This document shows positions 1-63,910 of a DNA stretch of 63,910 nucleotides, piece by piece. The notes under the pieces are model-generated. The model was not told the origin of the DNA, ran no database searches, and worked only from the letters and a program-made list of their open reading frames with translations. The stretch comes from Desulfobacula sp. (lineage in GTDB: Bacteria > Desulfobacterota > Desulfobacteria > Desulfobacterales > Desulfobacteraceae). The stretch is from positions 1 to 63,910 of the forward strand of contig NZ_JAUWQB010000008.1 in the NCBI RefSeq assembly GCF_030611305.1, given 5' to 3'. The first letter of the stretch is position 1. Each line of letters starts with the position of its first letter. Both the position numbers and the translations under genes were made by a program.

Positions 1-363
1 AAAAACAATACGAAGATGGTTATAATTAGCTTTGAAAAAAAATTCATAGCAGATAGTACCATATAAAATAAGGATACAAAAGGCATCAGTTAAAGGCAAT
101 CAAGAATAATTATCCTAATTGGAATTGTAAGGAGAGGTTCAAAATATCAACAATACAATGTCTAATCTTGATTTTGTTTTGTGACCTCCGGCAAGTCGAA
201 AAGGAAAGCTTAAAAAAACCGGACTACTGGTTATAATCAAGGCTTTTCAGGATTCAAAAAGTACCCAGGACTATTCCCTGAATGGTTTGTCTTTTCTATA
301 ATTTTTAAAGCATAATATGTGGATGTTAAAATTTATTACGAAAAATCTGAATCATCCTTCTGT
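1..363. other. Gene-free stretch, left edge of window
   Basis: AT-rich sequence with no convincing coding frame or RNA gene seen. The only structure is a weak stem-loop at 353-371 (CATCCT, 7-nt loop, AGGATG) overlapping the cysK stop codon; on the minus strand it is followed by a short T-rich stretch, so it could act as a weak terminator for the cysteine operon. I see nothing else to annotate. Confidence 0.4.
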
Positions 364-1290
364 TCAGGATGTTTCAAACAGGTCTGTACTCAAATATCTT
401 TCCCCTGTATCCGGGATAATAAATACAATGGTTTTGCCTTTATTCTCCGGCCTGGATGCAATGGTTTTAGCCGCATGAAAGGCAGCACCCGATGAAATAC
501 CACAAAGAATGCCTTCCTGCTGGGCAAGATCCCTTGCACCTTGAAGGGCCTCTTCATTTTCAACGGTTATGATTTCATCGAGGATATTCACATTCAGGTT
601 TTTGGGGATAAAACCGGCACCAATGCCCTGAATTTTGTGGGGGCCGGGGGTTCCGCCGGAAATGACAGGTGAATCGGCAGGTTCTACAGCCACGGATTTG
701 ATATCAGGATTTTTCTCTTTTAAAACTTCTGAAACCCCTGTAATAGTTCCGCCGGTGCCCACTCCTGCGATAAAGATATCAATCTTTTCATTTGTATCAT
801 TCCAGATTTCCAATGCAGTGGTTTTCCGATGGATTTCAGGGTTGGCTGGATTGGAAAACTGGTCGGGCATAAAGGAATTGGGTGTTTCTTTAACAATTTT
901 TTTTGCCTTTTCAATGGCACCTTTCATCCCCTTTGACCCTTCGGTCAGAACGAGGGTGGCACCCAGGTGTTTTAACAACTGCCGCCGTTCAAGGCTCATG
1001 GTTTCCGGCATGGTTAAAATCAGCTTCAATCCTTTGACCCGGGCTACAAATGCAAGGGCAATGCCGGTATTGCCACTGGTCGGTTCAACAATGGTGGATT
1101 CCAAATTGATTTTTCCTGTTTCAAGGGCATCCTCAATCATGGCAAGACCGATTCGATCTTTTACACTTGAGGCCGGGTTAAAAAATTCAGGTTTTCCATA
1201 TAGCTTTGCCCCTGTTTCCCTGCTGGCGGTTTTTAGATAGACCAAAGGGGTGTTGCCGCAGGCTTTTGTTATATCAGACTTGGTATTCAT
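364..1290 (-). CDS. cysK: Cysteine synthase (O-acetylserine sulfhydrylase)
   Basis: PLP enzyme that condenses O-acetylserine with sulfide to give cysteine, in the cytoplasm. Seen: the PLP-lysine motif SSVKDR near residue 45, the substrate loop TSGNTG, the phosphate-binding GTGGTITG and a C-terminal PDTGERY segment. About 308 residues, normal for CysK. A longer frame reaches 1344, but I place the start at 1290 because AGGAAG lies 9 nt upstream and MNTKSD is where family similarity begins. It overlaps the end of the upstream cysE by 17 bp, so the two are translationally linked; the pair supplies substrate and enzyme for the same pathway and may form the classical CysE-CysK complex (family knowledge). 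A cystathionine beta-synthase role is less likely because no CBS domain is present. Confidence 0.93.
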   Translation of the reverse strand: MNTKSDITKACGNTPLVYLKTASRETGAKLYGKPEFFNPASSVKDRIGLAMIEDALETGKINLESTIVEPTSGNTGIALAFVARVKGLKLILTMPETMSLERRQLLKHLGATLVLTEGSKGMKGAIEKAKKIVKETPNSFMPDQFSNPANPEIHRKTTALEIWNDTNEKIDIFIAGVGTGGTITGVSEVLKEKNPDIKSVAVEPADSPVISGGTPGPHKIQGIGAGFIPKNLNVNILDEIITVENEEALQGARDLAQQEGILCGISSGAAFHAAKTIASRPENKGKTIVFIIPDTGERYLSTDLFETS

Positions 1291-2260
1291 GGTTTTGTTC
1301 TTCCTGGGTTTTCTGATATTTGTAAATAAGGTGCGGAGACTCAATAAACACTTTGGTGTCCGCCGGAATAGAACTGGTCAGCCAGACATTACCTCCCACA
1401 ACGGACCGGGCACCAATGGTCGTTTCTCCTCCCAGGATGGTAGCTCCGGAATAAATGATGACATCGTCCTCAATGGTTGGATGGCGTTTGGCCCCCCGAA
1501 GTTTTTCTCCTGCGTCCGGGGGCAGAGACAGAGCACCAATGGTAACATTCTGATAAATTCTGACATTATTGCCGATGATACTGGTTTCACCCACAACAAC
1601 ACCTGTTCCGTGATCAATGACAAATTTTTCTCCTATTTTTGCACCCGGATGAATGTCGATCCCGGTCAGGCTGTGGGCATGTTCTGTCATAATCCTTGGC
1701 AGTTGGGGAACCCCCAGATTGGAAAGAATATGGGAGATTCTGTAAACCGTGATGGCATATAATCCGGGATAGGAAAAAATGACCTCATCATGACTTTTCG
1801 CAGCCGGATCACCATCGTAGGCCCCTTTTATATCTTCAGCCAGGGATATGCGAAGGTTGGGAATTTCCTGAATCACTTTTAAAGCAACGTCATTGCCGCT
1901 GTTCTTACATTCGGAGCATGTCTGACCGTACCGCAGGCAGTCATGCCTCAGTACATGAATGATCTGCTCTGACAGAATATCATAAAGCTGTGATATACCC
2001 TGGCCCAAATTGTAGACTATATTTGCCCCGTCGATTTTTTCACTTGAAAAATAGCCAGGGAAAAGAATTTCTCTGAATTTATCAATCATTTCTTTTACAG
2101 AAGTTGAAAAATGAATCGGTTCATCCCCGATATGAGCAAAACACCTGTCATCTTCCATGGACGCAAGAATAGTGTTAATAGCCTTTGGCAGTTCTTTGCG
2201 ATACTCGGAAGCATTCTGTCTTCCGGTCTGGCATATATTATTAATAATAAAATCATCCAT
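1274..2260 (-). CDS. cysE: Serine O-acetyltransferase (EpsC/CysE type)
   Basis: Makes O-acetylserine from serine and acetyl-CoA, the committed step of cysteine synthesis. 328 residues. The C-terminal half is a left-handed beta-helix of hexapeptide repeats containing the DHGTGVVVGET block with the catalytic His-Asp environment, then GNNVRIYQNVTIGA and a second run of repeats. The N-terminal ~180 residues form the helical domain of the long EpsC-like subgroup and contain a Cys-rich patch (CLRYGQTCSEC) that I do not see explained by catalysis. It starts 5 bp after the two-CW regulator gene and overlaps cysK at its 3' end, giving a three-gene minus-strand operon. Confidence 0.92.
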   Translation of the reverse strand: MDDFIINNICQTGRQNASEYRKELPKAINTILASMEDDRCFAHIGDEPIHFSTSVKEMIDKFREILFPGYFSSEKIDGANIVYNLGQGISQLYDILSEQIIHVLRHDCLRYGQTCSECKNSGNDVALKVIQEIPNLRISLAEDIKGAYDGDPAAKSHDEVIFSYPGLYAITVYRISHILSNLGVPQLPRIMTEHAHSLTGIDIHPGAKIGEKFVIDHGTGVVVGETSIIGNNVRIYQNVTIGALSLPPDAGEKLRGAKRHPTIEDDVIIYSGATILGGETTIGARSVVGGNVWLTSSIPADTKVFIESPHLIYKYQKTQEEQNHEYQV

Positions 2261-2265
2261 TGCTT

Positions 2266-2661
2266 TTAATTTCCTTGTTCAATTTCGAAAAATTTTTTAA
2301 ACACCCTACAGGTTTCACACACTTTCATTTTGTCTTTCCATGAATCGTGGGCTTCACCACTGCATTTGGTTCCGTTGATAAACCAGCACAGATCACCGGC
2401 TTTAAATTCCCAGGCCGGGCATTTTTTAAGCCTTTTATCCGGACATTTCCGGATGTCCCAGCATTTATCCGAAGGTTTGCCATTGTCCAGAAGTACCCGG
2501 GAAAGCAGGAAAAGCAATTGCCGTTCAACATGATGGGGGATTTTGCGCCATTCCTGTTCATAGCTGTGAATTGCTTTGATAGAAATTCCAAGAAGCTGTG
2601 CCAGTTCTTTTTGTGTTTTATTCAGTTTTGCTCGGATGTCTTTGAATTTATTGCTTTTCAT
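2266..2661 (-). CDS. XRE-type HTH regulator with C-terminal two-CW cysteine domain
   Basis: 131 residues. The N-terminal ~60 residues read as an XRE helix-turn-helix (KTQKELAQLLGISIKAIHSYEQ). The C-terminal half is a cysteine-rich module in the order CWDIRKC, CPAW, CW, C, C-x2-C, which fits the 'two-CW' domain common in Deltaproteobacteria. It is the first gene of the operon with cysE and cysK, so it probably regulates cysteine synthesis. The eight or so cysteines could bind metal or an Fe-S cluster, or sense thiol state; that is inference. The 203 bp between its start and clpB, on the opposite strand, must hold both promoters. Confidence 0.75.
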   Translation of the reverse strand: MKSNKFKDIRAKLNKTQKELAQLLGISIKAIHSYEQEWRKIPHHVERQLLFLLSRVLLDNGKPSDKCWDIRKCPDKRLKKCPAWEFKAGDLCWFINGTKCSGEAHDSWKDKMKVCETCRVFKKFFEIEQGN

Positions 2662-2800
2662 TATTACACTTTTTAAGTTAAAGGATTATTCATCGTCTTG
2701 ACTTATTTTTATAAATATATACCACAGAGTGGGAGCTGTCAATGGAAAATCCGTACATCCCAAGGATAGACGGGTACAAAAATAATTGAGATGCGGTTGC

Positions 2801-2850
2801 TTGACGACATCTTTTTTTGCATTACTTTATGTAATAAATTATAAAAAATA
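2801..2850 (+). promoter_or_regulatory. Candidate clpB promoter region
   Basis: TTGACG at 2801-2806 could be a -35 element. A short inverted repeat ATTAC-N5-GTAAT (2821-2835) and AT-rich sequence follow it before the clpB start. No CIRCE operator is visible. The -10 element is poor under any spacing, so an alternative sigma factor is possible. Confidence 0.3.
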
Positions 2851-2864
2851 ATGAAAGGTGTTTT

Positions 2865-5456
2865 ATGGAACTCGATAAATTAACGCTTAAATCGCAGAAG
2901 CTCTTGCAAACAGCCCATGATATGGCCCAAAAATATGGCAACCAGGCCATTGAACCGGTCCATTTTTTAAAGGCCATGATAGAGGATGACCAGGGAGTTG
3001 TTCTGTCCATATTTAAAAAAATTGGTGTTCAGGTTGATGTCTTGAAAAAAGATATTCAGACGGGTGTTGAAAAACTCGTCAAGGTATCTGGTGCCGCCAG
3101 TATTTATCTCTCGCGGGACAGTAAAAAGGTGTTGGATCATTCGTTTTCGGAAGCTGGGAAAATGAAGGATCAGTACGTGAGCCTTGAGCATATTATTTTG
3201 TCCCTTGCCACAATGAAAGGAGGGGCCTTTAATATACTGAAACAAAAGGGTATCACCCGGGAAGCAATTCTGACCGTGTTAAAGGATATCCGGGGAAACC
3301 AGAGCGTGACAGACCAGAATCCAGAAGAAAAATACCAGGCCCTTGAAAAATTCGGACGTGATTTAACGATGCTTGCCCGGGAAGGCAAGCTTGATCCGGT
3401 TATCGGCAGGGATGAAGAAATCCGGCGGATTGTACAGGTTCTGTCAAGAAGACGGAAAAACAATCCGGTACTCATAGGTGAACCCGGTGTTGGGAAAACT
3501 GCTATTGTAGAAGGCCTGGCTCAGAGAATTGTTGAAGGAGACGTATCAGATACCTTGAAAAACAGGCAGGTGATAGCCCTTGATATGGGGGCGTTGCTTG
3601 CCGGGGCCAAGTTCCGGGGTGAGTTTGAAGAACGGCTCAAGGCTGTATTAAAAGAGGTGGAAGCAGCCCAGGGTGAAGTAGTTCTTTTTATTGATGAGTT
3701 GCATACCGTGGTCGGTGCCGGGGCAGCAGAGGGGTCTGTGGATGCCTCTAACATGCTCAAGCCTGCCTTAGCCCGTGGAACCCTTAGATGTGTTGGTGCT
3801 ACCACATTGAATGAATATCGAAAATATATTGAAAAGGATGCTGCCCTTGAAAGGCGGTTTCAGCCGGTTTTTGCAAAAGAACCCACTGTGGAAGATACCG
3901 TCTCTATTTTAAGGGGATTGAAAGAAAAATATGCGGTCCACCATGGGATACGGATAAAGGACTCTGCCCTTGTGGCCGCCGCCACTCTGTCCAACCGGTA
4001 TATTGCAGACCGGTTTTTACCGGACAAGGCAGTGGATCTGATTGACGAATGCGCTTCCCGGCTGAGGATAGAGATTGACTCCATGCCGAGAGCCATTGAT
4101 GAGATTTTAAGAAAAATTACCCAGGCCCAGATCGAACAACAGGCTCTGCTCAAGGAAAAAGACAAGGCTTCCAAAGAGCGGCTTGAAAAACTTGAAATGG
4201 AGATTACGGCCATGAAGGAGGAGGTTGGACCCTTAAAACTTCATTGGGACAGTGAAAAACAGTTTATCCAGGCGATCAGCGGTATCAGGGAAGATATTGA
4301 CCGATTCCAGACCCAGGCTCATGTGGCAGAACGCAATGGAGATCTCGAGACGGTGGCCCAGATCAGATACGGCACCATCGAACAATTGAAAAAGAATCTT
4401 GAAGTCAAAAAACAGGCTTTAAATGATCTTCAGCAGGACAAAAGAATGCTTAAAGAGGATGTGGAAGCATCTGATGTGGCAGAGGTTGTTTCAGCCTGGA
4501 CAGGGATTCCGGTGTCAAAAATGCTCAAGGGTGAGCAGGAAAAACTGGTCCGGATGGAAGATGTAATTAAAAAAAGAGTTATAGGCCAGCAAAAGGCAAT
4601 TGATGCTGTATCCAATGCGGTAAGACGTGCCAGATCAGGACTTGCGCCGGAAGACCGTCCCATTGGCACCTTTATTTTCATGGGGCCGACAGGAGTTGGA
4701 AAGATCGAACTTGCTAAATCCCTTGCCCAATTTATTTTTGACAGTGATGAGAATATGGTCCGGGTGGACATGTCAGAATATATGGAAAGACATTCTGTGG
4801 CCCGGCTCATTGGCGCACCTCCGGGATATGTGGGGTATGATGAGGGAGGGTTTTTGACAGAGGCCGTCAGAAGACGTCCTTACTCGGTGATTCTGTTTGA
4901 TGAGATTGAAAAAGCTCATCAGGATGTATTCAATGTTCTTCTACAGGTCCTGGATGACGGAAGAATGACAGACGGGCATGGCAGGACCGTGGATTTTAGA
5001 AACACCATTATCATCATGACATCCAATGTGGGCTCCCGGTTTTTGCAGGAGGCAGGGATAAACAACAGGATTGAGGATGCCGATATTCAGCAGGGCATTG
5101 CCCATGCATTAAAAGAAGCTTTCAGACCTGAATTTTTAAACAGGATTGATGAAATCATTACTTTTCATGCTTTAACAATGGAAAATATAAAACAGATTGC
5201 CGCCATCCAGATCGAAAAACTCAATCAACGCCTGAAATACCGCAACCTGAAGATCCATCTGGACGACTATGCAATGGAGCACCTGGCACAAAAGGGATAT
5301 GATCCTGTCTTTGGCGCACGCCCTTTAAAACGGGTTATTCAGCAGGAGATCGAAAACCCCCTGGCTATGGTTATTCTTAAAGGGGAATTTAATCCGAATG
5401 AGATTATCGAGTTCAGTTTTGATGAAAATGATAAAATTCTGAAACTTCACAATTAA
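2865..5456 (+). CDS. clpB: ClpB protein disaggregase
   Basis: Hsp100 AAA+ unfoldase that works with DnaK to rescue aggregated proteins. 863 residues, normal length. Order: N-terminal Clp_N repeats (1-145), NBD1 with Walker A GEPGVGKT (K211-T212) and Walker B LFIDELH, the middle coiled coil (~400-520), NBD2 with GPTGVGK (K613) and Walker [12 protein letters not shown], then the C-terminal domain ending [10 protein letters not shown]. Oddity: the residue after the NBD2 Walker A lysine is Ile (codon ATC at 4704-4706), where the family has Thr/Ser that coordinates magnesium. Everything else looks intact. GGTG precedes the start. The 3' end overlaps the convergent sigma54-regulator gene by 4 bp. 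Confidence 0.96.
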
Positions 5457-6853
5457 AACTGATCCGCATAGCTTTTCATTTCTTTATTCCGGGCAATAAA
5501 CCTGTAAAGCGTTGCTCTTCCCACACCCAATACTCTTGCGGCTTTGGATTTGTTTCCGCCGGTTTGTTTGATGGCAGCCTTAACCGAATCAATGTCAAGT
5601 TTGCCCTTGGCAGGAATGATATCCTGTGGGTCAGGCCTGTCTGAGAACCGAAAGCTAACATCTTTGTCACGGATGATTTCCATGGGCAGATCTGATGGCA
5701 GTATCTGGCTTCCCCTTGAGCGTACCACGGAAAACTGGATTACGTTTTTTAATTCCCTGACATTTCCAGGCCAATGGTAATCGAGCATGATGTCAAGAGC
5801 CTCATCAGCAAGTTGCGGAACTGCATTTGGGCTTTCCTGTTCAGCTTGTTTTAAAAAAAGGGCGGCCAAAAGCGGGATATCACTTTTGCGCTGTCTTAAA
5901 GGGGGCAGATGGATGGGGATGACATTGAGCCTGTAAAAAAGGTCTTCTCTGAATCTGCCGGCCGTGACTTCATCTCTAAGATTTTTATTGGATGCACTGA
6001 TGATCCTGACATCCACACAGACTCTTTTTTCACCGCCGACTTTTTCAAAAGCGCCTTCCTGTAAAAATCTTAAAAGCTTTACCTGGGTTTTTAAGGGCAG
6101 TTCAGCCACTTCATCCAGAAATAGTGTTCCCTTATGGGCCAGCTCAAATCTTCCTTTCCTCTCTTTGACGGCGCCTGAAAAGGCCCCTTTGACATGCCCG
6201 AATAATTCACTTTCCACAATCCCTTCAGGAATGGCTCCGCAATTTACAGGAACAAAGGCACCGGACCCATATGAGCTGATATCATGAATGGCACAGGCTA
6301 CCCGCTCTTTCCCCGTGCCGGTGTCACCGGATACATGGACCGGGTAATTGTACAGGGCAACATCCCTGATCTGCCTGAAAATATCCTGCATGGATTTGTG
6401 CTTGCCGATGATGCCAGCAAAGTTTGAAAGATTTTCAGCTTTTAAAGAAAGGTTAAAGGATTCGGTCACATCCCTGAAAGATGCAAGCACTCCCTTAAAT
6501 ACATTATCATGACTGATGATGGCAGAGACAGTCATTTCAAGCTGACGGGCAGAACCGTCTTTTGTAACAATGCTCAACGGATATTCTTTTGCTCCAAAAG
6601 GAAAATCCGGTGTGCCATCGCAAAAAGAACATTTCCCCCCGCAAAAAGGTGCCTGGAAAACCGTATGGCAATCTTTTCCAATAACTTCTTCTTTTAGATA
6701 TCCGGTAATTTTTTCTGCTTCTTTATTAAAAACTGTAATAATTCTTTCAGGGGTATGTGCAATTATTCCAAGTTTCAGGTTGTTGAGAACAAGATTAAGA
6801 TTGTCCTGGTCAAGTATGGATTGGCTCAAATTGGTCATTGTGTCATTTTCCAA
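5453..6853 (-). CDS. PAS-sigma54-dependent transcriptional activator
   Basis: 466 residues: a PAS domain (about 15-135), an AAA+ sigma54-interaction domain (about 145-380) and a Fis-type HTH at the C-terminus ([20 protein letters not shown]). Walker A is GDTGTGKE; the sigma54 contact loop is GAFSGA rather than the commoner GAFTGA; Walker B is LFLDEVAEL. The PAS domain carries a cysteine cluster (CHTVFQ followed by CGGKCSFC) that could sense redox or metal. No receiver domain, so the PAS probably senses directly. Its target is not evident: the nearest genes are clpB (convergent) and the rubrerythrin operon downstream. A second Met at codon 6 is an alternative start. Confidence 0.88.
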
Positions 6854-6898
6854 ATGTAAAAAAATAATTATTTGTTATGGTTATAGACCAGGTAAATG

Positions 6899-6910
6899 AC
6901 ACATTTGTGT
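6899..6910. promoter_or_regulatory. Small palindrome upstream of the sigma54 activator gene
   Basis: ACACA-TT-TGTGT, a short inverted repeat about 45 bp upstream of the activator's start codon. It could be an autoregulatory operator, but its length makes chance a real possibility. Confidence 0.2.
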
Positions 6911-7013
6911 ATCAGGTGCAATGTTTTTTTGGGGAAGGACGCAAAATATTATCAAATTTTAATAAAAGAGCGTAAATGGGGGGAGTGAGATTTGAGAGGA
7001 GATAGGAAAGCCA

Positions 7014-7042
7014 AACCCGAAGATTTTGAAAATCTTCGGGTT
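7014..7042 (-). terminator. Stem-loop terminator of the rubrerythrin-ferredoxin operon
   Basis: A 14-bp perfect inverted repeat (AACCCGAAGATTTT and its complement, one central base) lies 7 bp past the ferredoxin stop codon. On the minus strand it is followed by TTTGGCTTTCC, a modest U-tract. Position and stem strength support a rho-independent terminator. Confidence 0.65.
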
Positions 7043-7048
7043 AAAAAT

Positions 7049-7234
7049 TTATTCCCAGGTGATACAGTCTTTGGGACAATTTTTTATGGCTTCGTGGATA
7101 TCTCCATCTGAGTAGTCGTCAAGGGGAAGTACTTCAACAAAGCCTGCATCATTGATGGCAAAAGCATGGGGAGCCAGTTCAACACAGATTTCACATAGAA
7201 TACAGCTACTCAACTCAACAACAGGTGTTTTCAT
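7049..7234 (-). CDS. Single-cluster [4Fe-4S] ferredoxin
   Basis: About 61 residues. Cysteines are arranged C-x2-C-x2-C (CILCEIC) with a distal CP (NCPKDCI). This is the pattern of Desulfovibrio africanus ferredoxin I, where the usual fourth cysteine of the first motif is absent and one [4Fe-4S] cluster is bound. I chose the second in-frame ATG (7234) because it leaves ten residues before the first cysteine, as in that family; an ATG at 7252 is possible and has no ribosome-binding site. It follows the rubrerythrin gene by ~35 bp and probably supplies electrons to it (inference). Confidence 0.85.
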   Translation of the reverse strand: MKTPVVELSSCILCEICVELAPHAFAINDAGFVEVLPLDDYSDGDIHEAIKNCPKDCITWE

Positions 7235-7269
7235 AGACAACAACATTTCCATGATTTAAAAAAATTGAT

Positions 7270-7812
7270 TTATTTAAAAAATCGGTTTAACAGTCCTTGA
7301 AATGCTTTTCCGTGGCGGGCCTCATCCTTGCACATTTCATGCACGGTATCATGGATGGCATCATAGCCCAGCTCTTTTGCTTTTACCGCAATTTCTTTTT
7401 TTCCGGCACAGGCACCATATTCGGCAAGAACCCTGGCGGTCAGGTTTGCCTTTGTATCGGCTTCAAGCACTTCACCTAAAAGCTCTGCAAATTTTGATGC
7501 GTGGTCAGCTTCTTCAAATGCGATTCTTTTATAAGTTTCTGCAACTTCGGGGAATCCTTCACGGTCTGCCTGGCGGCTCATGGCAAGGTACATGCCCACT
7601 TCCGTGCATTCTCCCATAAAATTGTTCCTTAATCCCTGAAGGATTTCGGCATCAACATCTTTTGCCACACCGATTGAATGGCCATCAGCCCAGACCAGTT
7701 CTCCTTCCTGTATGGAAAATTTTTCTTTTGCTGCATTGCATTGGGGGCATTTTTCAGGGGCCTGGTCACCATTATAGGAATAACCGCATACTGAACAAAC
7801 ATAAGTCTTCAT
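7270..7812 (-). CDS. Reverse rubrerythrin (peroxide reductase)
   Basis: 180 residues. The N-terminus is a rubredoxin-like FeS4 module (CSVCGY, then CPQC, within residues 5-25), followed by a ferritin-like diiron domain with EEADHASKF and DEARHGKAF, which carry the Glu-x2-His ligand pairs. This domain order, with rubredoxin first, defines reverse rubrerythrins, which reduce hydrogen peroxide in anaerobes. Start chosen at 7812, where [10 protein letters not shown] begins and GGAGAC is just upstream; a longer frame to 7938 is not needed. The upstream gene ends in TAATG, sharing one base with this start, so the two are translationally coupled. Ferredoxin lies just downstream. Confidence 0.92.
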
Positions 7813-8072
7813 TAAATCGTCTCCTTTTTTATTGAATTGTCCCACCAGCCTTTTTGGACATGCGCATGCTTTTCTTTTTGTGCAAGATCGAGAAGCCGGT
7901 ATCCGGAATCCAGAAGAATTCCATAAAGGATACCGCATCCCGGGTCTTCCCGCTGCTCGTAACCCGTTTGCGCAAGTTTGATCATTTTATGCGCAAGGTC
8001 AATGGTTTGAGCAATATTTATGTCACATTTTTTTTTAAGCATAAATCCATCATCATTATTTGTTTCACACAT
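7812..8072 (-). CDS. Small conserved protein coupled to rubrerythrin
   Basis: 86 residues. I do not recognise a named domain, but the central block ([23 protein letters not shown]) resembles small proteins that accompany redox genes in Deltaproteobacteria. No signal peptide or membrane segment. There are three cysteines, two near the N-terminus and one in PGCG. Stop and rubrerythrin start overlap by one base. An internal Met at codon 11 (MLKKKCD) is an alternative start and has GATGG upstream. A role as partner or regulator of the peroxide reductase is inferred only from coupling. Confidence 0.65.
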
Positions 8073-8126
8073 ATCCGGCTAACTTCGTTTTTAAGGTTTA
8101 CTTCAATAAGCATGCCACAAAATAAT

Positions 8127-8819
8127 TTATGCAAATATTTCCTGGTTTTCACAGGAAAGGGCCATGTCTGAAATGCGTATCGCAGTAAAATTCCAATTGT
8201 TAAATACATCAATGTAATGATTATCTGTCATAATGTTTTCAGGCACAAGGCTGCAATCAAAACATCTGGCATTCATCAGGGCTCTTACGGCATATCCTCT
8301 TTTCACGGGATCAGAAGAATGTAAATATCCAAAAAGGAGCCCTTTCGTCTTTTCATTCAGATCGCGGGGATTTGATCCAAGGTATGTCCCGATCCCCCAT
8401 AAGACACCCCTTTGAAGCGCTTTATGTTCGATATAATTGCCGTCCGGATCAAGGTATGAGAAAAGAATGGATTTAAATTCCAGGGCGAGTTCCGGGCTAT
8501 GGTAGAGAATTTCTCCCATGGCCTCAGGTGATCCCCATCCAATCCCTCCGGATTCGTCATTCAGATTCCACATGATCCGCCGCAGAATAATCCTGGCTTT
8601 TTCCATATTCTTTTGCCCCACTCGTGATCCAAGGACTCCCATTGCTGCGATACTCCGGAATTTTATCAGTTCATCTTTATGATAAAAATGAGAAAAAAGA
8701 TGCCCAACCAGCTGCTCATCAGGAATTTGCCTTAACATTTCCATGGCAGTTTCCCGATGGGGTTCCAGAAGAATTTTCCCCACCTTTTGTTTTGTTTTTC
8801 TTCCATAGGGTTTTTTCAT
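8127..8819 (-). CDS. DVU0298-family HEAT-repeat-like protein
   Basis: 230 residues of helical repeats, with the characteristic block MWNLNDESGGIGWGSPEAMGEIL and a later cysteine region (ARCFDCSLVP). This resembles the DVU0298 family seen in sulfate reducers, whose function is unknown. It is soluble, with no signal peptide. AGAAGG lies 10 nt upstream of the start. It sits 54 bp upstream of the small protein/rubrerythrin operon on the same strand, so it may share its transcript. Confidence 0.75.
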   Translation of the reverse strand: MKKPYGRKTKQKVGKILLEPHRETAMEMLRQIPDEQLVGHLFSHFYHKDELIKFRSIAAMGVLGSRVGQKNMEKARIILRRIMWNLNDESGGIGWGSPEAMGEILYHSPELALEFKSILFSYLDPDGNYIEHKALQRGVLWGIGTYLGSNPRDLNEKTKGLLFGYLHSSDPVKRGYAVRALMNARCFDCSLVPENIMTDNHYIDVFNNWNFTAIRISDMALSCENQEIFA

Positions 8820-9074
8820 GGGATACCTTCTTTTTTATTTAAAGTTTAACAACTTACTTAAAAACTTATTAAGAGTAAAAAGCATAAAGTATGCCAGATA
8901 CTGGAATGCCGGTCGCCCCGAAGAAAAGGCAGTGCTGTAGAGCGCGATTGGCATGATTATGTCTCAAATTATGGGACATTTTTGTTTCGAGATACAATAA
9001 AACCTTCCTTTTTTTAATAAGGTGCTATACAAAAGACACTTGCTTATAATAAGAATTAGGATCAGGTCTAAATT

Positions 9075-9737
9075 ATGGAAGAATATCTTAACCCCACATA
9101 CTATATTGACAGTGATCATCCAAAAGTGGTTGAGTTTGCCAGGCAGAATAGTGAATCAGGTGTTAGTAAGACTGAAAAAGCGATTCAGCTTTATTATGCT
9201 GTCAGAGACAGCATCAGATACAACCCATACAGCATAGAGCCTTTAAAAGAATCCATGAAGGCAAGTTCAGTCCTGAATAAAGGATATGGATATTGCGTGG
9301 CCAAAGCGGTGCTACTGGCCGCCTGTGCCAGGAGTCAGCAAATTCCCGCAAGACTTGGATTTGCCGATGTTAAAAATCATCTGAACACTAAACGGTTAGA
9401 GGAATTGATGGGAACAGATGTTTTTGTTTATCATGGATACACAGAATTGTTTTTAAATAACAAATGGGTTAAGGCAACACCTGCGTTTAACCTTACGCTT
9501 TGTAATAATTTTAATGTAAGGCCTTTGGAGTTTGACGGGACAAAGGATTCCATATTTCATCCTTTTGATAAATCAGGGAACAAGCATATGGAATACGTTA
9601 AAGATCATGGAACATTTGCAGATCTGCCATGGGATAAAGCTCTTGCTGAAATGATAAAATGCTACCCTGTTTATTTTGAAGATCTCGAAAGGCGCTCCAA
9701 GGATTTTTCAACTGAAGCCCTAAAAGAGAATCAATAG
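9075..9737 (+). CDS. Transglutaminase-like cysteine protease-fold protein
   Basis: 220 residues. The core reads as a transglutaminase-like domain: IRYNPY near residue 48, the nucleophile Cys in GYGYCVAKAVLLAACAR, the His in YHGYTELFLNNKWVKATPAFN. The Asp of the triad is not clear because the usual 'D-P' after the Trp strand is replaced by ATPAFN. No signal peptide, so cytoplasmic. Such proteins are usually peptidases or amidases; the substrate is unknown. Monocistronic, convergent with the MetE-like gene 14 bp away. AGGATCAGGT upstream serves as ribosome-binding site. Confidence 0.8.
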   Translation: MEEYLNPTYYIDSDHPKVVEFARQNSESGVSKTEKAIQLYYAVRDSIRYNPYSIEPLKESMKASSVLNKGYGYCVAKAVLLAACARSQQIPARLGFADVKNHLNTKRLEELMGTDVFVYHGYTELFLNNKWVKATPAFNLTLCNNFNVRPLEFDGTKDSIFHPFDKSGNKHMEYVKDHGTFADLPWDKALAEMIKCYPVYFEDLERRSKDFSTEALKENQ

Positions 9738-9751
9738 TATTTTTGATGGCA

Positions 9752-10819
9752 TTAGTCTCGTCTGAATGCCGCTGACACCTCTTTGGTCAGTCTTAATACC
9801 TTTTTGGCAGACTCAAGATCAAGAGAGCCTGTACCGCAACTGGGTGTAATAAAGGATTGTGATATGACAGTTTCTTTATCAATCTGGATTTTTTCCGACA
9901 ATTCATCCATCTGGTCATGGAGCAGTTGAACAAGACCCTGGGTGGTTTGTGCCTCAATCACTTCTGCTTTGTGGGTTGGGACAATTCCCCAGGCAAGAAT
10001 TTTTCCCTGCTTGAAATACGTTTTAATCATTTCAGGATAAAGGATAAATTTATCAAAAAAGGAAAATGTATCAAAGCTGATAATATCAATATTTGAGCCT
10101 AAAAGCATATCCCATTCTGTGTTGGCGCACACATGGACACCTGCCAGACCGTTTTCAGCATGGATTTCCTGAACGATTTCTTCAATGCTTTGAATGACAT
10201 CCTCTTTGGTAATAGTAATATACGTGGAGGTTCCAAACCCGGCCAATGCCGGCTCATCAAGAAAAATTATGGGAATTGCTCCTCTTTTTGAAAACTCTTT
10301 GGCCTGCCACCTGGCATTCATGGCAAGTTTTTTTATAGCCGCATCTTTTAACTGGTCATTGTAAAAAATATCTTTATCATTTTCATCTTTTACCGCAGTC
10401 CCAAAAGTGATGGGACCTGTCACCTGACCTTTCAGGGCAGTAAATGGCGCGCCTCTTTTATCCACCTGTTTTAAAAATTCAAAAAAGCCTTTTCCTCTTG
10501 TGCCTGACAGGGCAAATCTTGAAGCCCCAACATCTGATCCAGATTCAGTTACGGATAGATATTCTTCAAAAAAGGCAATAAATTCTTCATTAAATTCAGG
10601 CTTTGATGTATCAATAAAGCTTTTTTCAATTTCCTCGGTAAATCCGGGGAGTCCGGGAAGAAACTGGTTGATCATGCCTTCTTCTTTATAAAGAGGCAGT
10701 TGTACCCAAAGCGGGATATCCGGTATATGAGCAAGAACAAGTTTTGTCGCTTCTTCATGGCTGTCCATGGGAAGGCTTCCGATTAACAGAGGCAGTCCGT
10801 TGGCCTTAAAATTTTTCAT
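9752..10819 (-). CDS. MetE/uroporphyrinogen-decarboxylase superfamily methyltransferase (core-MetE-like)
   Basis: 355 residues, a single TIM barrel, about half the length of canonical cobalamin-independent MetE. Candidate zinc ligands of the MetE active site are present: HVC (GVHVCANTEW, about residue 220) and a late Cys in TPSCGTGSL near the C-terminus, with DEPALAGFG as a conserved acidic loop. The N-terminal duplicate domain of MetE is missing. Short 'core MetE' enzymes in some anaerobes take methyl groups from methyl-corrinoid proteins rather than methyl-folate polyglutamate (family knowledge), which would suit this window's other corrinoid genes. Alternatively it is an uncharacterised UroD-like methyltransferase. 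Transcribed alone on the minus strand. Confidence 0.75.
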   Translation of the reverse strand: MKNFKANGLPLLIGSLPMDSHEEATKLVLAHIPDIPLWVQLPLYKEEGMINQFLPGLPGFTEEIEKSFIDTSKPEFNEEFIAFFEEYLSVTESGSDVGASRFALSGTRGKGFFEFLKQVDKRGAPFTALKGQVTGPITFGTAVKDENDKDIFYNDQLKDAAIKKLAMNARWQAKEFSKRGAIPIIFLDEPALAGFGTSTYITITKEDVIQSIEEIVQEIHAENGLAGVHVCANTEWDMLLGSNIDIISFDTFSFFDKFILYPEMIKTYFKQGKILAWGIVPTHKAEVIEAQTTQGLVQLLHDQMDELSEKIQIDKETVISQSFITPSCGTGSLDLESAKKVLRLTKEVSAAFRRD

Positions 10820-10920
10820 TTTTGTTTTCCATCCAAAGTTGTTTGCATCCCGGCATTAAATTACATGGGATGGATGATTATAGCATCTTTGAAAATGAAT
10901 GAGAATAGCAAACGGATAGC

Positions 10921-10955
10921 AAACGGATTGCCTTAAAATCTAAAGCAACCCGTTT
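10921..10955 (-). terminator. Weak stem-loop after the acyl-CoA dehydrogenase gene
   Basis: AAACGGATTGC (10921-10931) can pair with GCAACCCGTTT (10945-10955) with one G-U pair and a 13-nt loop, 26 bp past the stop codon. There is no strong U-tract after it. A tandem 11-bp repeat (unit AGCAAACGGAT) lies across its far arm at about 10907-10928. Confidence 0.3.
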
Positions 10956-10980
10956 ATGTAAGCGTATAATTTATATTTAT

Positions 10981-12795
10981 CTATCTTGGGAACATGTTAT
11001 CATCAATATCTACGGCAGCGCTGCTGGTGTTCATTAGTGCATTGAATCTGCCAAGTGTTACAGGAAGCTGAGTCTCCACGTAAAACTGTAAAGATTTGAT
11101 TATTCCTTCATAAAAAGGTTTGTCTTTCTTTTTGGCTTTTTCAAGTTTTTGGACAGCAATGGTAGCTCTCCAGAGCAGCATCCATGCAATGGTAGCATCT
11201 CCTGTTGCATCCTGGAAAGGGTGGGCATTGGCAAATGCATGCAATACTTTTTCAGACATGGCGGTCTGACCCATGTGGATGGCAACTTCTGCGAGTTTAT
11301 TTATAGCTTCTTCGACTTTGACAGCCTGTTTTTTAAGTCTGGGTAAGGCTTTGGCGGCAGCAATGGTTTTCTGTATTTCGCCAAACAGATCCATAATAGG
11401 CTTGCCCTTGTTTAAGCCCAGTTTTCTTCCAAGAAGATCCATGGCCTGGATACCGTTTGTACCTTCATAAATCAGTGTGATTCTGCAATCCCTGAGAAGC
11501 TGCGCCACGGGATATTCTTCAATAAAACCATATCCGCCGTAAACTTGCATGGCCTGACTGCAAATCTCAAAAGAGCGGTCGGTTACATATCCTTTGGCAA
11601 TCGGGGTCAATACTTCAACAAATCCCTGGTATCTGTCTTTTTCTTCCTGAGTGGGTGCGTGGCGGGACATGTCAGAAGAATACATAACAAAATAAAGCAG
11701 GGATCGCATGCCTTCGACCATTACCTTCATCATCATTAACTGCCGTCTGACATCCGGGTGTTTCATGATGGAGACGGATTTGGCATCCGGATTCATGAAT
11801 TCCAGCAGATCTTTGCCCTGTATTCTATTTTTTGCATAATCAAGGGCATACATATAAGCGGCTGTAGCACACGCAAATCCCTGGAATCCAACCAGACATC
11901 TTGCTTCGTTCATCATCAGGAACATGGCTTTCATGCCTTTGTTTTCTTCGCCAAGAAGGGTTCCGATACAATTATCCTTGGAGCCAAGGGAGAGAGAGCA
12001 GGTACTGTTTCCATGGATACCCATTTTATGTTCTATCCCTGTACAGATTACATCATTAAATTCACCCAGTGTCCCATCTTTGTTTACAAGATACTTGGGG
12101 ACGAGAAAAAGAGAAATTCCTTTTGTGCCCTCAGGCGCACCTTCTATTCTTGCAAGAACCGGATGGATGATGTTTTCTGCCAAATCATGATCACCGCCTG
12201 AAATAAATATTTTTTCACCGGTAATTGAAAAAGTACCGTCATCATTTTTAACGGCTTTGGTTGTCAAAGCACCGACATCAGAGCCTGCGCCGGGTTCAGT
12301 CAGGAGCATGGTGCCGGTCCATTTTCCGGTAAACATATTTTTAAGATAGGTTTCTTTTTGTTCCTGGGTGCCGAATTTTTTTATCATGTGGCCAGCCCCC
12401 TGGGTTAATCCTGGATACATCATGAAGGGGTAATTTGCACCGTTGAAATACTCGACAACAGCAGAGGCAATTGTTCTTGGCATCCCCTGACCGCCCCATT
12501 CCGGATCTTCGGTTATGGCCAGCCACTCCCCTTCATTAAATATTTTATAGAGCCTTTTAAAAGAATCAGGGGTGGTTACTTTGCCATTTTCAAGTGTGCA
12601 GCCCTGCTCGTCCCCTTCCTTGTTGGTTGGAAGCATTTCTTTAACTGCAAAGTTTTTTGCTTCTGAAATGACAAGGTCGATGGTTTTTTTATTAAAATCA
12701 GTAAAATTTTTATTAAGTTGAGAAAGATTTTCAGCTTCAAGCTGTTCGTGGATTACAAATTCAATATCCCTGCGATCAGTAATTACTTGTGTCAT
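10981..12795 (-). CDS. Acyl-CoA dehydrogenase (DmdC-like, ~600 aa)
   Basis: FAD enzyme that desaturates acyl-CoA thioesters and passes electrons to ETF. 604 residues, longer than the ~380 of classical acyl-CoA dehydrogenases because of an N-terminal extension and a ~130-residue C-terminal domain, as in 3-methylmercaptopropionyl-CoA dehydrogenase (DmdC) and its long-chain relatives. Seen: LTEPGAGSDVGALTT (FAD/substrate loop), ITGEKIFISGGDHD, QVYGGYGFIEEYPVAQLLRDCRI and the catalytic Glu in YEGTNGIQAMDLLGRK. AGGAGG lies 10 nt before the start. No ETF or thiolase genes nearby, so substrate is unassigned. Two TetR-type operator-like palindromes lie upstream, suggesting acyl-CoA-responsive control. 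Confidence 0.92.
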   Translation of the reverse strand: MTQVITDRRDIEFVIHEQLEAENLSQLNKNFTDFNKKTIDLVISEAKNFAVKEMLPTNKEGDEQGCTLENGKVTTPDSFKRLYKIFNEGEWLAITEDPEWGGQGMPRTIASAVVEYFNGANYPFMMYPGLTQGAGHMIKKFGTQEQKETYLKNMFTGKWTGTMLLTEPGAGSDVGALTTKAVKNDDGTFSITGEKIFISGGDHDLAENIIHPVLARIEGAPEGTKGISLFLVPKYLVNKDGTLGEFNDVICTGIEHKMGIHGNSTCSLSLGSKDNCIGTLLGEENKGMKAMFLMMNEARCLVGFQGFACATAAYMYALDYAKNRIQGKDLLEFMNPDAKSVSIMKHPDVRRQLMMMKVMVEGMRSLLYFVMYSSDMSRHAPTQEEKDRYQGFVEVLTPIAKGYVTDRSFEICSQAMQVYGGYGFIEEYPVAQLLRDCRITLIYEGTNGIQAMDLLGRKLGLNKGKPIMDLFGEIQKTIAAAKALPRLKKQAVKVEEAINKLAEVAIHMGQTAMSEKVLHAFANAHPFQDATGDATIAWMLLWRATIAVQKLEKAKKKDKPFYEGIIKSLQFYVETQLPVTLGRFNALMNTSSAAVDIDDNMFPR

Positions 12796-12868
12796 TTTTA
12801 TATACCTCCTGCTATTTTATATTGCAAAATTTAATTTGGTTATAAGTTTTTGTTTGTCCTATAATGAA

Positions 12869-12882
12869 TTGATGCTCATTAA
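12869..12882. promoter_or_regulatory. Second, weaker operator-like palindrome upstream of acyl-CoA dehydrogenase
   Basis: TTGATG-CT-CATTAA has one arm mismatch and shares the centre GATGCTCATT with the perfect site at 13024-13041. It is 74 bp upstream of the dehydrogenase start codon. Two related sites in one short intergenic region make a regulator-binding role more plausible. Confidence 0.35.
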
Positions 12883-13023
12883 AATATCACAAATAATATT
12901 TCTTTCAGAATAAGTTTTACTGCCACGATTAATAATTATTTTGAACAACAAAAATAGAAAGTTATCAAAAATATTGTATGTCATAAGTTTAAACGCAGCC
13001 TACTATTATTTCGATCCCATAAA

Positions 13024-13041
13024 AATGAATGCTCATTCATT
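13024..13041. promoter_or_regulatory. Perfect TetR-type operator-like palindrome
   Basis: AATGAATG-CT-CATTCATT: 8-bp perfect arms and a 2-bp centre, in the 311-bp region between the divergent acyl-CoA dehydrogenase and DUF523 genes. The half-site TGAATG/CATTCA is the one used by TetR-family fatty-acid-degradation repressors such as Bacillus FadR, though there the spacer is 6 bp rather than 2. No TetR gene is in the window. The rest of the intergenic region is AT-rich with nothing else recognised. Confidence 0.5.
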
Positions 13042-13106
13042 ACATGAATTTTTTAATGTGTCAATGATTATTTTACAAAGTCAGAATAATTTTATATGCT
13101 TATAAT

Positions 13107-13586
13107 ATGAAAAAAATATTAATAAGTGCCTGCCTTGCAGGAGACCTTGTCAGATACGATGGTAAACGAGTGCCTTTAAAGGATGTCTTGTTGAGCCAAT
13201 GGAGCCGGAAAGGGAGGTTGGTAAAGGTCTGCCCTGAAGTTTCAGGTGGATTGAAAATCCCGAGGCATCAGATCCAACTTGTGGAAGGGAATGGCCGTGA
13301 TGTCTTAGAAGGAAAGGCAAGGGCGGTGGATATTGTGGGGAATGATGTGACGCTTCCATTTATCAAAGGAGCTGAATATGCGCTCAGTCTTGCAGAAAAA
13401 TATGATATTAAGATTGCAATATTAAAGGAGAAAAGCCCTTCCTGCGGCGTGCATCGTATTTATGACGGTCATTTTGTTTCCAATCTTATCCCGGGTTTTG
13501 GCGTGACCGCTGCTATTTTGATGCAGGATGGAATCACTGTTTTTTCAGAAAATGAGCTGGATCAGATACCCCGAGATTATAGATAA
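13107..13586 (+). CDS. DUF523 family protein
   Basis: 159 residues, full length for DUF523 (YbbK-like). Conserved blocks: ISACLAGDLVRYDG at the N-terminus, CPEVSGGL around residue 38, and LKEKSPSCGVHRIYDG around residue 107. The three conserved cysteines suggest metal or thiol chemistry but no function is established. No Shine-Dalgarno is visible and a TATAAT box directly abuts the ATG, so the message may have a very short leader or be leaderless (weak inference). Divergent from acyl-CoA dehydrogenase. Confidence 0.85.
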   Translation: MKKILISACLAGDLVRYDGKRVPLKDVLLSQWSRKGRLVKVCPEVSGGLKIPRHQIQLVEGNGRDVLEGKARAVDIVGNDVTLPFIKGAEYALSLAEKYDIKIAILKEKSPSCGVHRIYDGHFVSNLIPGFGVTAAILMQDGITVFSENELDQIPRDYR

Positions 13587-13601
13587 GTCTACGCTATTTA
13601 G

Positions 13602-13663
13602 GGGGAATACCAATTCTGCTATTTCCGATAGATGGTTGGATAAAGTCCTTCGGGGAATACCAA
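13602..13663. repeat. 12-bp direct repeat pair
   Basis: GGGGAATACCAA occurs at 13602-13613 and again at 13652-13663, 50 bp apart, just after the DUF523 gene. A separate short hairpin AAGGG-N6-CCCTT lies near 13704. There is no transposase and no flanking target duplication, so I can only record the repeat. Confidence 0.35.
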
Positions 13664-13847
13664 GCTGGTTCAAACGAAAAGTTTTATGATCAAGCCCAAA
13701 AGGGTCGCGGCCCTTACCGTCACCGATCCTTTTCTTTTTTGACATTGGAATTTTGATAAGGACGTGGTAATTTCATATATTGCATGAAATAAATTTTTAA
13801 GGGATCAGACGTGTGTTAATTGGAATCCATTCCGGTCAATAAGAAAC

Positions 13848-14603
13848 ATGGAAAATATGGGGAAAAATAATTGGATTTTTTTGACAAGAGAAGAAGTCCT
13901 GGATGCCATTGCAATTGATTTCCAGCAATATGGCCCCCAGCCCCTGATTTTCAAGGATATTGCCCCTTTGATCCTGAAAAGCCGGTGCCGGATTATACAA
14001 CAAGGAGAAGAGACCAGCATATGGATTCAACACGGCCGGGGTTATCCGCTGCAAAAGATTGATGACAAAGACCTGGGTTTTTATTTTTCTCATATATTGG
14101 AGACAACAAAATACCCGTTGAAAGTTATAGCCCGCATCTGCGCCATTGTCTTTCAGACCCGGGCCTGCCCCGGAATGGGGATAGAAAAGGACAACTATGG
14201 TATCTTGATTGAAAACCATATGAATGGGTTTACCTGCTGTCGGTGTGGGCACTGCTGCAAAAGTCTCGGGTATAGCAGTGACTGCACAAAAGAAGATTAC
14301 CTCAGGTGGCAGGCCCTTGGCCGCCGGGATATTATGGAACGGGTCATGATTATTCAAGAAAGTGGTAAAGAAACTCAGTACAGGATCTGGCTGGAGCAGG
14401 ATACCGGTGTCCTTGCCCGGACATGCCCCTGGCTGAAGCCAGAGCCGCAAGGATACAGCTTCAGTTGTTTGATTCAGGATATAAAACCAGAGGTCTGCCA
14501 ACAATATCCATTTACCCGTAAACATGCTGTCATGACAGGCTGTAAGGGCGATTTCCTGCCTTCCCTTCAGGAAAAAAGCCCTGGCCGGTCTTTAGACCAC
14601 TGA
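13848..14603 (+). CDS. YkgJ-type cysteine-cluster protein
   Basis: 251 residues. A Cys-rich metal-binding module occupies the middle and end: CCRCGHCCKSLGYSSDC (about 126-142), then ARTCPWL, FSCLIQD and PEVCQQYPFTR, and a final GCKGDF. This is the YkgJ/zinc-iron-chelating cluster pattern, here with an ~120-residue N-terminal extension that I do not recognise. Cytoplasmic. The start is uncertain: MENMGKNN at 13848 or the Met four codons on. It lies 54 bp before the glycyl-radical activase gene on the same strand but probably belongs to a separate unit. Confidence 0.75.
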   Translation: MENMGKNNWIFLTREEVLDAIAIDFQQYGPQPLIFKDIAPLILKSRCRIIQQGEETSIWIQHGRGYPLQKIDDKDLGFYFSHILETTKYPLKVIARICAIVFQTRACPGMGIEKDNYGILIENHMNGFTCCRCGHCCKSLGYSSDCTKEDYLRWQALGRRDIMERVMIIQESGKETQYRIWLEQDTGVLARTCPWLKPEPQGYSFSCLIQDIKPEVCQQYPFTRKHAVMTGCKGDFLPSLQEKSPGRSLDH

Positions 14604-14619
14604 ACAATCGATCCAGATC

Positions 14620-14634
14620 GCGTTGCGTTAACGC
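14620..14634. promoter_or_regulatory. Candidate operator before the glycyl-radical operon
   Basis: GCGTT GCGTT AACGC: a direct repeat of GCGTT followed by its complement, containing the perfect 10-bp palindrome GCGTTAACGC, 24 bp before the activase start codon. It is short, so this is a suggestion only. Confidence 0.2.
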
Positions 14635-14657
14635 TGATTTGATGGAGAAAAATCTGA

Positions 14658-15413
14658 ATGCTTGAAAATCCATATGTTTTTAAAATTCAGAGATATTCCA
14701 TCCATGATGGCCCTGGAATAAGAACCACCCTCTTTTTTCAAGGCTGTCCTTTGTCCTGTCACTGGTGCCATAACCCTGAAAGCCAGGCAAAGCCCTTGAA
14801 AACAGACGCGGAAGATATGGACAGGGTTGCTGCCGATTTAATGGAAGAAATTCAAAAAGATCTTATTTTTTATGATGATTCAGGCGGTGGCGTTACTTTT
14901 TCAGGCGGAGAGCCCTTGTGCCAGCCTCAATTATTATTCAGACTTCTGGATCAGTGCCGGGAAAAAGAAATTCATACCTGTGTGGATACCTCAGGATATG
15001 GTGATACTAAGGCCCTTTTAAAAGCCGCTAAAAAAGCAGAATTGATTCTTTATGATATTAAATTGGTAGATGAAAAAGCACACAAAAAATATACTGGGAA
15101 AAGCATTGCCCTTGTACTGGATAATTTAAAACAATTATCAAGACAAAAGGCTGCTGTCAGATTGCGGTTTCCCCTTATCCCCCAGGTGACGGATACGGAT
15201 GAAAACATTGGCAGGGTTATTGCTTTTTTAAAAGAAAACACAATTTACCGGGATATTCATATCCTTCCGTTTCATAGGGCAGGTGAAGGAAAGTATCAAT
15301 CATTGAATATAAAAAATTACATGGAAGACATACAACCGCCTTCTGAAGAGAGGGTGTTAAAAGTAAAAAAACAATTTGGGTCCAGGGGATTCAGTGTAAC
15401 CATCGGGGGATAA
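14658..15413 (+). CDS. Glycyl-radical enzyme activating protein (radical SAM)
   Basis: 251 residues. It uses S-adenosylmethionine and a [4Fe-4S] cluster to install the glycyl radical on the dehydratase encoded immediately downstream. Seen: the N-terminal RYSIHDGPGIRTTLFFQGCP block, the radical-SAM C-x3-C-x2-C (CPLSCHWCHNPES) near residue 30, and FSGGEPL. It is short, PflA-like, because the ferredoxin-like insert with two extra clusters found in many glycyl-radical activases is missing: only a few residues separate the motif from the helix that follows. GGAGAAAAATCTGA precedes the start. Its stop lies 2 bp before the HypD start. Confidence 0.93.
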   Translation: MLENPYVFKIQRYSIHDGPGIRTTLFFQGCPLSCHWCHNPESQAKPLKTDAEDMDRVAADLMEEIQKDLIFYDDSGGGVTFSGGEPLCQPQLLFRLLDQCREKEIHTCVDTSGYGDTKALLKAAKKAELILYDIKLVDEKAHKKYTGKSIALVLDNLKQLSRQKAAVRLRFPLIPQVTDTDENIGRVIAFLKENTIYRDIHILPFHRAGEGKYQSLNIKNYMEDIQPPSEERVLKVKKQFGSRGFSVTIGG

Positions 15414-15415
15414 AA

Positions 15416-17776
15416 ATGAATTCAAGAATAAAAAGCTTAAGAAAAAAAACAAGACAAAAAGAGGTGACCGTCTCCCATGAAAGGGCTGATCTTGTTACCT
15501 CTTTTTATAAGGCATATATCAGCATGGATAAATCCATCCCGGTTCAAAGAGCATTGTGCCTGAAACATGTGCTGGGAAATAAAAAAATATTTATTGATGA
15601 TAACGAGCTGATTGTCGGAGAACGCGGACCCGAGCCCAAAGCGGTTCCGACATATCCTGAAATCTGTCTGCATTCTTTGGAAGATCTTGAGATTTTAAAC
15701 TCAAGACCCAAGGTGCCCTATAAAGTTTCAGAGGCAACAAAGTCAATTTATAAGGAAAAGATTATCCCGTTCTGGAAGGGCAAAACCATAAGGGAAAAGA
15801 TATTTGCGGCCATGGAGGATCTATGGATTGATTCTTTTAATGCCGGGATTTTTACCGAGTTTCAGGAGCAGCGGTCCCCGGGGCATACTGCCGGAGGGGA
15901 GTTGATTTACAAGAAAGGATTCAATGACCTGAAGGAAGATATCAGGCAATGTCTTGGGGACATTGATTTTTTTGAAGATAAAGATGGCCTTGAAAAACAG
16001 GAGGTCTTAACCTCCCTTGATATAGCAGCGGATGCCCTGATTATTTTTGCCAACCGACATGCAGATGAACTGGAACACATGGCAAAAGGCGAAAAGGATT
16101 CAAAACAGAAATCAGAATTTGAGAGCATGGCCCGTGTCTGCCGGAGAGTACCTGCCAATAAACCTGAAACTTTTCACGAGGCATTGCAGTACTACTGGTT
16201 CCTCCATGTCGGGATTATCACGGAACTAAACCCCTGGGATGCCTATAATCCGGGCAGGTTTGATCAGAACCTTTATCCTTTTTATAAAAGAGATATTGAA
16301 ACCGGAACATTAACCCGGGAAGCGGCAAAGGAATTGCTTTGTTGTTTCTGGATAAAATTCCATAACCATCCGGCCCCTCCAAAGGTGGGCGTAACTGCAA
16401 AGGAAAGCAATACCTACGTTGATTTTTGCCTGATCAATCTTGGGGGTGTCACAAAGGATAACCAGGATGGCGTTAATGAATTGTCCTACCTCACCCTTGA
16501 TGTGATTGAAGAGATGAGACTCCTGCAGCCAAGTTCCATGATCCAGGTGTCACGGAAAAATCCAGACCGGTTTATCAAGCGGGCATTGAAAATTATTGCC
16601 ACGGGTTTTGGTCAACCGTCAGTGTTTAATACCGATGCCATTATTCAGGAGATGATCCTTCATGGCAAATCTGTGGAAGATGCAAGAAAAGCCGGTGCTT
16701 CGGGCTGTGTGGAAGCAGGGGCCTTTGGAAAGGAATGCTATATTCTGACAGGCTATTTTAATCTTCCCAAAATTTTGGAAATTACCCTTCACAATGGCTT
16801 TGATCCAAGAACAAAAAAGCAGATCGGTCTTAAAACAGGAGACCCGAAAATCTTTGATACCTTTGAGCAGCTCTTTGATGCCTATAAAAAGCAGTTGGAG
16901 CATTTTATCAATATTAAGATCAAAGGCAGCAATATTATTGAACAGATTAACGCAAAGTACATGCCCGTTCCGTTACTCTCCCTTGTCACCGAGGACTGTA
17001 TTAAAAATGCAAAAGATTATAACCAGGGCGGCGCAAGATACAATACCTCCTATATCCAGGGCGTTGGCATGGGAACCATTACAGATTGCTTTTCATCACT
17101 GAAGTATAATGTATATGATAACAGCCGTGTTTCCATGGAAAAGCTGTTGGATGCTCTGAAAAAAAACTTCGAAGAAAATGATCTTCTTCTTTACCGGCTG
17201 GACCAGGCGCCCAAGTATGGTAATGATGATGACTATGCCGATGCTATATTAAAAAGGGTTTTTAATGCATTCCATGGTTTAGTGACAAACAGGCCCAATG
17301 CAAAAGGGGGCGTTCACAGGATTAATCTTTTATCCACTACCTGTCATGTTTACTTTGGCGAAATCACCGGTGCGTTGCCCGATGGGAGAAAAAAGGGTGT
17401 GCCGTTTTCCGAAGGAATATCTCCGGTACAGGGGGCTGACCGGTGCGGTCCAACAGCCGTGTTGAAATCTGTAGCCAAAATCGATCATTTAAAGACAGGT
17501 GGTACACTCTTAAATCAAAAATTTCTGCCTGATCTTTTTAAAGAGAAAAAGGAACTTCAGGCCCTGGTACATTTAATCCGGTCCTATTTTAAAATGGATG
17601 GCCACCATGTACAGTTTAACGTGGTGGCCGAAAAGACGTTAAGGGATGCCCAGAAGCATCCGGAAAACTATCAGGATCTGATTGTCAGGGTCGCGGGATA
17701 TTCCGATTATTTTGTGGATCTTACAAAGGCTCTACAGGAAGAGATTATACTTAGAACAGCTCATACCAATTTTTAA
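15416..17776 (+). CDS. hypD: trans-4-hydroxy-L-proline dehydratase-type glycyl radical enzyme
   Basis: 786 residues, matching HypD (~789). Dehydrates trans-4-hydroxyproline to pyrroline-5-carboxylate in anaerobes (family knowledge). Thiyl-radical Cys431 in SGCVEAG with Glu433, and the glycyl-radical site RVAGYSDY with Gly761, are present. From memory of Clostridioides HypD, the substrate-pocket blocks are kept: EQRSPGHTA, NPWDAYNPGR, ESNTYVDF, TGYFN and LSTTCHVYFG; the Ser, Asp-Phe, His and Thr residues reported to bind hydroxyproline all appear conserved. Another dehydratase or lyase substrate cannot be excluded by reading alone. It forms a two-gene operon with the activase. No proC is nearby. 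A peptide ABC transporter follows 177 bp later on the same strand and could import hydroxyproline-containing peptides (inference). Confidence 0.82.
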   Translation: MNSRIKSLRKKTRQKEVTVSHERADLVTSFYKAYISMDKSIPVQRALCLKHVLGNKKIFIDDNELIVGERGPEPKAVPTYPEICLHSLEDLEILNSRPKVPYKVSEATKSIYKEKIIPFWKGKTIREKIFAAMEDLWIDSFNAGIFTEFQEQRSPGHTAGGELIYKKGFNDLKEDIRQCLGDIDFFEDKDGLEKQEVLTSLDIAADALIIFANRHADELEHMAKGEKDSKQKSEFESMARVCRRVPANKPETFHEALQYYWFLHVGIITELNPWDAYNPGRFDQNLYPFYKRDIETGTLTREAAKELLCCFWIKFHNHPAPPKVGVTAKESNTYVDFCLINLGGVTKDNQDGVNELSYLTLDVIEEMRLLQPSSMIQVSRKNPDRFIKRALKIIATGFGQPSVFNTDAIIQEMILHGKSVEDARKAGASGCVEAGAFGKECYILTGYFNLPKILEITLHNGFDPRTKKQIGLKTGDPKIFDTFEQLFDAYKKQLEHFINIKIKGSNIIEQINAKYMPVPLLSLVTEDCIKNAKDYNQGGARYNTSYIQGVGMGTITDCFSSLKYNVYDNSRVSMEKLLDALKKNFEENDLLLYRLDQAPKYGNDDDYADAILKRVFNAFHGLVTNRPNAKGGVHRINLLSTTCHVYFGEITGALPDGRKKGVPFSEGISPVQGADRCGPTAVLKSVAKIDHLKTGGTLLNQKFLPDLFKEKKELQALVHLIRSYFKMDGHHVQFNVVAEKTLRDAQKHPENYQDLIVRVAGYSDYFVDLTKALQEEIILRTAHTNF

Positions 17777-17953
17777 GGTATCGGTGTTCTGCAAAATTTT
17801 GATATCGAGAATTGCTGTAAATTCCTTGACCCTTTGGTTATTTTTTGATAGATGCAATTTATTCGATATGTCTATTTTTTTTTATCATCAAAATGTGCCG
17901 GGAAAACATATTTTGGTATGTATTTTAATTTAATTAAAGTTAGGAGAACTAAG

Positions 17954-19507
17954 ATGAAAAAATTAATTTTGTTAGGGTTAAGTTTATTTATGGTTTTATC
18001 TTTTACCTGCTCAGCAGGTGCGAAGACCTTAAAAGTTGGTCTTGATGCTGATCCAGTATCCCTTGATCCTCAAGTACAGCTATCAGGTGGGATGCTTCAA
18101 CTTTCACACTGGGTGTTTGACCCTCTTGTACGTTGGAATAAGGATCATCAGATTGTACCACGCCTTGCTGAAAAATGGGAAAGACTTGATGAACTTACAA
18201 TGCGGTTTTACCTTCATAAAGGTGTTAAATTCCACAGTGGTAACACACTTACAACAAAAGATGTAAAATGGTCTTTTGAACGTCTGCAAAAAAGTATTGA
18301 CTTTAAAGGCCTTTTTGAGCCTTTTGAAAGCGTTACAATCGTTGATGATTACACAGTAGATATAAAAACAAAAAAAGCATATCCCCTTCTTCTGAATATG
18401 GCAACTTATATTTTCCCAATGGATAGTGAGTTTTACACAGGAACTGATGCAACCGGACAACCCAAAGATGCCTGCGTAAAGTTCACACACACCTTTGCAA
18501 ATGGTAATGAATCAGGAACCGGTCCTTTTGTTGTCAAAAAATTTGAACAAGGTATTGTGCTTGAAATGACACGTTTCAAAGATTACTGGGACACAAAATC
18601 TCCTGGTAATGTAAGCAAAGTCATACTTACTCCTATTAAAGAAAATGCAACACGTGTTGCAGCTCTTCTCTCAGGAGATGTTGATTTTATTTCTCCTGTG
18701 CCACCAACAGATTTTAAAAGAATTCGATCTGATTCTAAAGTTGATTTGGTTACACTAAATGGTGGACGTATAATCACTTTTCAGATGAATCAGGATAGAG
18801 TTGAAGCTTTTAAAAATGTCAAAGTACGTCAAGCAATCTGTTATGCTGTGAACAATGCAGGTATTGTTGAAAAAATTATGAAGGGTACTGCATCTGTTGC
18901 AGCACAACAAAGTCCTGTAGGTTATCAAGGACACAAAACAGGTCTTAAACCAAGATTTGATCTTGATAAAGCAAAAGCTCTTATGAAAGAAGCAGGTTAT
19001 GCTAAAGGCCTTGAAATTACAATGATGGCTCCAAACGATCGTTATGTTAATGATGCAAAAATTGCTGAAGCAACAGCTCAGATGCTTGGAAAAATTGGTA
19101 TTAAAGTTAACCTTAAAACAATGCCAAAAGCTCAATACTGGGATGAGTATGATAAAAGAGCTGCTGATATGATGATGATTGGATGGCACTCAGACACAGA
19201 AGATTCTGGTAATTTCTCAGAATTTTTAACAATGTGCACAAATGCTGATACAGGATATGGTCAGTATAATAGTGGTGCTTATTGCAACAAAAAAATTGAT
19301 GAGCTTGTAATTGGCGCTCAGTCTGAAACTGATGTTGCAAAAAGAACTGAAATGCTTCAAAAAGTTGAACAAATTCTTCATGATGAGGCCGCCTTTTTAC
19401 CATTCCATTGGCAAAATCATTCTTATGCCGCAAAGAAAAACTTCAAAATCGAACCTATTGTCAATGCACTAAACTTCCCTTATTTTGGTGACCTTGTAAT
19501 AGAATAA
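17954..19507 (+). CDS. Peptide/solute-binding protein, ABC family 5 (system 1)
   Basis: 517 residues, OppA/DppA-like. Signal peptide MKKLILLGLSLFMVLSFTCSAGA; the mature protein begins KTLKVGLDADPVSLDPQ, the usual family opening. The Cys at residue 19 is not in a clear lipobox. Start chosen at 17954 because TAGGAGAACTAAG precedes it, rather than the longer frame to 17852. Third codon positions look richer in A/T than in hypD or the downstream ATPase genes, which may reflect different origin or expression. First gene of a five-gene operon (binding protein, two permeases, two ATPases), with a strong hairpin after it. Substrate unknown; peptides or nickel/opines are all possible for the family. 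Confidence 0.9.
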   Translation: MKKLILLGLSLFMVLSFTCSAGAKTLKVGLDADPVSLDPQVQLSGGMLQLSHWVFDPLVRWNKDHQIVPRLAEKWERLDELTMRFYLHKGVKFHSGNTLTTKDVKWSFERLQKSIDFKGLFEPFESVTIVDDYTVDIKTKKAYPLLLNMATYIFPMDSEFYTGTDATGQPKDACVKFTHTFANGNESGTGPFVVKKFEQGIVLEMTRFKDYWDTKSPGNVSKVILTPIKENATRVAALLSGDVDFISPVPPTDFKRIRSDSKVDLVTLNGGRIITFQMNQDRVEAFKNVKVRQAICYAVNNAGIVEKIMKGTASVAAQQSPVGYQGHKTGLKPRFDLDKAKALMKEAGYAKGLEITMMAPNDRYVNDAKIAEATAQMLGKIGIKVNLKTMPKAQYWDEYDKRAADMMMIGWHSDTEDSGNFSEFLTMCTNADTGYGQYNSGAYCNKKIDELVIGAQSETDVAKRTEMLQKVEQILHDEAAFLPFHWQNHSYAAKKNFKIEPIVNALNFPYFGDLVIE

Positions 19508-19536
19508 GAAAAGCTTGATACAAGTATTTTAATGCG

Positions 19537-19566
19537 AATCAGGGGTCTGTAAACTGACCCCTGATT
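19537..19566 (+). promoter_or_regulatory. Intercistronic stem-loop between binding protein and permease genes (system 1)
   Basis: An 11-bp perfect stem (AATCAGGGGTC and complement) with an 8-nt loop lies 30 bp past the binding-protein stop and 31 bp before the permease. There is no U-tract. In ABC operons such hairpins commonly protect the upstream message or attenuate read-through, so that the binding protein is made in excess. Confidence 0.6.
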
Positions 19567-19596
19567 ATCAAAATCAACACAATATAAGAAAAATTT

Positions 19597-20580
19597 ATGT
19601 TTGCATTCATTATAAGACGAGCTCTCCAGACCATCATGGTTATGCTGGTCATCAGTTTGATAGGTTTTTCAATAAAAAGCAATATCGGTGATCCTGTCAG
19701 AGATCTTGTCGGTGAAAGGGTTACACCGGCAGAAAGGGCTGAGATAGCCGATAAACTGGGCCTAAACGATCCTTTTTTCGCACAGTATACAAGATTTGTA
19801 AAAAATGTTCTTTATGGTGACTTTGGAACATCTTTAATATATCGAAAACCATGCCTTGAAGTTATTCTAAAACATGCTCCTGCAACTATTGAACTTGTTT
19901 TAGGTGCAGCGTTAATAATAATTTTGATTTCTTTGCCATTAGGCGTGTTCTCAGCCTTAAAACCTAAACATTTGTTTTCCAGATTTATCATGGGTTTTTC
20001 TACATTAGGCGTTTCAATACCTGTCTTTTTAACCGCTATTATGTTGATTTATCTCTTTTCTGTGACCCTGGGCTGGCTACCATCCTATGGCAGAGGTGAA
20101 ACTGTCGATATTTTTAATAATGGTTACTGGAATTCGGGTTTATTAACCATAGATGGGTTACAACACCTTGTTCTTCCTTGTATATCCCTTGCATCAATAA
20201 TGCTGCCTTTATATATTCGCCTCATCAGATCTGAAATGATGGAGGTCCTTGAAACAGAATATATTAAGTATGCCTGGGCAAAAGGACTTGCTCCCACACG
20301 TATCTGGCTTGTTCATGCGTTCAAAAACACCTTGCTTCCGGTTGTTACGGTTTTTGGTTTGCAAATTGGTATTATGTTTGCTTTTACAATTCTTACCGAA
20401 ACTGTTTTTCAATGGCAGGGCATGGGCTTTATGTTTTTAGAAGCAATACAGCGAGCTGATATTTCCCTTTTAATTGCATATCTTGTTATTGTGGCAAGTG
20501 TATTTGTTTTAGTAAATACTGTGGTTGATATATTTTATGGATTTATTAATCCCACAGTCAGAATATCAGGAACAAAATGA
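19597..20580 (+). CDS. Peptide ABC transporter permease, DppB-like (system 1)
   Basis: 327 residues, about six membrane helices. The N-terminal MFAFIIRRALQTIMVMLVISLIGF and the GDPVRDLVGERVTPAE loop are typical of DppB/OppB. The cytoplasmic EAA loop is near residue 215-235 (EYIKYAWAKGLAPTRIWLVHAFKN). Pairs with the next permease to form the channel. Its last four bases overlap the next start (ATGA), showing translational coupling. Confidence 0.92.
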   Translation: MFAFIIRRALQTIMVMLVISLIGFSIKSNIGDPVRDLVGERVTPAERAEIADKLGLNDPFFAQYTRFVKNVLYGDFGTSLIYRKPCLEVILKHAPATIELVLGAALIIILISLPLGVFSALKPKHLFSRFIMGFSTLGVSIPVFLTAIMLIYLFSVTLGWLPSYGRGETVDIFNNGYWNSGLLTIDGLQHLVLPCISLASIMLPLYIRLIRSEMMEVLETEYIKYAWAKGLAPTRIWLVHAFKNTLLPVVTVFGLQIGIMFAFTILTETVFQWQGMGFMFLEAIQRADISLLIAYLVIVASVFVLVNTVVDIFYGFINPTVRISGTK

Positions 20581-21497
20581 AAAGTTCACTACAAAAATTT
20601 AAAGAGTCATATTTTCTATATAGCTTCCGACACGATAGGGTTGCCATGGCAAGCTTTATTGCAATTATCATATTTATAATCCTTGCAATAACAGCACCAT
20701 GGATTGCTCCCATGGATCCATATGATGCCAACAATATAGATATTATGAACTCTGAAATTCCACCAAGCTGGAATGAAGGAGGAGAAAAAAGTTTTCCACT
20801 CGGGACGGATAACATGGGAAGAGATATGCTTTCCACGATGTTATATGGCCTTAGGACGTCTATAATGATAGGCATAGGCGCTGTGTCCCTTCAGGCATTC
20901 ATCGGTATTTTTATGGGATTGTCAGCAGGATATTTTGGAGGAAAAACCGATGCAATACTTATGAGGATAGCTGACATCCAATTTTCATTTCCTTATCTTA
21001 TGCTTGCAATATTAGTTGGCGCTATTTTCCAAATTATTTTTGGAATAGGCAGATATGAACAGTTGGCTGTCCCCCTCTTAATATTGATCATTGGTTTTGC
21101 TGAATGGCCAATGTATGCAAGAACCATTCGCGCTTCTGTAATGAGAGAAAAAAACAAAGAATATGTTGAAGCTGCAAAAGTCATCGGGTTATCAAATCCT
21201 GTAATAATGGTTAGACATGTCTTGCCAAACTCTCTTACATCCCTGATGGTTATTTCAACAATACAGATTGCAAATGCAGTTATGAGCGAAGCTGCCCTGT
21301 CTTTCCTGGGTTTAGGCATGCCCGTTACAATGCCTTCTCTTGGTTCTCTTATCAGGTCTGGATTTGATTATATTTTTTCAGGATCATGGTGGATTACTAT
21401 TTTTCCGGGAATTTTACTTATTCTATTTGTCCTTGCGATTAACCTGCTGGGTGACTGGTTAAGAGATGTGCTCAACCCGAAACTTTATAAAGGATAG
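20577..21497 (+). CDS. Peptide ABC transporter permease, DppC-like (system 1)
   Basis: 306 residues. N-terminal FRHDRVAMASFIAIIIFIILA helix, then APMDPYDANN, then the periplasmic FPLGTDNMGRDMLS motif that marks DppC/OppC. EAA loop at EYVEAAKVIGLSNPVIMVRHVLPN. Ends in TAG. Followed 12 bp later by the first ATPase. Confidence 0.92.
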   Translation: MKSSLQKFKESYFLYSFRHDRVAMASFIAIIIFIILAITAPWIAPMDPYDANNIDIMNSEIPPSWNEGGEKSFPLGTDNMGRDMLSTMLYGLRTSIMIGIGAVSLQAFIGIFMGLSAGYFGGKTDAILMRIADIQFSFPYLMLAILVGAIFQIIFGIGRYEQLAVPLLILIIGFAEWPMYARTIRASVMREKNKEYVEAAKVIGLSNPVIMVRHVLPNSLTSLMVISTIQIANAVMSEAALSFLGLGMPVTMPSLGSLIRSGFDYIFSGSWWITIFPGILLILFVLAINLLGDWLRDVLNPKLYKG

Positions 21498-21509
21498 GAT
21501 TCTTTACTA

Positions 21510-22472
21510 ATGTCTCACTTATTGGATATTCGAGATCTCGAAGTTAATTTTGCACTAAGAACAGGTAATATTACTGCTATTGACGGCGTAAGTTTTTCTC
21601 TGGACAGGGGGGAAAGACTTGGTCTTGTCGGAGAGAGTGGCGCCGGTAAATCAGTCACTGGTTTTTCAATTATTAATTTGATCAGTAAACCAGGATATAT
21701 TTCCAAGGGCAATATACGCTTTGAAGGAAAAGAAATAAGTTCATATTCTGATGAGCAGATGCGCAAAATTCGCGGGAATAGAATCAGTATGATTTTTCAG
21801 GATCCCATGATGACATTAAATCCCGTTTTTACCATTGGATTCCAGATGATTGAAACCCTACAGGCCCATCGGAAAATTTCAAAAGCAGATGCGCAGGATA
21901 TTGCATTGGAAAAATTAAAAAAAGTCCATATTCCATCCCCTGAGCAAAGGCTATCGCAATATCCCCATGAGTTATCAGGCGGGATGCGCCAGAGAATTAT
22001 TATCGCTATTTCTTTGCTGACAGATCCTGCCATTATTATTGCTGATGAACCCACCACTGCTTTGGATGTGACAATTCAAGCTGAAATCATGGATTTGTTA
22101 CAGGAATTGTGCGAATCAGATAACATGGCGTTGATACTCATCACCCATGATCTAGGGGTTGTATCCCAGGTCACTGAAAAAATTGCGGTGATGTATGCCG
22201 GTAAAATTATTGAATATGGATCAACGGATCAAGTGGTGAAATACCCGGTTCATCCCTATACCGAAGGGTTGATAAAATCCATACCGGGGACTGTTATAAA
22301 GCCGGGTTGCGACCTTGTTCAGATTCCCGGGATGATGCCGACGCTGACAAATATACCACCGGGATGCGCTTTTAATCCGAGATGTTATTTAAAGGAAGCA
22401 ATGTGTACGATTAAGACACCTGAACTAAAGGATGTCGGTAATGGTGTTTTGGCAGCCTGCCATATGAAATAA
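21510..22472 (+). CDS. Peptide ABC transporter ATPase, DppD-like (system 1)
   Basis: 320 residues. Walker A GESGAGKS, ABC signature LSGGMRQR, Walker [13 protein letters not shown], switch His in LITHDLGVV. The C-terminal oligopeptide-transporter tail has the Cys pattern GCAFNPRCYLKEAMC...C, which in relatives can hold an Fe-S cluster. Walker A Ala instead of the commoner Cys (GESGCGKS) is within family variation. AGGATTC is upstream of the start. Confidence 0.92.
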   Translation: MSHLLDIRDLEVNFALRTGNITAIDGVSFSLDRGERLGLVGESGAGKSVTGFSIINLISKPGYISKGNIRFEGKEISSYSDEQMRKIRGNRISMIFQDPMMTLNPVFTIGFQMIETLQAHRKISKADAQDIALEKLKKVHIPSPEQRLSQYPHELSGGMRQRIIIAISLLTDPAIIIADEPTTALDVTIQAEIMDLLQELCESDNMALILITHDLGVVSQVTEKIAVMYAGKIIEYGSTDQVVKYPVHPYTEGLIKSIPGTVIKPGCDLVQIPGMMPTLTNIPPGCAFNPRCYLKEAMCTIKTPELKDVGNGVLAACHMK

Positions 22473-22496
22473 ACAGGGAATGAACGATAGAAAACA

Positions 22497-23519
22497 ATGA
22501 ATGAAGATAATACAATACTTTCAATAAAAAACGTGGTGAAGCACTTTGACATTTCAGGCGGTTTTTTGGATCAGGTCAGGTTTAAGAATGGCAGATTTGG
22601 TTTGGAAAAGATCACCGTTAAAGCTGTAAATGACGTCTCGCTCTTTATTAAAAAAGGTGAAACCTTAAGTGTGGTAGGGGAAAGCGGGTGTGGAAAATCA
22701 ACTCTGGCAAGAGTCGTTTTGGGTCTTTATCCGCCGAACTCAGGTGAAGTATATTATGGCGGCCAAAGAATTGATAACCTTAGCCATCAGCAGATGCTGC
22801 CCTTTAGAAAAAAAATGCAGATGATTTTTCAAGACCCCTATGCATCTTTAAATCCAAGGAAAACCGTGCAGCAGACCTTGGAAGAGCCATTGAGATTTCA
22901 TCATCCTGAAATGTCCAACAATGAGATCAATGATAAAATTGACCAGGTCATGGGGCAGGTGGGTGTTGACCAGGCCTGGATAAAACGCTATCCCCATGAA
23001 TTTTCCGGCGGTCAGCGCCAGCGAATCAGTATTGCCAGGGGATTAATCCTTGATCCGGAATTTATTGTGGCAGATGAACCCGTGTCCGCTTTAGATGTTT
23101 CCATCCAGGCGCAGATTCTTAACCTTATGATGAAAGCCGGCAGAGAAAGGGATTTAACCTATCTGTTTATCACCCATGATTTGTCGGTTGTCCGTCATAT
23201 CAGTACACGGGTTGCTGTGATGTATCTTGGAACATTATGTGAACTGGCAAAATCTGAAGACTTGTTTGCCTTTCCACGTCATCCATATACGAAAGCCCTT
23301 TTAAGCGCCATCCCTGTGGTCGGTGAGAAACGGGCCAAACAGATTAAACTTAAAGGGGAGGTGCCAACGCCGGTGAAATTGCCAACAGGATGTGTGTTTC
23401 ATGCACGGTGCGTGTATGCAGATGAAAGATGTGTCAATGAGATTCCTGCATTATTAACACAGGATAACGGCACCTGTGTCGCCTGCCATGCAGTGGAAGA
23501 AAATAGAGTAATATCCTGA
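22497..23519 (+). CDS. Peptide ABC transporter ATPase, DppF-like (system 1)
   Basis: 340 residues, slightly long because of an insert near residue 20-40 (GGFLDQVRFKNGRFGLEK) between the first strand and the core. Walker [10 protein letters not shown], signature FSGGQRQR, Walker B FIVADEPVSALD, then FITHDLSVV, and the Cys-containing tail. Last gene of operon 1; its stop is only 17 bp from the end of the convergent operon 2, with no terminator visible between them. Confidence 0.92.
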   Translation: MNEDNTILSIKNVVKHFDISGGFLDQVRFKNGRFGLEKITVKAVNDVSLFIKKGETLSVVGESGCGKSTLARVVLGLYPPNSGEVYYGGQRIDNLSHQQMLPFRKKMQMIFQDPYASLNPRKTVQQTLEEPLRFHHPEMSNNEINDKIDQVMGQVGVDQAWIKRYPHEFSGGQRQRISIARGLILDPEFIVADEPVSALDVSIQAQILNLMMKAGRERDLTYLFITHDLSVVRHISTRVAVMYLGTLCELAKSEDLFAFPRHPYTKALLSAIPVVGEKRAKQIKLKGEVPTPVKLPTGCVFHARCVYADERCVNEIPALLTQDNGTCVACHAVEENRVIS

Positions 23520-23536
23520 TAACAGGGATTGTTTTA

Positions 23537-24511
23537 TTAAATAAAAAAGCAGGCTGCAAAGTGGCCCTTGTCATATTCGATAAATTCAGGTTCCTCCTGG
23601 GAACAGATATCCTGGCGTTTGGGGCACCGGGTATGAAACCTGCATCCCGGTGGCGGGTTGATGGGGCTTGGCACATCCCCTATCAATGGCTGTATTTTTC
23701 TCTGAAAATTGGGATCTGGAATGGGTGAAGCCGCCAAAAGGGCATTGGTGTAAGGGTGTAAAGGATTTTTATACAATTCCTCAGATTTGGCAAATTCAAC
23801 TATTTTACCAAGATACATGACAGCGACTCTGTCAGAGATATATTCCACAACAGGCAGATCATGGGAAATGAACAGATATGTCAGATTAAATTGTTCCTGA
23901 AGGTCTTTTAACAAATTGATCACCTGGGCCTGGATGGAGACATCAAGGGCTGAGACGGCTTCATCACATACAATGAATTCAGGTTTCAGGGCAATGGCTC
24001 TGGCAATACCTATTCTCTGCCGCTGTCCACCGGAAAACTGGTGGGGATACCTTCGCATGTGTTCCCTTCCAAGTCCTACAGTTTCCAGTATTTCAGCCAC
24101 GGAATTTTCCCTTTGTGACCTGCTTTTCATCCCATGGACCAAGAGGGGTTCGCCAATGATCTGTGAAATTGATTTTCGTGGGTTAAGGGAGGAAAAAGGA
24201 TCCTGAAAAATGATCTGCATTTTTTTTCTCAGTAGGCGCATGGCCTCAGGTTCCAGATCATGGATTCCCTGATCCTGAAAAAATACTTTGCCTGATGTAG
24301 GTTCTTCCAGTCTTAAAATCGTTTTTCCAAGTGTTGACTTGCCACACCCGGATTCTCCCACAAGTCCCAGGGTCTCGCCTTGTTGAATGGTCAGGCTGAC
24401 CTTGTCTACTGCTTTTACCGAGGCAACTTCCTTCATGAAGACACCGCCCCTGATGGGATAATACTTAACCAGATTTTCTACTCTGAGTAATGTTTTGGAA
24501 TGATTAAGCAT
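23537..24511 (-). CDS. Peptide ABC transporter ATPase, DppF-like (system 2)
   Basis: 324 residues. Walker [10 protein letters not shown], signature FSGGQRQR, Walker [13 protein letters not shown], and the tail [15 protein letters not shown]. Near residue 20 the insert [16 protein letters not shown] is shorter than in the system 1 partner. Overlaps the upstream DppD-like gene by 8 bp (translational coupling). Last gene of operon 2. Confidence 0.92.
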
Positions 24512-25481
24512 ATTTTAAACACCGCACTATATGATTTTTACTTATATTACAGATCTGAGGACTTGTGGTCATGCAGTCCTTGAACACATCCGGACAACGA
24601 TTTGAAAAATAGCATCCTTCAGGAAGATCGAATAATGACGGGACCGAACCTTTTATGGTCTGCAGCCTGTCCATGTCCATATTTTTGCCCAGAACAGGTA
24701 TGGACTCCATTAAGCCTATGGTATAGGGATGCCTGGGATTGTCAAATAAGGTTTTTACGTCGGCGTATTCAACGATTTTCCCTGCATACATGACGGCCAC
24801 CATCTGGGCCATTTCCGCAATCACCCCAAGGTCATGGGTGATAAATAAAATTGCGGCCCCTGTTTCAGATTTCAAGCGGTTCATCAGATCAAGGATCTGG
24901 GCTTGAATGGTTACATCCAAAGCTGTGGTGGGTTCATCGGCAATCATCAGTCTGGGGTTGCATGCCAGTGCCATGGCAATCATGACTCTCTGGCGCATAC
25001 CCCCGCTCATTTGATGGGGATATTCGTCAATCCTTGTCTGCTGGTCCGGAATTCCAACCAGTTTGAACATTTCAATCACCCGGTTTTTCAATTCTTTTTT
25101 GGATAGATTCTTATGAAGTTCAATGACTTCCGAAACCTGGTCTCCCACAGTGAAAACCGGGTTCAAAGAAGTCATGGGTTCCTGAAAGATCATACTGATC
25201 TTGTTGCCCCTGACTTTTCTCATCTGCTTCTCGGTGGCTTTTACCAGATCCTTTCCGTCAAATAGGATTTTTCCGCCCACAATTTTTCCGGGAGGCTGTG
25301 GGATCAGCCTCATGATGGAATGGGCAGTCACACTTTTTCCGCATCCGGATTCTCCCACTAGCCCTAAGGTCTGGCCAGGTGCGATGGTGATGCTGACATT
25401 ATCAACAGCCTTGGCAATCCAGTCCCTGACAAAAAAATGTGTTCTAAGTTCTATTATATCAAGTAGATTGTCGTTATCCAT
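24504..25481 (-). CDS. Peptide ABC transporter ATPase, DppD-like (system 2)
   Basis: 325 residues. Walker [10 protein letters not shown], signature MSGGMRQR, Walker [13 protein letters not shown], switch [10 protein letters not shown], and a Cys-rich tail ([15 protein letters not shown]). GAGGGAT lies before the start; it begins one base past the permease stop. Confidence 0.92.
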
Positions 25482-25482
25482 T

Positions 25483-26376
25483 TTAATCCCTCATTCGCGG
25501 ATCAAGAGCATCCCTTAATCCATCACCCAGCAGGTTGAATCCTAAAACAGCAAATAAAATAGCAAGTCCCGGCAGGGTCATAACCCATGAAGCCCTTAAA
25601 ATCAATGATCTGCTCTGGGCAATCATTGCACCCCATTCAGGTGTTGGTGGCTGGGCACCCAGACCAAGAAAGCTTAAGGCGGCCGCATCAAGAATGGCAC
25701 TGGCAAAATTTAATGTTGTCTGGACAATGAGGGGGCCCAGGCAATTGGGAAGAATGGCAATAAAAATAATTCTGAATTCATTTGCCCCGATGGCCCTGGC
25801 AGCTGTCACATAGTCTTTCTCACATTCTTCAAGAACACTTCCCCGGACAATTCTTGCAAATCTGGGAATATAGGTTATTCCGATGGCAATCATGGCATTT
25901 TTCAGATTTGGTCCAAGATAGGCAACAATCACGATGGCCAGAAGAATATAGGGAAAAGAAAGAATAATATCCATGATACGCATGACAATGTTATCTATCC
26001 ATCCTTTCTTGTATCCTGAAATAGCACCGATCAGGGTGCCGAAAAAGAATGCAAGACTCACGCTGATGACAGATACCAACAGTGAGATTCTGGCTCCGTA
26101 TATCAATCTGGAAAGTATGTCCCGCCCCAGGTCATCCGTACCGAGCAGATTCTTGGTAGTGCCGCCTTCGTACCAGACAGGGGGCTTGAGTTGGTCGTAT
26201 AGGGCGGTCTCGATCGGATCATGGGGACTGATATAGGGGGCAAATATAGCAACCAGGATGAAAATGACAATAATAATCAGTCCTGCAACTGCTGTTTTAT
26301 TCCGCCACAACTGACTGAGCTGTTCCAGCATGGGATGCCGGTCCAGGTTTTGTTTGTTTGTATTTTTCTTGCTCAT
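25483..26376 (-). CDS. Peptide ABC transporter permease, DppC-like (system 2)
   Basis: 297 residues. N-terminal cytoplasmic segment MSKKNTNKQNLDRHPMLEQL, first helix, then APYISPHDPIE and LLGTDDLGRDILSR, the DppC signature. EAA loop at DYVTAARAIGANEFRIIFIAILPN. Lies 16 bp from the upstream DppB-like gene. Confidence 0.92.
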   Translation of the reverse strand: MSKKNTNKQNLDRHPMLEQLSQLWRNKTAVAGLIIIVIFILVAIFAPYISPHDPIETALYDQLKPPVWYEGGTTKNLLGTDDLGRDILSRLIYGARISLLVSVISVSLAFFFGTLIGAISGYKKGWIDNIVMRIMDIILSFPYILLAIVIVAYLGPNLKNAMIAIGITYIPRFARIVRGSVLEECEKDYVTAARAIGANEFRIIFIAILPNCLGPLIVQTTLNFASAILDAAALSFLGLGAQPPTPEWGAMIAQSRSLILRASWVMTLPGLAILFAVLGFNLLGDGLRDALDPRMRD

Positions 26377-26392
26377 AAACTTTACTTTTGGG

Positions 26393-27397
26393 TTATTTGA
26401 TACTGATTTTAGGATTTATTACGGCATAGAGAAGATCGACAAACAGGTTAATTATGATAAAGATAGTGGCAATAATCAATGTGCCGCCCTGAATAACCAT
26501 ATAGTCCCTCTGCATGACTGCATCATACATCCATTTACCCACTCCGGGCCAGGCAAAAATAGTTTCCGTGAGGATAGCACCGCACAAAAGTACGCCGAAC
26601 TGAAGGCCTATGGTCGTGACAACGGGAATCAATGCATTCCTCAATGCATGTTTGTAAACAACCTTGAATTTGGAAAGCCCTTTGGCCATTGCCGTTTTAA
26701 TGTAGTCCTGTTTTAAGACCTCAAGCATGCTGGACCGGGTCATTCTGGCAATAATCGCCGTGGGAATCGTACTTAAGGTAACAGCCGGCATGATCAAATG
26801 CCAGATGGAATCCTTGAGTGCCACCCAGTTTTTAGTGATTATGGAATCAAGCACATAGAAATTTGTCACGACTTCAAGGTCGATCAAAACACTCAAACGG
26901 CCGGAAATGGGAAGCCACCCGAGATTGACGGAAAATATCAACATGAGCACCAGGCCCAGCCAGAATATCGGCATACTGACCCCTGTCAAGGCGCCGAGCA
27001 TGCTCAGGTAGTCAAATATCGAATACTGCTTTGTGGCTGAAATAATCCCCAATATGATCCCCACAACAATGGAAATAAACAAGGCGCACACAGACAATTC
27101 AAGGGTTGCAGGAAATCTATGTTTGATTTCAGTCCAGACCTTTTGCCTTGTAAATATGGTTTCGCCAAGATCTCCTTTCATCAGCCGTTTCATGAACATG
27201 CCGTACTGGACATGAAGCGGTTCATTCAAGCCTAAGTGTTCCCTGATTTGATGCAGGGATTCTTCTGTTGCCCTCTCCCCCAGCATAAGTTCGGCTGGAT
27301 CTCCCGGGGTTAAACGAAGCATAAAAAAGACGATCAATGACACGCCTAAAAGTGTTGGAACAAGAATAAAAATACGTCTGATAATATAAGCTAACAT
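26393..27397 (-). CDS. Peptide ABC transporter permease, DppB-like (system 2)
   Basis: 334 residues, six helices. Begins MLAYIIRRIFILVPTLLGVS, then RLTPGDPAELMLGERATEE, typical of DppB. EAA loop DYIKTAMAKGLSKFKVVYKHALRN. No strong ribosome-binding site is visible upstream; it follows the stem-loop at 27419-27454. Confidence 0.92.
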   Translation of the reverse strand: MLAYIIRRIFILVPTLLGVSLIVFFMLRLTPGDPAELMLGERATEESLHQIREHLGLNEPLHVQYGMFMKRLMKGDLGETIFTRQKVWTEIKHRFPATLELSVCALFISIVVGIILGIISATKQYSIFDYLSMLGALTGVSMPIFWLGLVLMLIFSVNLGWLPISGRLSVLIDLEVVTNFYVLDSIITKNWVALKDSIWHLIMPAVTLSTIPTAIIARMTRSSMLEVLKQDYIKTAMAKGLSKFKVVYKHALRNALIPVVTTIGLQFGVLLCGAILTETIFAWPGVGKWMYDAVMQRDYMVIQGGTLIIATIFIIINLFVDLLYAVINPKISIK

Positions 27398-27418
27398 AAT
27401 GTTATGATATAGTTTTTG

Positions 27419-27454
27419 AAAAGAAAAAGAGCTCTTGCAAGCTCTTTTTCTTTT
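27419..27454 (-). promoter_or_regulatory. Intercistronic stem-loop between binding protein and permease genes (system 2)
   Basis: A 15-bp perfect stem (AAAAGAAAAAGAGCT and complement) with a 6-nt loop, 9 bp past the binding-protein stop. On the minus strand the arm ends in A-rich sequence rather than a long U-tract beyond the stem, so partial termination or message protection both fit. Same position as in system 1 but no sequence relationship. Confidence 0.6.
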
Positions 27455-27463
27455 TTTAGGTGT

Positions 27464-29068
27464 TTATTTAAATGACACGTTTTTCAATCTCACACTTCCC
27501 GTTGGATGGAGTTTGAAATTCACGACATTTTTGGTGGTAGGCCAGATAACTGTTGAATGGGCAATGGGAATGGTTCCCACGTCATCAAAAATCACCTGGA
27601 GGGCTCTTTCATAGATTTTAGTACGTTCTGCCTGATCAATTGTGATTTTACCCTTGATCATTAAATCATGGTATTCAGCGTTATGCCACTGGGTCCTGAT
27701 GGAAGGAGAGGCAAGGCCATCAAAAAGAACAGCAAGGAAATTATCCGGATCACCATTGTCACCCGTCCATCCAAGCTGGAACAGATCCATGTCATCGGGC
27801 TGCTCACGTTGTTTTTTAAGGTATGTACCCCAGTCATAGCTGACAATCCTTGCCTGGATACCGATCTTTGCAAGGTTTGAAATCATGGCTACACCAACCT
27901 TAAGACCTTCAGGGTTGTAGGGACGGGGAACAGGCATTGACCAGAGGGTAATTTCGCCCAGACCTTTTCCATCTTTAAAACCGGCTTTTTCAAGTTCCTG
28001 TTTGGCAAGCTCAACATCAAAGGCATATCCCGGGATGCTTTCATTATATCCCCACATGGTTGGTGGAATCGGGTTCTTTGCAACCTGGCCCATACCCTGA
28101 TAGATATTATCAACAATGGCTTTCCTGTTAAGGGCGTGGGCAACGGCTTTTCTTAAATGCAGATTACTCTTCCATGGTTCCTTTGTATGGTTGAAAGACA
28201 GGTAACCTACGTTCATGCCAGGCTGAGCAATAAGCTGGAGATTTTTATCTTTTTTGGCAAGTGGAATATCTGCCGGATTCGGGAACTGGCAGACATTGAT
28301 GGAACCGGTTTTAAGTTCAAGGAATCTTACGGAGTTTTCAGGGATAGCCCTGAAAATGACCTTGTCAAAATAAGGGCCACCGGTTTTATCCCAGTAGTCG
28401 GCAAATTTTTCCAGGACAATTTTGTCATCTTTTACCCAGGAGGAAAATTTAAAAGGCCCTGTACCAACAGGCTTTCTTAAGAATTCTTTTGGATTGGAAA
28501 GAAAGGCTGTGGGGCTGATAATATCGGCGAAATCCATTCCCATGTTGGCAAGGAAAGGTGCCTCTACTCTTTTCAGCTTGAATACGACTGTGTATTCGTC
28601 AATTGCTTCAATGGAACCGATGGTGCCGTCCATTTCCATGGATGCCCAATACTCAGGCGTTCTATCCTGTTTAGGAATATCAAAACCTTTTCCAACGAAT
28701 TTGACATTTTTCTCCTTCATCATCCTGCCGATGGAGAAAACAACTGCATTTGCATTAAAAGGTGTGCCATCATGAAATTTGACACCTTTTCTCAAATTGA
28801 ATTTATAAGTCAGCCCATCTGCGGCAATATCCCATGATTCAGCCAGGCCGGGTTCCAGGGCGGTTGACTCGTCCTTGTATGCAACCAGGGCTTCAAAGAT
28901 ATTGTCACAGACCATAAACGAATTGCCGTCGGTTTCATAGGCAGGATCAAGCCCTACACTATCGCCGCCACGGCCAAAAACAAAGGTTCCGCCTGCTTTT
29001 GGCGCAGCAAGAACCGAACCGGAAAATAAAAACATAAATAATGTTAAAAAAATCCCTATTTTTTTCAT
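27464..29068 (-). CDS. Peptide/solute-binding protein, ABC family 5 (system 2)
   Basis: 534 residues. Signal peptide MKKIGIFLTLFMFLFSGSVLAA, then PKAGGTFVFGRGGDSVGLDPAYETDG. Family blocks KFNLRKGVKFHDGTPFNANAV and KPVGTGPFKFSSW are clear. Only modest similarity to the system 1 binding protein, so the two transporters probably take different substrates. First gene of the minus-strand five-gene operon; an operator-like palindrome lies ~90 bp upstream. Confidence 0.92.
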   Translation of the reverse strand: MKKIGIFLTLFMFLFSGSVLAAPKAGGTFVFGRGGDSVGLDPAYETDGNSFMVCDNIFEALVAYKDESTALEPGLAESWDIAADGLTYKFNLRKGVKFHDGTPFNANAVVFSIGRMMKEKNVKFVGKGFDIPKQDRTPEYWASMEMDGTIGSIEAIDEYTVVFKLKRVEAPFLANMGMDFADIISPTAFLSNPKEFLRKPVGTGPFKFSSWVKDDKIVLEKFADYWDKTGGPYFDKVIFRAIPENSVRFLELKTGSINVCQFPNPADIPLAKKDKNLQLIAQPGMNVGYLSFNHTKEPWKSNLHLRKAVAHALNRKAIVDNIYQGMGQVAKNPIPPTMWGYNESIPGYAFDVELAKQELEKAGFKDGKGLGEITLWSMPVPRPYNPEGLKVGVAMISNLAKIGIQARIVSYDWGTYLKKQREQPDDMDLFQLGWTGDNGDPDNFLAVLFDGLASPSIRTQWHNAEYHDLMIKGKITIDQAERTKIYERALQVIFDDVGTIPIAHSTVIWPTTKNVVNFKLHPTGSVRLKNVSFK

Positions 29069-29156
29069 TTCTCCCCCTTTGAAAATTATGTTAAATAAAG
29101 AACAACAATGATCACTTCAACGAATCATTTTTGTCTAATAACAATGTTTACTATTG

Positions 29157-29176
29157 AAGTCAAAGTAATTTGACTT
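29157..29176. promoter_or_regulatory. Operator-like palindrome upstream of transporter system 2
   Basis: AAGTCAAA-GTAA-TTTGACTT: perfect 8-bp arms with a 4-bp centre in the 330-bp gap between the system 2 binding protein and azlC. TTGACT within the right arm could also be a plus-strand -35 element. The rest of this gap shows nothing else recognisable. Confidence 0.4.
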
Positions 29177-29398
29177 GTTCCGGAAGTTTTCGATGGAATC
29201 TAATTTTTTAAAGATCGACATCCTTTCATTCGGCAAATCAAAGGGGTTTCTTAATATCTCATGAAAACAGCCGGAGGTTAACCTGAAAAATCATAGTTGA
29301 TATCTTGACGGAATTTTAATAGTTACTGCAATAGCCATTATATGGGACAAAGATAATTTTTAAAATTAAAGGTCTAATGTTTGAGGATGATATAAAAC

Positions 29399-30097
29399 AT
29401 GACAAGGCAAGTACAGGATGCATTTAAAGCCGGAATTCCGATTTTTATCGGCTATGTGCCGGCAGCCATTGCTTTCGGGATATTGTCAAAAGGCTGCGGT
29501 ATCAGTCTTTTGGAGTGTTTTTTGTTTTCAGCTGTTGTGTTTGCCGGTGCCAGCCAGTTTATTGCATTAAATTTGTTAATGACAGGGATGGGTCCGGGCG
29601 GTATAATTTTAACCACATTGCTGGTCAATTTCAGGCATTTTTTGATGAGTGCCTATTTGTCCACAAGAATTGGCAAGATCGCCAAAAGATATATATTTAT
29701 GATTGCATTTGGTGTGACCGATGAAGTTTTTTCCGTCTTATCATTTAAAAAAGGTCAGCTTTCAAAGACCTTTGTTTTTATCCTGCAATTGTCCGCCTAT
29801 TCAGCCTGGGTCAGCGGAACAGTGACAGGCTATATTCTGGGTGGTTTCCTTCCGGAAATTTTGAGCCAAAGTATGGGGGTTGCGCTCTATGCCCTGCTTT
29901 TGGCTATCGTGCTGCCTGAAATTAAAACATCAATCAAGGCGTTGGTTCTTACCATTTCGTCAGGGCTTTTAAATACCATTCTAATTAAATTCGACATCCT
30001 TCCAAATGGCTGGACCATTATTGTGTGTATTCTTATCATAGCCTTGGCAGGCTCATTTTTTATTGCCACGGAAGTTCAGGAGGAAAACTGTGAATGA
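29399..30097 (+). CDS. azlC: AzlC-family branched-chain amino acid exporter, large subunit
   Basis: 232 residues, several membrane helices. Family block AGIPIFIGYVPAAIAFGILSKGCGIS at the N-terminus, then FAGASQFIALNLL and VNFRHFLMSA. With AzlD it exports branched-chain amino acids or analogues (family knowledge). GAGGAT precedes the start. Overlaps azlD by 8 bp, and lysE follows, making a small exporter operon. Confidence 0.9.
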   Translation: MTRQVQDAFKAGIPIFIGYVPAAIAFGILSKGCGISLLECFLFSAVVFAGASQFIALNLLMTGMGPGGIILTTLLVNFRHFLMSAYLSTRIGKIAKRYIFMIAFGVTDEVFSVLSFKKGQLSKTFVFILQLSAYSAWVSGTVTGYILGGFLPEILSQSMGVALYALLLAIVLPEIKTSIKALVLTISSGLLNTILIKFDILPNGWTIIVCILIIALAGSFFIATEVQEENCE

Positions 30098-30398
30098 TCT
30101 TATTCCTCTAATACTGGGTATGGCGGCAGTCACATATGGGCCAAGATTGATACCATTCCTTTTGATGAGCAACAGGGAAATTCCAAAAAGGGTGGATGTC
30201 TTTTTAAAATGTATACCCGCGGCAGCAATCGGTGCCTTGATTATCCCCGGGGTATTTTCTGCAACGCCGGACATGCCCATGGCGGCAATTACAGGTATGG
30301 CCTTCACAATAATCTTTGGGTTGTGGAAAGGGGGTATCATCATACCCGTGTTAGGTTCAGTGGCAGTAACATATCTTGTCTTGCTTAGTGCAGCGTAA
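30090..30398 (+). CDS. azlD: AzlD-family transporter small subunit
   Basis: 102 residues, about three to four helices. Start is GTG at 30090 with AGGAGG eight bases upstream, giving NDLIPLILGMAAVTYGPRLIPFLL; a frame extending to 30063 exists but lacks a ribosome-binding site and would add nine hydrophilic residues. Conserved CIPAAAIGALIIPGVF. Translationally coupled to azlC. Confidence 0.88.
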   Translation: MNDLIPLILGMAAVTYGPRLIPFLLMSNREIPKRVDVFLKCIPAAAIGALIIPGVFSATPDMPMAAITGMAFTIIFGLWKGGIIIPVLGSVAVTYLVLLSAA

Positions 30399-30417
30399 AG
30401 GTGCTTTTATAGATGAA

Positions 30418-31035
30418 ATGATACATTATTTTACCATTGGAATAGTTTTGGGATTGTCTGCCGGTCTGGCACCGGGGCCTTTGTTGACACTTGTGATTTC
30501 AGAAACCATTACGCATGATATCAGGGCGGGAATTAAAGTCGCCCTGGCTCCCCTGGTTACAGATTTGCCCATTATTGTGTTGACGGTATTTATCCTGTCA
30601 AGGTTGTCGGGCTTTCATGACATATTGGGAGTGATTTCCCTGGTCGGCGGTCTATTGGTGCTGGTGATGGGGATTCAGGGTATAAAAGCCAAAGGCGTAG
30701 AGGTGGATATTCAAAAGACAAGGTCAAGATCTTTGGCAAAAGGAATACTGGTCAATATATTAAGCCCTTATCCCTATCTTTTCTGGCTGAGTGTGGGGGC
30801 GCCGACAATGACCAGGGCAAAGGATCTGCATATCTTTGCAGGTGCGGCGTTTGTGATAAGCTTTTATTTTTTGCTGGTCGGATCAAAAGTTTTGCTGGCT
30901 GTTCTGGTAGGAAAATCCAAAATGTTTTTAAAGGGCCGTGTCTATATCTATACCATGAAATTTCTAGGATTTGCCTTGTGCGCCCTTGCTGCTTTTCTTT
31001 TTAAGGATGGGCTTAGTCTTTTAGGGATTTTATAA
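30418..31035 (+). CDS. LysE-family amino acid exporter
   Basis: About 205 residues, six helices. Contains GLSAGLAPGPLLTLVISETITHDIRAGIKVALAPLVTD, the LysE/RhtB N-terminal signature with GPG, and a second block NILSPYPYLFWLSVGAP. The start is uncertain: ATG at 30418 avoids a non-hydrophobic 14-residue extension that would overlap azlD. Likely part of the azlCD unit. Its 3' end overlaps, on the other strand, the possible psp microprotein gene. Confidence 0.85.
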   Translation: MIHYFTIGIVLGLSAGLAPGPLLTLVISETITHDIRAGIKVALAPLVTDLPIIVLTVFILSRLSGFHDILGVISLVGGLLVLVMGIQGIKAKGVEVDIQKTRSRSLAKGILVNILSPYPYLFWLSVGAPTMTRAKDLHIFAGAAFVISFYFLLVGSKVLLAVLVGKSKMFLKGRVYIYTMKFLGFALCALAAFLFKDGLSLLGIL

Positions 31036-31117
31036 CCGCAAAAGCCACAAGGGCGGCAATAATAATTGGTGCAGCCATTGCGGCTATCAGTAAAGAAGGG
31101 TTAAGATTTATTCCCAG
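31013..31117 (-). CDS. Possible psp-operon membrane microprotein (CTG start)
   Basis: A 34-residue frame directly after pspC, overlapping it by 10 bp. A CTG codon is preceded by AAAGGA at 6-nt spacing, a good ribosome-binding site; the next in-frame ATG would leave only 21 residues. The peptide is a single hydrophobic helix (LLIAAMAAPIIIAALVAF) ending in a basic tail KSLKD. Overlap position and membrane character fit a small phage-shock component, like the extra small membrane proteins of enterobacterial psp operons. Not recognised as a known family; the overlap with the lysE 3' end reduces confidence. Confidence 0.4.
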   Translation of the reverse strand: MGINLNPSLLIAAMAAPIIIAALVAFAVIKSLKD

Positions 31118-31548
31118 TTAAATTCCTTTGAAGTGACGGTATGTTCCATTCTTTGAATGCGGCGTTCAACGTTTTCAAATTTTCTTTTGATTCTTTGGAT
31201 GGCCGATTGCCTTGAATGAGTATAAGTATCATAAAATTCCTGATCTTTTTCATCGTGCAGAGGAGAAACAGGTTCCATCTTCAGTAGCAGGCCTGCAACG
31301 ATATACATGACTCCGACCGGCCAGAAACCGGTAAAAAGAAATAAGACCAGGGTAATTATCCTCAGCCAGAAAACACTGAAGTTGAAATAGTCGGCAAGTC
31401 CCCGGCAGACTCCCATGAAGATACCTTTTCGGGATCGGTAGATCCCTTGGCTTGAGGTCAGGGCGTTAAGCCTGTCTCTAAGCCCATTATAATGCCTTTT
31501 GTATTGTTTAAACTTATGGTTTCGTCGATGTCCATAGTGTCGTCTCAT
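31108..31548 (-). CDS. pspC: PspC-domain envelope stress protein
   Basis: 146 residues. A basic N-terminus (RRHYGHRRNHKFKQYKRHY), then the PspC domain: GIYRSRKGIFMGVCRGLADYFN, a membrane helix (LRIITLVLFLFTGFWPVGVMYIVAGLLL) and a C-terminal coil-like tail. Inner-membrane sensor that with PspB relieves PspA inhibition of PspF (family knowledge). Overlaps pspB by 4 bp. Confidence 0.9.
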   Translation of the reverse strand: MRRHYGHRRNHKFKQYKRHYNGLRDRLNALTSSQGIYRSRKGIFMGVCRGLADYFNFSVFWLRIITLVLFLFTGFWPVGVMYIVAGLLLKMEPVSPLHDEKDQEFYDTYTHSRQSAIQRIKRKFENVERRIQRMEHTVTSKEFNWE

Positions 31549-31796
31549 TTGTGAAAATCCTTTTTTTGGCCTTCAATCAGTATGGTTTCAAGCGCTTCAA
31601 CCCGTTCTTCCATTCTTGACAGTCCATGATAAATATCCTGAATCATTTTAGTCTCTTCTGTATGGACCTGTTTTTCTTTTTTGGACAGCCCCCCTGTTTT
31701 GGAGGCCCTGATGATGCCGATAATAAGCAATCCAAGGGTGGCGATTAAGAGTATTGTACCGCCAATGCAGAGTCCTATGATAAGTGCGCCAGTCAT
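31545..31796 (-). CDS. pspB: PspB-like membrane protein
   Basis: 83 residues: an N-terminal membrane helix (ALIIGLCIGGTILLIATLGLLIIGII) and a cytoplasmic amphipathic tail with ETKMIQDIYHGLSRMEERVEALETIL, the leucine/MEERV heptad pattern of PspB. Position between pspA and pspC supports the call. Confidence 0.85.
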   Translation of the reverse strand: MTGALIIGLCIGGTILLIATLGLLIIGIIRASKTGGLSKKEKQVHTEETKMIQDIYHGLSRMEERVEALETILIEGQKKDFHK

Positions 31797-31832
31797 AATG
31801 CTATTACTCCGGTTTGGTTAGTGTTTGAAGAT

Positions 31833-32516
31833 TTATGCATTAGTTGTATCATCATTTTTTGAAGATTGGGAGGACTTTAATTTATCAAGTTCCGCCTCAA
31901 TTTCATCATCTGCCTCCAGGGCATCGAACTCCTCTTCAAGTGTTGCATGCCTGCCATAGTTGACAAGGTCTGCCTCGGCCTCCATTCTTTCGATGTGATT
32001 TTCAAGTTCTTCAAATTTCTGCATCACCTCGACACTGTCCGCACGCCGGATTTCTTCCCCGGCTCTTTTTTTGTGGCTGGCCCGGATATGCCTTTGAACC
32101 AGCATACGCTGTTTTTCTCTGGCAGACTTGAGTTTGCTCTCAAGTTCCTGGATGTCGTCACGGTATTGCTCAATAATTACATGCAGTTCTGTTAATTCTA
32201 TCTCAACTGCTTCAACTCTCTGTGTATGCCGTCTTTTTTCCTGGAGTGCCTGTCTGGCCAGTACGTCCTTCCCTTTTTTTACCGCAAGTTCAGCCTTCTG
32301 AGCCCAGAAATTTTCTTTTTCCTGAATGTTGTCCAGAAATCTTTGAACTTTTTTTTGATTTGCAATGGCATTTGCACAGGAAGACTTGATTTCAATTAAT
32401 GTGTCTTCCATTTCCCTGATCATCAGCTTGATTAATTTTTCCGGATCTTCTGCTTTATCCAGCATGGCACTCATGTTTGATGCGACAATGTCTTTAAAGC
32501 GTGTAAAAATTCCCAT
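31833..32516 (-). CDS. pspA: PspA phage shock protein
   Basis: 227 residues, almost entirely coiled coil, no signal peptide. Begins MGIFTRFKDIVASNMSAMLDKAEDPEKLI, the PspA/IM30 membrane-binding helix and family signature. In the cytoplasm it binds damaged membranes and holds PspF inactive (family knowledge). First gene of pspABC. Driven by a clear sigma54 promoter about 50 bp upstream. Confidence 0.95.
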   Translation of the reverse strand: MGIFTRFKDIVASNMSAMLDKAEDPEKLIKLMIREMEDTLIEIKSSCANAIANQKKVQRFLDNIQEKENFWAQKAELAVKKGKDVLARQALQEKRRHTQRVEAVEIELTELHVIIEQYRDDIQELESKLKSAREKQRMLVQRHIRASHKKRAGEEIRRADSVEVMQKFEELENHIERMEAEADLVNYGRHATLEEEFDALEADDEIEAELDKLKSSQSSKNDDTTNA

Positions 32517-32566
32517 TTTGTTTTCTCCTTGTCTTTATTATTTTTTCTAAATTTATAGATACAAAT

Positions 32567-32582
32567 AGCATTTTGCGTGCCA
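32567..32582 (-). promoter_or_regulatory. Sigma54 promoter of pspABC
   Basis: On the minus strand TGGCACGCAAAATGCT carries the invariant GG and GC dinucleotides with 10-bp spacing (-24/-12), 51 bp before the pspA start. The divergent pspF gene encodes the matching enhancer-binding activator. The AT-rich stretch 32640-32700, with repeated TTGGTAAT/ATTACTAAT-like sequence, is the likely activator-binding region. Confidence 0.75.
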
Positions 32583-32736
32583 GGCAAGGTTTTTATTTTA
32601 AATACGCTTTGATTTTAGTGGGTTATGGCTATTGACTATTATGTATTGCTGTGGTAATTATTACTAATAATTGGTAATATAGACTAATAACAGAATTATT
32701 TTACCATACTTACCGATTGTTTCAGGAGGGAGGGGG

Positions 32737-33801
32737 ATGGTTTTATCCGGTCAGGGTCAAGAGAGTAGCAAACATTTTTCAATGCCAGAAGCGCAGGGTC
32801 AGTCAGAGGCTTTTTTTGAGTTCCAGGAGCAGATATCAAAGGTGGCGCCTATTGAGCGCCCGGTTCTTATTCTCGGGGAACGCGGCACGGGTAAAGAGCT
32901 TGCAGCGTCAAGGATTCATTTTTTATCAAAACGGTGGCAAAAGCCTTTGGTGACATTGAATTGTTCAGCATTGACACCGACCCTGATAGGGTCTGAGTTG
33001 TTCGGGTATGAAAAAGGAGCGTTCACTGGTGCCGGTTCACGTCATGCAGGCCGATTTGAGAAAGCATCAGGGGGTACACTTTTTCTGGATGAAGTTGGAA
33101 CAATCCCCACGGAGGTTCAGGAAAAAATTTTAAGGGTAGTGGAATATGGAAATTTTGAACGGGTTGGCTCCTCCGACTCCATTCATGTTGATGTGCGGAT
33201 TGTGGCGGCAACAAATGTAGATCTTTCTTTGATGGCACAATCCGGTGAGTTTAAGCAGGATCTTCTTGACCGGCTTTCGTTCGAAGTGATTTATGTGCCG
33301 CCGTTAAGAGAGAGAAAAGGGGATATCCTGGTTCTGGCAAATCATTTTGCAGGAAGGATAGCGTTTGAGCTTGGCTGGGATGAAATACCCAGGATTTCTT
33401 CTCAGGCATTAAAGTCGCTTGAGGCGTATCTCTGGCCTGGAAATATCAGGGAATTAAAAAATGTCATTGAACGTGCGGTATATAAATCTTCGTCCGGTAA
33501 AATTAAAGAGGTTTCCTTTAATCCGTTTAATAATCCCTATGGAAATATTCTTGAAAACAGGACGGCTGAAGTCCATGCGAGTTCGCTGATTCCAGATGAA
33601 TCAAAAGACGGTGAGTCCATTGATATCATGAGTGAGATTTTGAAAAAACCGTTCAAGGAGGCTATTGGTGAGGTGGAGTGGTATCTGTTATCAAGAGCTT
33701 TAAAGGAGTGTCAATTTAATCAGAAAAAAGCGGCCAAAAGGCTTGGGCTTTCCTATGATCAATTTCGGGGGATTAAGAAAAAGTATGCCGGCAGGATTTG
33801 A
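32737..33801 (+). CDS. pspF: PspF sigma54-dependent activator
   Basis: 354 residues with no N-terminal sensory domain, as expected of PspF. AAA+ core: Walker A GERGTGKE, GAFTGAGSRHAGRFEKA (canonical GAFTGA loop), Walker B LFLDEVG, arginine finger region RLSFEVIYVPPLRERKGD, and a C-terminal Fis-type HTH (NQKKAAKRLGLSYDQFR). The start is fixed by AGGAGGGAGGGGG right before the ATG. Divergent from pspABC, which it should activate under membrane stress while PspA represses it. Confidence 0.93.
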   Translation: MVLSGQGQESSKHFSMPEAQGQSEAFFEFQEQISKVAPIERPVLILGERGTGKELAASRIHFLSKRWQKPLVTLNCSALTPTLIGSELFGYEKGAFTGAGSRHAGRFEKASGGTLFLDEVGTIPTEVQEKILRVVEYGNFERVGSSDSIHVDVRIVAATNVDLSLMAQSGEFKQDLLDRLSFEVIYVPPLRERKGDILVLANHFAGRIAFELGWDEIPRISSQALKSLEAYLWPGNIRELKNVIERAVYKSSSGKIKEVSFNPFNNPYGNILENRTAEVHASSLIPDESKDGESIDIMSEILKKPFKEAIGEVEWYLLSRALKECQFNQKKAAKRLGLSYDQFRGIKKKYAGRI

Positions 33802-34054
33802 TGGGAAAAAGGATTTGGTTCATCATAATGAACGGGCTGGATCTACTGAGAGCTATTTTTTAAATTATGGGAAATCATCGATAAGCATGATTCAGATATA
33901 ATTAAACAACCTTTAAAAACAAGTTGACCGGCTTCATTGCATCCTGTATCATGGTTGCCACTATGTTCATGATGATGAACGATTGTATGTTGAATGCAAA
34001 TTGATTCAATAGTTTTTGAAAAGGTGAAGATGATAAGAATGGAGATTTTTAGCA

Positions 34055-34534
34055 ATGGATGTTAAAACGCTCATAATCCATCCGGAGAAATGCAATAATT
34101 GTGGGGACTGCGAAATAGCATGCATTAAAACCCGTACAAGTTTAACCAGCCCCGGCCTGTCCTGTATTCGAATCCTGAAAGACAATGAAGATGAAGAATT
34201 CTTTTTCCCCATCGCCTGCAAACAGTGCGAAAATCCGCCTTGCATGGCAACCTGTCCCAAAGAGGCTATTTATCGGGATGCTGAACTGGACCGAGTTTTG
34301 ATTGACCGTCAAAAATGTGTGGGATGTGGAATGTGTGTATCTGCCTGCCCTTTTGGAGCAATGAAACTGGATAAACAAAAGGCCAAATCCTATAAATGCG
34401 ATCTGTGCGAAGGTAGCCCTGAATGTGTGAAAGTTTGTGAACCAATGGCCATTGAATACCTGGATATTGAAATGCTTACAAGGCCCAATATGGTCCGTGG
34501 GGCTGGTAAGTTGGCCCGGTTGGCAAAGCCTTAA
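34055..34534 (+). CDS. HycB/HydN-like polyferredoxin (four [4Fe-4S] clusters)
   Basis: 159 residues with sixteen cysteines in four groups: CNNCGDCEIAC, CKQCENPPCMATCP, CVGCGMCVSACP and CDLCEGSPECVKVC. This is the electron-transfer subunit pattern of formate-dehydrogenase/hydrogenase and AOR-associated proteins. Cytoplasmic, no signal. First of three genes with a second ferredoxin and MetV; GGAG lies upstream. It probably shuttles electrons in that complex (inference). Confidence 0.88.
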   Translation: MDVKTLIIHPEKCNNCGDCEIACIKTRTSLTSPGLSCIRILKDNEDEEFFFPIACKQCENPPCMATCPKEAIYRDAELDRVLIDRQKCVGCGMCVSACPFGAMKLDKQKAKSYKCDLCEGSPECVKVCEPMAIEYLDIEMLTRPNMVRGAGKLARLAKP

Positions 34535-34568
34535 AGAGATTTAAGAAGGAATCCTAGGAGATAATGAC

Positions 34569-34958
34569 ATGCCCTTTTTTAAAGTAAATGAGAACTGTAA
34601 TGGCTGCCTGGCCTGTGTGCAGAATTGTCCGGCAGGCGCATTGAATTATTTTGATCAGGAAGACAGCCGGAAGATAATGCATAATATGTCTCTTTGCGCC
34701 CGGTGCGGTCACTGCTGGAGAATCTGCCCTCAGGATGCCATTGAATTTAAAGTTTTGCTGACCGGAAGATTTGATCTGGTAAAAACATTGGATCTGGTTC
34801 ATTGCAAGGTATGTGGAGAACCCATTTATACGCCAAGCTTTGGTGAGACGGTTTCAAATGATACCCAAAGGAGCGTTGAGCCGCTGTGCCCGGATCATAA
34901 AGGTTCAGAACCTGTAAATGTATGGAAAAAACTTGCCTCCAAAAGAGCTTCCCAATAG
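34569..34958 (+). CDS. Two-cluster ferredoxin with C-terminal zinc-ribbon-like segment
   Basis: 129 residues. Two [4Fe-4S] motifs (CNGCLACVQNCP and CARCGHCWRICP) in the first 60 residues, then a segment with CKVCGEPIY and CPDH that looks like a split zinc ribbon. The preceding gene ends 34 bp upstream, and MetV begins 10 bp downstream. AGGAGATAATGAC just before the start acts as ribosome-binding site. Ends in TAG. Confidence 0.85.
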   Translation: MPFFKVNENCNGCLACVQNCPAGALNYFDQEDSRKIMHNMSLCARCGHCWRICPQDAIEFKVLLTGRFDLVKTLDLVHCKVCGEPIYTPSFGETVSNDTQRSVEPLCPDHKGSEPVNVWKKLASKRASQ

Positions 34959-34968
34959 GAGATAATGT

Positions 34969-35652
34969 ATGATAGTCGGCGAACATAAACCAATAGAAGA
35001 GATTGTAGAATCAATAAAAGACTTTTCGAATGTTCTGGTAGTAGGGTGTCAAACCTGTGTGGCCGTTAGCCTGACCGGTGGTGACAGGGCTGCAAGATCA
35101 ATGACTGAAGCACTCGCCCATGCTTTTAAAGACAGTAAAACCCTTCATATTTTTGAAAACAGCATGCTGGAAAGGCAATGCGAAAAAGACTGGATCAAAC
35201 CATTTTTTGATCTTCCCGAAGGCGTGGATGCCATCCTGTCCCTTGCATGTGGTGCAGGCGTTCAAACCATGGCAGATATATTTAAAGGCATTCCTGTTTT
35301 ACCTGGCTTAAATACAACCTTTCTCGGGGCACAGGATGCGCCTGGCATCTTCAACGAAAAATGCGCAGGATGCGGTGATTGCCTCCTGGGGTTAACCGGC
35401 GGCATATGCCCAATTGCCAGGTGTGCCAAACATCTTCTTAATGGTCCATGCGGTGGATCATCAAAGGGGAAATGCGAGATCAGTATTTCTTTGGGCCGGG
35501 ATGTCGAGTGTGCCTGGCACCTGATTGTAGAACGGCTCAAAGAGCTTGGCAAGCTTGATAATTATGAAAAGATAAGTGAAGCGAAAAACTGGACTCCCGG
35601 AGGTGCCGGAGGTCCAAGACAGCTGATTCATCCAGGCGAAACGCCGTTTTAA
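34969..35652 (+). CDS. metV: MetV-like methylenetetrahydrofolate reductase C-terminal-domain protein
   Basis: 227 residues. Contains GCQTCVAVSLTGGD at the N-terminus and the Cys-rich block CAGCGDCLLGLTGGICPIARCAK followed by LNGPCGGSSKGKCE, the hallmark of MetV. In acetogens MetV pairs with MetF in the methylene-THF reductase of the Wood-Ljungdahl pathway (family knowledge). No metF is in this window, so either MetF is encoded elsewhere or this MetV serves another complex through the two ferredoxins upstream. AGGAGATAATGT precedes the start. Convergent with the mltD gene, 11 bp apart. Confidence 0.85.
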   Translation: MIVGEHKPIEEIVESIKDFSNVLVVGCQTCVAVSLTGGDRAARSMTEALAHAFKDSKTLHIFENSMLERQCEKDWIKPFFDLPEGVDAILSLACGAGVQTMADIFKGIPVLPGLNTTFLGAQDAPGIFNEKCAGCGDCLLGLTGGICPIARCAKHLLNGPCGGSSKGKCEISISLGRDVECAWHLIVERLKELGKLDNYEKISEAKNWTPGGAGGPRQLIHPGETPF

Positions 35653-35663
35653 AAATATTTGAT

Positions 35664-37644
35664 TCAAATGGGGATCTTAAGTTTGGCCACAATAGGATAT
35701 TTAATTTTCTGCATGGGCTGAAGGGAATTAAAATTCATTTCAGGGTTATATTTTCTTAAGAGCCAGAAAGGGATTTCAAGCTCATTCAAACAGAGATTCC
35801 AGATATTATCTCCATTTTTTACTACATAAATATCAGTTCCTTGAATCAAAAAAGATTCAAAAAAATCTTCCTCGATTTCTTTGTGAAATTCATACCGCTG
35901 TTCTTCAAATTCCAGGATTGTCTTTTTCTTCATGGGGATTTTAACCTTTTGATCAATGGAAATGGGAGTCCCATATTTAAACCCGTTCAAGGCCCGGATT
36001 GCCTGGGTCGGAATCTGGAGCCAGTCTGCATAATGCCCCAAAGTTTCTTCTGTTTCAACTTTAATCATCCCGATTATAAGATTACCTTTTGAATAGGTTT
36101 GAAAAACCTTAAGGTTGCTTGTCACAATGTTCGGGTTTATGTAATCTCTATCTTTTACCTCTTGTGCAAGAGGTTCAGAAATAGATTTGGGAATTTTTTT
36201 TTCGACTGCCCCCTTTTTGGCCATTATTTTTTTTCGAATATTCTTTTGAGATATGGCAGTCTTAGGTTCATTTCTGGCTATAATGATCTCATTTTTAACG
36301 GGAATCCTTAAATTTTGTCCTATATAAATGGTTGCCCTTTGATTCAGGCCATTTGCAAAAGTAAGATCCTGTAGCTTGACAGAATGGAGCCTGGCAATGG
36401 ACCCTGCTGTATCTCCTTTTTGAACCCTGTGGAACCGGCTGGGTTTTTGCCTGTCCTGATACAATGCTGCCAGCCTTTTATTGATATTCGGTATGGTCAA
36501 GGTTTTTGGAAGCTTGAGGCTGAAACCTTTGGGTATATATTTCTGCGCGTTAAAAACCGGTTTTCGTAAGGACGGGTTCAGGGTTTGGATATCCCGGATA
36601 CTGATGTTCAATGTATTGGACAGTTCTTTTACCGGCAGATACCCTTTTGTTTTGAGCACTTGAAATGTGACGGGCTTTTTTAAAACGATGTTGCCAAAAT
36701 ATTTTTTAGGATTTTTAGCAACGATTCTGGCTGCCATAAATTCAGGATAAAAGTTTCTTGATGCAAATTTAAATGAACGGCTGCTATAGGATTTGAAGAT
36801 TTTTTCATAGGAACCTTTTGATTTTTTGGCTCTCATCATGCCTGCCCTGCCGTGGTTGTAAGCTGTGATTGCCAATGGCCATTCTTTAAGTTCTGCGTAA
36901 TTTTTTTTCAACAGACGGGCCGCCGCATCTGTGGAAATATAAGGGTCCCGTCTTTCATCCACCACATAACCGATCTTCATGTATTGCCTGCCTGTGGAAT
37001 GTGTAAACTGCCAGATACCGGCAGCACCGAATTTGGAATAGGCACTGAAATTATAAGAAGACTCAACACAGGGCAGATAAATAAGATCAACAGGGAGACC
37101 ATAAGATCTGAAAATACGCTTAAACTCATCAATGACTGTACCTGAACGGATCAGGCCGGCCTTAAATTGTTCTTTTATTCCGGTTTGGCATCTTATGTTA
37201 AATGCTGCATTTTTGAAATCTGACGGGTTTGTATGGGGACCGAAAAGTGCTGCAACCCGTTTCTCTTCTTGCGATAAAGGCTTTTTCCCCTGTGAAAGAT
37301 TTAAGAGAATATTTTTGTATTTTTTTATTTTTCCTGACGGCTCTTATTGTATTGGATGCATCAAGACTGACAACGTCATAAATAATTCCAAGGTTCCGGG
37401 TGTCATGGATAACGCCCCGGGATTTTGAAAATTTTGTAAATATATCTATCCAGAATTCAACATTGGGTTTAATGGATGGATAGGTGGGGAAATCAGAGGC
37501 CGAAACATTGTTATCCCGGGTGGTGGCAGACAACAGCGGGAGTGGTGTTGTTAAAAAAAACCAGATGCACAGGAAAATAATGGCAATGATTGTTTTTAAG
37601 GGTCGATTATTCCGGTTCAATACACGCCAGCAAGAGGCAGCCAT
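35664..37644 (-). pseudogene. mltD: MltD-like LysM lytic transglycosylase, split by a frameshift
   Basis: Reading across one frame change gives a ~660-residue periplasmic enzyme that cleaves peptidoglycan glycan strands. Upstream part (from 37644): signal peptide LKTIIAIIFLCIWFFLTTPLP, then PNVEFWIDIFTKFS. After a run of seven A's on the minus strand (37320-37326) the frame is lost; dropping one A restores NKKYKNILLNLSQGKKPLSQ and continues into the catalytic domain with Glu in LPCVESSYNFSAYSKFGAAG and IWQFTHSTGRQY. Then come the rest of the SLT fold and three LysM-like repeats (about 36310-36430, 35950-36110, 35690-35830). Could be decay, a homopolymer sequencing error, or slippage at A7. 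All catalytic motifs look intact. Confidence 0.82.
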
Positions 37645-37705
37645 AAAATCTCCCTGTTCAGATGGTTTTGGATCATTTGAATTTGCGATTAAAAGCTACC
37701 ACATA

Positions 37706-37729
37706 ATAAATGGTTTTTAAACCATTTAT
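37706..37729. repeat. 24-bp palindrome upstream of mltD
   Basis: ATAAATGGTTT, two T's, then the exact complement, 62 bp upstream of the mltD start and 40 bp past the small UGA-containing ORF. It lacks a U-tract on either strand, so it may be an operator or a weak terminator. Confidence 0.35.
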
Positions 37730-37768
37730 ATGATCTTCTAATTAGTTTCTGCGTTTTTTTGCAGAGCA

Positions 37769-37951
37769 TCACAACCTGTTTACAGGAACATTGCCCAGTT
37801 TTTCCTCAAGGTACTCGTCCATAAGGTCTTTATACTTGTCTTCAGGATAATTTATTGTGCAGGACCTGCAGCAAAAATAGATCTTTGTTCAGGTTCGTTT
37901 AATATATAGCCTTCCGCCGCAGGCCAGGCACCTTTCTTTTATATCTCTCAA
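37769..37951 (-). CDS. Small zinc-ribbon-like ORF with in-frame UGA (selenoprotein candidate or nonsense mutant)
   Basis: A 60-residue frame interrupted only by TGA at 37889-37891 (codon 21). Start TTG at 37951 with AAAGGAT eight bases upstream. Residues before UGA contain CLACGGRLYIKRT; after it come TKIYFCCRSCTINYPEDKY and an acidic tail, so cysteines on both sides form one C-x2-C ... CC-x2-C zinc-ribbon. A small hairpin (TGCAG-GTC-CTGCA, loop starting with G) lies 18 nt after the UGA, within the range described for bacterial SECIS elements. The UGA does not fall at a usual cysteine position, so a nonsense mutation is at least as likely. Confidence 0.45.
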
Positions 37952-38054
37952 GATTTTTATCCTTTATTTTTTAAAGTCTTGTGGATAAAATAAAGCCAAA
38001 TATGATAAAAGTCAAAAACAATACGACAATTTATAACAGGAGTCTTGAAAATAG

Positions 38055-38537
38055 ATGGGGGAAAACCAGGATAAATACAATCGAAGCTATCCTATTTCCT
38101 GGGATCAGCTTCACAGGGATTCAAAAGCCCTGTCATGGAGGCTTCATGACATAGAAAAACCGTGGAAAGGGATTGTTGCGATCACACGGGGCGGCCTGGT
38201 TCCTGCGGCAATAATTGCCCGGGAGCTTGGGATACACTATATTGATACTGTCTGCATCACAAGCTATGAATGGAAGAGCCAGGGAGAGGCAAAGGTTCTA
38301 AAAAATATTGATGATTCGGGTGAAGGACTTTTGATTATTGATGATCTTGTGGACACGGGCTCAACAGCCAAGGTTGTCAGGAAAATGCTTCCGGATGCCT
38401 ATTTCGCAACGTTATATGCCAAACCCGCCGGCAAACCTCTGGTGGATGCCTATGTGACGGAAGTCAGCCAGGATACCTGGATTCTCTTCCCATGGGATTC
38501 AGAGTCTCAATTTGTTGAGCCTATTGCCGGGAAGTAA
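38055..38537 (+). CDS. gpt: Xanthine-guanine phosphoribosyltransferase
   Basis: 160 residues. Purine-salvage enzyme that transfers phosphoribose from PRPP to xanthine or guanine. The PRPP motif is LLIIDDLVDTGSTAKVV (about residues 95-111); the N-terminal GIVAITRGGLVPAAIIAREL and the C-terminal TWILFPWDSE match Gpt. Monocistronic; a GC-rich hairpin follows. Confidence 0.92.
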   Translation: MGENQDKYNRSYPISWDQLHRDSKALSWRLHDIEKPWKGIVAITRGGLVPAAIIARELGIHYIDTVCITSYEWKSQGEAKVLKNIDDSGEGLLIIDDLVDTGSTAKVVRKMLPDAYFATLYAKPAGKPLVDAYVTEVSQDTWILFPWDSESQFVEPIAGK

Positions 38538-38542
38538 ATGGA

Positions 38543-38579
38543 ATCTGCCCGGGAGTCTAAACCAACCTTCCGGGCAGAT
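38543..38579 (+). terminator. Terminator-like hairpin between gpt and argG
   Basis: A 10-bp GC-rich stem (ATCTGCCCGG and CCGGGCAGAT) with a 17-nt loop, 5 bp after the gpt stop; a T-rich run follows about 10 bp later on the plus strand. It sits between convergent genes and may serve both. Confidence 0.55.
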
Positions 38580-38586
38580 GATTTGA

Positions 38587-39816
38587 TCATTTTTTTTTAT
38601 CGATGATATTTCTGTGGGCCATCAGCCGGATGGCATTGATTTTAATAAACCCTTCAGCATCTTCCTGATTGTATCCGCCTTCAATATCCATGGAAGACAG
38701 ATCCTGGTCATAAAGGGAAGAAGGACTTGTCCGGGCAACTGGGTATGCAGTGCCTTTATAGAGTTTCAAGGTGACGGAGCCGTCAATGACCTCCTGGCTT
38801 TTATCAATGGCCACCATGAGAAATTCCATTTCAGGGCTGAACCAGAATCCATTGTAAACCAGTTCTGCAAATTTGGCAGACAGCATGTCTCGAAGCCGCA
38901 TCACTTCCCGGTCCATGGCCACACCTTCAATGTCTTTGTGGGCTTCGTGGAGAATGGTGCCGCCCGGGGTTTCATAAACGCCTCGTGATTTAATTCCCAC
39001 AAACCGGTTCTCGACCATGTCAAGTCGGCCAATCCCATTTTCTCTCCCCAGCTCATTGAGGTATTCAAACAGTTCAAGCGGGTCAGTTTTAATTATATTA
39101 TTTTCAAGATTGGTGACTTTAACCGGAATGCCGTCCTTGAATTCAATTTCAATTTTTGTGGGTTTGTCCGGTGCATTTTCCGGGGATACAGTATGGGAAT
39201 AAATACTTTCTTCGCACTCATGGGCAGGGTCTTCAAGGATGCCGGCTTCATGGGAAATATGCAGCAGGTTATCATCTTCACTATAGGGTTTGGATGCAGA
39301 CTGTTTTGTTGGGATGCCGTGTTTTTCAGCATACTCGAGAAGATCGGTTCTCCCCTTGAAGGTGCTTAAAAAATCAGCGTTTTTCCAGGGTGCAATGACC
39401 TTGATTTTTGGATTCAGGGCATAGTATGACAATTCAAACCTGACCTGATCGTTGCCTTTGCCTGTTGCGCCATGGGATACATACTCGGCGCCGACCTGCT
39501 TTGCAATCTCTATCTGTTTTTTTGCAATGATGGGGCGGGCAATGGCCGTTCCTAAAAGGTATCGTCCTTCATATATTGTGTTGGCTTTATACACGGGAAA
39601 GATATAATCGGTGACAAATTCTTTTCTCATGTCTTCGATAAATACTTTGGATGCACCGATTTTTAATGCCTTTTGTTCTGCAGCCTCGAAATCTTCTTTC
39701 TGGCCGATGTCGGCCATATAGGCAAATACTTCATAGCCTTGTTCCAACAGCCATTTTAATATAACAGAGGTGTCAAGCCCGCCTGAATAGGCTAGAACAA
39801 CTTTTTCTTTTGACAT
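38587..39816 (-). CDS. argG: Argininosuccinate synthase
   Basis: 409 residues. Joins citrulline and aspartate in arginine synthesis using ATP. N-terminal P-loop [16 protein letters not shown]; citrulline/aspartate site [15 protein letters not shown]; ends IDKKK. AAAGGAGATCC precedes the start. No other arginine genes nearby. Transcribed alone. Confidence 0.96.
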
Positions 39817-39937
39817 TGGATCTCCTTTATTTTTTTAAATTCCAATTAGTTTTAAATATCATGGCCTATTAATGAAGAAAAACATTGAAATAGTCAACAA
39901 AAAATGGTTTTGCCAAGTTTTTCTGGAAATCTGTGAT

Positions 39938-40381
39938 TTATGATATTATCAGTGAATTTAGGGCGTTACTCAAGTCTTTTGGACCAAAAGCAACGAAATT
40001 GTTGTGCAATGATCGCAACACCTCACGAATTATTTTTTTCTTGGGACTGGGAGAAAGCATTTGGATTTCAACGGTTTCTTTCCCCTGGCCTTCCAGAACC
40101 GGTCCTGTGCCAAGGTGCAGGGATTCAGGATTGGATTCAGGAACGGGCTTTACCTGTAGCAAGTCTAACCCCTGACGGGTGATGCCGATACCACCGGAAA
40201 GGGTTTTCAGTTCAGCATAGCCCTGGATAAAAAGGGTTTCTGCCATTGCTCCGGCATCTGTTTTTTCAAGGCCTAAACCAGTACCCACATCATACATGGA
40301 CACCTGTGCTTTAGGATCGCCTTTGGTCAGGGTATAGAGTTCAAATAAATAGGCATTTGCTTCGGGGCTATCAAGGTCCAT
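39938..40381 (-). CDS. Winged-helix-like protein of unknown function
   Basis: 147 residues. The N-terminal 70 residues (YLFELYTLTKGDPKAQVSMYDVG, then GAMAETLFIQGYAELKTLSGGIGITRQGLDLL) look like a winged-helix DNA-binding domain; the middle is Pro/Glu-rich and the C-terminal 35 residues are helical (KKKIIREVLRSLHNNFVAFG). I do not recognise a family. AAAGGAATAACTGA is a suitable ribosome-binding site. Lies between argG and an exporter gene on the same strand, with gaps of 121 bp on each side. Confidence 0.65.
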   Translation of the reverse strand: MDLDSPEANAYLFELYTLTKGDPKAQVSMYDVGTGLGLEKTDAGAMAETLFIQGYAELKTLSGGIGITRQGLDLLQVKPVPESNPESLHLGTGPVLEGQGKETVEIQMLSPSPKKKIIREVLRSLHNNFVAFGPKDLSNALNSLIIS

Positions 40382-40502
40382 TCAGTTATTCCTTTGTTCA
40401 ATGTAATTTCAATATTTGATCATCATAACATGGCTAAGCAGGCAAAGGAATTGCCAAATTTTTTTTAAGAATGGGCTTTGTGAATATCTTTGATATTGCT
40501 TA

Positions 40503-41447
40503 TTAGCTTTTATAATCCCTTTCTTGGAAGCGTATAAACAGGGCCAATCCAATAAACACAAGGCACATGCCTGCAATGGCAAGGCTGTTTGGCAACGGTG
40601 CATTCAGAATCAATATTTCTCCGATAAGTGCGAAGATTACCTCACTGGATTGGGTCGCATCAACTGCGGCCAACTCGCTTGGCTTGCTGGATTTATTACG
40701 CGCCATTAAAAAAAGACTGGTGGCGATAACGCCGGAAAATATGGCAACCAGAAAAGTGTTAAAAATTTGCCCGGCTGATGGAAGTTGCGGCCTTACAATT
40801 GCGACAAGTATCAACCAGAAAGGCACAGAGCCCCATGATAATAACAGTACTTTATGAAATGGGTTTTCCACCAAAGGATCATCAATTTTGGGAAGGGAAG
40901 GGTTCCCATTATTGGCTTCCCAAACCAGTTGGTTCCCGATGGGATAACAAAATGCTGCAATCAAAACAGGAAATCCCCCCATAAATAACTCTTTAAATGA
41001 TGACATTTGCGCATGACTCAGATTGATCATTAACACCCCTGAGAAGACGATGACGGAAAAAAGCCATACCTTTTTTGGAAAGGATCGCCCAAAACCGACC
41101 AACACCACGAGCGTTGCTATAATCGTCAATTGCCAGGTAGCAGCAATGATCCAGCCGGGTGAATGGTCTGCACTAAAGCATATTAATGCATAAAACCCAC
41201 CGAAACCAATAGTTCCTGTCAGGGTCCAGAATTCCCAGTTATTCAAAAAAAGTCGAACCAACCCTTTTATCGTATTAAATCCTCTAAACAAAGAAATAAA
41301 CCCGGTTAAAACAAGGATCATAAAGGCATATCTAAGACTTGCCGACCATAACCAGTGACCACCTTCCAGACTCATCATCCGGTTCAGGATAAAGGTTGTA
41401 CTGAAAAACAGGCCCGACAAAAGGCCAATTGAAATTAATGAAATCAT
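40503..41447 (-). CDS. EmrE-superfamily multidrug-efflux-like transporter
   Basis: 314 residues, about ten membrane helices in two DMT-like halves. Family block LLSGLFFSTTFILNRMMSLEGGHWLWSASLRY and the late SSKPSELAAVDATQSSEVIFALIGE resemble the 'multidrug resistance efflux transporter' branch of the DMT superfamily. Substrate unknown. Weak ribosome-binding site (TAGGTAAAT). Starts 388 bp before the mscS gene on the other strand. Confidence 0.82.
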   Translation of the reverse strand: MISLISIGLLSGLFFSTTFILNRMMSLEGGHWLWSASLRYAFMILVLTGFISLFRGFNTIKGLVRLFLNNWEFWTLTGTIGFGGFYALICFSADHSPGWIIAATWQLTIIATLVVLVGFGRSFPKKVWLFSVIVFSGVLMINLSHAQMSSFKELFMGGFPVLIAAFCYPIGNQLVWEANNGNPSLPKIDDPLVENPFHKVLLLSWGSVPFWLILVAIVRPQLPSAGQIFNTFLVAIFSGVIATSLFLMARNKSSKPSELAAVDATQSSEVIFALIGEILILNAPLPNSLAIAGMCLVFIGLALFIRFQERDYKS

Positions 41448-41682
41448 ATTTACCTATACCAAATGAAATTACGATTTTTTTCACCGTATCGACCAGACTA
41501 CAGTGCCGGATATAATACTATCAGGAAAAGAGCAAGAAATTTGAGGTAATAATTTATTCTTTGGGAAAAATAGGTTGTTAACTTGCTTTCCCTCTGATAT
41601 CGAGAAGGAGAACAACGTTGCGTTGTTTTCCTGTTAACAATTTGAGGATAGTTTGCTGATAAGAAAAGATCACAGGTATGGT

Positions 41683-41807
41683 CATCATCAACTGGTTTTT
41701 CCTTGAATCCCCTTAAACTTGAAAGGATTTTACCCCTTGCAAAAGAATATAATGTGGATATTGTGGGGTTCCTGTTGTATCCTGACAGCCGGGTGCCAAA
41801 GGATTAA
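41683..41807 (+). pseudogene. Decayed fragment of an MtgA-like methyltransferase gene
   Basis: About 120 bp closely resembles 43208-43327 inside the MtgA-like gene (most positions identical by eye). Translated it gives LKLERILPLAKEYNVDIVGF and LYPDSRVPKD, against LEKILPLAKEYDADIVGF and LYSDCRVPKD in the longer gene, then hits TAA. The upstream part needs a one-base frameshift. No start or remainder of the gene is present. It lies just before mscS, within a 388-bp stretch otherwise empty. Substitutions are spread along it, so it is an old paralogue or duplication remnant, not a recent copy. Confidence 0.75.
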
Positions 41808-41835
41808 AATCAAAAAAAAATAACGATAAGGAAAA

Positions 41836-42945
41836 ATGATGAATTTCACGAAAGAACAATTATTGGAAATGCTGGCGCAAATCGCGCCCAACCGTTATGT
41901 TCAAGCGGTGTTGATTGTCCTTTTGTTTTTTGCCCTGGCAAAGGTCATGGATGTGATCACCACCAGGGGAATCAAAAGATGGATAGAAAAGACTAGACTC
42001 AAAATAGACGATCAGGTACTTGACATTTTTCACAAGCCCGTCTTTCTCAGTATCATACTCTTTGGCCTTGCCCTGGCCACTGAAAGATTGGAGTTTAAAG
42101 AGATCATAAACTTCATAACCCTGGGTGGCCTGAAAACCGTGGCCATATTTTTGTGGGCAGCTGTTGCAGCACGATTCCTTAAGCTTCTAATCAAACTGGT
42201 GAGTCACGACAAAAGTCGGTTCAGGTTAATACAGGACCAGACGCTGCCGTTGTTCAACAATCTGTTGATTATTCTGGTAACAGGCCTGTCAATTTATATT
42301 ATTTTTCTGGTCTGGAACATTGATCTGACAGCCTGGGTAGCCTCTGCTGGCATAATAGGCCTTGCAATCTCCTTTGCCGCAAAAGACACGTTGGCCAATT
42401 TGTTTTCAGGTGTATTTATCATGGCGGACGCACCCTATAAACTCGGGGATTTCATTGTTCTTGATTCAGGCGAGCGGGGAGCAGTGACGAACATCGGTAT
42501 TCGCAGCACACGTCTTTTAACCCGTGATGATGTGGAAATTACTGTGCCCAATTCAATTATGGGAAATACCAAGATTACCAATGAAGCCGGCGGGAGACAT
42601 GAAAAATTTCGCATCCGTGTCCAGGTGGGAGTCGCTTATGGGTCGGACATTGATAAGGTTCATAAAGTTTTGATTGATGTGGTAGCAAACTTCCCGGATG
42701 TCTGCAAAATTCCTGAGCCGCGCGTGCGGTTCCGCGCCTTTGGAGAATCAAGCCTTGATCATGAATTATTATGCTGGGTAAACAAACCGGTGTTGCGAGG
42801 CAAGGTACTGCACCTGCTTAATACTGCTGTTTATAAAAGGTTTTTAAAAGAAGATATTGAAATACCATTTCCTCAACGGGATGTGCATGTTCGGTCGGCA
42901 TCGGTGGGAAATGCAAGCATTGACTCTTATGAAACTGATCGCTGA
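41836..42945 (+). CDS. Small-conductance mechanosensitive channel (MscS family)
   Basis: 369 residues. Three to four N-terminal helices, the pore-lining helix with AWVASAGIIGLAISFAAKDT then LANLFSGVFIMADAPYKLGD (MscS-domain signature), beta domain IVLDSGERGAVTNIGIRSTRL and VPNSIMGNTKITN, and the C-terminal mixed domain ending PFPQRDVHV. Releases solutes on hypo-osmotic shock (family knowledge). Its last 17 bp overlap the start of the MtgA-like gene. It lies between two segments of related methyltransferase DNA, so it may have been inserted there. Confidence 0.9.
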   Translation: MMNFTKEQLLEMLAQIAPNRYVQAVLIVLLFFALAKVMDVITTRGIKRWIEKTRLKIDDQVLDIFHKPVFLSIILFGLALATERLEFKEIINFITLGGLKTVAIFLWAAVAARFLKLLIKLVSHDKSRFRLIQDQTLPLFNNLLIILVTGLSIYIIFLVWNIDLTAWVASAGIIGLAISFAAKDTLANLFSGVFIMADAPYKLGDFIVLDSGERGAVTNIGIRSTRLLTRDDVEITVPNSIMGNTKITNEAGGRHEKFRIRVQVGVAYGSDIDKVHKVLIDVVANFPDVCKIPEPRVRFRAFGESSLDHELLCWVNKPVLRGKVLHLLNTAVYKRFLKEDIEIPFPQRDVHVRSASVGNASIDSYETDR

Positions 42946-43723
42946 TAATCTTCGTATTACAAAAAAAAGTATTCAGGATGCGCTGACGGGCCGGAACCCC
43001 AAACCCATACAGGAACTTGTGAAGCAGTGTGTGGAAAAAGGGGCGTGGGCCATTGATGTGAACACCGGGCCTTTGGGCAAATCCTCTGAAAAGGGTATGG
43101 CATTTTTCATTGAGGCAGTACAGAGTGTGACAGATCTGCCATTGCTCATTGACACCTCCAATCCTGCTGCCATGAAGGCAGGACTTGAAGCTGCAAACAA
43201 CAAAGCTATTATAAACGGGTTTTCCCTTGAACCCCATAAGCTTGAGAAAATTTTACCCCTTGCAAAAGAGTATGATGCCGATATTGTTGGTTTCCTATTG
43301 TATTCTGACTGCAGGGTGCCAAAGGATGAGGCCCAAAGATTTGAGATTGTCCTTGAGCTGTTTGAGCGGGCTGAAGCGGCGGGAGTTCCAAAATAGCGGA
43401 TTATTATTGATCCGATTGTGCCGCCTTTGGCATGGGAGGACGGTATTGTCCAGGCAAGGGCAGTTCTGAATGTCATCCGGATGTTACCGGATTTATTGGG
43501 TTTCCCCGTGAGGACCATTGCAGGACTTTCCAATCTGACCACAGGGGCAGGGGATAAAAAGAAAAAGAGGCTTATGGAGCAAAGCTATATTGCCATGCTG
43601 GCAGCGGCAGGTCTGGATTATGTTTTGATGGATATTTTGAGTCGGAAAACTGTGAATACAGCCAGGGCTTCCGGCATTCTTGCCAAAGAAGAACTCTTTT
43701 CCTGGGGAATGGTTCCCGGGTAA
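42929..43723 (+). CDS. MtgA-like methyltetrahydrofolate:corrinoid methyltransferase with in-frame UAG
   Basis: 264 codons of a dihydropteroate-synthase-fold methyltransferase (MeTr/MtgA class) that exchanges methyl groups between folate and a corrinoid protein (family knowledge). Blocks: KGAWAIDVNTGPLG, LIDTSNPAAMKAGLEAANNKA, DADIVGFLL, IIIDPIVPPL, and a late RTIAGLSNLTTGAG. The frame is open from ATG 42929 to 43723 except for TAG at 43394-43396 (codon 156), between GVPK and RIIIDP, where relatives typically have a polar residue such as Glu. Either a nonsense mutation (GAG or AAG or CAG to TAG) or pyrrolysine-type read-through. Both flanks look functional. Convergent with the cobT-fusion gene 5 bp away. 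Confidence 0.75.
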
Positions 43724-43728
43724 TGGGC

Positions 43729-45834
43729 TTACTTTATGGATGATCTGGCGACCTTGGCCTCGTCAAAGGATGCCATCTGGCACATGATCTTACAGGCCGC
43801 ATCGGCCATGTCAATAGCAAGTGCGGCGCCTGTGCCTTCACCCAGCCGCATGTCAAAATCAATCAGGGGCACAAGATCCATGTGAGAAAGTGCTGCCATC
43901 TGGGCCTGTTCCACTGATTTGTGACCGGAGATGAGATATTCCTGGATTGCCGGGTTTATGATATAAGCCACAAGTCCCGCTGCCGTTGAGATGACCCCGT
44001 CAAGAACAACGGCCGTTTTTTTCGAGGCTGCTGCAAGAACTGCCCCTGCAATGCCTGCGATTTCAAACCCGCCGATTTTCTGAAGGATCTCAAACCCGTT
44101 GGCAGGATCAATGGTATGGAATGCTAGCGCTCTTTCAATGACCTCGGTTTTGTGGGCCAGCCCCTTGTCATCCACTCCGGTTCCCCTTCCCGTGGCCTGG
44201 GCAGGTGGTATCCCGGTGATGACGCAAGTAATGGCAGAGGCAGAAGTGGTATTGCCGATGCCCATTTCTCCGAGCCCCAATATATCAATAGGATTTTGGT
44301 CATAAGCGTCAAGAAAGGTGGTCATCCCGTTTTCAAGGGCCAGGATCATCTGCTTTTTTGTCATGGCATCTTCAATGGCAAAGTTGCGGGTTCCTTTGGC
44401 TACTTTTTTGATGATCAGTCCGGGATGGGAGTTGAATTCACGACTTACGCCTATGTCCACGACTTTCATGTCTATATCGTGATGGCGGCACAGAACATTG
44501 ATGGCAGCTCCGCCGTTTAAAAAATTATCCACCATTTGGGCTGTTACCTCGGAGGGATAGGCTGAGACACCTTCCTCGGTAATCCCGTGGTCACCTGCAA
44601 ATACAAACAGGTTCTTGTGTTGGATTTCGGGATTGAGATTGTTCTGGATCAGGCTCATCTGGACGGCAAGGTCTTCAATGCGGCCTAGGGCACCCAAGGG
44701 CTTTGTCTTGTTATCAATTTTTGCTGTGGCATCAGCCAGCAGGCTGTCTGACAGGGGGGTGATATTTTCAATCACTTTTCTGCAAAGGCTTTGAGGGGTA
44801 AGGTCATCCAGGCTGATACCAGGGGGTTGGCTCTTTTGTCTTACTTCAGTTAGTGATGTATCAGGCCTAAGGCCAAAATCAAGGATATATTTCAGGTGCT
44901 TCCCGGAAAGCACCTTTGCCATCAATTCCGGGGTTTTTTCAGGTGCAACAATTTCTTCGATCAAAAGTTTAAGCCGGCTTTCATGGGCCTGCATGAAGGG
45001 GAGGGCCTTTTCCATGTGATCTCTTGTCATGCCATAAACGCCGGATACAACGGCTTCCTTGTAGTGTATAAGGTTCAATAGGTTGGTTTCAATGTGTTCG
45101 TTTTTTGAAATCCCGCTGAAAAAGGAAATCTGACCACCCTTACCAACTTTTGCAATGCCCTGACAAAAAGCAATGAAATCTGCACAGGCATTGATCACCA
45201 AATCAAATTCACTCCCATGGGTGTCTTTTAGGCAGGTAATACCGGTTGCCGAAAGAAAGGGTGCAACATGCTTTATTTTTGTTTCATTCTTTTCAATGAT
45301 TAGGGGGACAAGACCCAGGTGCCGGGCATATAGGGCCGTGATCAGCCCCATGGTGCCGGAGCCTAAGATCAGTATCCGGTTATTCTTTTTAAAGAATAAT
45401 TTTTCAAAGGCATTGATGACACATCCAATCGGCTCTGCAAAACAGGCCACATGGGTAGATAGATCATCCGGGATGGGGATCAGGCTTTCTTCGGGCAGGA
45501 CGGCCTTGTCTGCAAATCCGCCGTCCGTATGGAACCCGGTAATTTTCATGTCTTTACAGAGGTTTTCCCGGCCATTTTCGCAAAACTTGCAGACACCGCA
45601 GCTTTTCCCGGGCCAGACAATATAATTTTGGCCGGTTTGATCTTTGACCACCATTTCATGGCCCAGAACTCTTGGAAATACAAGATCCTTGTGGCCCTGT
45701 TCCCACATCTTGGCGTCAGTTCTACAGATGGCGCAGCAAAGGACGTCTGTTTTTACAAATCCCGGTTCAATTTTGTCTGTTTTTAGATCTGGTCTTATTT
45801 CAAGTTTTCTAAGGCCTGTTAATACCATTTTCAT
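43729..45834 (-). CDS. cobT: Fusion: zinc-dependent alcohol dehydrogenase-like domain + CobT
   Basis: 701 residues, one continuous frame. Residues 1-345: medium-chain dehydrogenase with catalytic-zinc Cys37 (ICRTD), GHE at 58-60, structural-zinc cysteines 79, 82, 85 and 93, and NAD-binding GSGTMG at 158-163. Residues ~350-701: CobT (nicotinate-nucleotide:dimethylbenzimidazole phosphoribosyltransferase), which activates the cobamide lower ligand: KPLGALGRIEDLA, FAGDHGITEEGVSAYPSEVT, GEMGIGNTTSASAI, GRGTGVDDKGLAHK and the catalytic Glu in RLGEGTGAA. All zinc and catalytic residues of both halves look intact. Last gene of a cobalamin-riboswitch operon. I know of no described function for this fusion; oxidation or reduction of a lower-ligand precursor is an inference. 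Confidence 0.9.
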   Translation of the reverse strand: MKMVLTGLRKLEIRPDLKTDKIEPGFVKTDVLCCAICRTDAKMWEQGHKDLVFPRVLGHEMVVKDQTGQNYIVWPGKSCGVCKFCENGRENLCKDMKITGFHTDGGFADKAVLPEESLIPIPDDLSTHVACFAEPIGCVINAFEKLFFKKNNRILILGSGTMGLITALYARHLGLVPLIIEKNETKIKHVAPFLSATGITCLKDTHGSEFDLVINACADFIAFCQGIAKVGKGGQISFFSGISKNEHIETNLLNLIHYKEAVVSGVYGMTRDHMEKALPFMQAHESRLKLLIEEIVAPEKTPELMAKVLSGKHLKYILDFGLRPDTSLTEVRQKSQPPGISLDDLTPQSLCRKVIENITPLSDSLLADATAKIDNKTKPLGALGRIEDLAVQMSLIQNNLNPEIQHKNLFVFAGDHGITEEGVSAYPSEVTAQMVDNFLNGGAAINVLCRHHDIDMKVVDIGVSREFNSHPGLIIKKVAKGTRNFAIEDAMTKKQMILALENGMTTFLDAYDQNPIDILGLGEMGIGNTTSASAITCVITGIPPAQATGRGTGVDDKGLAHKTEVIERALAFHTIDPANGFEILQKIGGFEIAGIAGAVLAAASKKTAVVLDGVISTAAGLVAYIINPAIQEYLISGHKSVEQAQMAALSHMDLVPLIDFDMRLGEGTGAALAIDMADAACKIMCQMASFDEAKVARSSIK

Positions 45835-45836
45835 TT

Positions 45837-46037
45837 TTATAGATCCTCTTCCGTAATAACGAGTTTTTTAATGCTGATATTGCAAAATTCTTTTTCTTTT
45901 AGGCGGGATTCATGCTGTTGCACCACATCCATCTGGTCAAAGGGGAATACGCTGGCTTTTTCAAGCCTGACAAGCAGATAATTGTCATCCTTGAACCGGA
46001 TATACTCCCGGTCAGACTTTAAAATAAGAAGTTCCAT
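45837..46037 (-). CDS. 66-residue protein of the cobalamin-riboswitch operon
   Basis: No family recognised. Basic-acidic mixed sequence rich in Lys, Glu and Leu, starting MELLILKSDREYIRFKDD, with a single Cys in EKEFCNISIKK; no signal or membrane helix. It begins 15 bp after the TrpD-like gene ends and stops 2 bp before the dehydrogenase-CobT fusion, so it is very likely translated. Its position suggests a small accessory subunit. Confidence 0.65.
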   Translation of the reverse strand: MELLILKSDREYIRFKDDNYLLVRLEKASVFPFDQMDVVQQHESRLKEKEFCNISIKKLVITEEDL

Positions 46038-46052
46038 TTTATGCCACCTGTT

Positions 46053-47156
46053 TTATTGTACTAAACTGTGAAGTTTTTTTAAGCCCATTTCCGGGTCTGT
46101 GTTCTGTGCTTCTACCCATTTTTCAAGGGTTTGAAAGGCTGTACCTTTTTCCAGGAGTTTTGCGGCCTGCTCAATCCCGTCTTCAAGGTTTGTCGCCCGA
46201 TCTGCTGCCAGGAAAATCAATCCTGCATTGAGCAGCGCGGCATCTTTTCTGGCGCTGTTTTCTCTGTTGTTTAAAAGGGCGGCAAACCGTTTTGATTCTG
46301 TCTCGATATCTTTTTCAGGCGACAGATCCTTACCATTCTTCACTGAAAGGCCAAGTTTTTTCGGGTCAATGGTAAATTCATTGATCCCATCCTTTTCAGA
46401 GATTCGCGCACAATGGGTGATTCCGCAGACCGAGGCTTCATCCATGCCCTTGTTTGATTCATCAATAGAACCGTGCAAGACAATGGCACTTTTGTAGCCG
46501 ATTTCTTCCATGACATTTGCCACGGGCAGGATTACCTTTTTTGAATAAACGCCTCTAACTCCGATGGAAGGAAGGGCAGGGTTGGCTAAAGATGCCGCAA
46601 TATTAAGGGTTGACCCGAAATAAATCTGGGACAGGATGCGGCCTAAGGCCATGGGGTGAATATGGGGGCTCATACCGTTGAAAAGGCCAAGACCGGCGGT
46701 TTCAATGCTTTTGACAACAAGGTCTGCAGTACATTCCACATCAACGCCCAGGGCCTCTGCCATATCCACGGTTCCGCAAACAGAGGTAATGGCCCGGGCA
46801 CCGTGCCTTGCCATGGGGATACCGCCTGCAGCGGCAATAATGGAGGCTGCCGTACTGATGTTGAATGTTTTAAAGGTGTCCATACCAGTGCCGCTGTTAT
46901 CAACGGTTTTGATTTCACTTTTTAAGTTCACCTTTGTGGTGTCAAGATCATAGATAGCTTCCCATGAGCCTGCAACTTCTTTTTTTGTTTCTCCCTTGGC
47001 TGTCAGGGCTGCCAAAAAAGCGCCTTGCTGCATGTCTGTGATGTCATTGTTTAAAACAGATGCAAAGCTTTTTTTTGCTTCATTTCTGGTGAGATTTTCT
47101 TTCTGGATGAGGCGGGTGATAATTGCGCCAAATTCCCTGTTTGATGTCTGGGACAT
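46053..47156 (-). CDS. TrpD-like phosphoribosyltransferase under B12 riboswitch control
   Basis: 367 residues with the TrpD/nucleoside-phosphorylase class III fold: helical domain 1-70, then DNSGTGMDTFKTFNIST (86-102), MARHGARAITSVCGTVDMAEALG (116-138), and GRILSQIYFGSTLNIAASLANPALP. Key motifs differ from anthranilate phosphoribosyltransferase: GTGGD is GTGMD, KHGNR is RHGAR, SGSAD is CGTVD, and the Arg of the NPARPTRQ anthranilate pocket is replaced. No other tryptophan genes are near. With the cobalamin riboswitch upstream and CobT downstream it more likely acts on a cobamide lower ligand or precursor than in tryptophan synthesis (inference). Confidence 0.8.
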   Translation of the reverse strand: MSQTSNREFGAIITRLIQKENLTRNEAKKSFASVLNNDITDMQQGAFLAALTAKGETKKEVAGSWEAIYDLDTTKVNLKSEIKTVDNSGTGMDTFKTFNISTAASIIAAAGGIPMARHGARAITSVCGTVDMAEALGVDVECTADLVVKSIETAGLGLFNGMSPHIHPMALGRILSQIYFGSTLNIAASLANPALPSIGVRGVYSKKVILPVANVMEEIGYKSAIVLHGSIDESNKGMDEASVCGITHCARISEKDGINEFTIDPKKLGLSVKNGKDLSPEKDIETESKRFAALLNNRENSARKDAALLNAGLIFLAADRATNLEDGIEQAAKLLEKGTAFQTLEKWVEAQNTDPEMGLKKLHSLVQ

Positions 47157-47231
47157 AATATAATACCTCTTGAATAAAAATATTCCTATTCAACAGGATC
47201 TTGTTCCAGCAGAGAATCCTAAAATTTTGCA

Positions 47232-47430
47232 TTAAGGCAGGCTTTCCGACTTACGGATCATCCTAATCACTGCGTCTTCCCCTTTTTAAAAGAGTGACCT
47301 AGTGCAGTTTTCGTCCCCGATCACGGCAATGGCTGGCATGTGACGGACTTGCACCGTCTTTCCTTTTACCTTGGGGTTTGAACCATGAAAAACCCCAGCA
47401 CCTTTATACCTGGCAAAAGGTTATACCTCG
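47232..47430 (-). promoter_or_regulatory. Cobalamin riboswitch (B12-box element)
   Basis: On the minus strand it holds AAAGGTGCTGGGG near the 5' end, the core GGTGCAAGTCCGTCAC (complement of about 47343-47358) with GCCAGCC, and a B12 box AGTCGGAAAGCCTGCC (complement of 47236-47251). All three are hallmarks of adenosylcobalamin riboswitches. It ends 76 bp before the TrpD-like start codon, so it should repress that operon when cobamide is plentiful. The boundaries are approximate to ~20 bp. Confidence 0.92.
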
Positions 47431-47460
47431 GCGCCCCTTTTTTTGTCAACCAATAAAAAA

Positions 47461-47502
47461 CCATCATTTTTCAGCAGGTCGAAAGCAATTAACTGAAAAT
47501 GG
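47461..47502 (-). terminator. Terminator after the DMT exporter gene
   Basis: On the minus strand CCATTTTCAG pairs with CTGAAAAATG-A-TGG (one bulge), followed by TTTTTTATT. It spans the exporter's stop codon (47489) and ends the upstream MaoC-DMT unit before the riboswitch. Confidence 0.5.
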
Positions 47503-48376
47503 TCAGGCAGGCGCCGGTTAGTGCCAGAAGTATGGCAATGGTTTTGTTCACGGTGATTTTTTCCTTCAGGAAAACAGCGGCCAGGATGAAGATGAAAATC
47601 GTGGACATCTGGTTCAGAATAGCTGCCCGGGATGCGGTTGTATATTTCATTCCTGCCACCCAGCAGAGCAGTGCCAGATAATTTCCCGTAATAGAGGCGG
47701 GAAGGGCAATGAACCAGGCCTTTGAAAATTTGAGTTCCCTGAAGTATTGTTTCCGTTTGGGGTGGAATAAGATAAGGACCAACAGGGATACCGTTGCTGC
47801 CGTTACCCGGACAAGGGTTGCCCAGAAGACATCGGTCCGTTCCAACAGCTCTTTTATCATCACAATGCCGGCAGCCAGAAAGAACATGGAAAGACAGCCA
47901 ATAATAATGCCGGATAACGGGCTTTTGTTTCCCGGGGTTTCACCGGGCGCCTTTTTTCTTTTCATTGAGCCCACAAGAACGGCTGTAAGTACCAGGAGGC
48001 CGCCGATAATGGCACCGGCACTTAACTTTTCTCCCAGCAGGATAAAAGAAAAAAAGATCACGCTGGGAAGATAGAGGCATTCCACAATGGCAACAAGGCC
48101 GGCACCAAGACGGTTTAAGGCGATGAAAAAGAAAAGATCTGCCAGGGTAATCCCTAGAAAGCCTGATACTGCCAGCAGCAGCCAGTCATTGATGGGCTTG
48201 TCCGGGAAAAACGGGATATCCAGGATTACCATGGTCAGGGAGACCAGGATCAATGCTACAAAACTTTTATAGATATTCAGAGAAATAGGGGAAAATACTT
48301 CACCACTTTTTTTGAACATGATCACAGCACTGGCCCAAAAAAAGGCCGATAAAAGTGATAATATGGAACCCAGCAT
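47489..48376 (-). CDS. EamA/DMT-family transporter
   Basis: 295 residues, ten predicted helices in two EamA repeats. N-terminal MLGSILSLLSAFFWASAVIMFKKSGE; second repeat from about residue 150 (GIIIGCLSMFFLAAGIVMIKELLE). C-terminal ILAAVFLKEKITVNKTIAILLALTGACL is the standard EamA ending. Substrate unknown. Lies 5 bp after the MaoC-like gene on the same strand; whether it belongs functionally with the cobamide genes beyond is not clear, since a terminator separates them. Confidence 0.88.
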   Translation of the reverse strand: MLGSILSLLSAFFWASAVIMFKKSGEVFSPISLNIYKSFVALILVSLTMVILDIPFFPDKPINDWLLLAVSGFLGITLADLFFFIALNRLGAGLVAIVECLYLPSVIFFSFILLGEKLSAGAIIGGLLVLTAVLVGSMKRKKAPGETPGNKSPLSGIIIGCLSMFFLAAGIVMIKELLERTDVFWATLVRVTAATVSLLVLILFHPKRKQYFRELKFSKAWFIALPASITGNYLALLCWVAGMKYTTASRAAILNQMSTIFIFILAAVFLKEKITVNKTIAILLALTGACLTIFS

Positions 48377-48381
48377 AGCGA

Positions 48382-49323
48382 TTAGCCTTGATATTTGTTA
48401 AAAAGCCTTCCCTTTAGATGGGGAATGCCTTTTTGTTCATCCCGAAGTTCAAAAATAATAATGGCCGGGTTGTTTTCTGTATCGTTTTGACGTTCATACC
48501 CTAAAGCAGCTGTTGCCGGCATGAAAATCGGCAGCTTGAATGCTGCTTCAATGGTGGCAGAATCGCGAATACCAAATTCCCTGTCAAGGCTTGCAATAAC
48601 CCGTGCAAGACTCCACATGCCGTGGGCAATGGCTTTTTTGAATCCAAAAAGTTTTGCCAGAAGAGTGTAGAGATGATGGGGATTGTAATCCCCTGAGACT
48701 ACTGCATATTTTCTGCCGGTATCAGCCGGCACAAAGAAGGTCTCTTTTTTTGTTAAAATGGTTTCGTCTTTTTTTTGTACCCCTTTTTTTTTTACATGAC
48801 TTTTGGTAAAAAAGGTTGAGGTGCCCTGCCAGACAACCTGACCGCCGGATATGACTTCCAGAGTAAAACCGGTTTCAAGCCCTTTCTCGGTTTTTTTAAT
48901 ACTTTCAAGTGTGCAGGCAAGATCAAGGGTTTCATGGGTTGCCACAGATCTTTTCTGCTCAAAAGATTGAAATATCTGGATCAGCCCCAATGGATTAATG
49001 GGAAAAAAAGAAGATGTAATAAATTTGCCCAGAAGGCCAATAAAGAGTGTTTGCAAATAGGATATGGGGATGATATCGGGTCTGTCTTCTGAAAAGCCGC
49101 AGACGGTTCTGTAATTCGTAATCAGCTCTTTATCCGGCAAATAATTTTTTAAAATAATTCGGGTTTTTTTAACAATAACGTTATCTTTAATCGTATTGGA
49201 GCGAAAAGGAGAAATCAAAAATGCTTTGAGAAAAACAAATCCCATGGAGGGGCACTTTTTTAGTTCCACGACAGTTTCAGGAACTGCCAGTGCTATCTGC
49301 TTGATAGATTGATCATTTTTCAT
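48382..49323 (-). CDS. MaoC-like hot-dog hydratase/dehydratase
   Basis: 313 residues, a double hot-dog protein. The C-terminal half carries the hydratase-2 motif YAVVSGDYNPHHLYTLLAKLFGFKKAIAHGMWSLA, with the Asp/His pair of R-specific enoyl-CoA hydratases. The N-terminal half has only a degenerate fold (SYLQTLFIGLLGKFITSSFFPINPLG). Probably acts on acyl-CoA or a related thioester. Related double-domain proteins are annotated in fatty-acid or polyketide contexts. First gene of a pair with the DMT exporter. Confidence 0.82.
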   Translation of the reverse strand: MKNDQSIKQIALAVPETVVELKKCPSMGFVFLKAFLISPFRSNTIKDNVIVKKTRIILKNYLPDKELITNYRTVCGFSEDRPDIIPISYLQTLFIGLLGKFITSSFFPINPLGLIQIFQSFEQKRSVATHETLDLACTLESIKKTEKGLETGFTLEVISGGQVVWQGTSTFFTKSHVKKKGVQKKDETILTKKETFFVPADTGRKYAVVSGDYNPHHLYTLLAKLFGFKKAIAHGMWSLARVIASLDREFGIRDSATIEAAFKLPIFMPATAALGYERQNDTENNPAIIIFELRDEQKGIPHLKGRLFNKYQG

Positions 49324-49562
49324 TTTTATCTGCTCTAAAAATTTCTGTCATAAAGGAGCATACTTTATCTTTGTTTAAACTTGAAGTCAATAAAGGGTTC
49401 GGAGAAAGAATATGAATAAAAATAGAAGCTTAAGTGTACTCAACTATTGGAAAACAATGTTTTTTTTTAAAAAAATAGATTCTGGTTGACGATAGATATA
49501 GCAGAGTATAGCTTATAAAATTGTGAAATATACTAGAATTGATTTTAAACAGGAGAAAGAAA

Positions 49563-50912
49563 ATGAAGACAATAATGGATATTGTTATTGCAAGAGATCC
49601 CTTTGAAAAAGAATTCCACCAGGCAGTAAGAGAAGTTGCCGAATCGGTAAAACCCGTTCTGGATCAGAATCCGGAATACCGGCATGCAAGGATTATGGAG
49701 AGAATCGTAGAGCCGGAACGCATGATCCAGTTCAGGGTTCCCTGGGTGGATGATCAGGGTATGGTTCGAGTCAATAGAGGCTTCAGAGTCGAGATGAATT
49801 CTGCCATTGGGCCTTACAAAGGCGGTCTTCGTTTCCATCATTCCGTCAACCTTTCCATCATGAAATTTCTTGCCTTTGAACAGACATTTAAAAATGCATT
49901 GACAACTCTCCCCCTTGGCGGTGGAAAAGGTGGATCAGACTTTGATCCCATGGGCAGATCAGATAATGAAGTCATGAGATTCTGCCAGAGTTTCATGTCC
50001 GAACTTTTCCGTCATTTAGGCCCTGATACAGATATTCCTGCAGGGGACATTGGTGTCGGCGGAAGAGAGATCGGATACCTTTTCGGTATGTGTAAAAAAT
50101 TGAGAAATGAATTTACGAGCACGATGACGGGAAAAGGTCTTAACTGGGGCGGAAGTCTGATAAGGCCGGAGGCAACCGGATATGGTGCAGTCTTTTTTGC
50201 CGAGGAAATGCTGGCAACCCGGAAAGAAAGCATTACGGGCAAAGTCTGCCTGGTATCAGGTTCCGGTAATGTTGCCCAGTATACTGTTGAAAAATTAAAT
50301 CAGATGGGAGCAAAGGTTGTCGCACTTTCTGATACTTCCGGGTATATTTATGATGAAAAAGGGATTGATGAAGCCAAGCTCCAGTATGTCATGTACCTGA
50401 AAACTGTAAAACGCGGCAGAATTAAAGAGTATGCGGAAAAATATCCGGAATCCGTGTATACAGCCCGGGATGCCGGATCTGATCACAATCCGCTTTGGGA
50501 CAATAAAGCAGACTGCGCTTTCCCAAGTGCCACCCAGAATGAAATTAATGCCAAAGATGCCCAGAACCTGATAAATAACGGCGTGTATGTGGTCAGCGAG
50601 GGAGCGAACATGCCGACCACGCCGGAAGGTGTTGATATCTTTCTTGACAATAAAATTCTCTATGCACCGGGCAAGGCTGCCAATGCCGGCGGTGTTGCCG
50701 TATCAGGGCTTGAAATGTCCCAGAATGCAATGAAAATCAAATGGCCCCGTAAAGAAGTAGAAGCCAAGCTCATGGGCATCATGAAAAACATTCATGCGGC
50801 ATGTCTTTCTGCTTCACAAGAATATGGAACGCCTGGCAACTATGTCAATGGTGCCAATATTGCCGGATTTATTAAAGTGGCGGATTCAATGATGGATCAA
50901 GGTGTGGTTTAG
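49563..50912 (+). CDS. gdhA: NADP-specific glutamate dehydrogenase
   Basis: 449 residues, typical of hexameric NADP-GDH (~447-450). Interconverts 2-oxoglutarate plus ammonium and glutamate, assimilating nitrogen. Seen: GPYKGGLRFHHSVNLSIMKFLAFEQ, the catalytic-Lys block LPLGGGKGGSDFDP, and GSGNVAQYTVEKL for NADP binding. Start at 49563 is set by GGAGAAAG; the longer frame to 49539 has no site. A TTGACG box at 49496-49501 may be its -35. A strong terminator follows. Confidence 0.95.
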   Translation: MKTIMDIVIARDPFEKEFHQAVREVAESVKPVLDQNPEYRHARIMERIVEPERMIQFRVPWVDDQGMVRVNRGFRVEMNSAIGPYKGGLRFHHSVNLSIMKFLAFEQTFKNALTTLPLGGGKGGSDFDPMGRSDNEVMRFCQSFMSELFRHLGPDTDIPAGDIGVGGREIGYLFGMCKKLRNEFTSTMTGKGLNWGGSLIRPEATGYGAVFFAEEMLATRKESITGKVCLVSGSGNVAQYTVEKLNQMGAKVVALSDTSGYIYDEKGIDEAKLQYVMYLKTVKRGRIKEYAEKYPESVYTARDAGSDHNPLWDNKADCAFPSATQNEINAKDAQNLINNGVYVVSEGANMPTTPEGVDIFLDNKILYAPGKAANAGGVAVSGLEMSQNAMKIKWPRKEVEAKLMGIMKNIHAACLSASQEYGTPGNYVNGANIAGFIKVADSMMDQGVV

Positions 50913-50942
50913 TTTCCCTTGATTTTTTAGCAGGATAAAACC

Positions 50943-50978
50943 AAAAGGCCGGTTCAATTTTTCAACCGGCCTTTTTTT
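50943..50978. terminator. Bidirectional rho-independent terminator
   Basis: A 12-bp stem (AAAAGGCCGGTT and AACCGGCCTTTT) with a 9-nt loop, followed by a T7 run on the plus strand and TTTTGGTTTTAT on the minus strand. It lies 30 bp after gdhA and directly after the convergent 135-aa gene, ending both. Confidence 0.9.
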
Positions 50979-51384
50979 ACATATCAGTAATATAGGGTTT
51001 GATCATTGCAAGCTCGTTGGGCCTGATGGGCCGCCAGGATATGGAATAAAGCGTTGCGGAAAGCAGCTTTGTATCCGGGTGCAGCCGGGTCACCCGGATT
51101 GTGTCATCCAGTTCAATCCACAAAGTGTTCTCAATATCAATATCATATTCTTTTGATATTTTTTGTGCAAAAGTATGGATATAGTGTCTTAAGGACGTAT
51201 TCATGGTCGCTCGGGCCCCGGCATTTTTAAGAATGACGGCTATGGGAATGAGATAGCTGATATTTTTTTTGTCTGTTGCAAGCTTTACAATTTTCACGTG
51301 GTATGATCCCGGCCACCATGAGATGGGTTTTTCCCCTGAAGTGCTTTTCCCATCCCATGCATAAATAAAATCATGCAGAATCAT
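50977..51384 (-). CDS. 135-residue protein of unknown function in cupin operon
   Basis: Not recognised. No signal peptide or membrane segment; mixed alpha/beta with a Trp-rich start (YAWDGKSTSGEKPISWWPGSYHVKIVKL). One stretch, ISYLIPIAVILKNAGARATMNTSLRHYI, and ENTLWIELDDTIRV look like buried strands and helices of a folded domain. Third gene of the operon cupin, HIT-like, this gene; the gap to its upstream neighbour is 10 bp. Confidence 0.6.
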   Translation of the reverse strand: MILHDFIYAWDGKSTSGEKPISWWPGSYHVKIVKLATDKKNISYLIPIAVILKNAGARATMNTSLRHYIHTFAQKISKEYDIDIENTLWIELDDTIRVTRLHPDTKLLSATLYSISWRPIRPNELAMIKPYITDM

Positions 51385-51394
51385 TTTGTATTCC

Positions 51395-53023
51395 TTAGTT
51401 TATAAGGGTTTTTATTGCCATACGACACGCATGGGCAAAATCCTCGGGATAACATCCGCTGATCCATCTTAACTGGGCTTCGGAAAAAGTGTCCGGTGCA
51501 TAGGGAAGCCTTGGGATGAATGAATATAACAGGTGCTGATCTGTCTCGGTTGAATCAAACCGCTTTGAGAATTCAATAGAGGTCACAAGTTGGGCACCAA
51601 GGGATTCAAGGGTTTTTACAGCGGTTAGAATACCCCTGTCCAGGGATTGCCGCATTTTTATATCTGCTTCTATAATATTGCCGCAGCCGGTTTTGGGCAT
51701 GAGCTGTAGTTCCCACTCTGAGATTTGCGCCTTTGGTACAAATAAAATGATATGATCATCTTCCATCAGGATCAAGGATGATTCCCCGACTTTGTTTTCA
51801 TCAATTCTTGTATTGTTTTTGATGGCAGTCAAATAGTTATCAAAAAAGTTTTCCCCTGTAGCTTCCCTGTATTGCCTGGTAAAATCACCGATCAGGTCAC
51901 CACAGGAAAATGAAAGTATCTTTTGGCCTGAACAGGTTTGAACATGCTTCGGGGTCATGGCGTTCTGCTGGTGGACCATTTGATGGGAAGCATGCAGCCT
52001 GTGGCCGGACTGGGCATATCCATATCCAAAGTTCCACCCCCACAGGGTATTATCAAATTCCAGGGAAGGCCCGGTATTTTGTTTAAGTTTTATCTGTATT
52101 CTATCCCTGAGATTTTCAAGCCCGCTTTGAGTAAGGCACTCTCTTTTGTCAGGCAGGGAAATGCCAAGTCCTGACGCAAGTCTTATAAATGTACGCTGGT
52201 AGTATAAATGACGGATTCCTTTCATATCTTCAAGACAAAGATCCTGAGTGCTGTACCGGATGGTATCGTTTGCCATATTGGATGCAAAATGTCCCCAGGG
52301 GATATAAGAATTTCGTCTTAAATATTCAAAGACATGGGTGTTTCCATCTTCAGAAAGATATTCCCCGGTGATTTCATTGTTCCCCTGAACACCCGGTTTC
52401 AATACCAGGGTATTTTTGTAGTCATCCGGAAGATGCCGGTTGTTCACAAGCACTTCAAAGAGTTCATGGTCATAAATGTCCGGGATGATCGCATTGTGAC
52501 GGTTCTTTTTATATCCGATTCCCACGAGGATCTGGTCCTTGGGATCAAAAAGAATTTTGCATGATTTTTTAGCCAGAATCATCAGTTCTTCGGGATCTGT
52601 AGAGGCTTGAGCAAGTGCAATGAGCAATGGGTGGGGCAGGATGTCCAGAAGAGCTGTTTTATCTTTTATCCCCGTGCTTTTATCCCCGCGGGATCGTTCA
52701 AAATTTTGAAGCAGAGAGCAGGGTTCAGGCGATGAAATACGGATTTTTTCAGGATGGGCAGCTTTTATGTCAGCCCATGCAGAGTTAATATAAGTGGTGC
52801 CCCGGAAAGGAAACGGGTTGGCAATTTCATAGATGGTGTCTGCATTGGGTTCATAAAGATCGCCTTTGGGAAAATTAACGTTGTTGTCAATCATTGTGCC
52901 GTCTTCAAGCTGCCCAAGAGATGCAAAATAGTCATGGTCTCTTAAGTTTTTTATTTCAAAACGGGGCTTGTGAACTCCCACAATAAATTGACCATTTTTT
53001 CCTACACAGGATCGTAAGTCCAT
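51395..53023 (-). CDS. GalT/HIT-superfamily-like protein of unknown function
   Basis: 542 residues. I suggest HIT/galactose-1-phosphate uridylyltransferase-like folds from two places: HASHQMVHQQNA (about 343-354), an H-x2-H-Q-x2-H histidine run resembling the HIT active site, and DHIILFVPKAQISEWELQLMPK (about 435-456), very like the second domain of GalT relatives. The N-terminal ~330 residues lack recognisable motifs. No signal peptide. Its start shares one base with the cupin stop (ATAATG-type overlap), so they are coupled. A nucleotide-sugar or ADP-sugar phosphorylase role is only a guess. Confidence 0.65.
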   Translation of the reverse strand: MDLRSCVGKNGQFIVGVHKPRFEIKNLRDHDYFASLGQLEDGTMIDNNVNFPKGDLYEPNADTIYEIANPFPFRGTTYINSAWADIKAAHPEKIRISSPEPCSLLQNFERSRGDKSTGIKDKTALLDILPHPLLIALAQASTDPEELMILAKKSCKILFDPKDQILVGIGYKKNRHNAIIPDIYDHELFEVLVNNRHLPDDYKNTLVLKPGVQGNNEITGEYLSEDGNTHVFEYLRRNSYIPWGHFASNMANDTIRYSTQDLCLEDMKGIRHLYYQRTFIRLASGLGISLPDKRECLTQSGLENLRDRIQIKLKQNTGPSLEFDNTLWGWNFGYGYAQSGHRLHASHQMVHQQNAMTPKHVQTCSGQKILSFSCGDLIGDFTRQYREATGENFFDNYLTAIKNNTRIDENKVGESSLILMEDDHIILFVPKAQISEWELQLMPKTGCGNIIEADIKMRQSLDRGILTAVKTLESLGAQLVTSIEFSKRFDSTETDQHLLYSFIPRLPYAPDTFSEAQLRWISGCYPEDFAHACRMAIKTLIN

Positions 53024-53373
53024 TATAATTCAGGCGCTCCTGACGGAATCAGACAGACAAATGTAAACGTCTTGTCAGATGTATTCCTGAACTGGTGCTC
53101 GATATTTGGCGGAACAAATATGGCGGAACCTTCTGAAACCGGATACCATTTATTCTCGATCAATACTTCTCCATTGCCTGAATGGACGAAAATTTCATGC
53201 TCCCAGTCGTGGGTGTGCTTTGGAGTATGACCGTCCTTACCCATTTCAAATAATCTCATGCAAAATTTTTTTGCTCCGTCTTCTTTTCCGATCATCACTC
53301 TGCCAGCCACGTTTTTAACCATCTCATTGTCCATGATAACCGGCAGTACATCTTTATAATTGGTAACTTTCAT
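53023..53373 (-). CDS. Cupin-domain protein
   Basis: 116 residues, a single cupin barrel. Motif 1 is HTPKHTHDWEHEIFVHSGNGE with two His and a Glu as metal ligands; motif 2 is PPNIEHQFRN with the final His. Likely metal-binding, function unknown. First gene of a three-gene unknown operon. The downstream gene begins at its stop codon. Confidence 0.85.
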   Translation of the reverse strand: MKVTNYKDVLPVIMDNEMVKNVAGRVMIGKEDGAKKFCMRLFEMGKDGHTPKHTHDWEHEIFVHSGNGEVLIENKWYPVSEGSAIFVPPNIEHQFRNTSDKTFTFVCLIPSGAPEL

Positions 53374-53511
53374 TTGTGACGCTCCCTTTATTTGGTGTGG
53401 TCATTCAAGTGTTTTTAAAATTGAGTATGTATAAACAAAAATATGCTATTAATTATAGAATTGTCAATGAAATTGGACTTTGTTTTAACATAGCCCGGTA
53501 GCGGTCAAACG

Positions 53512-53562
53512 ATAGTATTGATAAAAAATAGTATTGACATCGGTATAACAAAAGACCATACT
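53512..53562 (+). promoter_or_regulatory. Promoter/operator of the toxin-antitoxin pair
   Basis: ATAGTATTGA occurs twice, at 53512-53521 and 53528-53537, 16 bp apart. The second overlaps a -35 TTGACA (53534-53539), with CATACT as a 4/6 -10 box after a 17-bp spacer. The layout fits autorepression by the ribbon-helix-helix antitoxin. 37 bp separate it from the start codon. Confidence 0.5.
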
Positions 53563-53598
53563 GATAGCATAACAACATACGTACCAGGGAGGCTTGTC

Positions 53599-53859
53599 AT
53601 GGTAACCAGCGTAAAAACAGCTATATCAATGCAAGAAGAATTATTTAAAGAAGTAAATAGGTTAGCCGGGGAAATGAATATCTCAAGGAGCAAATTGTTT
53701 GTGATGGCAGTTCAAGAGTATATTAAAAAAAATGAGACCCAAAATTTACTTTCTCAAATTAACAAGGCATTTAGTGATTTTTCGGATTCTGATGAAATTA
53801 AAGTCCATAGCAAGATGCGTCAGAAACAAGCTAAAAATCTTGAGAGCGAGTCATGGTAA
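53599..53859 (+). CDS. Ribbon-helix-helix antitoxin
   Basis: 86 residues. N-terminal CopG/RHH motif (VKTAISMQEELFKEVNRLAGEMNISRSKLFVMAVQEYI), then a polar C-terminal tail that would bind the toxin. The start at 53599 is supported by GGGAGG at 9 nt. Overlaps the MazF gene by 7 bp (ATGGTAA). Normal type II layout, apparently intact. Confidence 0.85.
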   Translation: MVTSVKTAISMQEELFKEVNRLAGEMNISRSKLFVMAVQEYIKKNETQNLLSQINKAFSDFSDSDEIKVHSKMRQKQAKNLESESW

Positions 53860-54206
53860 TTGAACAAGGTGAAATATATTGGGTAGCCCTTGGTGAACCA
53901 GGCGGCTCAGAACCAGGATATAGACATCCACATATTGTTGTCCAAAACAATCTCTTTAATTCGAGCAAAATCGATACTGTTGTGATGTGTTCACTGAATT
54001 CCAATTTAAAACGAGGCTTATTTCCGGGCAATGTCGTTTTAGACAAAGGTGAAGCAGGTCTTCCCAAAAAGAGTATTGTGAATATTACTCAAATTTATAC
54101 CGTAGATAAAAACGACCTTTGTGAAAAAATAGGGAAAGTAACCAACGAAATAATCAAGGAAATACTGAGAGGGATTCAACTGCTTACAGAGCCCAGAGAG
54201 CTTTAA
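53853..54206 (+). CDS. mazF: MazF/PemK-family toxin
   Basis: 117 residues, full length for MazF mRNA interferases. Begins IEQGEIYWVALGEPGGSEPGYRHPHIVVQNN, the family opening with the R-P-x-V strand; continues with VVMCSLNSNLKRGLFPGNV and PKKSIVNITQIYTVDK (the active-site Thr/Ser strand). Seems intact, unlike the pair that follows. Confidence 0.9.
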   Translation: MVIEQGEIYWVALGEPGGSEPGYRHPHIVVQNNLFNSSKIDTVVMCSLNSNLKRGLFPGNVVLDKGEAGLPKKSIVNITQIYTVDKNDLCEKIGKVTNEIIKEILRGIQLLTEPREL

Positions 54207-54276
54207 CTACAGGGGCTACACCGGGTATTATAACGTTAAGCCAACACCAAATCAAACCAAAGGAACAGAGATCTGA

Positions 54277-54357
54277 ATGGCAGAAAATGAAGCAACAGCC
54301 AGAATAAAAATCAACAAATTGCTTGAAGAAGCTGGCTGGAGGCTTGTTTGGTTGTAG
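54277..54357 (+). pseudogene. Remnant of a type I restriction HsdR start
   Basis: Codes for 26 residues, NEATARIKINKLLEEAGWRL among them, then a TAG. This matches the N-terminus of type I restriction R subunits (the conserved E-A/x-T-x-x-x-I-x-x-L-L-x-x-A-G-W). AAAGGAACAG precedes it. The body of the gene is gone and hicA-like sequence begins at once. Evidence of a deletion junction or recombination scar. Confidence 0.6.
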
Positions 54358-54360
54358 ATT

Positions 54361-54567
54361 TTGAGGCTAATCTACTGCAAAGTCTGTGAACATTATTTTG
54401 GTAAAGAGCGGCAGTCAGGGAGCAGCCATAGAATTTACAAAACTCCTTGGCAAGGTGACCCACGAGTTAATATCCAAAACAACAAAGGTAAAGCTAAAGC
54501 ATACCAGGTTAAACAGGTGCTTAACGCCGTAGAAAGACTGGAGGTGGAAAATGCCATCAAAAAATGA
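54361..54567 (+). pseudogene. hicA: HicA-like toxin gene, 5'-truncated
   Basis: 68 residues of the HicA-like family: KVCEHYFGKERQSGSSHRIYKTPWQGDP, with the catalytic His in SSH, then KGKAKAYQVKQVLNAVERLE. Relatives begin about 20 residues further upstream, here replaced by the hsdR remnant; the only start is a TTG at 54361 without a ribosome-binding site at proper spacing, just after an in-frame stop. Probably non-functional. Its end overlaps hicB. Confidence 0.65.
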
Positions 54568-54888
54568 TCATTATACATACAGAGTTACCTGGTCAGAAGA
54601 AGACAATGAGTATGTTGGTCTATGTACAGAATTTCCTAGCCTGAGCTGGGTTTCCAAAGCTCAGGAATCAGCTTTAAAAGGTATACGTAATATCGTAGCT
54701 GCGTAGCTGAAATAATTAAAGATATGAAAGAAAATAGTGAAAAAATTCCACAGCCAATTGCGCACAAAAATTATAGTGGTAAATTTATGGTTCGCATACC
54801 TCCGGAAGTTCACCGCAGCCTGGCAATCCAAGCGGCTGAGTCGGGTGTAAGTATTAACCGGTTAGTCAGTTCACGGCTAAGCCATTAA
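54551..54888 (+). pseudogene. hicB: HicB antitoxin gene, frameshifted by 8-bp duplication
   Basis: From ATG 54551 it reads YTYRVTWSEEDNEYVGLCTE then ALKGIRNIVAA-stop. The frame is broken by a tandem duplication, GTAGCTGC then GTAGCTGA (54695-54710). Removing one 8-bp unit restores IVAEIIKDMKENSEKIP, and continues into KNYSGKFMVRIPPEVHRSLA, SGVSINRLVSSRL and a stop at 54888, the normal HicB N-domain plus RHH DNA-binding end. Loss of the antitoxin would be tolerated if hicA is dead as well. Confidence 0.78.
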
Positions 54889-54889
54889 G

Positions 54890-57373
54890 CTATTTTGAGG
54901 CCAGATATTTTTGAAGGGCTATCATCATTCGGATTTCACCATAGGTATAGTCACCTCCCAGAGTACTTTTTACTTCGGTGAGAGAATTATTGTGATCAAT
55001 AGCCAGTTCCTTTTCAATGGCCTCTTGTTTTTCAGGAGAAAGCAATTTGTTTATATCTAAGGTGCCTTTTTCCACAAAAAAACTCAGATGCGTTTCAATG
55101 GTAGAAGTTGCCAGCCCTCTTTCTTTTGCAATCTGAGCAATCGTTAATCCCTTATTGAACATATCAAAACTTGTCTGTTTTGTGTCGGAAGGTGACGTCT
55201 TTTTTTTTGCCGGGGTACTTTTTTTTGAAAGTTTTTTAGGCACTGGCAGTACAATTTTGTTTATCCCGTGTTTTTTGCGATAGGCTAAAACCAGTTCCAC
55301 AAGTTCTTCTCCATAGTTTTCAATGGTTTTTTTGCCCACGCCACTTATTTTCTTTAAAACAGCCGTATTTTCCGGCAGGCATACCACAATCTGAATCAAT
55401 ACCCGTTGGTGTAAAATCTGAAAATGGGCAAGCCCTTTCTCTTTGGCCGTGCTGGATCGCCAGTCTTTCAGGGCCTGGAATAACTCTGGATGCTCAATAT
55501 CTGATTCACCATAATCCGGGAGCGGTCTCTTTTTTCTTTTTTCAGGGATAAAGTCAATCTGGGCATTTGCAACGGCACGCAGATAACCCGAGGGTGAAAA
55601 TACTTTTTCGCAGCTTTGTACGCCAGCTACTTTCACTGCAATTTCATTTTTAAGATTATTCAGGGCATTGTTAATCTTTTTACGAAGTTCGGTGTTGTCT
55701 GTTTCTATATGTAATTTTTGAATAGATTCTCCAAAAATCACGGCAAATTTTTCCTGAAACCATAGAGACGCTTTGCTGATCCGTTCCAAAATAACCGCAT
55801 CTGATTCGGGCAGGTTGCCATCTGCAAAAATTGTGTTTAATTGTCGCTTAAAATTTTCACTGACAACAAAGATATCTTTTGTGACTATTTTTTCCAGCTG
55901 AGAAATATCTGCAATGCCTGAAACCTGCAATAGTCTGGCGTTACCCAGCAAAAGACGGACAAGATAGCCCAAACGGTTGTGCAATGGTTGAAAATCAAAA
56001 CAATCAAGCAATAGCTGCTGCTGATATTTTATTCTATCAGCGTTAAGGCGGTTTTCAGACGGCTGGTTTTGACTGGTGGCGTTGCTGAAATTATTTATTG
56101 CCTGGTCTGTTTCTATTCCATTGGATGAGAGGGGAGAGCTGAGTACGATACCTTCTAAGGTTTTACAGCGGCTTAAGGCCACGTAAACCTGACCATGGGC
56201 AAATGCTGCCCTGGCATCGATAATGGCTTTATCAAAGGTCAGCCCCTGGCTTTTGTGTATGGTTATGGCCCATGCAAGTTTTAAAGGGTATTGCGTAAAT
56301 TTACCGAGGATGTCCTCTTCAATTTCCTTGTTTTCATCGTTAAATGTATATTTGATATTTTCCCAAATCACCGGTTCCACCACGATTTCCTTGGGATCTC
56401 CGGGGCAGATAACATAGATATACTTATCTGAAATTTTGATTACCCTGCCTATTTTACCATTGAAATAGAGTTTTTCAGAAGATTGGTCATTGCGCACAAA
56501 CATCACCTGTGACCCCTCTTTAAGCTTTAGAAAGGCCTGGGTGGGAAAGATATGCTCTGGGAAATCTCCGGAAATTTGAGCTTTAAAATGGTGCTCTTTT
56601 TTGCTTAAAGCATCAAGCCTGGACTGATTCATGGAATTTGCGTTGCGATTGTGGGTGGTCAGGGTAATATAGCCCTGGTTTCTGCCTGGCGTAAAATCCG
56701 GAATGTAACGCTGATTAAGATTCTTCAGGGTGGATTCATCAAGCCGGTTATCGCGCACCCGGTTAAGCAGCTTGATAAAACCCGCATCTGACTGACGATA
56801 AATATGTTTCAACTCAATTGTAACCAATTCACTAAGATCAAGCGCATTACTGCTGAAAAAATAAACGGATTCATAATATTGCTTTATAAGTTGCCAGTCA
56901 TCGCGCTTTGCCACTGGAGAAAGCTGATGCAGGTCACCTATCATGAGCAGCTGCACTCCGCCAAAGGGCTGATTATTGCGGCGATGGCGGCGCAGTGCTG
57001 CATCCACTGCATCGAGCAAATCGGCTCTTACCATACTTATTTCATCAATTACCAGCAGATCAAGGCTTTGTATAATCTGCTTTTTTTCTTTACTGAACCT
57101 GAACTGGCGATGCTTATTGCTCTCATAGGTCTCGCTTCCCGGCACAAATGGGCCAAAAGGCAGTTGAAAAAAAGAATGAAGCGTGACCCCACCAGCGTTG
57201 ATAGCTGCAACACCCGTTGGAGCTGTGATAATCATCCGCTTTGCCATGTTCTTTTGCAGACTGTGGAGAAAGGTTGTTTTGCCGGTGCCGGCTTTCCCTG
57301 TCAAAAAAATATTGCAGCCAGTGGTCTGGACAAAGTCATTGGCAAGTTGCAGTTCATGGTTTGTAAAAGACAT
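54890..57373 (-). CDS. Pif1/RecD-like helicase with C-terminal HRDC and HTH_40-like domains
   Basis: 827 residues. Superfamily 1B helicase: Walker A TGKAGTGKTTFL, then TAPTGVAAINAGGVTLHSF, DEISMVRADLLDAVD (Walker B), GDLHQLSPV, and the late motifs AITIHKSQGLTFDKAI and VYVALSRCKTLEGI. After residue ~480 come a linker and an HRDC-like domain (LKDWRSSTAKEKGLAHFQIL, ISGVGKKTIENYG), then a helix-turn-helix module (MFNKGLTIAQIAKERGLATSTIETHL). Unwinds DNA; role unknown, possibly repair. Start set at 57373 where the family N-terminus begins, with GGGG before it; the frame runs on to 57451. Directly next to the broken HicAB genes. Confidence 0.88.
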   Translation of the reverse strand: MSFTNHELQLANDFVQTTGCNIFLTGKAGTGKTTFLHSLQKNMAKRMIITAPTGVAAINAGGVTLHSFFQLPFGPFVPGSETYESNKHRQFRFSKEKKQIIQSLDLLVIDEISMVRADLLDAVDAALRRHRRNNQPFGGVQLLMIGDLHQLSPVAKRDDWQLIKQYYESVYFFSSNALDLSELVTIELKHIYRQSDAGFIKLLNRVRDNRLDESTLKNLNQRYIPDFTPGRNQGYITLTTHNRNANSMNQSRLDALSKKEHHFKAQISGDFPEHIFPTQAFLKLKEGSQVMFVRNDQSSEKLYFNGKIGRVIKISDKYIYVICPGDPKEIVVEPVIWENIKYTFNDENKEIEEDILGKFTQYPLKLAWAITIHKSQGLTFDKAIIDARAAFAHGQVYVALSRCKTLEGIVLSSPLSSNGIETDQAINNFSNATSQNQPSENRLNADRIKYQQQLLLDCFDFQPLHNRLGYLVRLLLGNARLLQVSGIADISQLEKIVTKDIFVVSENFKRQLNTIFADGNLPESDAVILERISKASLWFQEKFAVIFGESIQKLHIETDNTELRKKINNALNNLKNEIAVKVAGVQSCEKVFSPSGYLRAVANAQIDFIPEKRKKRPLPDYGESDIEHPELFQALKDWRSSTAKEKGLAHFQILHQRVLIQIVVCLPENTAVLKKISGVGKKTIENYGEELVELVLAYRKKHGINKIVLPVPKKLSKKSTPAKKKTSPSDTKQTSFDMFNKGLTIAQIAKERGLATSTIETHLSFFVEKGTLDINKLLSPEKQEAIEKELAIDHNNSLTEVKSTLGGDYTYGEIRMMIALQKYLASK

Positions 57374-57505
57374 GTTTTTCCCCTGGTCCTGCAGGTCCTG
57401 TGTTGTACGCCGATAAAAAATTAGATTAGATAGGAACTTGCTTTTTGTCAAGAGACTATGGGTTTCGCAAATCTATGGAACTTTAAAACTTTTTTAAAAA
57501 ATAGA

Positions 57506-57545
57506 CATTTAGCCAAAATGCCAATCCTGGCATTTTGGCTAAATG
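57506..57545. repeat. 18-bp perfect inverted repeat between helicase and patB
   Basis: An 18-bp arm beginning CATTTAGCCAAAATGCCA, a 4-nt loop ATCC, and the exact complement. It sits in the 341-bp gap between the divergent helicase and PatB genes, 133 bp from the helicase start. On the minus strand T-rich sequence (TCTATTTTTT) follows. It could be a terminator, a mobile-repeat unit or an operator. I see nothing else in the gap. Confidence 0.6.
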
Positions 57546-57714
57546 ATCGGATACCATGAATTTAATCAAAAAAATGGTTAGAAAATAGCGTGTTATAAAT
57601 TGCGCTTAATCCACAACTTGAAATTTTTTGCATTTGACATGCCCTGTTTATTTGGTTATGCCATTAATCCAAAAATGAAAGTTAACTTAAATTTAGATAA
57701 TGGGGAATAAATCA

Positions 57715-58947
57715 ATGCCTAAAGACTGGGATTTTGATGAAATTGTTGATCGAGAAGGCACGGCTTCCATGAAATGGGAACCAGGTGTTTTATCGGCAAT
57801 ATTTGGAAAAGGAAAAGAGAATCTTCTCCCATTATGGGTTGCAGATATGGATTTTAAATGCCCAACCGTGGTTAGAAAAGCCATGGAAAAACGTTTGGAG
57901 CATCAGATCTATGGATATAGCCTGGTTGACCCCTCATATTTCCCGGCACTGATTTCCTGGTACCAACGAAGGCACCAGTGGGAAATTGATGAAAAATGGA
58001 TTATAACAACTCCGGGAATCGTTCCTGCCATAAATTATATTGTTCAACGATTTTCCAAACCAGGAGATAAGGTCCTCATACAAACCCCTGTGTATTATCC
58101 CTTTGCCAGAGCCATTCAAAACAATGGCCGCAGGATTTTAGACAATCCTTTGCAAATTGTTGGCGATCATTATCACATGGATTTTGCAGATTTAGAAAAA
58201 AAGGCTAGAGATCCAAGGGCTAAAATGGCAATTCTCTGTAGCCCGCATAACCCTGTTGGGCGAGTCTGGACCAGGGAAGAACTCGAAAAATTCGGAAATA
58301 TCTGTATCAAAAATAACATTCTCATTATTTCAGATGAAATCCATTGTGATTTAATTATGCCTGGATTCAAACATACCTGTTTTCCGACTATTTCAGAAGC
58401 ATTTGCCCAAAATTCCATAACAGGGCTTGCCGCCAGTAAAACTTTCAATTTAGCAGGTTTGCACCAGTCAAGTATTATTATACCCAACGCGGGTTTAAGG
58501 CAGGAGCTTTCAAGCCAAATTGAAAATCTTGGATTTGCCAATTCAATTGGCGGAACTCTTTTTGGCGCCATTAGTGCGGCTGCAGCCTTTAATGGGGCTG
58601 AACCCTGGTTGGAGGATCTTATTATCTATCTGCATGATAATTTCATGTATTTAAAAACTTATATTGAAACCCGGTTGCCCGGTGCAAAGGTCTATGATCT
58701 TCAAGGAACTTATCTGGTCTGGGTGGATTTTCGGAACCTTGGATTGGACTGCAATAAAATGACCCGGATATTGGAAGAAGATGCCAATGTTGCATTGGAT
58801 CATGGGAATTGGTTTGGTGAAAACGGGGCTGGATTTGAAAGATTTAACATTGCCTGTCCCAGGTCCATACTTATCAAAGCCGCTGAATCTGTAGTTTCAG
58901 CCATAAAAAAACACATAGGAAACCATGCTGGCCACAATCAGAAGTGA
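57715..58947 (+). CDS. patB: MalY/PatB-family PLP C-S lyase/aminotransferase
   Basis: 410 residues. Type I PLP fold; opens with DFDEIVDREGTASMKWEPG and LLPLWVADMDFKCP, typical of MalY/PatB. PLP-Lys in AASKTFNLAGLHQSS, and DEIHCDLIMPG. Such enzymes cleave cystathionine or cysteine-S-conjugates to homocysteine or thiols plus pyruvate. Start at 57715 because GGGGA is 9 nt upstream; a Met five codons earlier also exists. Single gene. Confidence 0.9.
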   Translation: MPKDWDFDEIVDREGTASMKWEPGVLSAIFGKGKENLLPLWVADMDFKCPTVVRKAMEKRLEHQIYGYSLVDPSYFPALISWYQRRHQWEIDEKWIITTPGIVPAINYIVQRFSKPGDKVLIQTPVYYPFARAIQNNGRRILDNPLQIVGDHYHMDFADLEKKARDPRAKMAILCSPHNPVGRVWTREELEKFGNICIKNNILIISDEIHCDLIMPGFKHTCFPTISEAFAQNSITGLAASKTFNLAGLHQSSIIIPNAGLRQELSSQIENLGFANSIGGTLFGAISAAAAFNGAEPWLEDLIIYLHDNFMYLKTYIETRLPGAKVYDLQGTYLVWVDFRNLGLDCNKMTRILEEDANVALDHGNWFGENGAGFERFNIACPRSILIKAAESVVSAIKKHIGNHAGHNQK

Positions 58948-59019
58948 TTGATATATCCTATAAAATAATTAAAGAAGTAAAAGAAAATAATGAATAAATA
59001 TCTATTGTCTGAGGTTATC

Positions 59020-60000
59020 CTATTTATTTTTTGACTTCAAACTGTCCAGGGCTTCTGTTGCAGCATCAATAAGGTCCTGATGTACAAGTCTGGGAAGCTT
59101 TTTTTCGAGCCATTCTTTTGTTTTAGCATCGCCTGCTTCGCCCAGTGCATAGAGGATATCTCCTTGTATGGGAATATCTTTTCCGTCAAACAGGTCGATC
59201 AGGGTGGGGCAAAGCCTTGCCGCAAGTTCCGGGTCAGTTTCGGCAAGTTCTTCTACAACAACCATGGCTCCCAGCCGCACTGACCATGTTTCATGGAGCA
59301 AAAGTTTGATAAAGGCATCAAAGATTTTTCCCTTCTCAATCATCTGCCGGGCTACCCAGGAAGCATCCCCCTGTTCAAGGATTGTCTTTAATGTTCCAGC
59401 GCTCAACTGTGACGGGTCACGGCTGGTAATTATTTTTACAATTTCGTCTGCGGAAACACTTCCAGTCCATCGAAAATCATCATCAAGGATCAGACATGGC
59501 GCTGACAGGACACCATCTTTTTGTGCGGTTTCGGGAAACAGACTGCCGTCAAGGATATGAAGGTTTATGTTGTTGCAATTGAGTGCCAGGGGTATGACCG
59601 TTCTGACCACATTGGGGCAATGGGGGCACTCCAGGGCAATATAGAGTTTTAACCGGACCGGGATGTCTATTTTATCAAGGGTTTGCCGGATGGGCTCGGA
59701 AAGCATATTATGCTTGCCATTTATTTGTGACAGGGCTTCAAGAAAGGGTTCAAGCTCTTTTCCAAGGGGAAGCGCTGAATAAAAAACATTTTCTTTTAAA
59801 AGTAATCCGGGCAGATCTTTTTCACTTTTTTCGGCGTTGATGACCAGCCTGGATGTCATGCCCGACAACTGATTGGCAAAATTTATAAATTGATTGTCTT
59901 CGGCATGGGTTGTGGTAAGCCGCTTAATTTTGACTTGATTTTTTATGGTTTGATCCCAATTTTGGATCAAGGCTTGTGACTGCGGGTCAAATATGGGCAT
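59020..60000 (-). CDS. Thioredoxin-like (double-fold) protein with C-terminal HEAT repeats
   Basis: 326 residues. Two thioredoxin-like folds in tandem: residues ~20-105 lack the redox cysteines, and residues ~110-195 carry CPHC (ALECPHCPNVVRTVIPLA) followed by a cis-Pro-like SAPCLIL. This resembles AhpF N-terminal or protein disulfide oxidoreductase domains. Residues ~205-320 are HEAT-like repeats (SWVARQMIEKG, SVRLGAMVVVEELAE, DILYALGEAGDAKTKEWL). Cytoplasmic. The HEAT part may dock a partner protein. Not coupled to neighbours. Confidence 0.8.
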   Translation of the reverse strand: MPIFDPQSQALIQNWDQTIKNQVKIKRLTTTHAEDNQFINFANQLSGMTSRLVINAEKSEKDLPGLLLKENVFYSALPLGKELEPFLEALSQINGKHNMLSEPIRQTLDKIDIPVRLKLYIALECPHCPNVVRTVIPLALNCNNINLHILDGSLFPETAQKDGVLSAPCLILDDDFRWTGSVSADEIVKIITSRDPSQLSAGTLKTILEQGDASWVARQMIEKGKIFDAFIKLLLHETWSVRLGAMVVVEELAETDPELAARLCPTLIDLFDGKDIPIQGDILYALGEAGDAKTKEWLEKKLPRLVHQDLIDAATEALDSLKSKNK

Positions 60001-60180
60001 AATGTACTCTCTTTAATTGATAAATATTTTTACCCTGAATAATGTTCATTGCGAGCCCTTTCATTTTTATTGTCGGGGTTGATTATTATTCTTTAGCAGA
60101 ATCCTGCTTTTAAATTAAGAGGAAATCATGTAAATTATTGAATCTGTATAGAAATTTTAATCATTAAATCGGATAAAAAA

Positions 60181-63100
60181 ATGAAATTTATTGCTGACCT
60201 TCACATTCATTCGAAGTATTCAAGGGCTACAGCCAGGAATCTTGATTTTGAAAACCTTTATTATGCTGCACAAATTAAAGGAGTACAGGTTCTCGGAACC
60301 GGGGATTTTACCTATCCTGCCTGGATCAGTGATATTGAGTCCAAACTTGAAGAGGCAGAGCCGGGATTGTTTTCCCTGAAAAGGCAGATTGCAAAGGATA
60401 TCGATAAAACTATTCCCGAAAACTGCAGGAACCCTGTCCGGTTTATCCTGCAGACGGAAATCAGTAATATTTATAAGAAAGATGACCGGGTGAGAAAAAA
60501 TCATAACCTGGTTTATTTTCCTGATATTGAGAGTGTAAAAAAATTTAATGCCAAACTTGATTCCATTGGAAACATCAAATCCGACGGCCGGCCGATACTG
60601 GGGCTTGATGCAGCAGATCTGCTTTCCATTATGCTGGATATCAATGATAAAGGTTTTTTTGTGCCGGCCCATATCTGGACACCCTGGTTTTCCATGTTCG
60701 GATCAAAATCAGGGTTTGATTCCATTGAAGAGTGTTTTGGTTCATTAAAGGAGCATATCTTTGCCGTTGAAACAGGATTGTCTTCCGATCCTCCCATGAA
60801 CTGGCGTATTGAAGATCTGGATAATGTCAGGCTGATGTCTAATTCCGATGCCCATTCACCCGGGTACATAGGAAGGAATGCTTCTGTGTTTAATACCGAC
60901 TTGAGTTTTTTCCATATCCGCCAGGCCCTTGAAAAAAATGACCTTGAAAAATATCAGGGCACACTGGACATGTACCCCCATCAGGGCAAATACCATTATG
61001 ACGGCCACAGGAAATGTAATATCTGTCTCAATCCTGCCACTACTGCTCAAATTGACGGCATCTGCCCCGAGTGCGGGCGTAAAGTGACCTATGGAGTGCT
61101 GAACAGGGTTCAGGAGCTTGCCACAAGGCCGGAAGGGTATAAGCCAGAAAACCGGCACGGATTCAAAAGCATTGTTTCCCTTGCCGATATCCTCTCTGAA
61201 ATTTTTGAGGTGGGACCCAAAACCAAGAAAGTGGCAGGCTATTATAACAGGGCCATCGAAACCCTGGGGCCGGAGCTTGGGATTCTTTTGGACAAATCTG
61301 CCGAAAAAATAGAAACCGCCAATGTACCTCTGCTGGCAGAAGCCATCATGAAGATGCGAACAGGGGATATCAGCATTGACCCGGGGTATGATGGCGAATA
61401 TGGGAAAGTGACTCTTTTTTCAAGGCAGGAAAAAGAACGGCTGAAAGGAGAGAAACACCTCCTGTTTGACCTGCCCGGGAAAAGAGTTAAAACAAGGGCA
61501 AAGAAAGCTGTTATAAACCCGGATTTTAAAAAAAAGAAAATAAAAAAGAATCAGAAAATAAAGCAGACTGTTAAAACCCGGGATCTTTTAACCGGTCTGA
61601 ATTCCAAACAAAAGAAAGCGGTTGAATCAACTGCCGGTGCAATGGTAATCCAGGCCGGGCCCGGTACAGGAAAAACAAGAACATTGACGGCTAAAATTGC
61701 CCATCTTGTATCGAAGAAAGATATTGATCCGGGCAACATTCTTGCCCTGACGTTTACCAACAAGGCGGCAAAAGAACTTGAACAGCGAATAGACAAATAT
61801 GTACCTGAAACAAAAACGCCTGTGCCGGCAGCGACCTTCCATTCTTTTTGTTTAAGGCTTTTAAAAGAATACAAAGGCTTTAATGCTGCCATTGCCGATG
61901 ATCCGGTACGACTTTCGTTGGTCAGGGAAGCCATGGGGGGAAATGCCAAAATAAGGGCGGCAAAAAGAAAAGATCAAATGATTTGCCTGTGCAAGCAGAA
62001 TTTACTGGGCCCTGATGATGATTTTAAAAAACTCATGGCTGATGAAGATAGAGACGCCTTTAAAGAGGTATATCAAACCTATCAAGCTCTTTGTAACGAA
62101 CAGAATGTGGTAGATTTTGAAGACCTGATTTTCATGACGGTCAAGATGCTGACTGATGATCAAGAAATTTTGTCAAAAGTTCAAAAAACGTATCACTATA
62201 TTTTTATTGATGAATACCAGGACTTGAATTTTGGTCAGTATGAGCTTGCAAAGCTTATTTCAAAGGATAATCATATTGTTGTGATTGGTGATCCTGATCA
62301 ATCAATTTACGGGTTCAGGGGGTCGGACAATAAATATTTCAAACGATTTGCCCTTGATTTTCCGGGATGTGAAAAGATTATACTGACTAAAAACTACAGG
62401 TCCGTGCAGACTATTCTTGACGCCTCTTTTCAAATGATCAGCAAATCTTTGGAGAATGAAAAGCAACTCAAGGTTTTTTCAGATGTGGAAAGCACCAAAA
62501 AATTGATCATCAAGGAGACAGCTACAGAACGAGCAGAGGCCGTGGCCATTGGCAAGATGATTGAAAAGCTCGTGGGTGGAACCTCCTTTTTTTCAATGGA
62601 TGCCGGCAAAACAGATCCGGACGAACAAAAAGAGTATTCTTTTGCAGATTTTGCCATTCTTTATCGAACCGGCAGACAGTGCGAGACCTTTATCAGCGTG
62701 TTTGAAAAAGAGGGTATCCCTTTTCAGACAGCAGATAAAAAGAAATTATTTGAAATAGATGGTATAAAACAATTGATCAATCTTTGCAGAATTATGGTTG
62801 AAAGTGCAGACTTTCCGGATGAGCTTAAAGATTGTGACACTGAGACATGGTTAAAATTTTTGTGCAAAAAAGAAGATTTAGATAAAAGGATTAAAGGCAA
62901 TGACAAAGCAGAGCAGGCTTTTGAAAAGCTTTTATCCATTGCAAGGCTGCACAATGATTTGAAAAATTTTCTTAATGCGCTTGTCTTAAATCAGGATACA
63001 GATACCCTGGAGTTTAATGTGGAAAAAGTGTCTTTGATGACCATGCATGCGGCCAAAGGGCTTGAATTTCCTGTCGTATTTGTTGCAGGATGTGAACAGG

Positions 63101-63357
63101 GGCTTATCCCCTTTGCAAAGGATGGTGAAAACGTAGATGATCTTGAAGAAGAACGTCGCCTGTTCTATGTTGCCATGACAAGGGCCATGGATATTCTTTG
63201 TTTGACTTATGCAAAAAAAAGAAGCATATATGGCACCAGAAAAAAAAGGCAACGATCTTGTTTTATTGAGGATATTGAAAAAAGGCTGACACAGGTTGAG
63301 AAAAGTCTTGTCCATCTGAAAGTAAGGGAAAAAGAAAAGCAGTTGGAATTGTTTTAA
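60181..63357 (+). CDS. EndoQ-like nuclease fused to UvrD-family helicase
   Basis: 1058 residues in one frame. Residues 1-~430: PHP-domain EndoQ-like nuclease: DLHIHSKYS, AHIWTPWFSMFGSKSGFD, SNSDAHSPG, and a zinc finger CNICLNP...CPECGRKV (~279-300). EndoQ incises DNA 5' of deaminated bases such as uracil and hypoxanthine (family knowledge). From ~470: superfamily 1A helicase, QAGPGTGKTRTL (Walker A), LTFTNKAAKELEQRI, ATFHSFCLRLLK, FIDEYQDLNFGQYELAKL, VIGDPDQSIYGFRGSD, LMTMHAAKGLEFPVVFVAG, EERRLFYVAMTRA. A basic Lys-rich linker joins the halves. Metal ligands and helicase motifs look intact. Suggests coupled incision and unwinding in base-deamination repair. Confidence 0.9.
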   Translation: MKFIADLHIHSKYSRATARNLDFENLYYAAQIKGVQVLGTGDFTYPAWISDIESKLEEAEPGLFSLKRQIAKDIDKTIPENCRNPVRFILQTEISNIYKKDDRVRKNHNLVYFPDIESVKKFNAKLDSIGNIKSDGRPILGLDAADLLSIMLDINDKGFFVPAHIWTPWFSMFGSKSGFDSIEECFGSLKEHIFAVETGLSSDPPMNWRIEDLDNVRLMSNSDAHSPGYIGRNASVFNTDLSFFHIRQALEKNDLEKYQGTLDMYPHQGKYHYDGHRKCNICLNPATTAQIDGICPECGRKVTYGVLNRVQELATRPEGYKPENRHGFKSIVSLADILSEIFEVGPKTKKVAGYYNRAIETLGPELGILLDKSAEKIETANVPLLAEAIMKMRTGDISIDPGYDGEYGKVTLFSRQEKERLKGEKHLLFDLPGKRVKTRAKKAVINPDFKKKKIKKNQKIKQTVKTRDLLTGLNSKQKKAVESTAGAMVIQAGPGTGKTRTLTAKIAHLVSKKDIDPGNILALTFTNKAAKELEQRIDKYVPETKTPVPAATFHSFCLRLLKEYKGFNAAIADDPVRLSLVREAMGGNAKIRAAKRKDQMICLCKQNLLGPDDDFKKLMADEDRDAFKEVYQTYQALCNEQNVVDFEDLIFMTVKMLTDDQEILSKVQKTYHYIFIDEYQDLNFGQYELAKLISKDNHIVVIGDPDQSIYGFRGSDNKYFKRFALDFPGCEKIILTKNYRSVQTILDASFQMISKSLENEKQLKVFSDVESTKKLIIKETATERAEAVAIGKMIEKLVGGTSFFSMDAGKTDPDEQKEYSFADFAILYRTGRQCETFISVFEKEGIPFQTADKKKLFEIDGIKQLINLCRIMVESADFPDELKDCDTETWLKFLCKKEDLDKRIKGNDKAEQAFEKLLSIARLHNDLKNFLNALVLNQDTDTLEFNVEKVSLMTMHAAKGLEFPVVFVAGCEQGLIPFAKDGENVDDLEEERRLFYVAMTRAMDILCLTYAKKRSIYGTRKKRQRSCFIEDIEKRLTQVEKSLVHLKVREKEKQLELF

Positions 63358-63398
63358 CCCAATTTGAATCGGTTACACTTAAGAACAGCAGGAAAATA

Positions 63399-63770
63399 AT
63401 GGAAAACATGATATATAAAAAGATTGAACTGGAAAATCACCAGACACTTGTCATTTCGGATATATCCAGAAAGATTAGCGCAGATGCCTATGTGGTGATC
63501 ATGAAGGCAAATATTGAAATCAAGATTGAAAAGCAATTGTTTTTGAACGACGCAATAGCTGATTTTAAATTTGAAGATATACTGGCAACACTGGGTGATA
63601 CTGTGATCTATGAATACAGGATCGAGCGGAATTTTATCATGGCTAAAGAAAAAGATGAGGTGTTTGAAGCTCTTGTTAAAACCTTTCTGGATAACCTGGG
63701 TCAATATATGGCAAACCCGAAGTTCCCGGGAAAACTTGTCCTGAAGGAATACAAAGACAGAATAAAATAA
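63399..63770 (+). CDS. Conserved-looking small protein of unknown function
   Basis: 123 residues, no signal or membrane helix. Alternating strands (YKKIELENHQTLVISDISRK, DAYVVIMKANIEIKIEKQLF) then helices (DEVFEALVKTFLDNLGQYM). I do not recognise it. Follows the EndoQ-UvrD gene by 41 bp on the same strand and could be co-transcribed; GGAAAATA precedes the start. Nothing is recognised in the final 140 bp of the window. Confidence 0.6.
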   Translation: MENMIYKKIELENHQTLVISDISRKISADAYVVIMKANIEIKIEKQLFLNDAIADFKFEDILATLGDTVIYEYRIERNFIMAKEKDEVFEALVKTFLDNLGQYMANPKFPGKLVLKEYKDRIK

Positions 63771-63910
63771 CCTAACCCAAGTTCGTCATTTTTTTAAAAA
63801 TCAAGGCTAATTTTATCAAAAAACCATGGGGTTGAAAATATAACGCACTGTATTTATTATATTTATTTTTTTGCTCGTCAATGTAGTGACCCATAGATTA
63901 ATTTTATTGT

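Follow-up and report, generated by a model that had tools for sequence, protein, structure and literature searches.

A cobalamin-riboswitch operon of a TrpD-like protein, a 66-aa protein and a dehydrogenase-CobT fusion as a candidate cobamide lower-ligand module of anaerobic bacteria

We describe a gene module, widespread among oxygen-avoiding bacteria, in which a TrpD-like phosphoribosyltransferase is linked to a zinc dehydrogenase and, in the genome studied here, to CobT. We propose, with a probability of about 0.6, that it is an anaerobic set that supplies the lower ligand of cobamides or readies it for CobT. The original prediction knew of no described pathway with this gene set; likewise, we found no description of it in the open-licence literature. 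Whether a bacterium can use a particular cobamide depends in part on the lower ligand, and a genomic survey reports 42% of predicted cobamide producers with an unassigned lower ligand and no known ligand genes (PMC6461909). For sulfate reducers and for some members of the Firmicutes and Bacteroidota, the module is a testable candidate to fill part of this gap.

Gene organization

The window, which is the whole stretch of 63,910 nucleotides of Desulfobacula sp. DNA that was analysed, carries on its minus strand a cobalamin riboswitch followed by the genes for the TrpD-like protein, a 66-aa protein and a dehydrogenase-CobT fusion. The riboswitch aptamer (RF00174, 47219..47420) was matched over the full model by cmscan with 78.1 bits and an E-value of 1.6e-17, far above the gathering score of 31.5, and is the only Rfam match at the gathering score within the window. 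The TrpD-like gene (46053..47156, minus strand) is separated by 15 nt from the gene of the 66-aa protein (45837..46037, minus strand), which in turn lies 2 nt from the gene of the 701-aa fusion (43729..45834, minus strand), confirming the predicted B12 riboswitch with three tightly spaced genes. This arrangement is not due to chance, because the order of TrpD, small gene and dehydrogenase-CobT recurs in many relatives. The leader 3' of the aptamer is predicted by folding to pair over part of the ribosome site and the start codon (z -3.24), from which we infer translational control by the riboswitch.

The scanned neighbour genes encode an MscS channel, a pterin-binding methyltransferase, an EamA transporter and a MaoC-domain protein. 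No cobamide synthesis gene was found among them, and the earlier statement that none is near holds for this scanned set. The gene for the pterin-binding methyltransferase contains an in-frame TAG.

The TrpD-like protein

The 367-aa TrpD-like protein matches PF00591 with 167.7 bits and the NCBIfam TrpD model TIGR01245 with 246 bits, above the cutoff of 199. Its AlphaFold model (pLDDT 90.9) matches the TrpD structure 9ucw with TM scores of 0.81/0.93, placing it in the class IV fold. The DE metal motif is kept as the invariant D239 and E240. By fold, metal motif and most of the PRPP site the protein thus resembles TrpD, whereas its acceptor site does not. The GTGGD motif, described as the PRPP signature of anthranilate phosphoribosyltransferase (PMC5537072), is replaced by GTGMD, with M92 invariant in 27/27 aligned sequences. 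In TrpD, anthranilate is reported to be held by a KHGN motif and an Arg of helix 8 (PMC5537072, PMC9835598). The former is RHGA here (R117-A120, with A120 in 90% or more), and the position of the latter (Mtb R193) is occupied by an invariant L175, although the register between L175 and R193 is uncertain, because R173, likewise invariant, is two positions off and borders an alignment gap.

The NCBIfam score would name this protein an ordinary TrpD making phosphoribosyl-anthranilate, a reading that we regard as scarcely credible. The anthranilate-binding residues are altered and fixed, the gene stands with a cobalamin riboswitch and CobT instead of tryptophan genes, and the source genome (G000) holds a normal trpEGDCF operon with canonical motifs elsewhere. 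We therefore rejected a role in tryptophan synthesis on the separate operon and the changed residues; synthesis of phosphoribosyl-anthranilate by this protein is very unlikely. Since the TrpD model scores above its trusted cutoff, there may be misnaming, in which a protein that probably has no part in tryptophan synthesis is counted as a tryptophan enzyme of the genome. The second TrpD matches in G065, G073 and G085 resemble ordinary TrpD over their first 75 residues and have no dehydrogenase beside them.

The 66-aa protein and the dehydrogenase-CobT fusion

No Pfam or NCBIfam family was found for the 66-aa protein at an E-value of 0.01; the member in the window had no Pfam match at E-values up to 1, and other members gave scattered weak Pfam matches (best E 0.026, two members). 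Two PDB sequences matched over 23 residues (E 0.005-0.006), which we took for chance. The model (pLDDT 96.2) has the order strand-strand-strand-strand-helix-strand, and the fold search returned no match (best E 0.67).

The fusion joins an N-terminal NAD/zinc medium-chain dehydrogenase domain (residues 1-320, 44875..45834, minus strand) to a C-terminal CobT domain (about residues 352-698, 43741..44781, minus strand). The former matches ADH_N (PF08240, 48.0 bits) and, below its cutoff of 31.8, ADH_zinc_N (PF00107, 25.7 bits). C37, H59, C79, C82, C85 and C93, which we take to be the catalytic and structural zinc ligands, and G158, G160 and G163, taken as the GxGxxG nucleotide motif, are invariant in 10/10 aligned sequences, as in a zinc-dependent medium-chain dehydrogenase. 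The C-terminal domain matches DBI_PRT/CobT (PF02277) with 431.1 bits over residues 358-695 and the CobT equivalog TIGR03160 with 433.5 bits against a cutoff of 319.3. It also matches solved structures of CobT and ArsA, and its LGEGTGA aligns with the GEG motif of Thermus CobT, the Glu of which is presumably catalytic. By profile and motif this domain is a CobT, for which phosphoribosyl transfer from NaMN to a base is predicted. The two ribosyl-transferring families and the zinc dehydrogenase joined to CobT, as originally proposed, are therefore borne out by Pfam and NCBIfam matches.

For a CobT tree we left out rows shorter than 300 aa, rows containing stops and identical copies (the last step took 134 rows to 78); before building it we also dropped 28 of the 57 fused rows by taking out every second name. 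In this tree the fused CobTs form a branch separate from four sampled BzaF-linked CobTs, and CobTs from loci with the unfused order (L066-L068) fall outside the fused group. The dehydrogenases of Firmicutes and of L066/L068 share 31-35% identity with the fused one, below the 38% of the dehydrogenase of L071, which has no riboswitch, so that the module dehydrogenases may not be of one lineage.

Distribution and regulation of the module

Our comparison set comprised the best 80 TrpD-like loci from GTDB, with 53-91% identity. A dehydrogenase lies within 2 kb of the TrpD-like gene in 72/80 of these best loci and is fused to CobT in 51 of the 72; the small gene is present in 44/80. The genome search suggested with the original prediction thus revealed a widespread set, found in sulfate reducers and in part of the Firmicutes and Bacteroidota. 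Among culturable strains, Desulfosporosinus lacus DSM 15449 and Desulfogranum mediterraneum DSM 13871 carry it, as do, by putative assignment of G034 and G027, Desulfospira joergensenii DSM 10085 and Desulfocicer vacuolatum DSM 3385, which have BzaF as well. On plasmids no close copy was found (best TrpD match 33%), and the TrpD-like protein occurs in only 6/73 genomes of the Desulfosporosinus order. By gene names assigned by eye, the module has cobamide genes in its vicinity in L066, L068 and L072 and lies within a cobamide cluster in L134, which alone among the 80 loci has an additional CobT next to the fusion. L133, L143 and L144 have TrpD and the small gene and no dehydrogenase there.

Rfam scans of 42 module loci from several phyla placed RF00174 within about 400 nt upstream in 37 (7/10, 7/7, 3/3, 9/11 and 11/11 in the successive batches), and upstream of none of the three comparison loci (L071, L073, L074). 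All ten Firmicutes loci examined have the order riboswitch, dehydrogenase and TrpD, and six of them have the small gene. Because this Firmicutes pair stands under its own riboswitch with no CobT alongside, the B12-regulated core is the dehydrogenase and the TrpD-like protein, often with the small protein, and CobT is not the core, which corrects the original prediction. A pair of TrpD and dehydrogenase need not serve cobamides, however, because L071 and L073 carry such a pair, with a TrpD of another branch (GTGSD), without a riboswitch.

Known lower-ligand genes in module genomes

We compared 97 genomes, 36 with the module and 61 others; the 36 exclude G002, in which the fusion is present and TrpD would lie beyond the contig end, and G088, with 77 residues only. 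In the source genome (97.4% complete) the single PF02277 match is the CobT domain of the fusion, and no PF01964 match (BzaAB/BzaF/ThiC) was found. Among the module genomes, 10/36 have no PF01964 match and 7/36 have none but a ThiC-scoring one, and 14/36 have a second CobT beside a BzaF-type protein. Of the co-occurring genes named in the original search proposal, bza genes, an arsAB pair and a further cobT were absent from the source genome. The idea that the module replaces BzaF was dropped, as there was no anti-association (Fisher p 0.27). BluB (TIGR02476) exceeded 150 bits in 0/97 genomes, the source genome included, and in 3/14 controls. A standard cobT and a tryptophan operon elsewhere, with a strain-restricted set, had been named as evidence against the original prediction; the operon is present, but there is no other cobT and the set is not restricted to one strain.

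Alternative functions

CobT uses up a ribotide and releases nicotinate, and the linkage of a PRPP-type enzyme to CobT could mean that the TrpD-like protein provides the donor for CobT, nicotinate mononucleotide or another ribotide, by synthesis or recycling, with the base coming from elsewhere. The source genome indeed has no PF04095 match. However, PF04095 occurs in 20/36 module genomes and 32/61 others, weak matches included (Fisher p 0.83), so the nicotinate enzyme is not replaced by the module, a replacement that we rejected, and the dehydrogenase would be left without explanation; we consider donor supply rather unlikely. It is also unlikely that the TrpD-like protein frees a purine-like base from a nucleotide, to be altered by the dehydrogenase before its attachment by CobT. 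A faint resemblance to AMP phosphorylase (64.7 bits in L157) favours this reading, but TrpD is what the protein matches strongly (271 bits), and to our knowledge plain purine cobamides need no dedicated genes. Producers within the 42% without known ligand genes may use purines according to the survey (PMC6461909), and for the purinyl cobamide of Desulfitobacterium hafniense the purine is reported to have come from yeast extract (PMC6389850).

Remodelling of imported cobamides, with the module serving bacteria that exchange the lower ligand on corrinoids they scavenge, appears quite improbable. Five of the 36 module genomes (G008, G058, G069, G091, G093) have no CbiD match and therefore probably salvage corrinoids, which the module would probably serve there; yet CbiD is found in the other 31 (in G014 and G092 as fragments) against 31/61 others (Fisher p 0.0004, uncorrected for kinship). 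Moreover, the module core is present under a riboswitch in G156, the putative autotroph Dehalobacter DCA, and absent from G157, the putative cobamide auxotroph D. restrictus. Reductive dehalogenases gave 3 and 4 matches in G156 and G157, one in each above the cutoff, compared with 17 and 25 in the published counts, so that most were missed in G157 as well and the count was of no use for naming the two genomes. Very improbable, finally, is a threonine-dehydrogenase-like protein making aminopropanol for the linker, with an incidental TrpD-like protein. The L157 dehydrogenase has its highest-scoring named relatives among the threonine dehydrogenases, at 224 bits against a cutoff of 458. Nevertheless, L068, L072 and L134 encode CobD, which serves the normal linker, close to the module (named by eye), and across the module loci compared conservation is higher for the TrpD-like protein than for the dehydrogenase.

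Proposed function

Supply or preparation of the lower ligand is the reading that we prefer. When cobamide is scarce, the riboswitch would permit expression of the module. The TrpD-like enzyme would carry out phosphoribosyl transfer between PRPP and an acceptor other than anthranilate. The NAD/zinc dehydrogenase would share its substrate series, and both would have the 66-aa protein as a partner. Together they would yield or ready a base that CobT, fused here to the dehydrogenase, would convert to the alpha-ribotide for the nucleotide loop. Gene content, linkage, the fusion, the riboswitches across phyla, the altered acceptor residues and the lack here of BzaF/ThiC and of BluB above the cutoff are observations, whereas the lower ligand as product, the order of steps and all substrates are inferred. 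Linkage and riboswitches uphold the original prediction of a cobamide module, and its order, with dehydrogenase and TrpD-like protein acting before CobT, fits as a conjecture; the unusual nature of the ligand that it proposed is likewise conjectural.

More tentatively, and with the odds somewhat against it, the module could be a third lower-ligand route besides BluB and Bza, one independent of oxygen, which would use PRPP through the TrpD-like protein and the dehydrogenase to make a base that has no assigned pathway or is uncatalogued. Carbon 1 of the ribose of PRPP would become the imidazole carbon, and the dehydrogenase would set up the loss of the remaining sugar; in BluB a ribityl carbon becomes the imidazole carbon. 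A candidate base without an assigned pathway is 5-methylbenzimidazole, and a candidate uncatalogued one is that of the native cobamide of Dehalobacter CF, the sister strain of DCA, which is reported to match no known cobamide (PMC11348799). If Dehalobacter CF carries the module, as its sister appears to, it would offer an entry to a structurally unsolved cofactor of chloroform-respiring bacteria.

Comparison with known systems

Like BzaF-CobT and the bza operon, the module is found in anaerobes, is paired with CobT and would supply a lower ligand. The bza operon, in contrast, uses a ThiC-like radical enzyme, absent from the source genome, and the sampled BzaF-linked CobTs form their own branch. 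Lower-ligand supply to CobT would also be shared with BluB, the aerobic DMB synthase, but BluB is an oxygen-dependent flavin enzyme and none exceeded the cutoff here. Of the relatives of the fused CobT domain with solved structures, ArsA, from the phenol-activating ArsAB, has the third-highest score; ArsAB needs two CobT homologues, whereas the source genome has one. With the threonine and polyol zinc dehydrogenases the fused domain shares the zinc ligands and the nucleotide-binding motif, although the module enzyme falls under every NCBIfam dehydrogenase cutoff listed and, unlike them, is fused to CobT in one branch.

Organization of the module and its genomic setting

The module lies on the minus strand and begins with a cobalamin riboswitch (RF00174, 47420-47219), followed by the TrpD-like gene (47156-46053), a gene for a 66-residue protein (46037-45837) and, as the last element, a gene for a 701-residue dehydrogenase-CobT fusion (45834-43729). 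Only 15 nt separate the TrpD-like gene from the 66-residue protein gene, and 2 nt the latter from the fusion. The leader 3' of the aptamer forms a predicted fold that covers part of the ribosome site and the start codon and is more stable than every one of 200 shuffles, suggesting translational control by the riboswitch. Next to the module, a pterin-binding methyltransferase gene of the MtrH/AcsE type (42857-43723, plus strand) carries a TAG in frame at codon 180, a position that is Glu in three relatives; this is probably a nonsense change.

Three RF00174 sites are present in the genome holding the window (G000), which is 97.4% complete and comprises 159 contigs. The only two found besides that of the module are on contigs C99 (locus L001) and C73 (L002); as judged by eye, one is near a contig end by ABC-transporter-like genes and the other is 5' of a TonB-receptor-like gene. 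Two PF00591 proteins were found, the module protein and a canonical TrpD with intact GTGGD and KHGN motifs, encoded in a trpEGDCF operon (genes named by eye). The fusion contains the only CobT of the genome. A search with PF01964 retrieved no protein from G000, which therefore has neither ThiC nor BzaF, and no BluB scored above the cutoff. CbiD, a marker of corrin-ring synthesis, is present once.

Predicted properties of the proteins

The model of the TrpD-like protein has the TrpD fold (pLDDT 90.9; TM 0.81/0.93 to 9ucw, a solved TrpD structure), and the DE metal motif is retained. The GTGGD and KHGN motifs of TrpD are changed to GTGMD and RHGA, and Leu takes the place of the helix-8 Arg, the residue by which TrpD binds the carboxylate of anthranilate; an invariant Arg is found two residues from this Leu position. 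We read the protein, from sequence and model, as a putative PRPP enzyme with an acceptor other than anthranilate; nevertheless, the NCBIfam TrpD model scores it above its cutoff. The module dehydrogenase should be active, as an alignment of 10 dehydrogenases shows no variation in the zinc ligands or the nucleotide motif. The 66-residue protein has a confident predicted fold (pLDDT 96.2), for which a fold search with the model gave no match. In the CobT tree, three unfused CobTs group with the fused ones in a branch of modest support (91/74), and four BzaF-linked CobTs together with one further CobT form a separate branch (100/100). The CobTs of loci L066-L068 fall outside the fused branch, so more than one CobT lineage accompanies the module.

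Distribution of the module

We found the full fusion again, at 58-87% identity, across a set of 97 genomes including G000, 36 of which encode the TrpD-like protein (at least 47% identity over at least 230 residues; the module genomes). Separate genes encode the three enzymes in G058, G069, G072 and G091, with the dehydrogenase first, then the TrpD-like protein, then CobT. Beside its full fusion, G001 has a second CobT fragment (C137:48373-48711) with 82% identity to residues 589-701 of the fusion. A second CobT adjoins a ThiC-like protein in 14 of the 36 module genomes; we assigned these ThiC-like proteins as BzaF because they are paired with CobT, and two of them score as ThiC, and as BzaB below the cutoff. 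The remaining 22 comprise ten genomes lacking a PF01964 protein, seven with only a ThiC-scoring match away from CobT and five ambiguous cases. Among these ten are four MAGs that are only 68-83% complete; the others, G000, G001, G008, G014, G028 and G093, are 93-100% complete. CbiD occurs in 31 of the 36 module genomes (two as fragments) versus 31 of the 61 others, in counts that ignore kinship.

A GTDB scan yielded 315 stretches with a tblastn relative of the TrpD-like protein, possibly including ordinary TrpD, and we kept the best 80 (53-91% identity). Most of these are from Desulfobacterota. Firmicutes, such as Desulfosporosinus lacus and Pelotomaculum, are also represented, and the remaining few include two loci labelled Bacteroidota (L134, L148). 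A dehydrogenase adjoins the TrpD-like gene in 72 of the best 80 loci, sharing its frame with CobT in 51 of them, and the 66-residue protein gene was found in 44/80. For five of the eight loci without a dehydrogenase, the contig ends at or soon after the TrpD gene; at L133, L143 and L144, it is absent from the locus. The L143 genome has CobT in a 711-residue frame elsewhere, which fits an unlinked fusion. Beyond the three module families, the most widespread ORF cluster reaches only 14/80 loci, so no fourth constant partner was seen. ORF clusters resembling an EamA transporter and a MaoC-domain protein, upstream of the module in the window (47489-49323, minus strand), recur in 12/80 and 10/80 loci (matched by eye), likely as synteny only.

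Of the 42 module loci scanned, 37 have RF00174 no more than about 400 nt upstream, with misses at L061, L106, L110, L134 and L067; the L134 module is inside an operon, and the L067 contig begins 187 nt before the module. None of three comparison loci had the riboswitch: L071 and L073, with a different TrpD, and L074, with a lone dehydrogenase. L071 (6348-8453) and L073 (3953-6257) carry a related dehydrogenase-TrpD pair with GTGSD in place of GTGMD; near this sister pair no CobT was seen.

A form without adjacent CobT

All ten Firmicutes loci examined (L129, L145, L152, L153, L155, L157, L160 and, from the order of D. lacus, L192-L194) have the arrangement riboswitch-dehydrogenase-TrpD, with no CobT in the fetched stretches. 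A profile of the 66-residue family found a member downstream of TrpD in six of the ten; in L155 this member lies about 600 nt further away. For seven of these loci the genome was searched for CobT, and in five it was found at another site. Because these loci carry the pair under a riboswitch, often with the small protein and without adjacent CobT, we regard three components as the module core: the dehydrogenase, the TrpD-like protein and the small protein. Against this view, the dehydrogenases of Firmicutes and of L066/L068 share only 31-35% identity with the fused dehydrogenase, and the dehydrogenase may therefore have been recruited more than once.

The TrpD-like protein occurs in 6 of 73 genomes of the D. 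lacus order. G156, which fits Dehalobacter DCA in length, has a dehydrogenase-TrpD pair under a riboswitch (L194, 5905-8453) with a small-protein match behind it; in G157, which matches D. restrictus PER-K23 in length, the TrpD search gave only an ordinary TrpD match. Strains DCA and CF are described as having a complete corrinoid pathway, and PER-K23 as carrying a truncated gene (PMC4751268). The pair is not among the five riboswitch operons described for PER-K23 (PMC4285132). For strain CF, the native cobamide is reported to differ from all known cobamides (PMC11348799).

Proposed role and comparison with known lower-ligand systems

We consider it likely, at a probability of about 0.9, that the module is part of cobamide nucleotide-loop metabolism; on balance it probably supplies or readies the lower ligand. 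As a guess, PRPP would react with the acceptor, followed by oxidation and then by CobT. Desulfobacterium autotrophicum makes 5-methylbenzimidazole. This base is a listed natural lower ligand (PMC8123684) and differs from the four to which bza genes have been assigned (PMC6461909); as the module product, it is a lead only. Our open-access literature search found no paper on the dehydrogenase/TrpD-like/CobT set among the papers listed; PMC12452182 and PMC8620254 contain both search subjects yet treat other topics.

At L134 (6001-10374), the module is within a cobamide synthesis cluster that includes a second CobT (genes named by eye); this distant CobT follows the module in a MAG labelled Salinivirgaceae. 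The fusion together with the second CobT is reminiscent of the two-subunit ArsAB. The module resembles bluB, bza and arsAB in its proposed role in providing the lower ligand, but differs from them in its parts.
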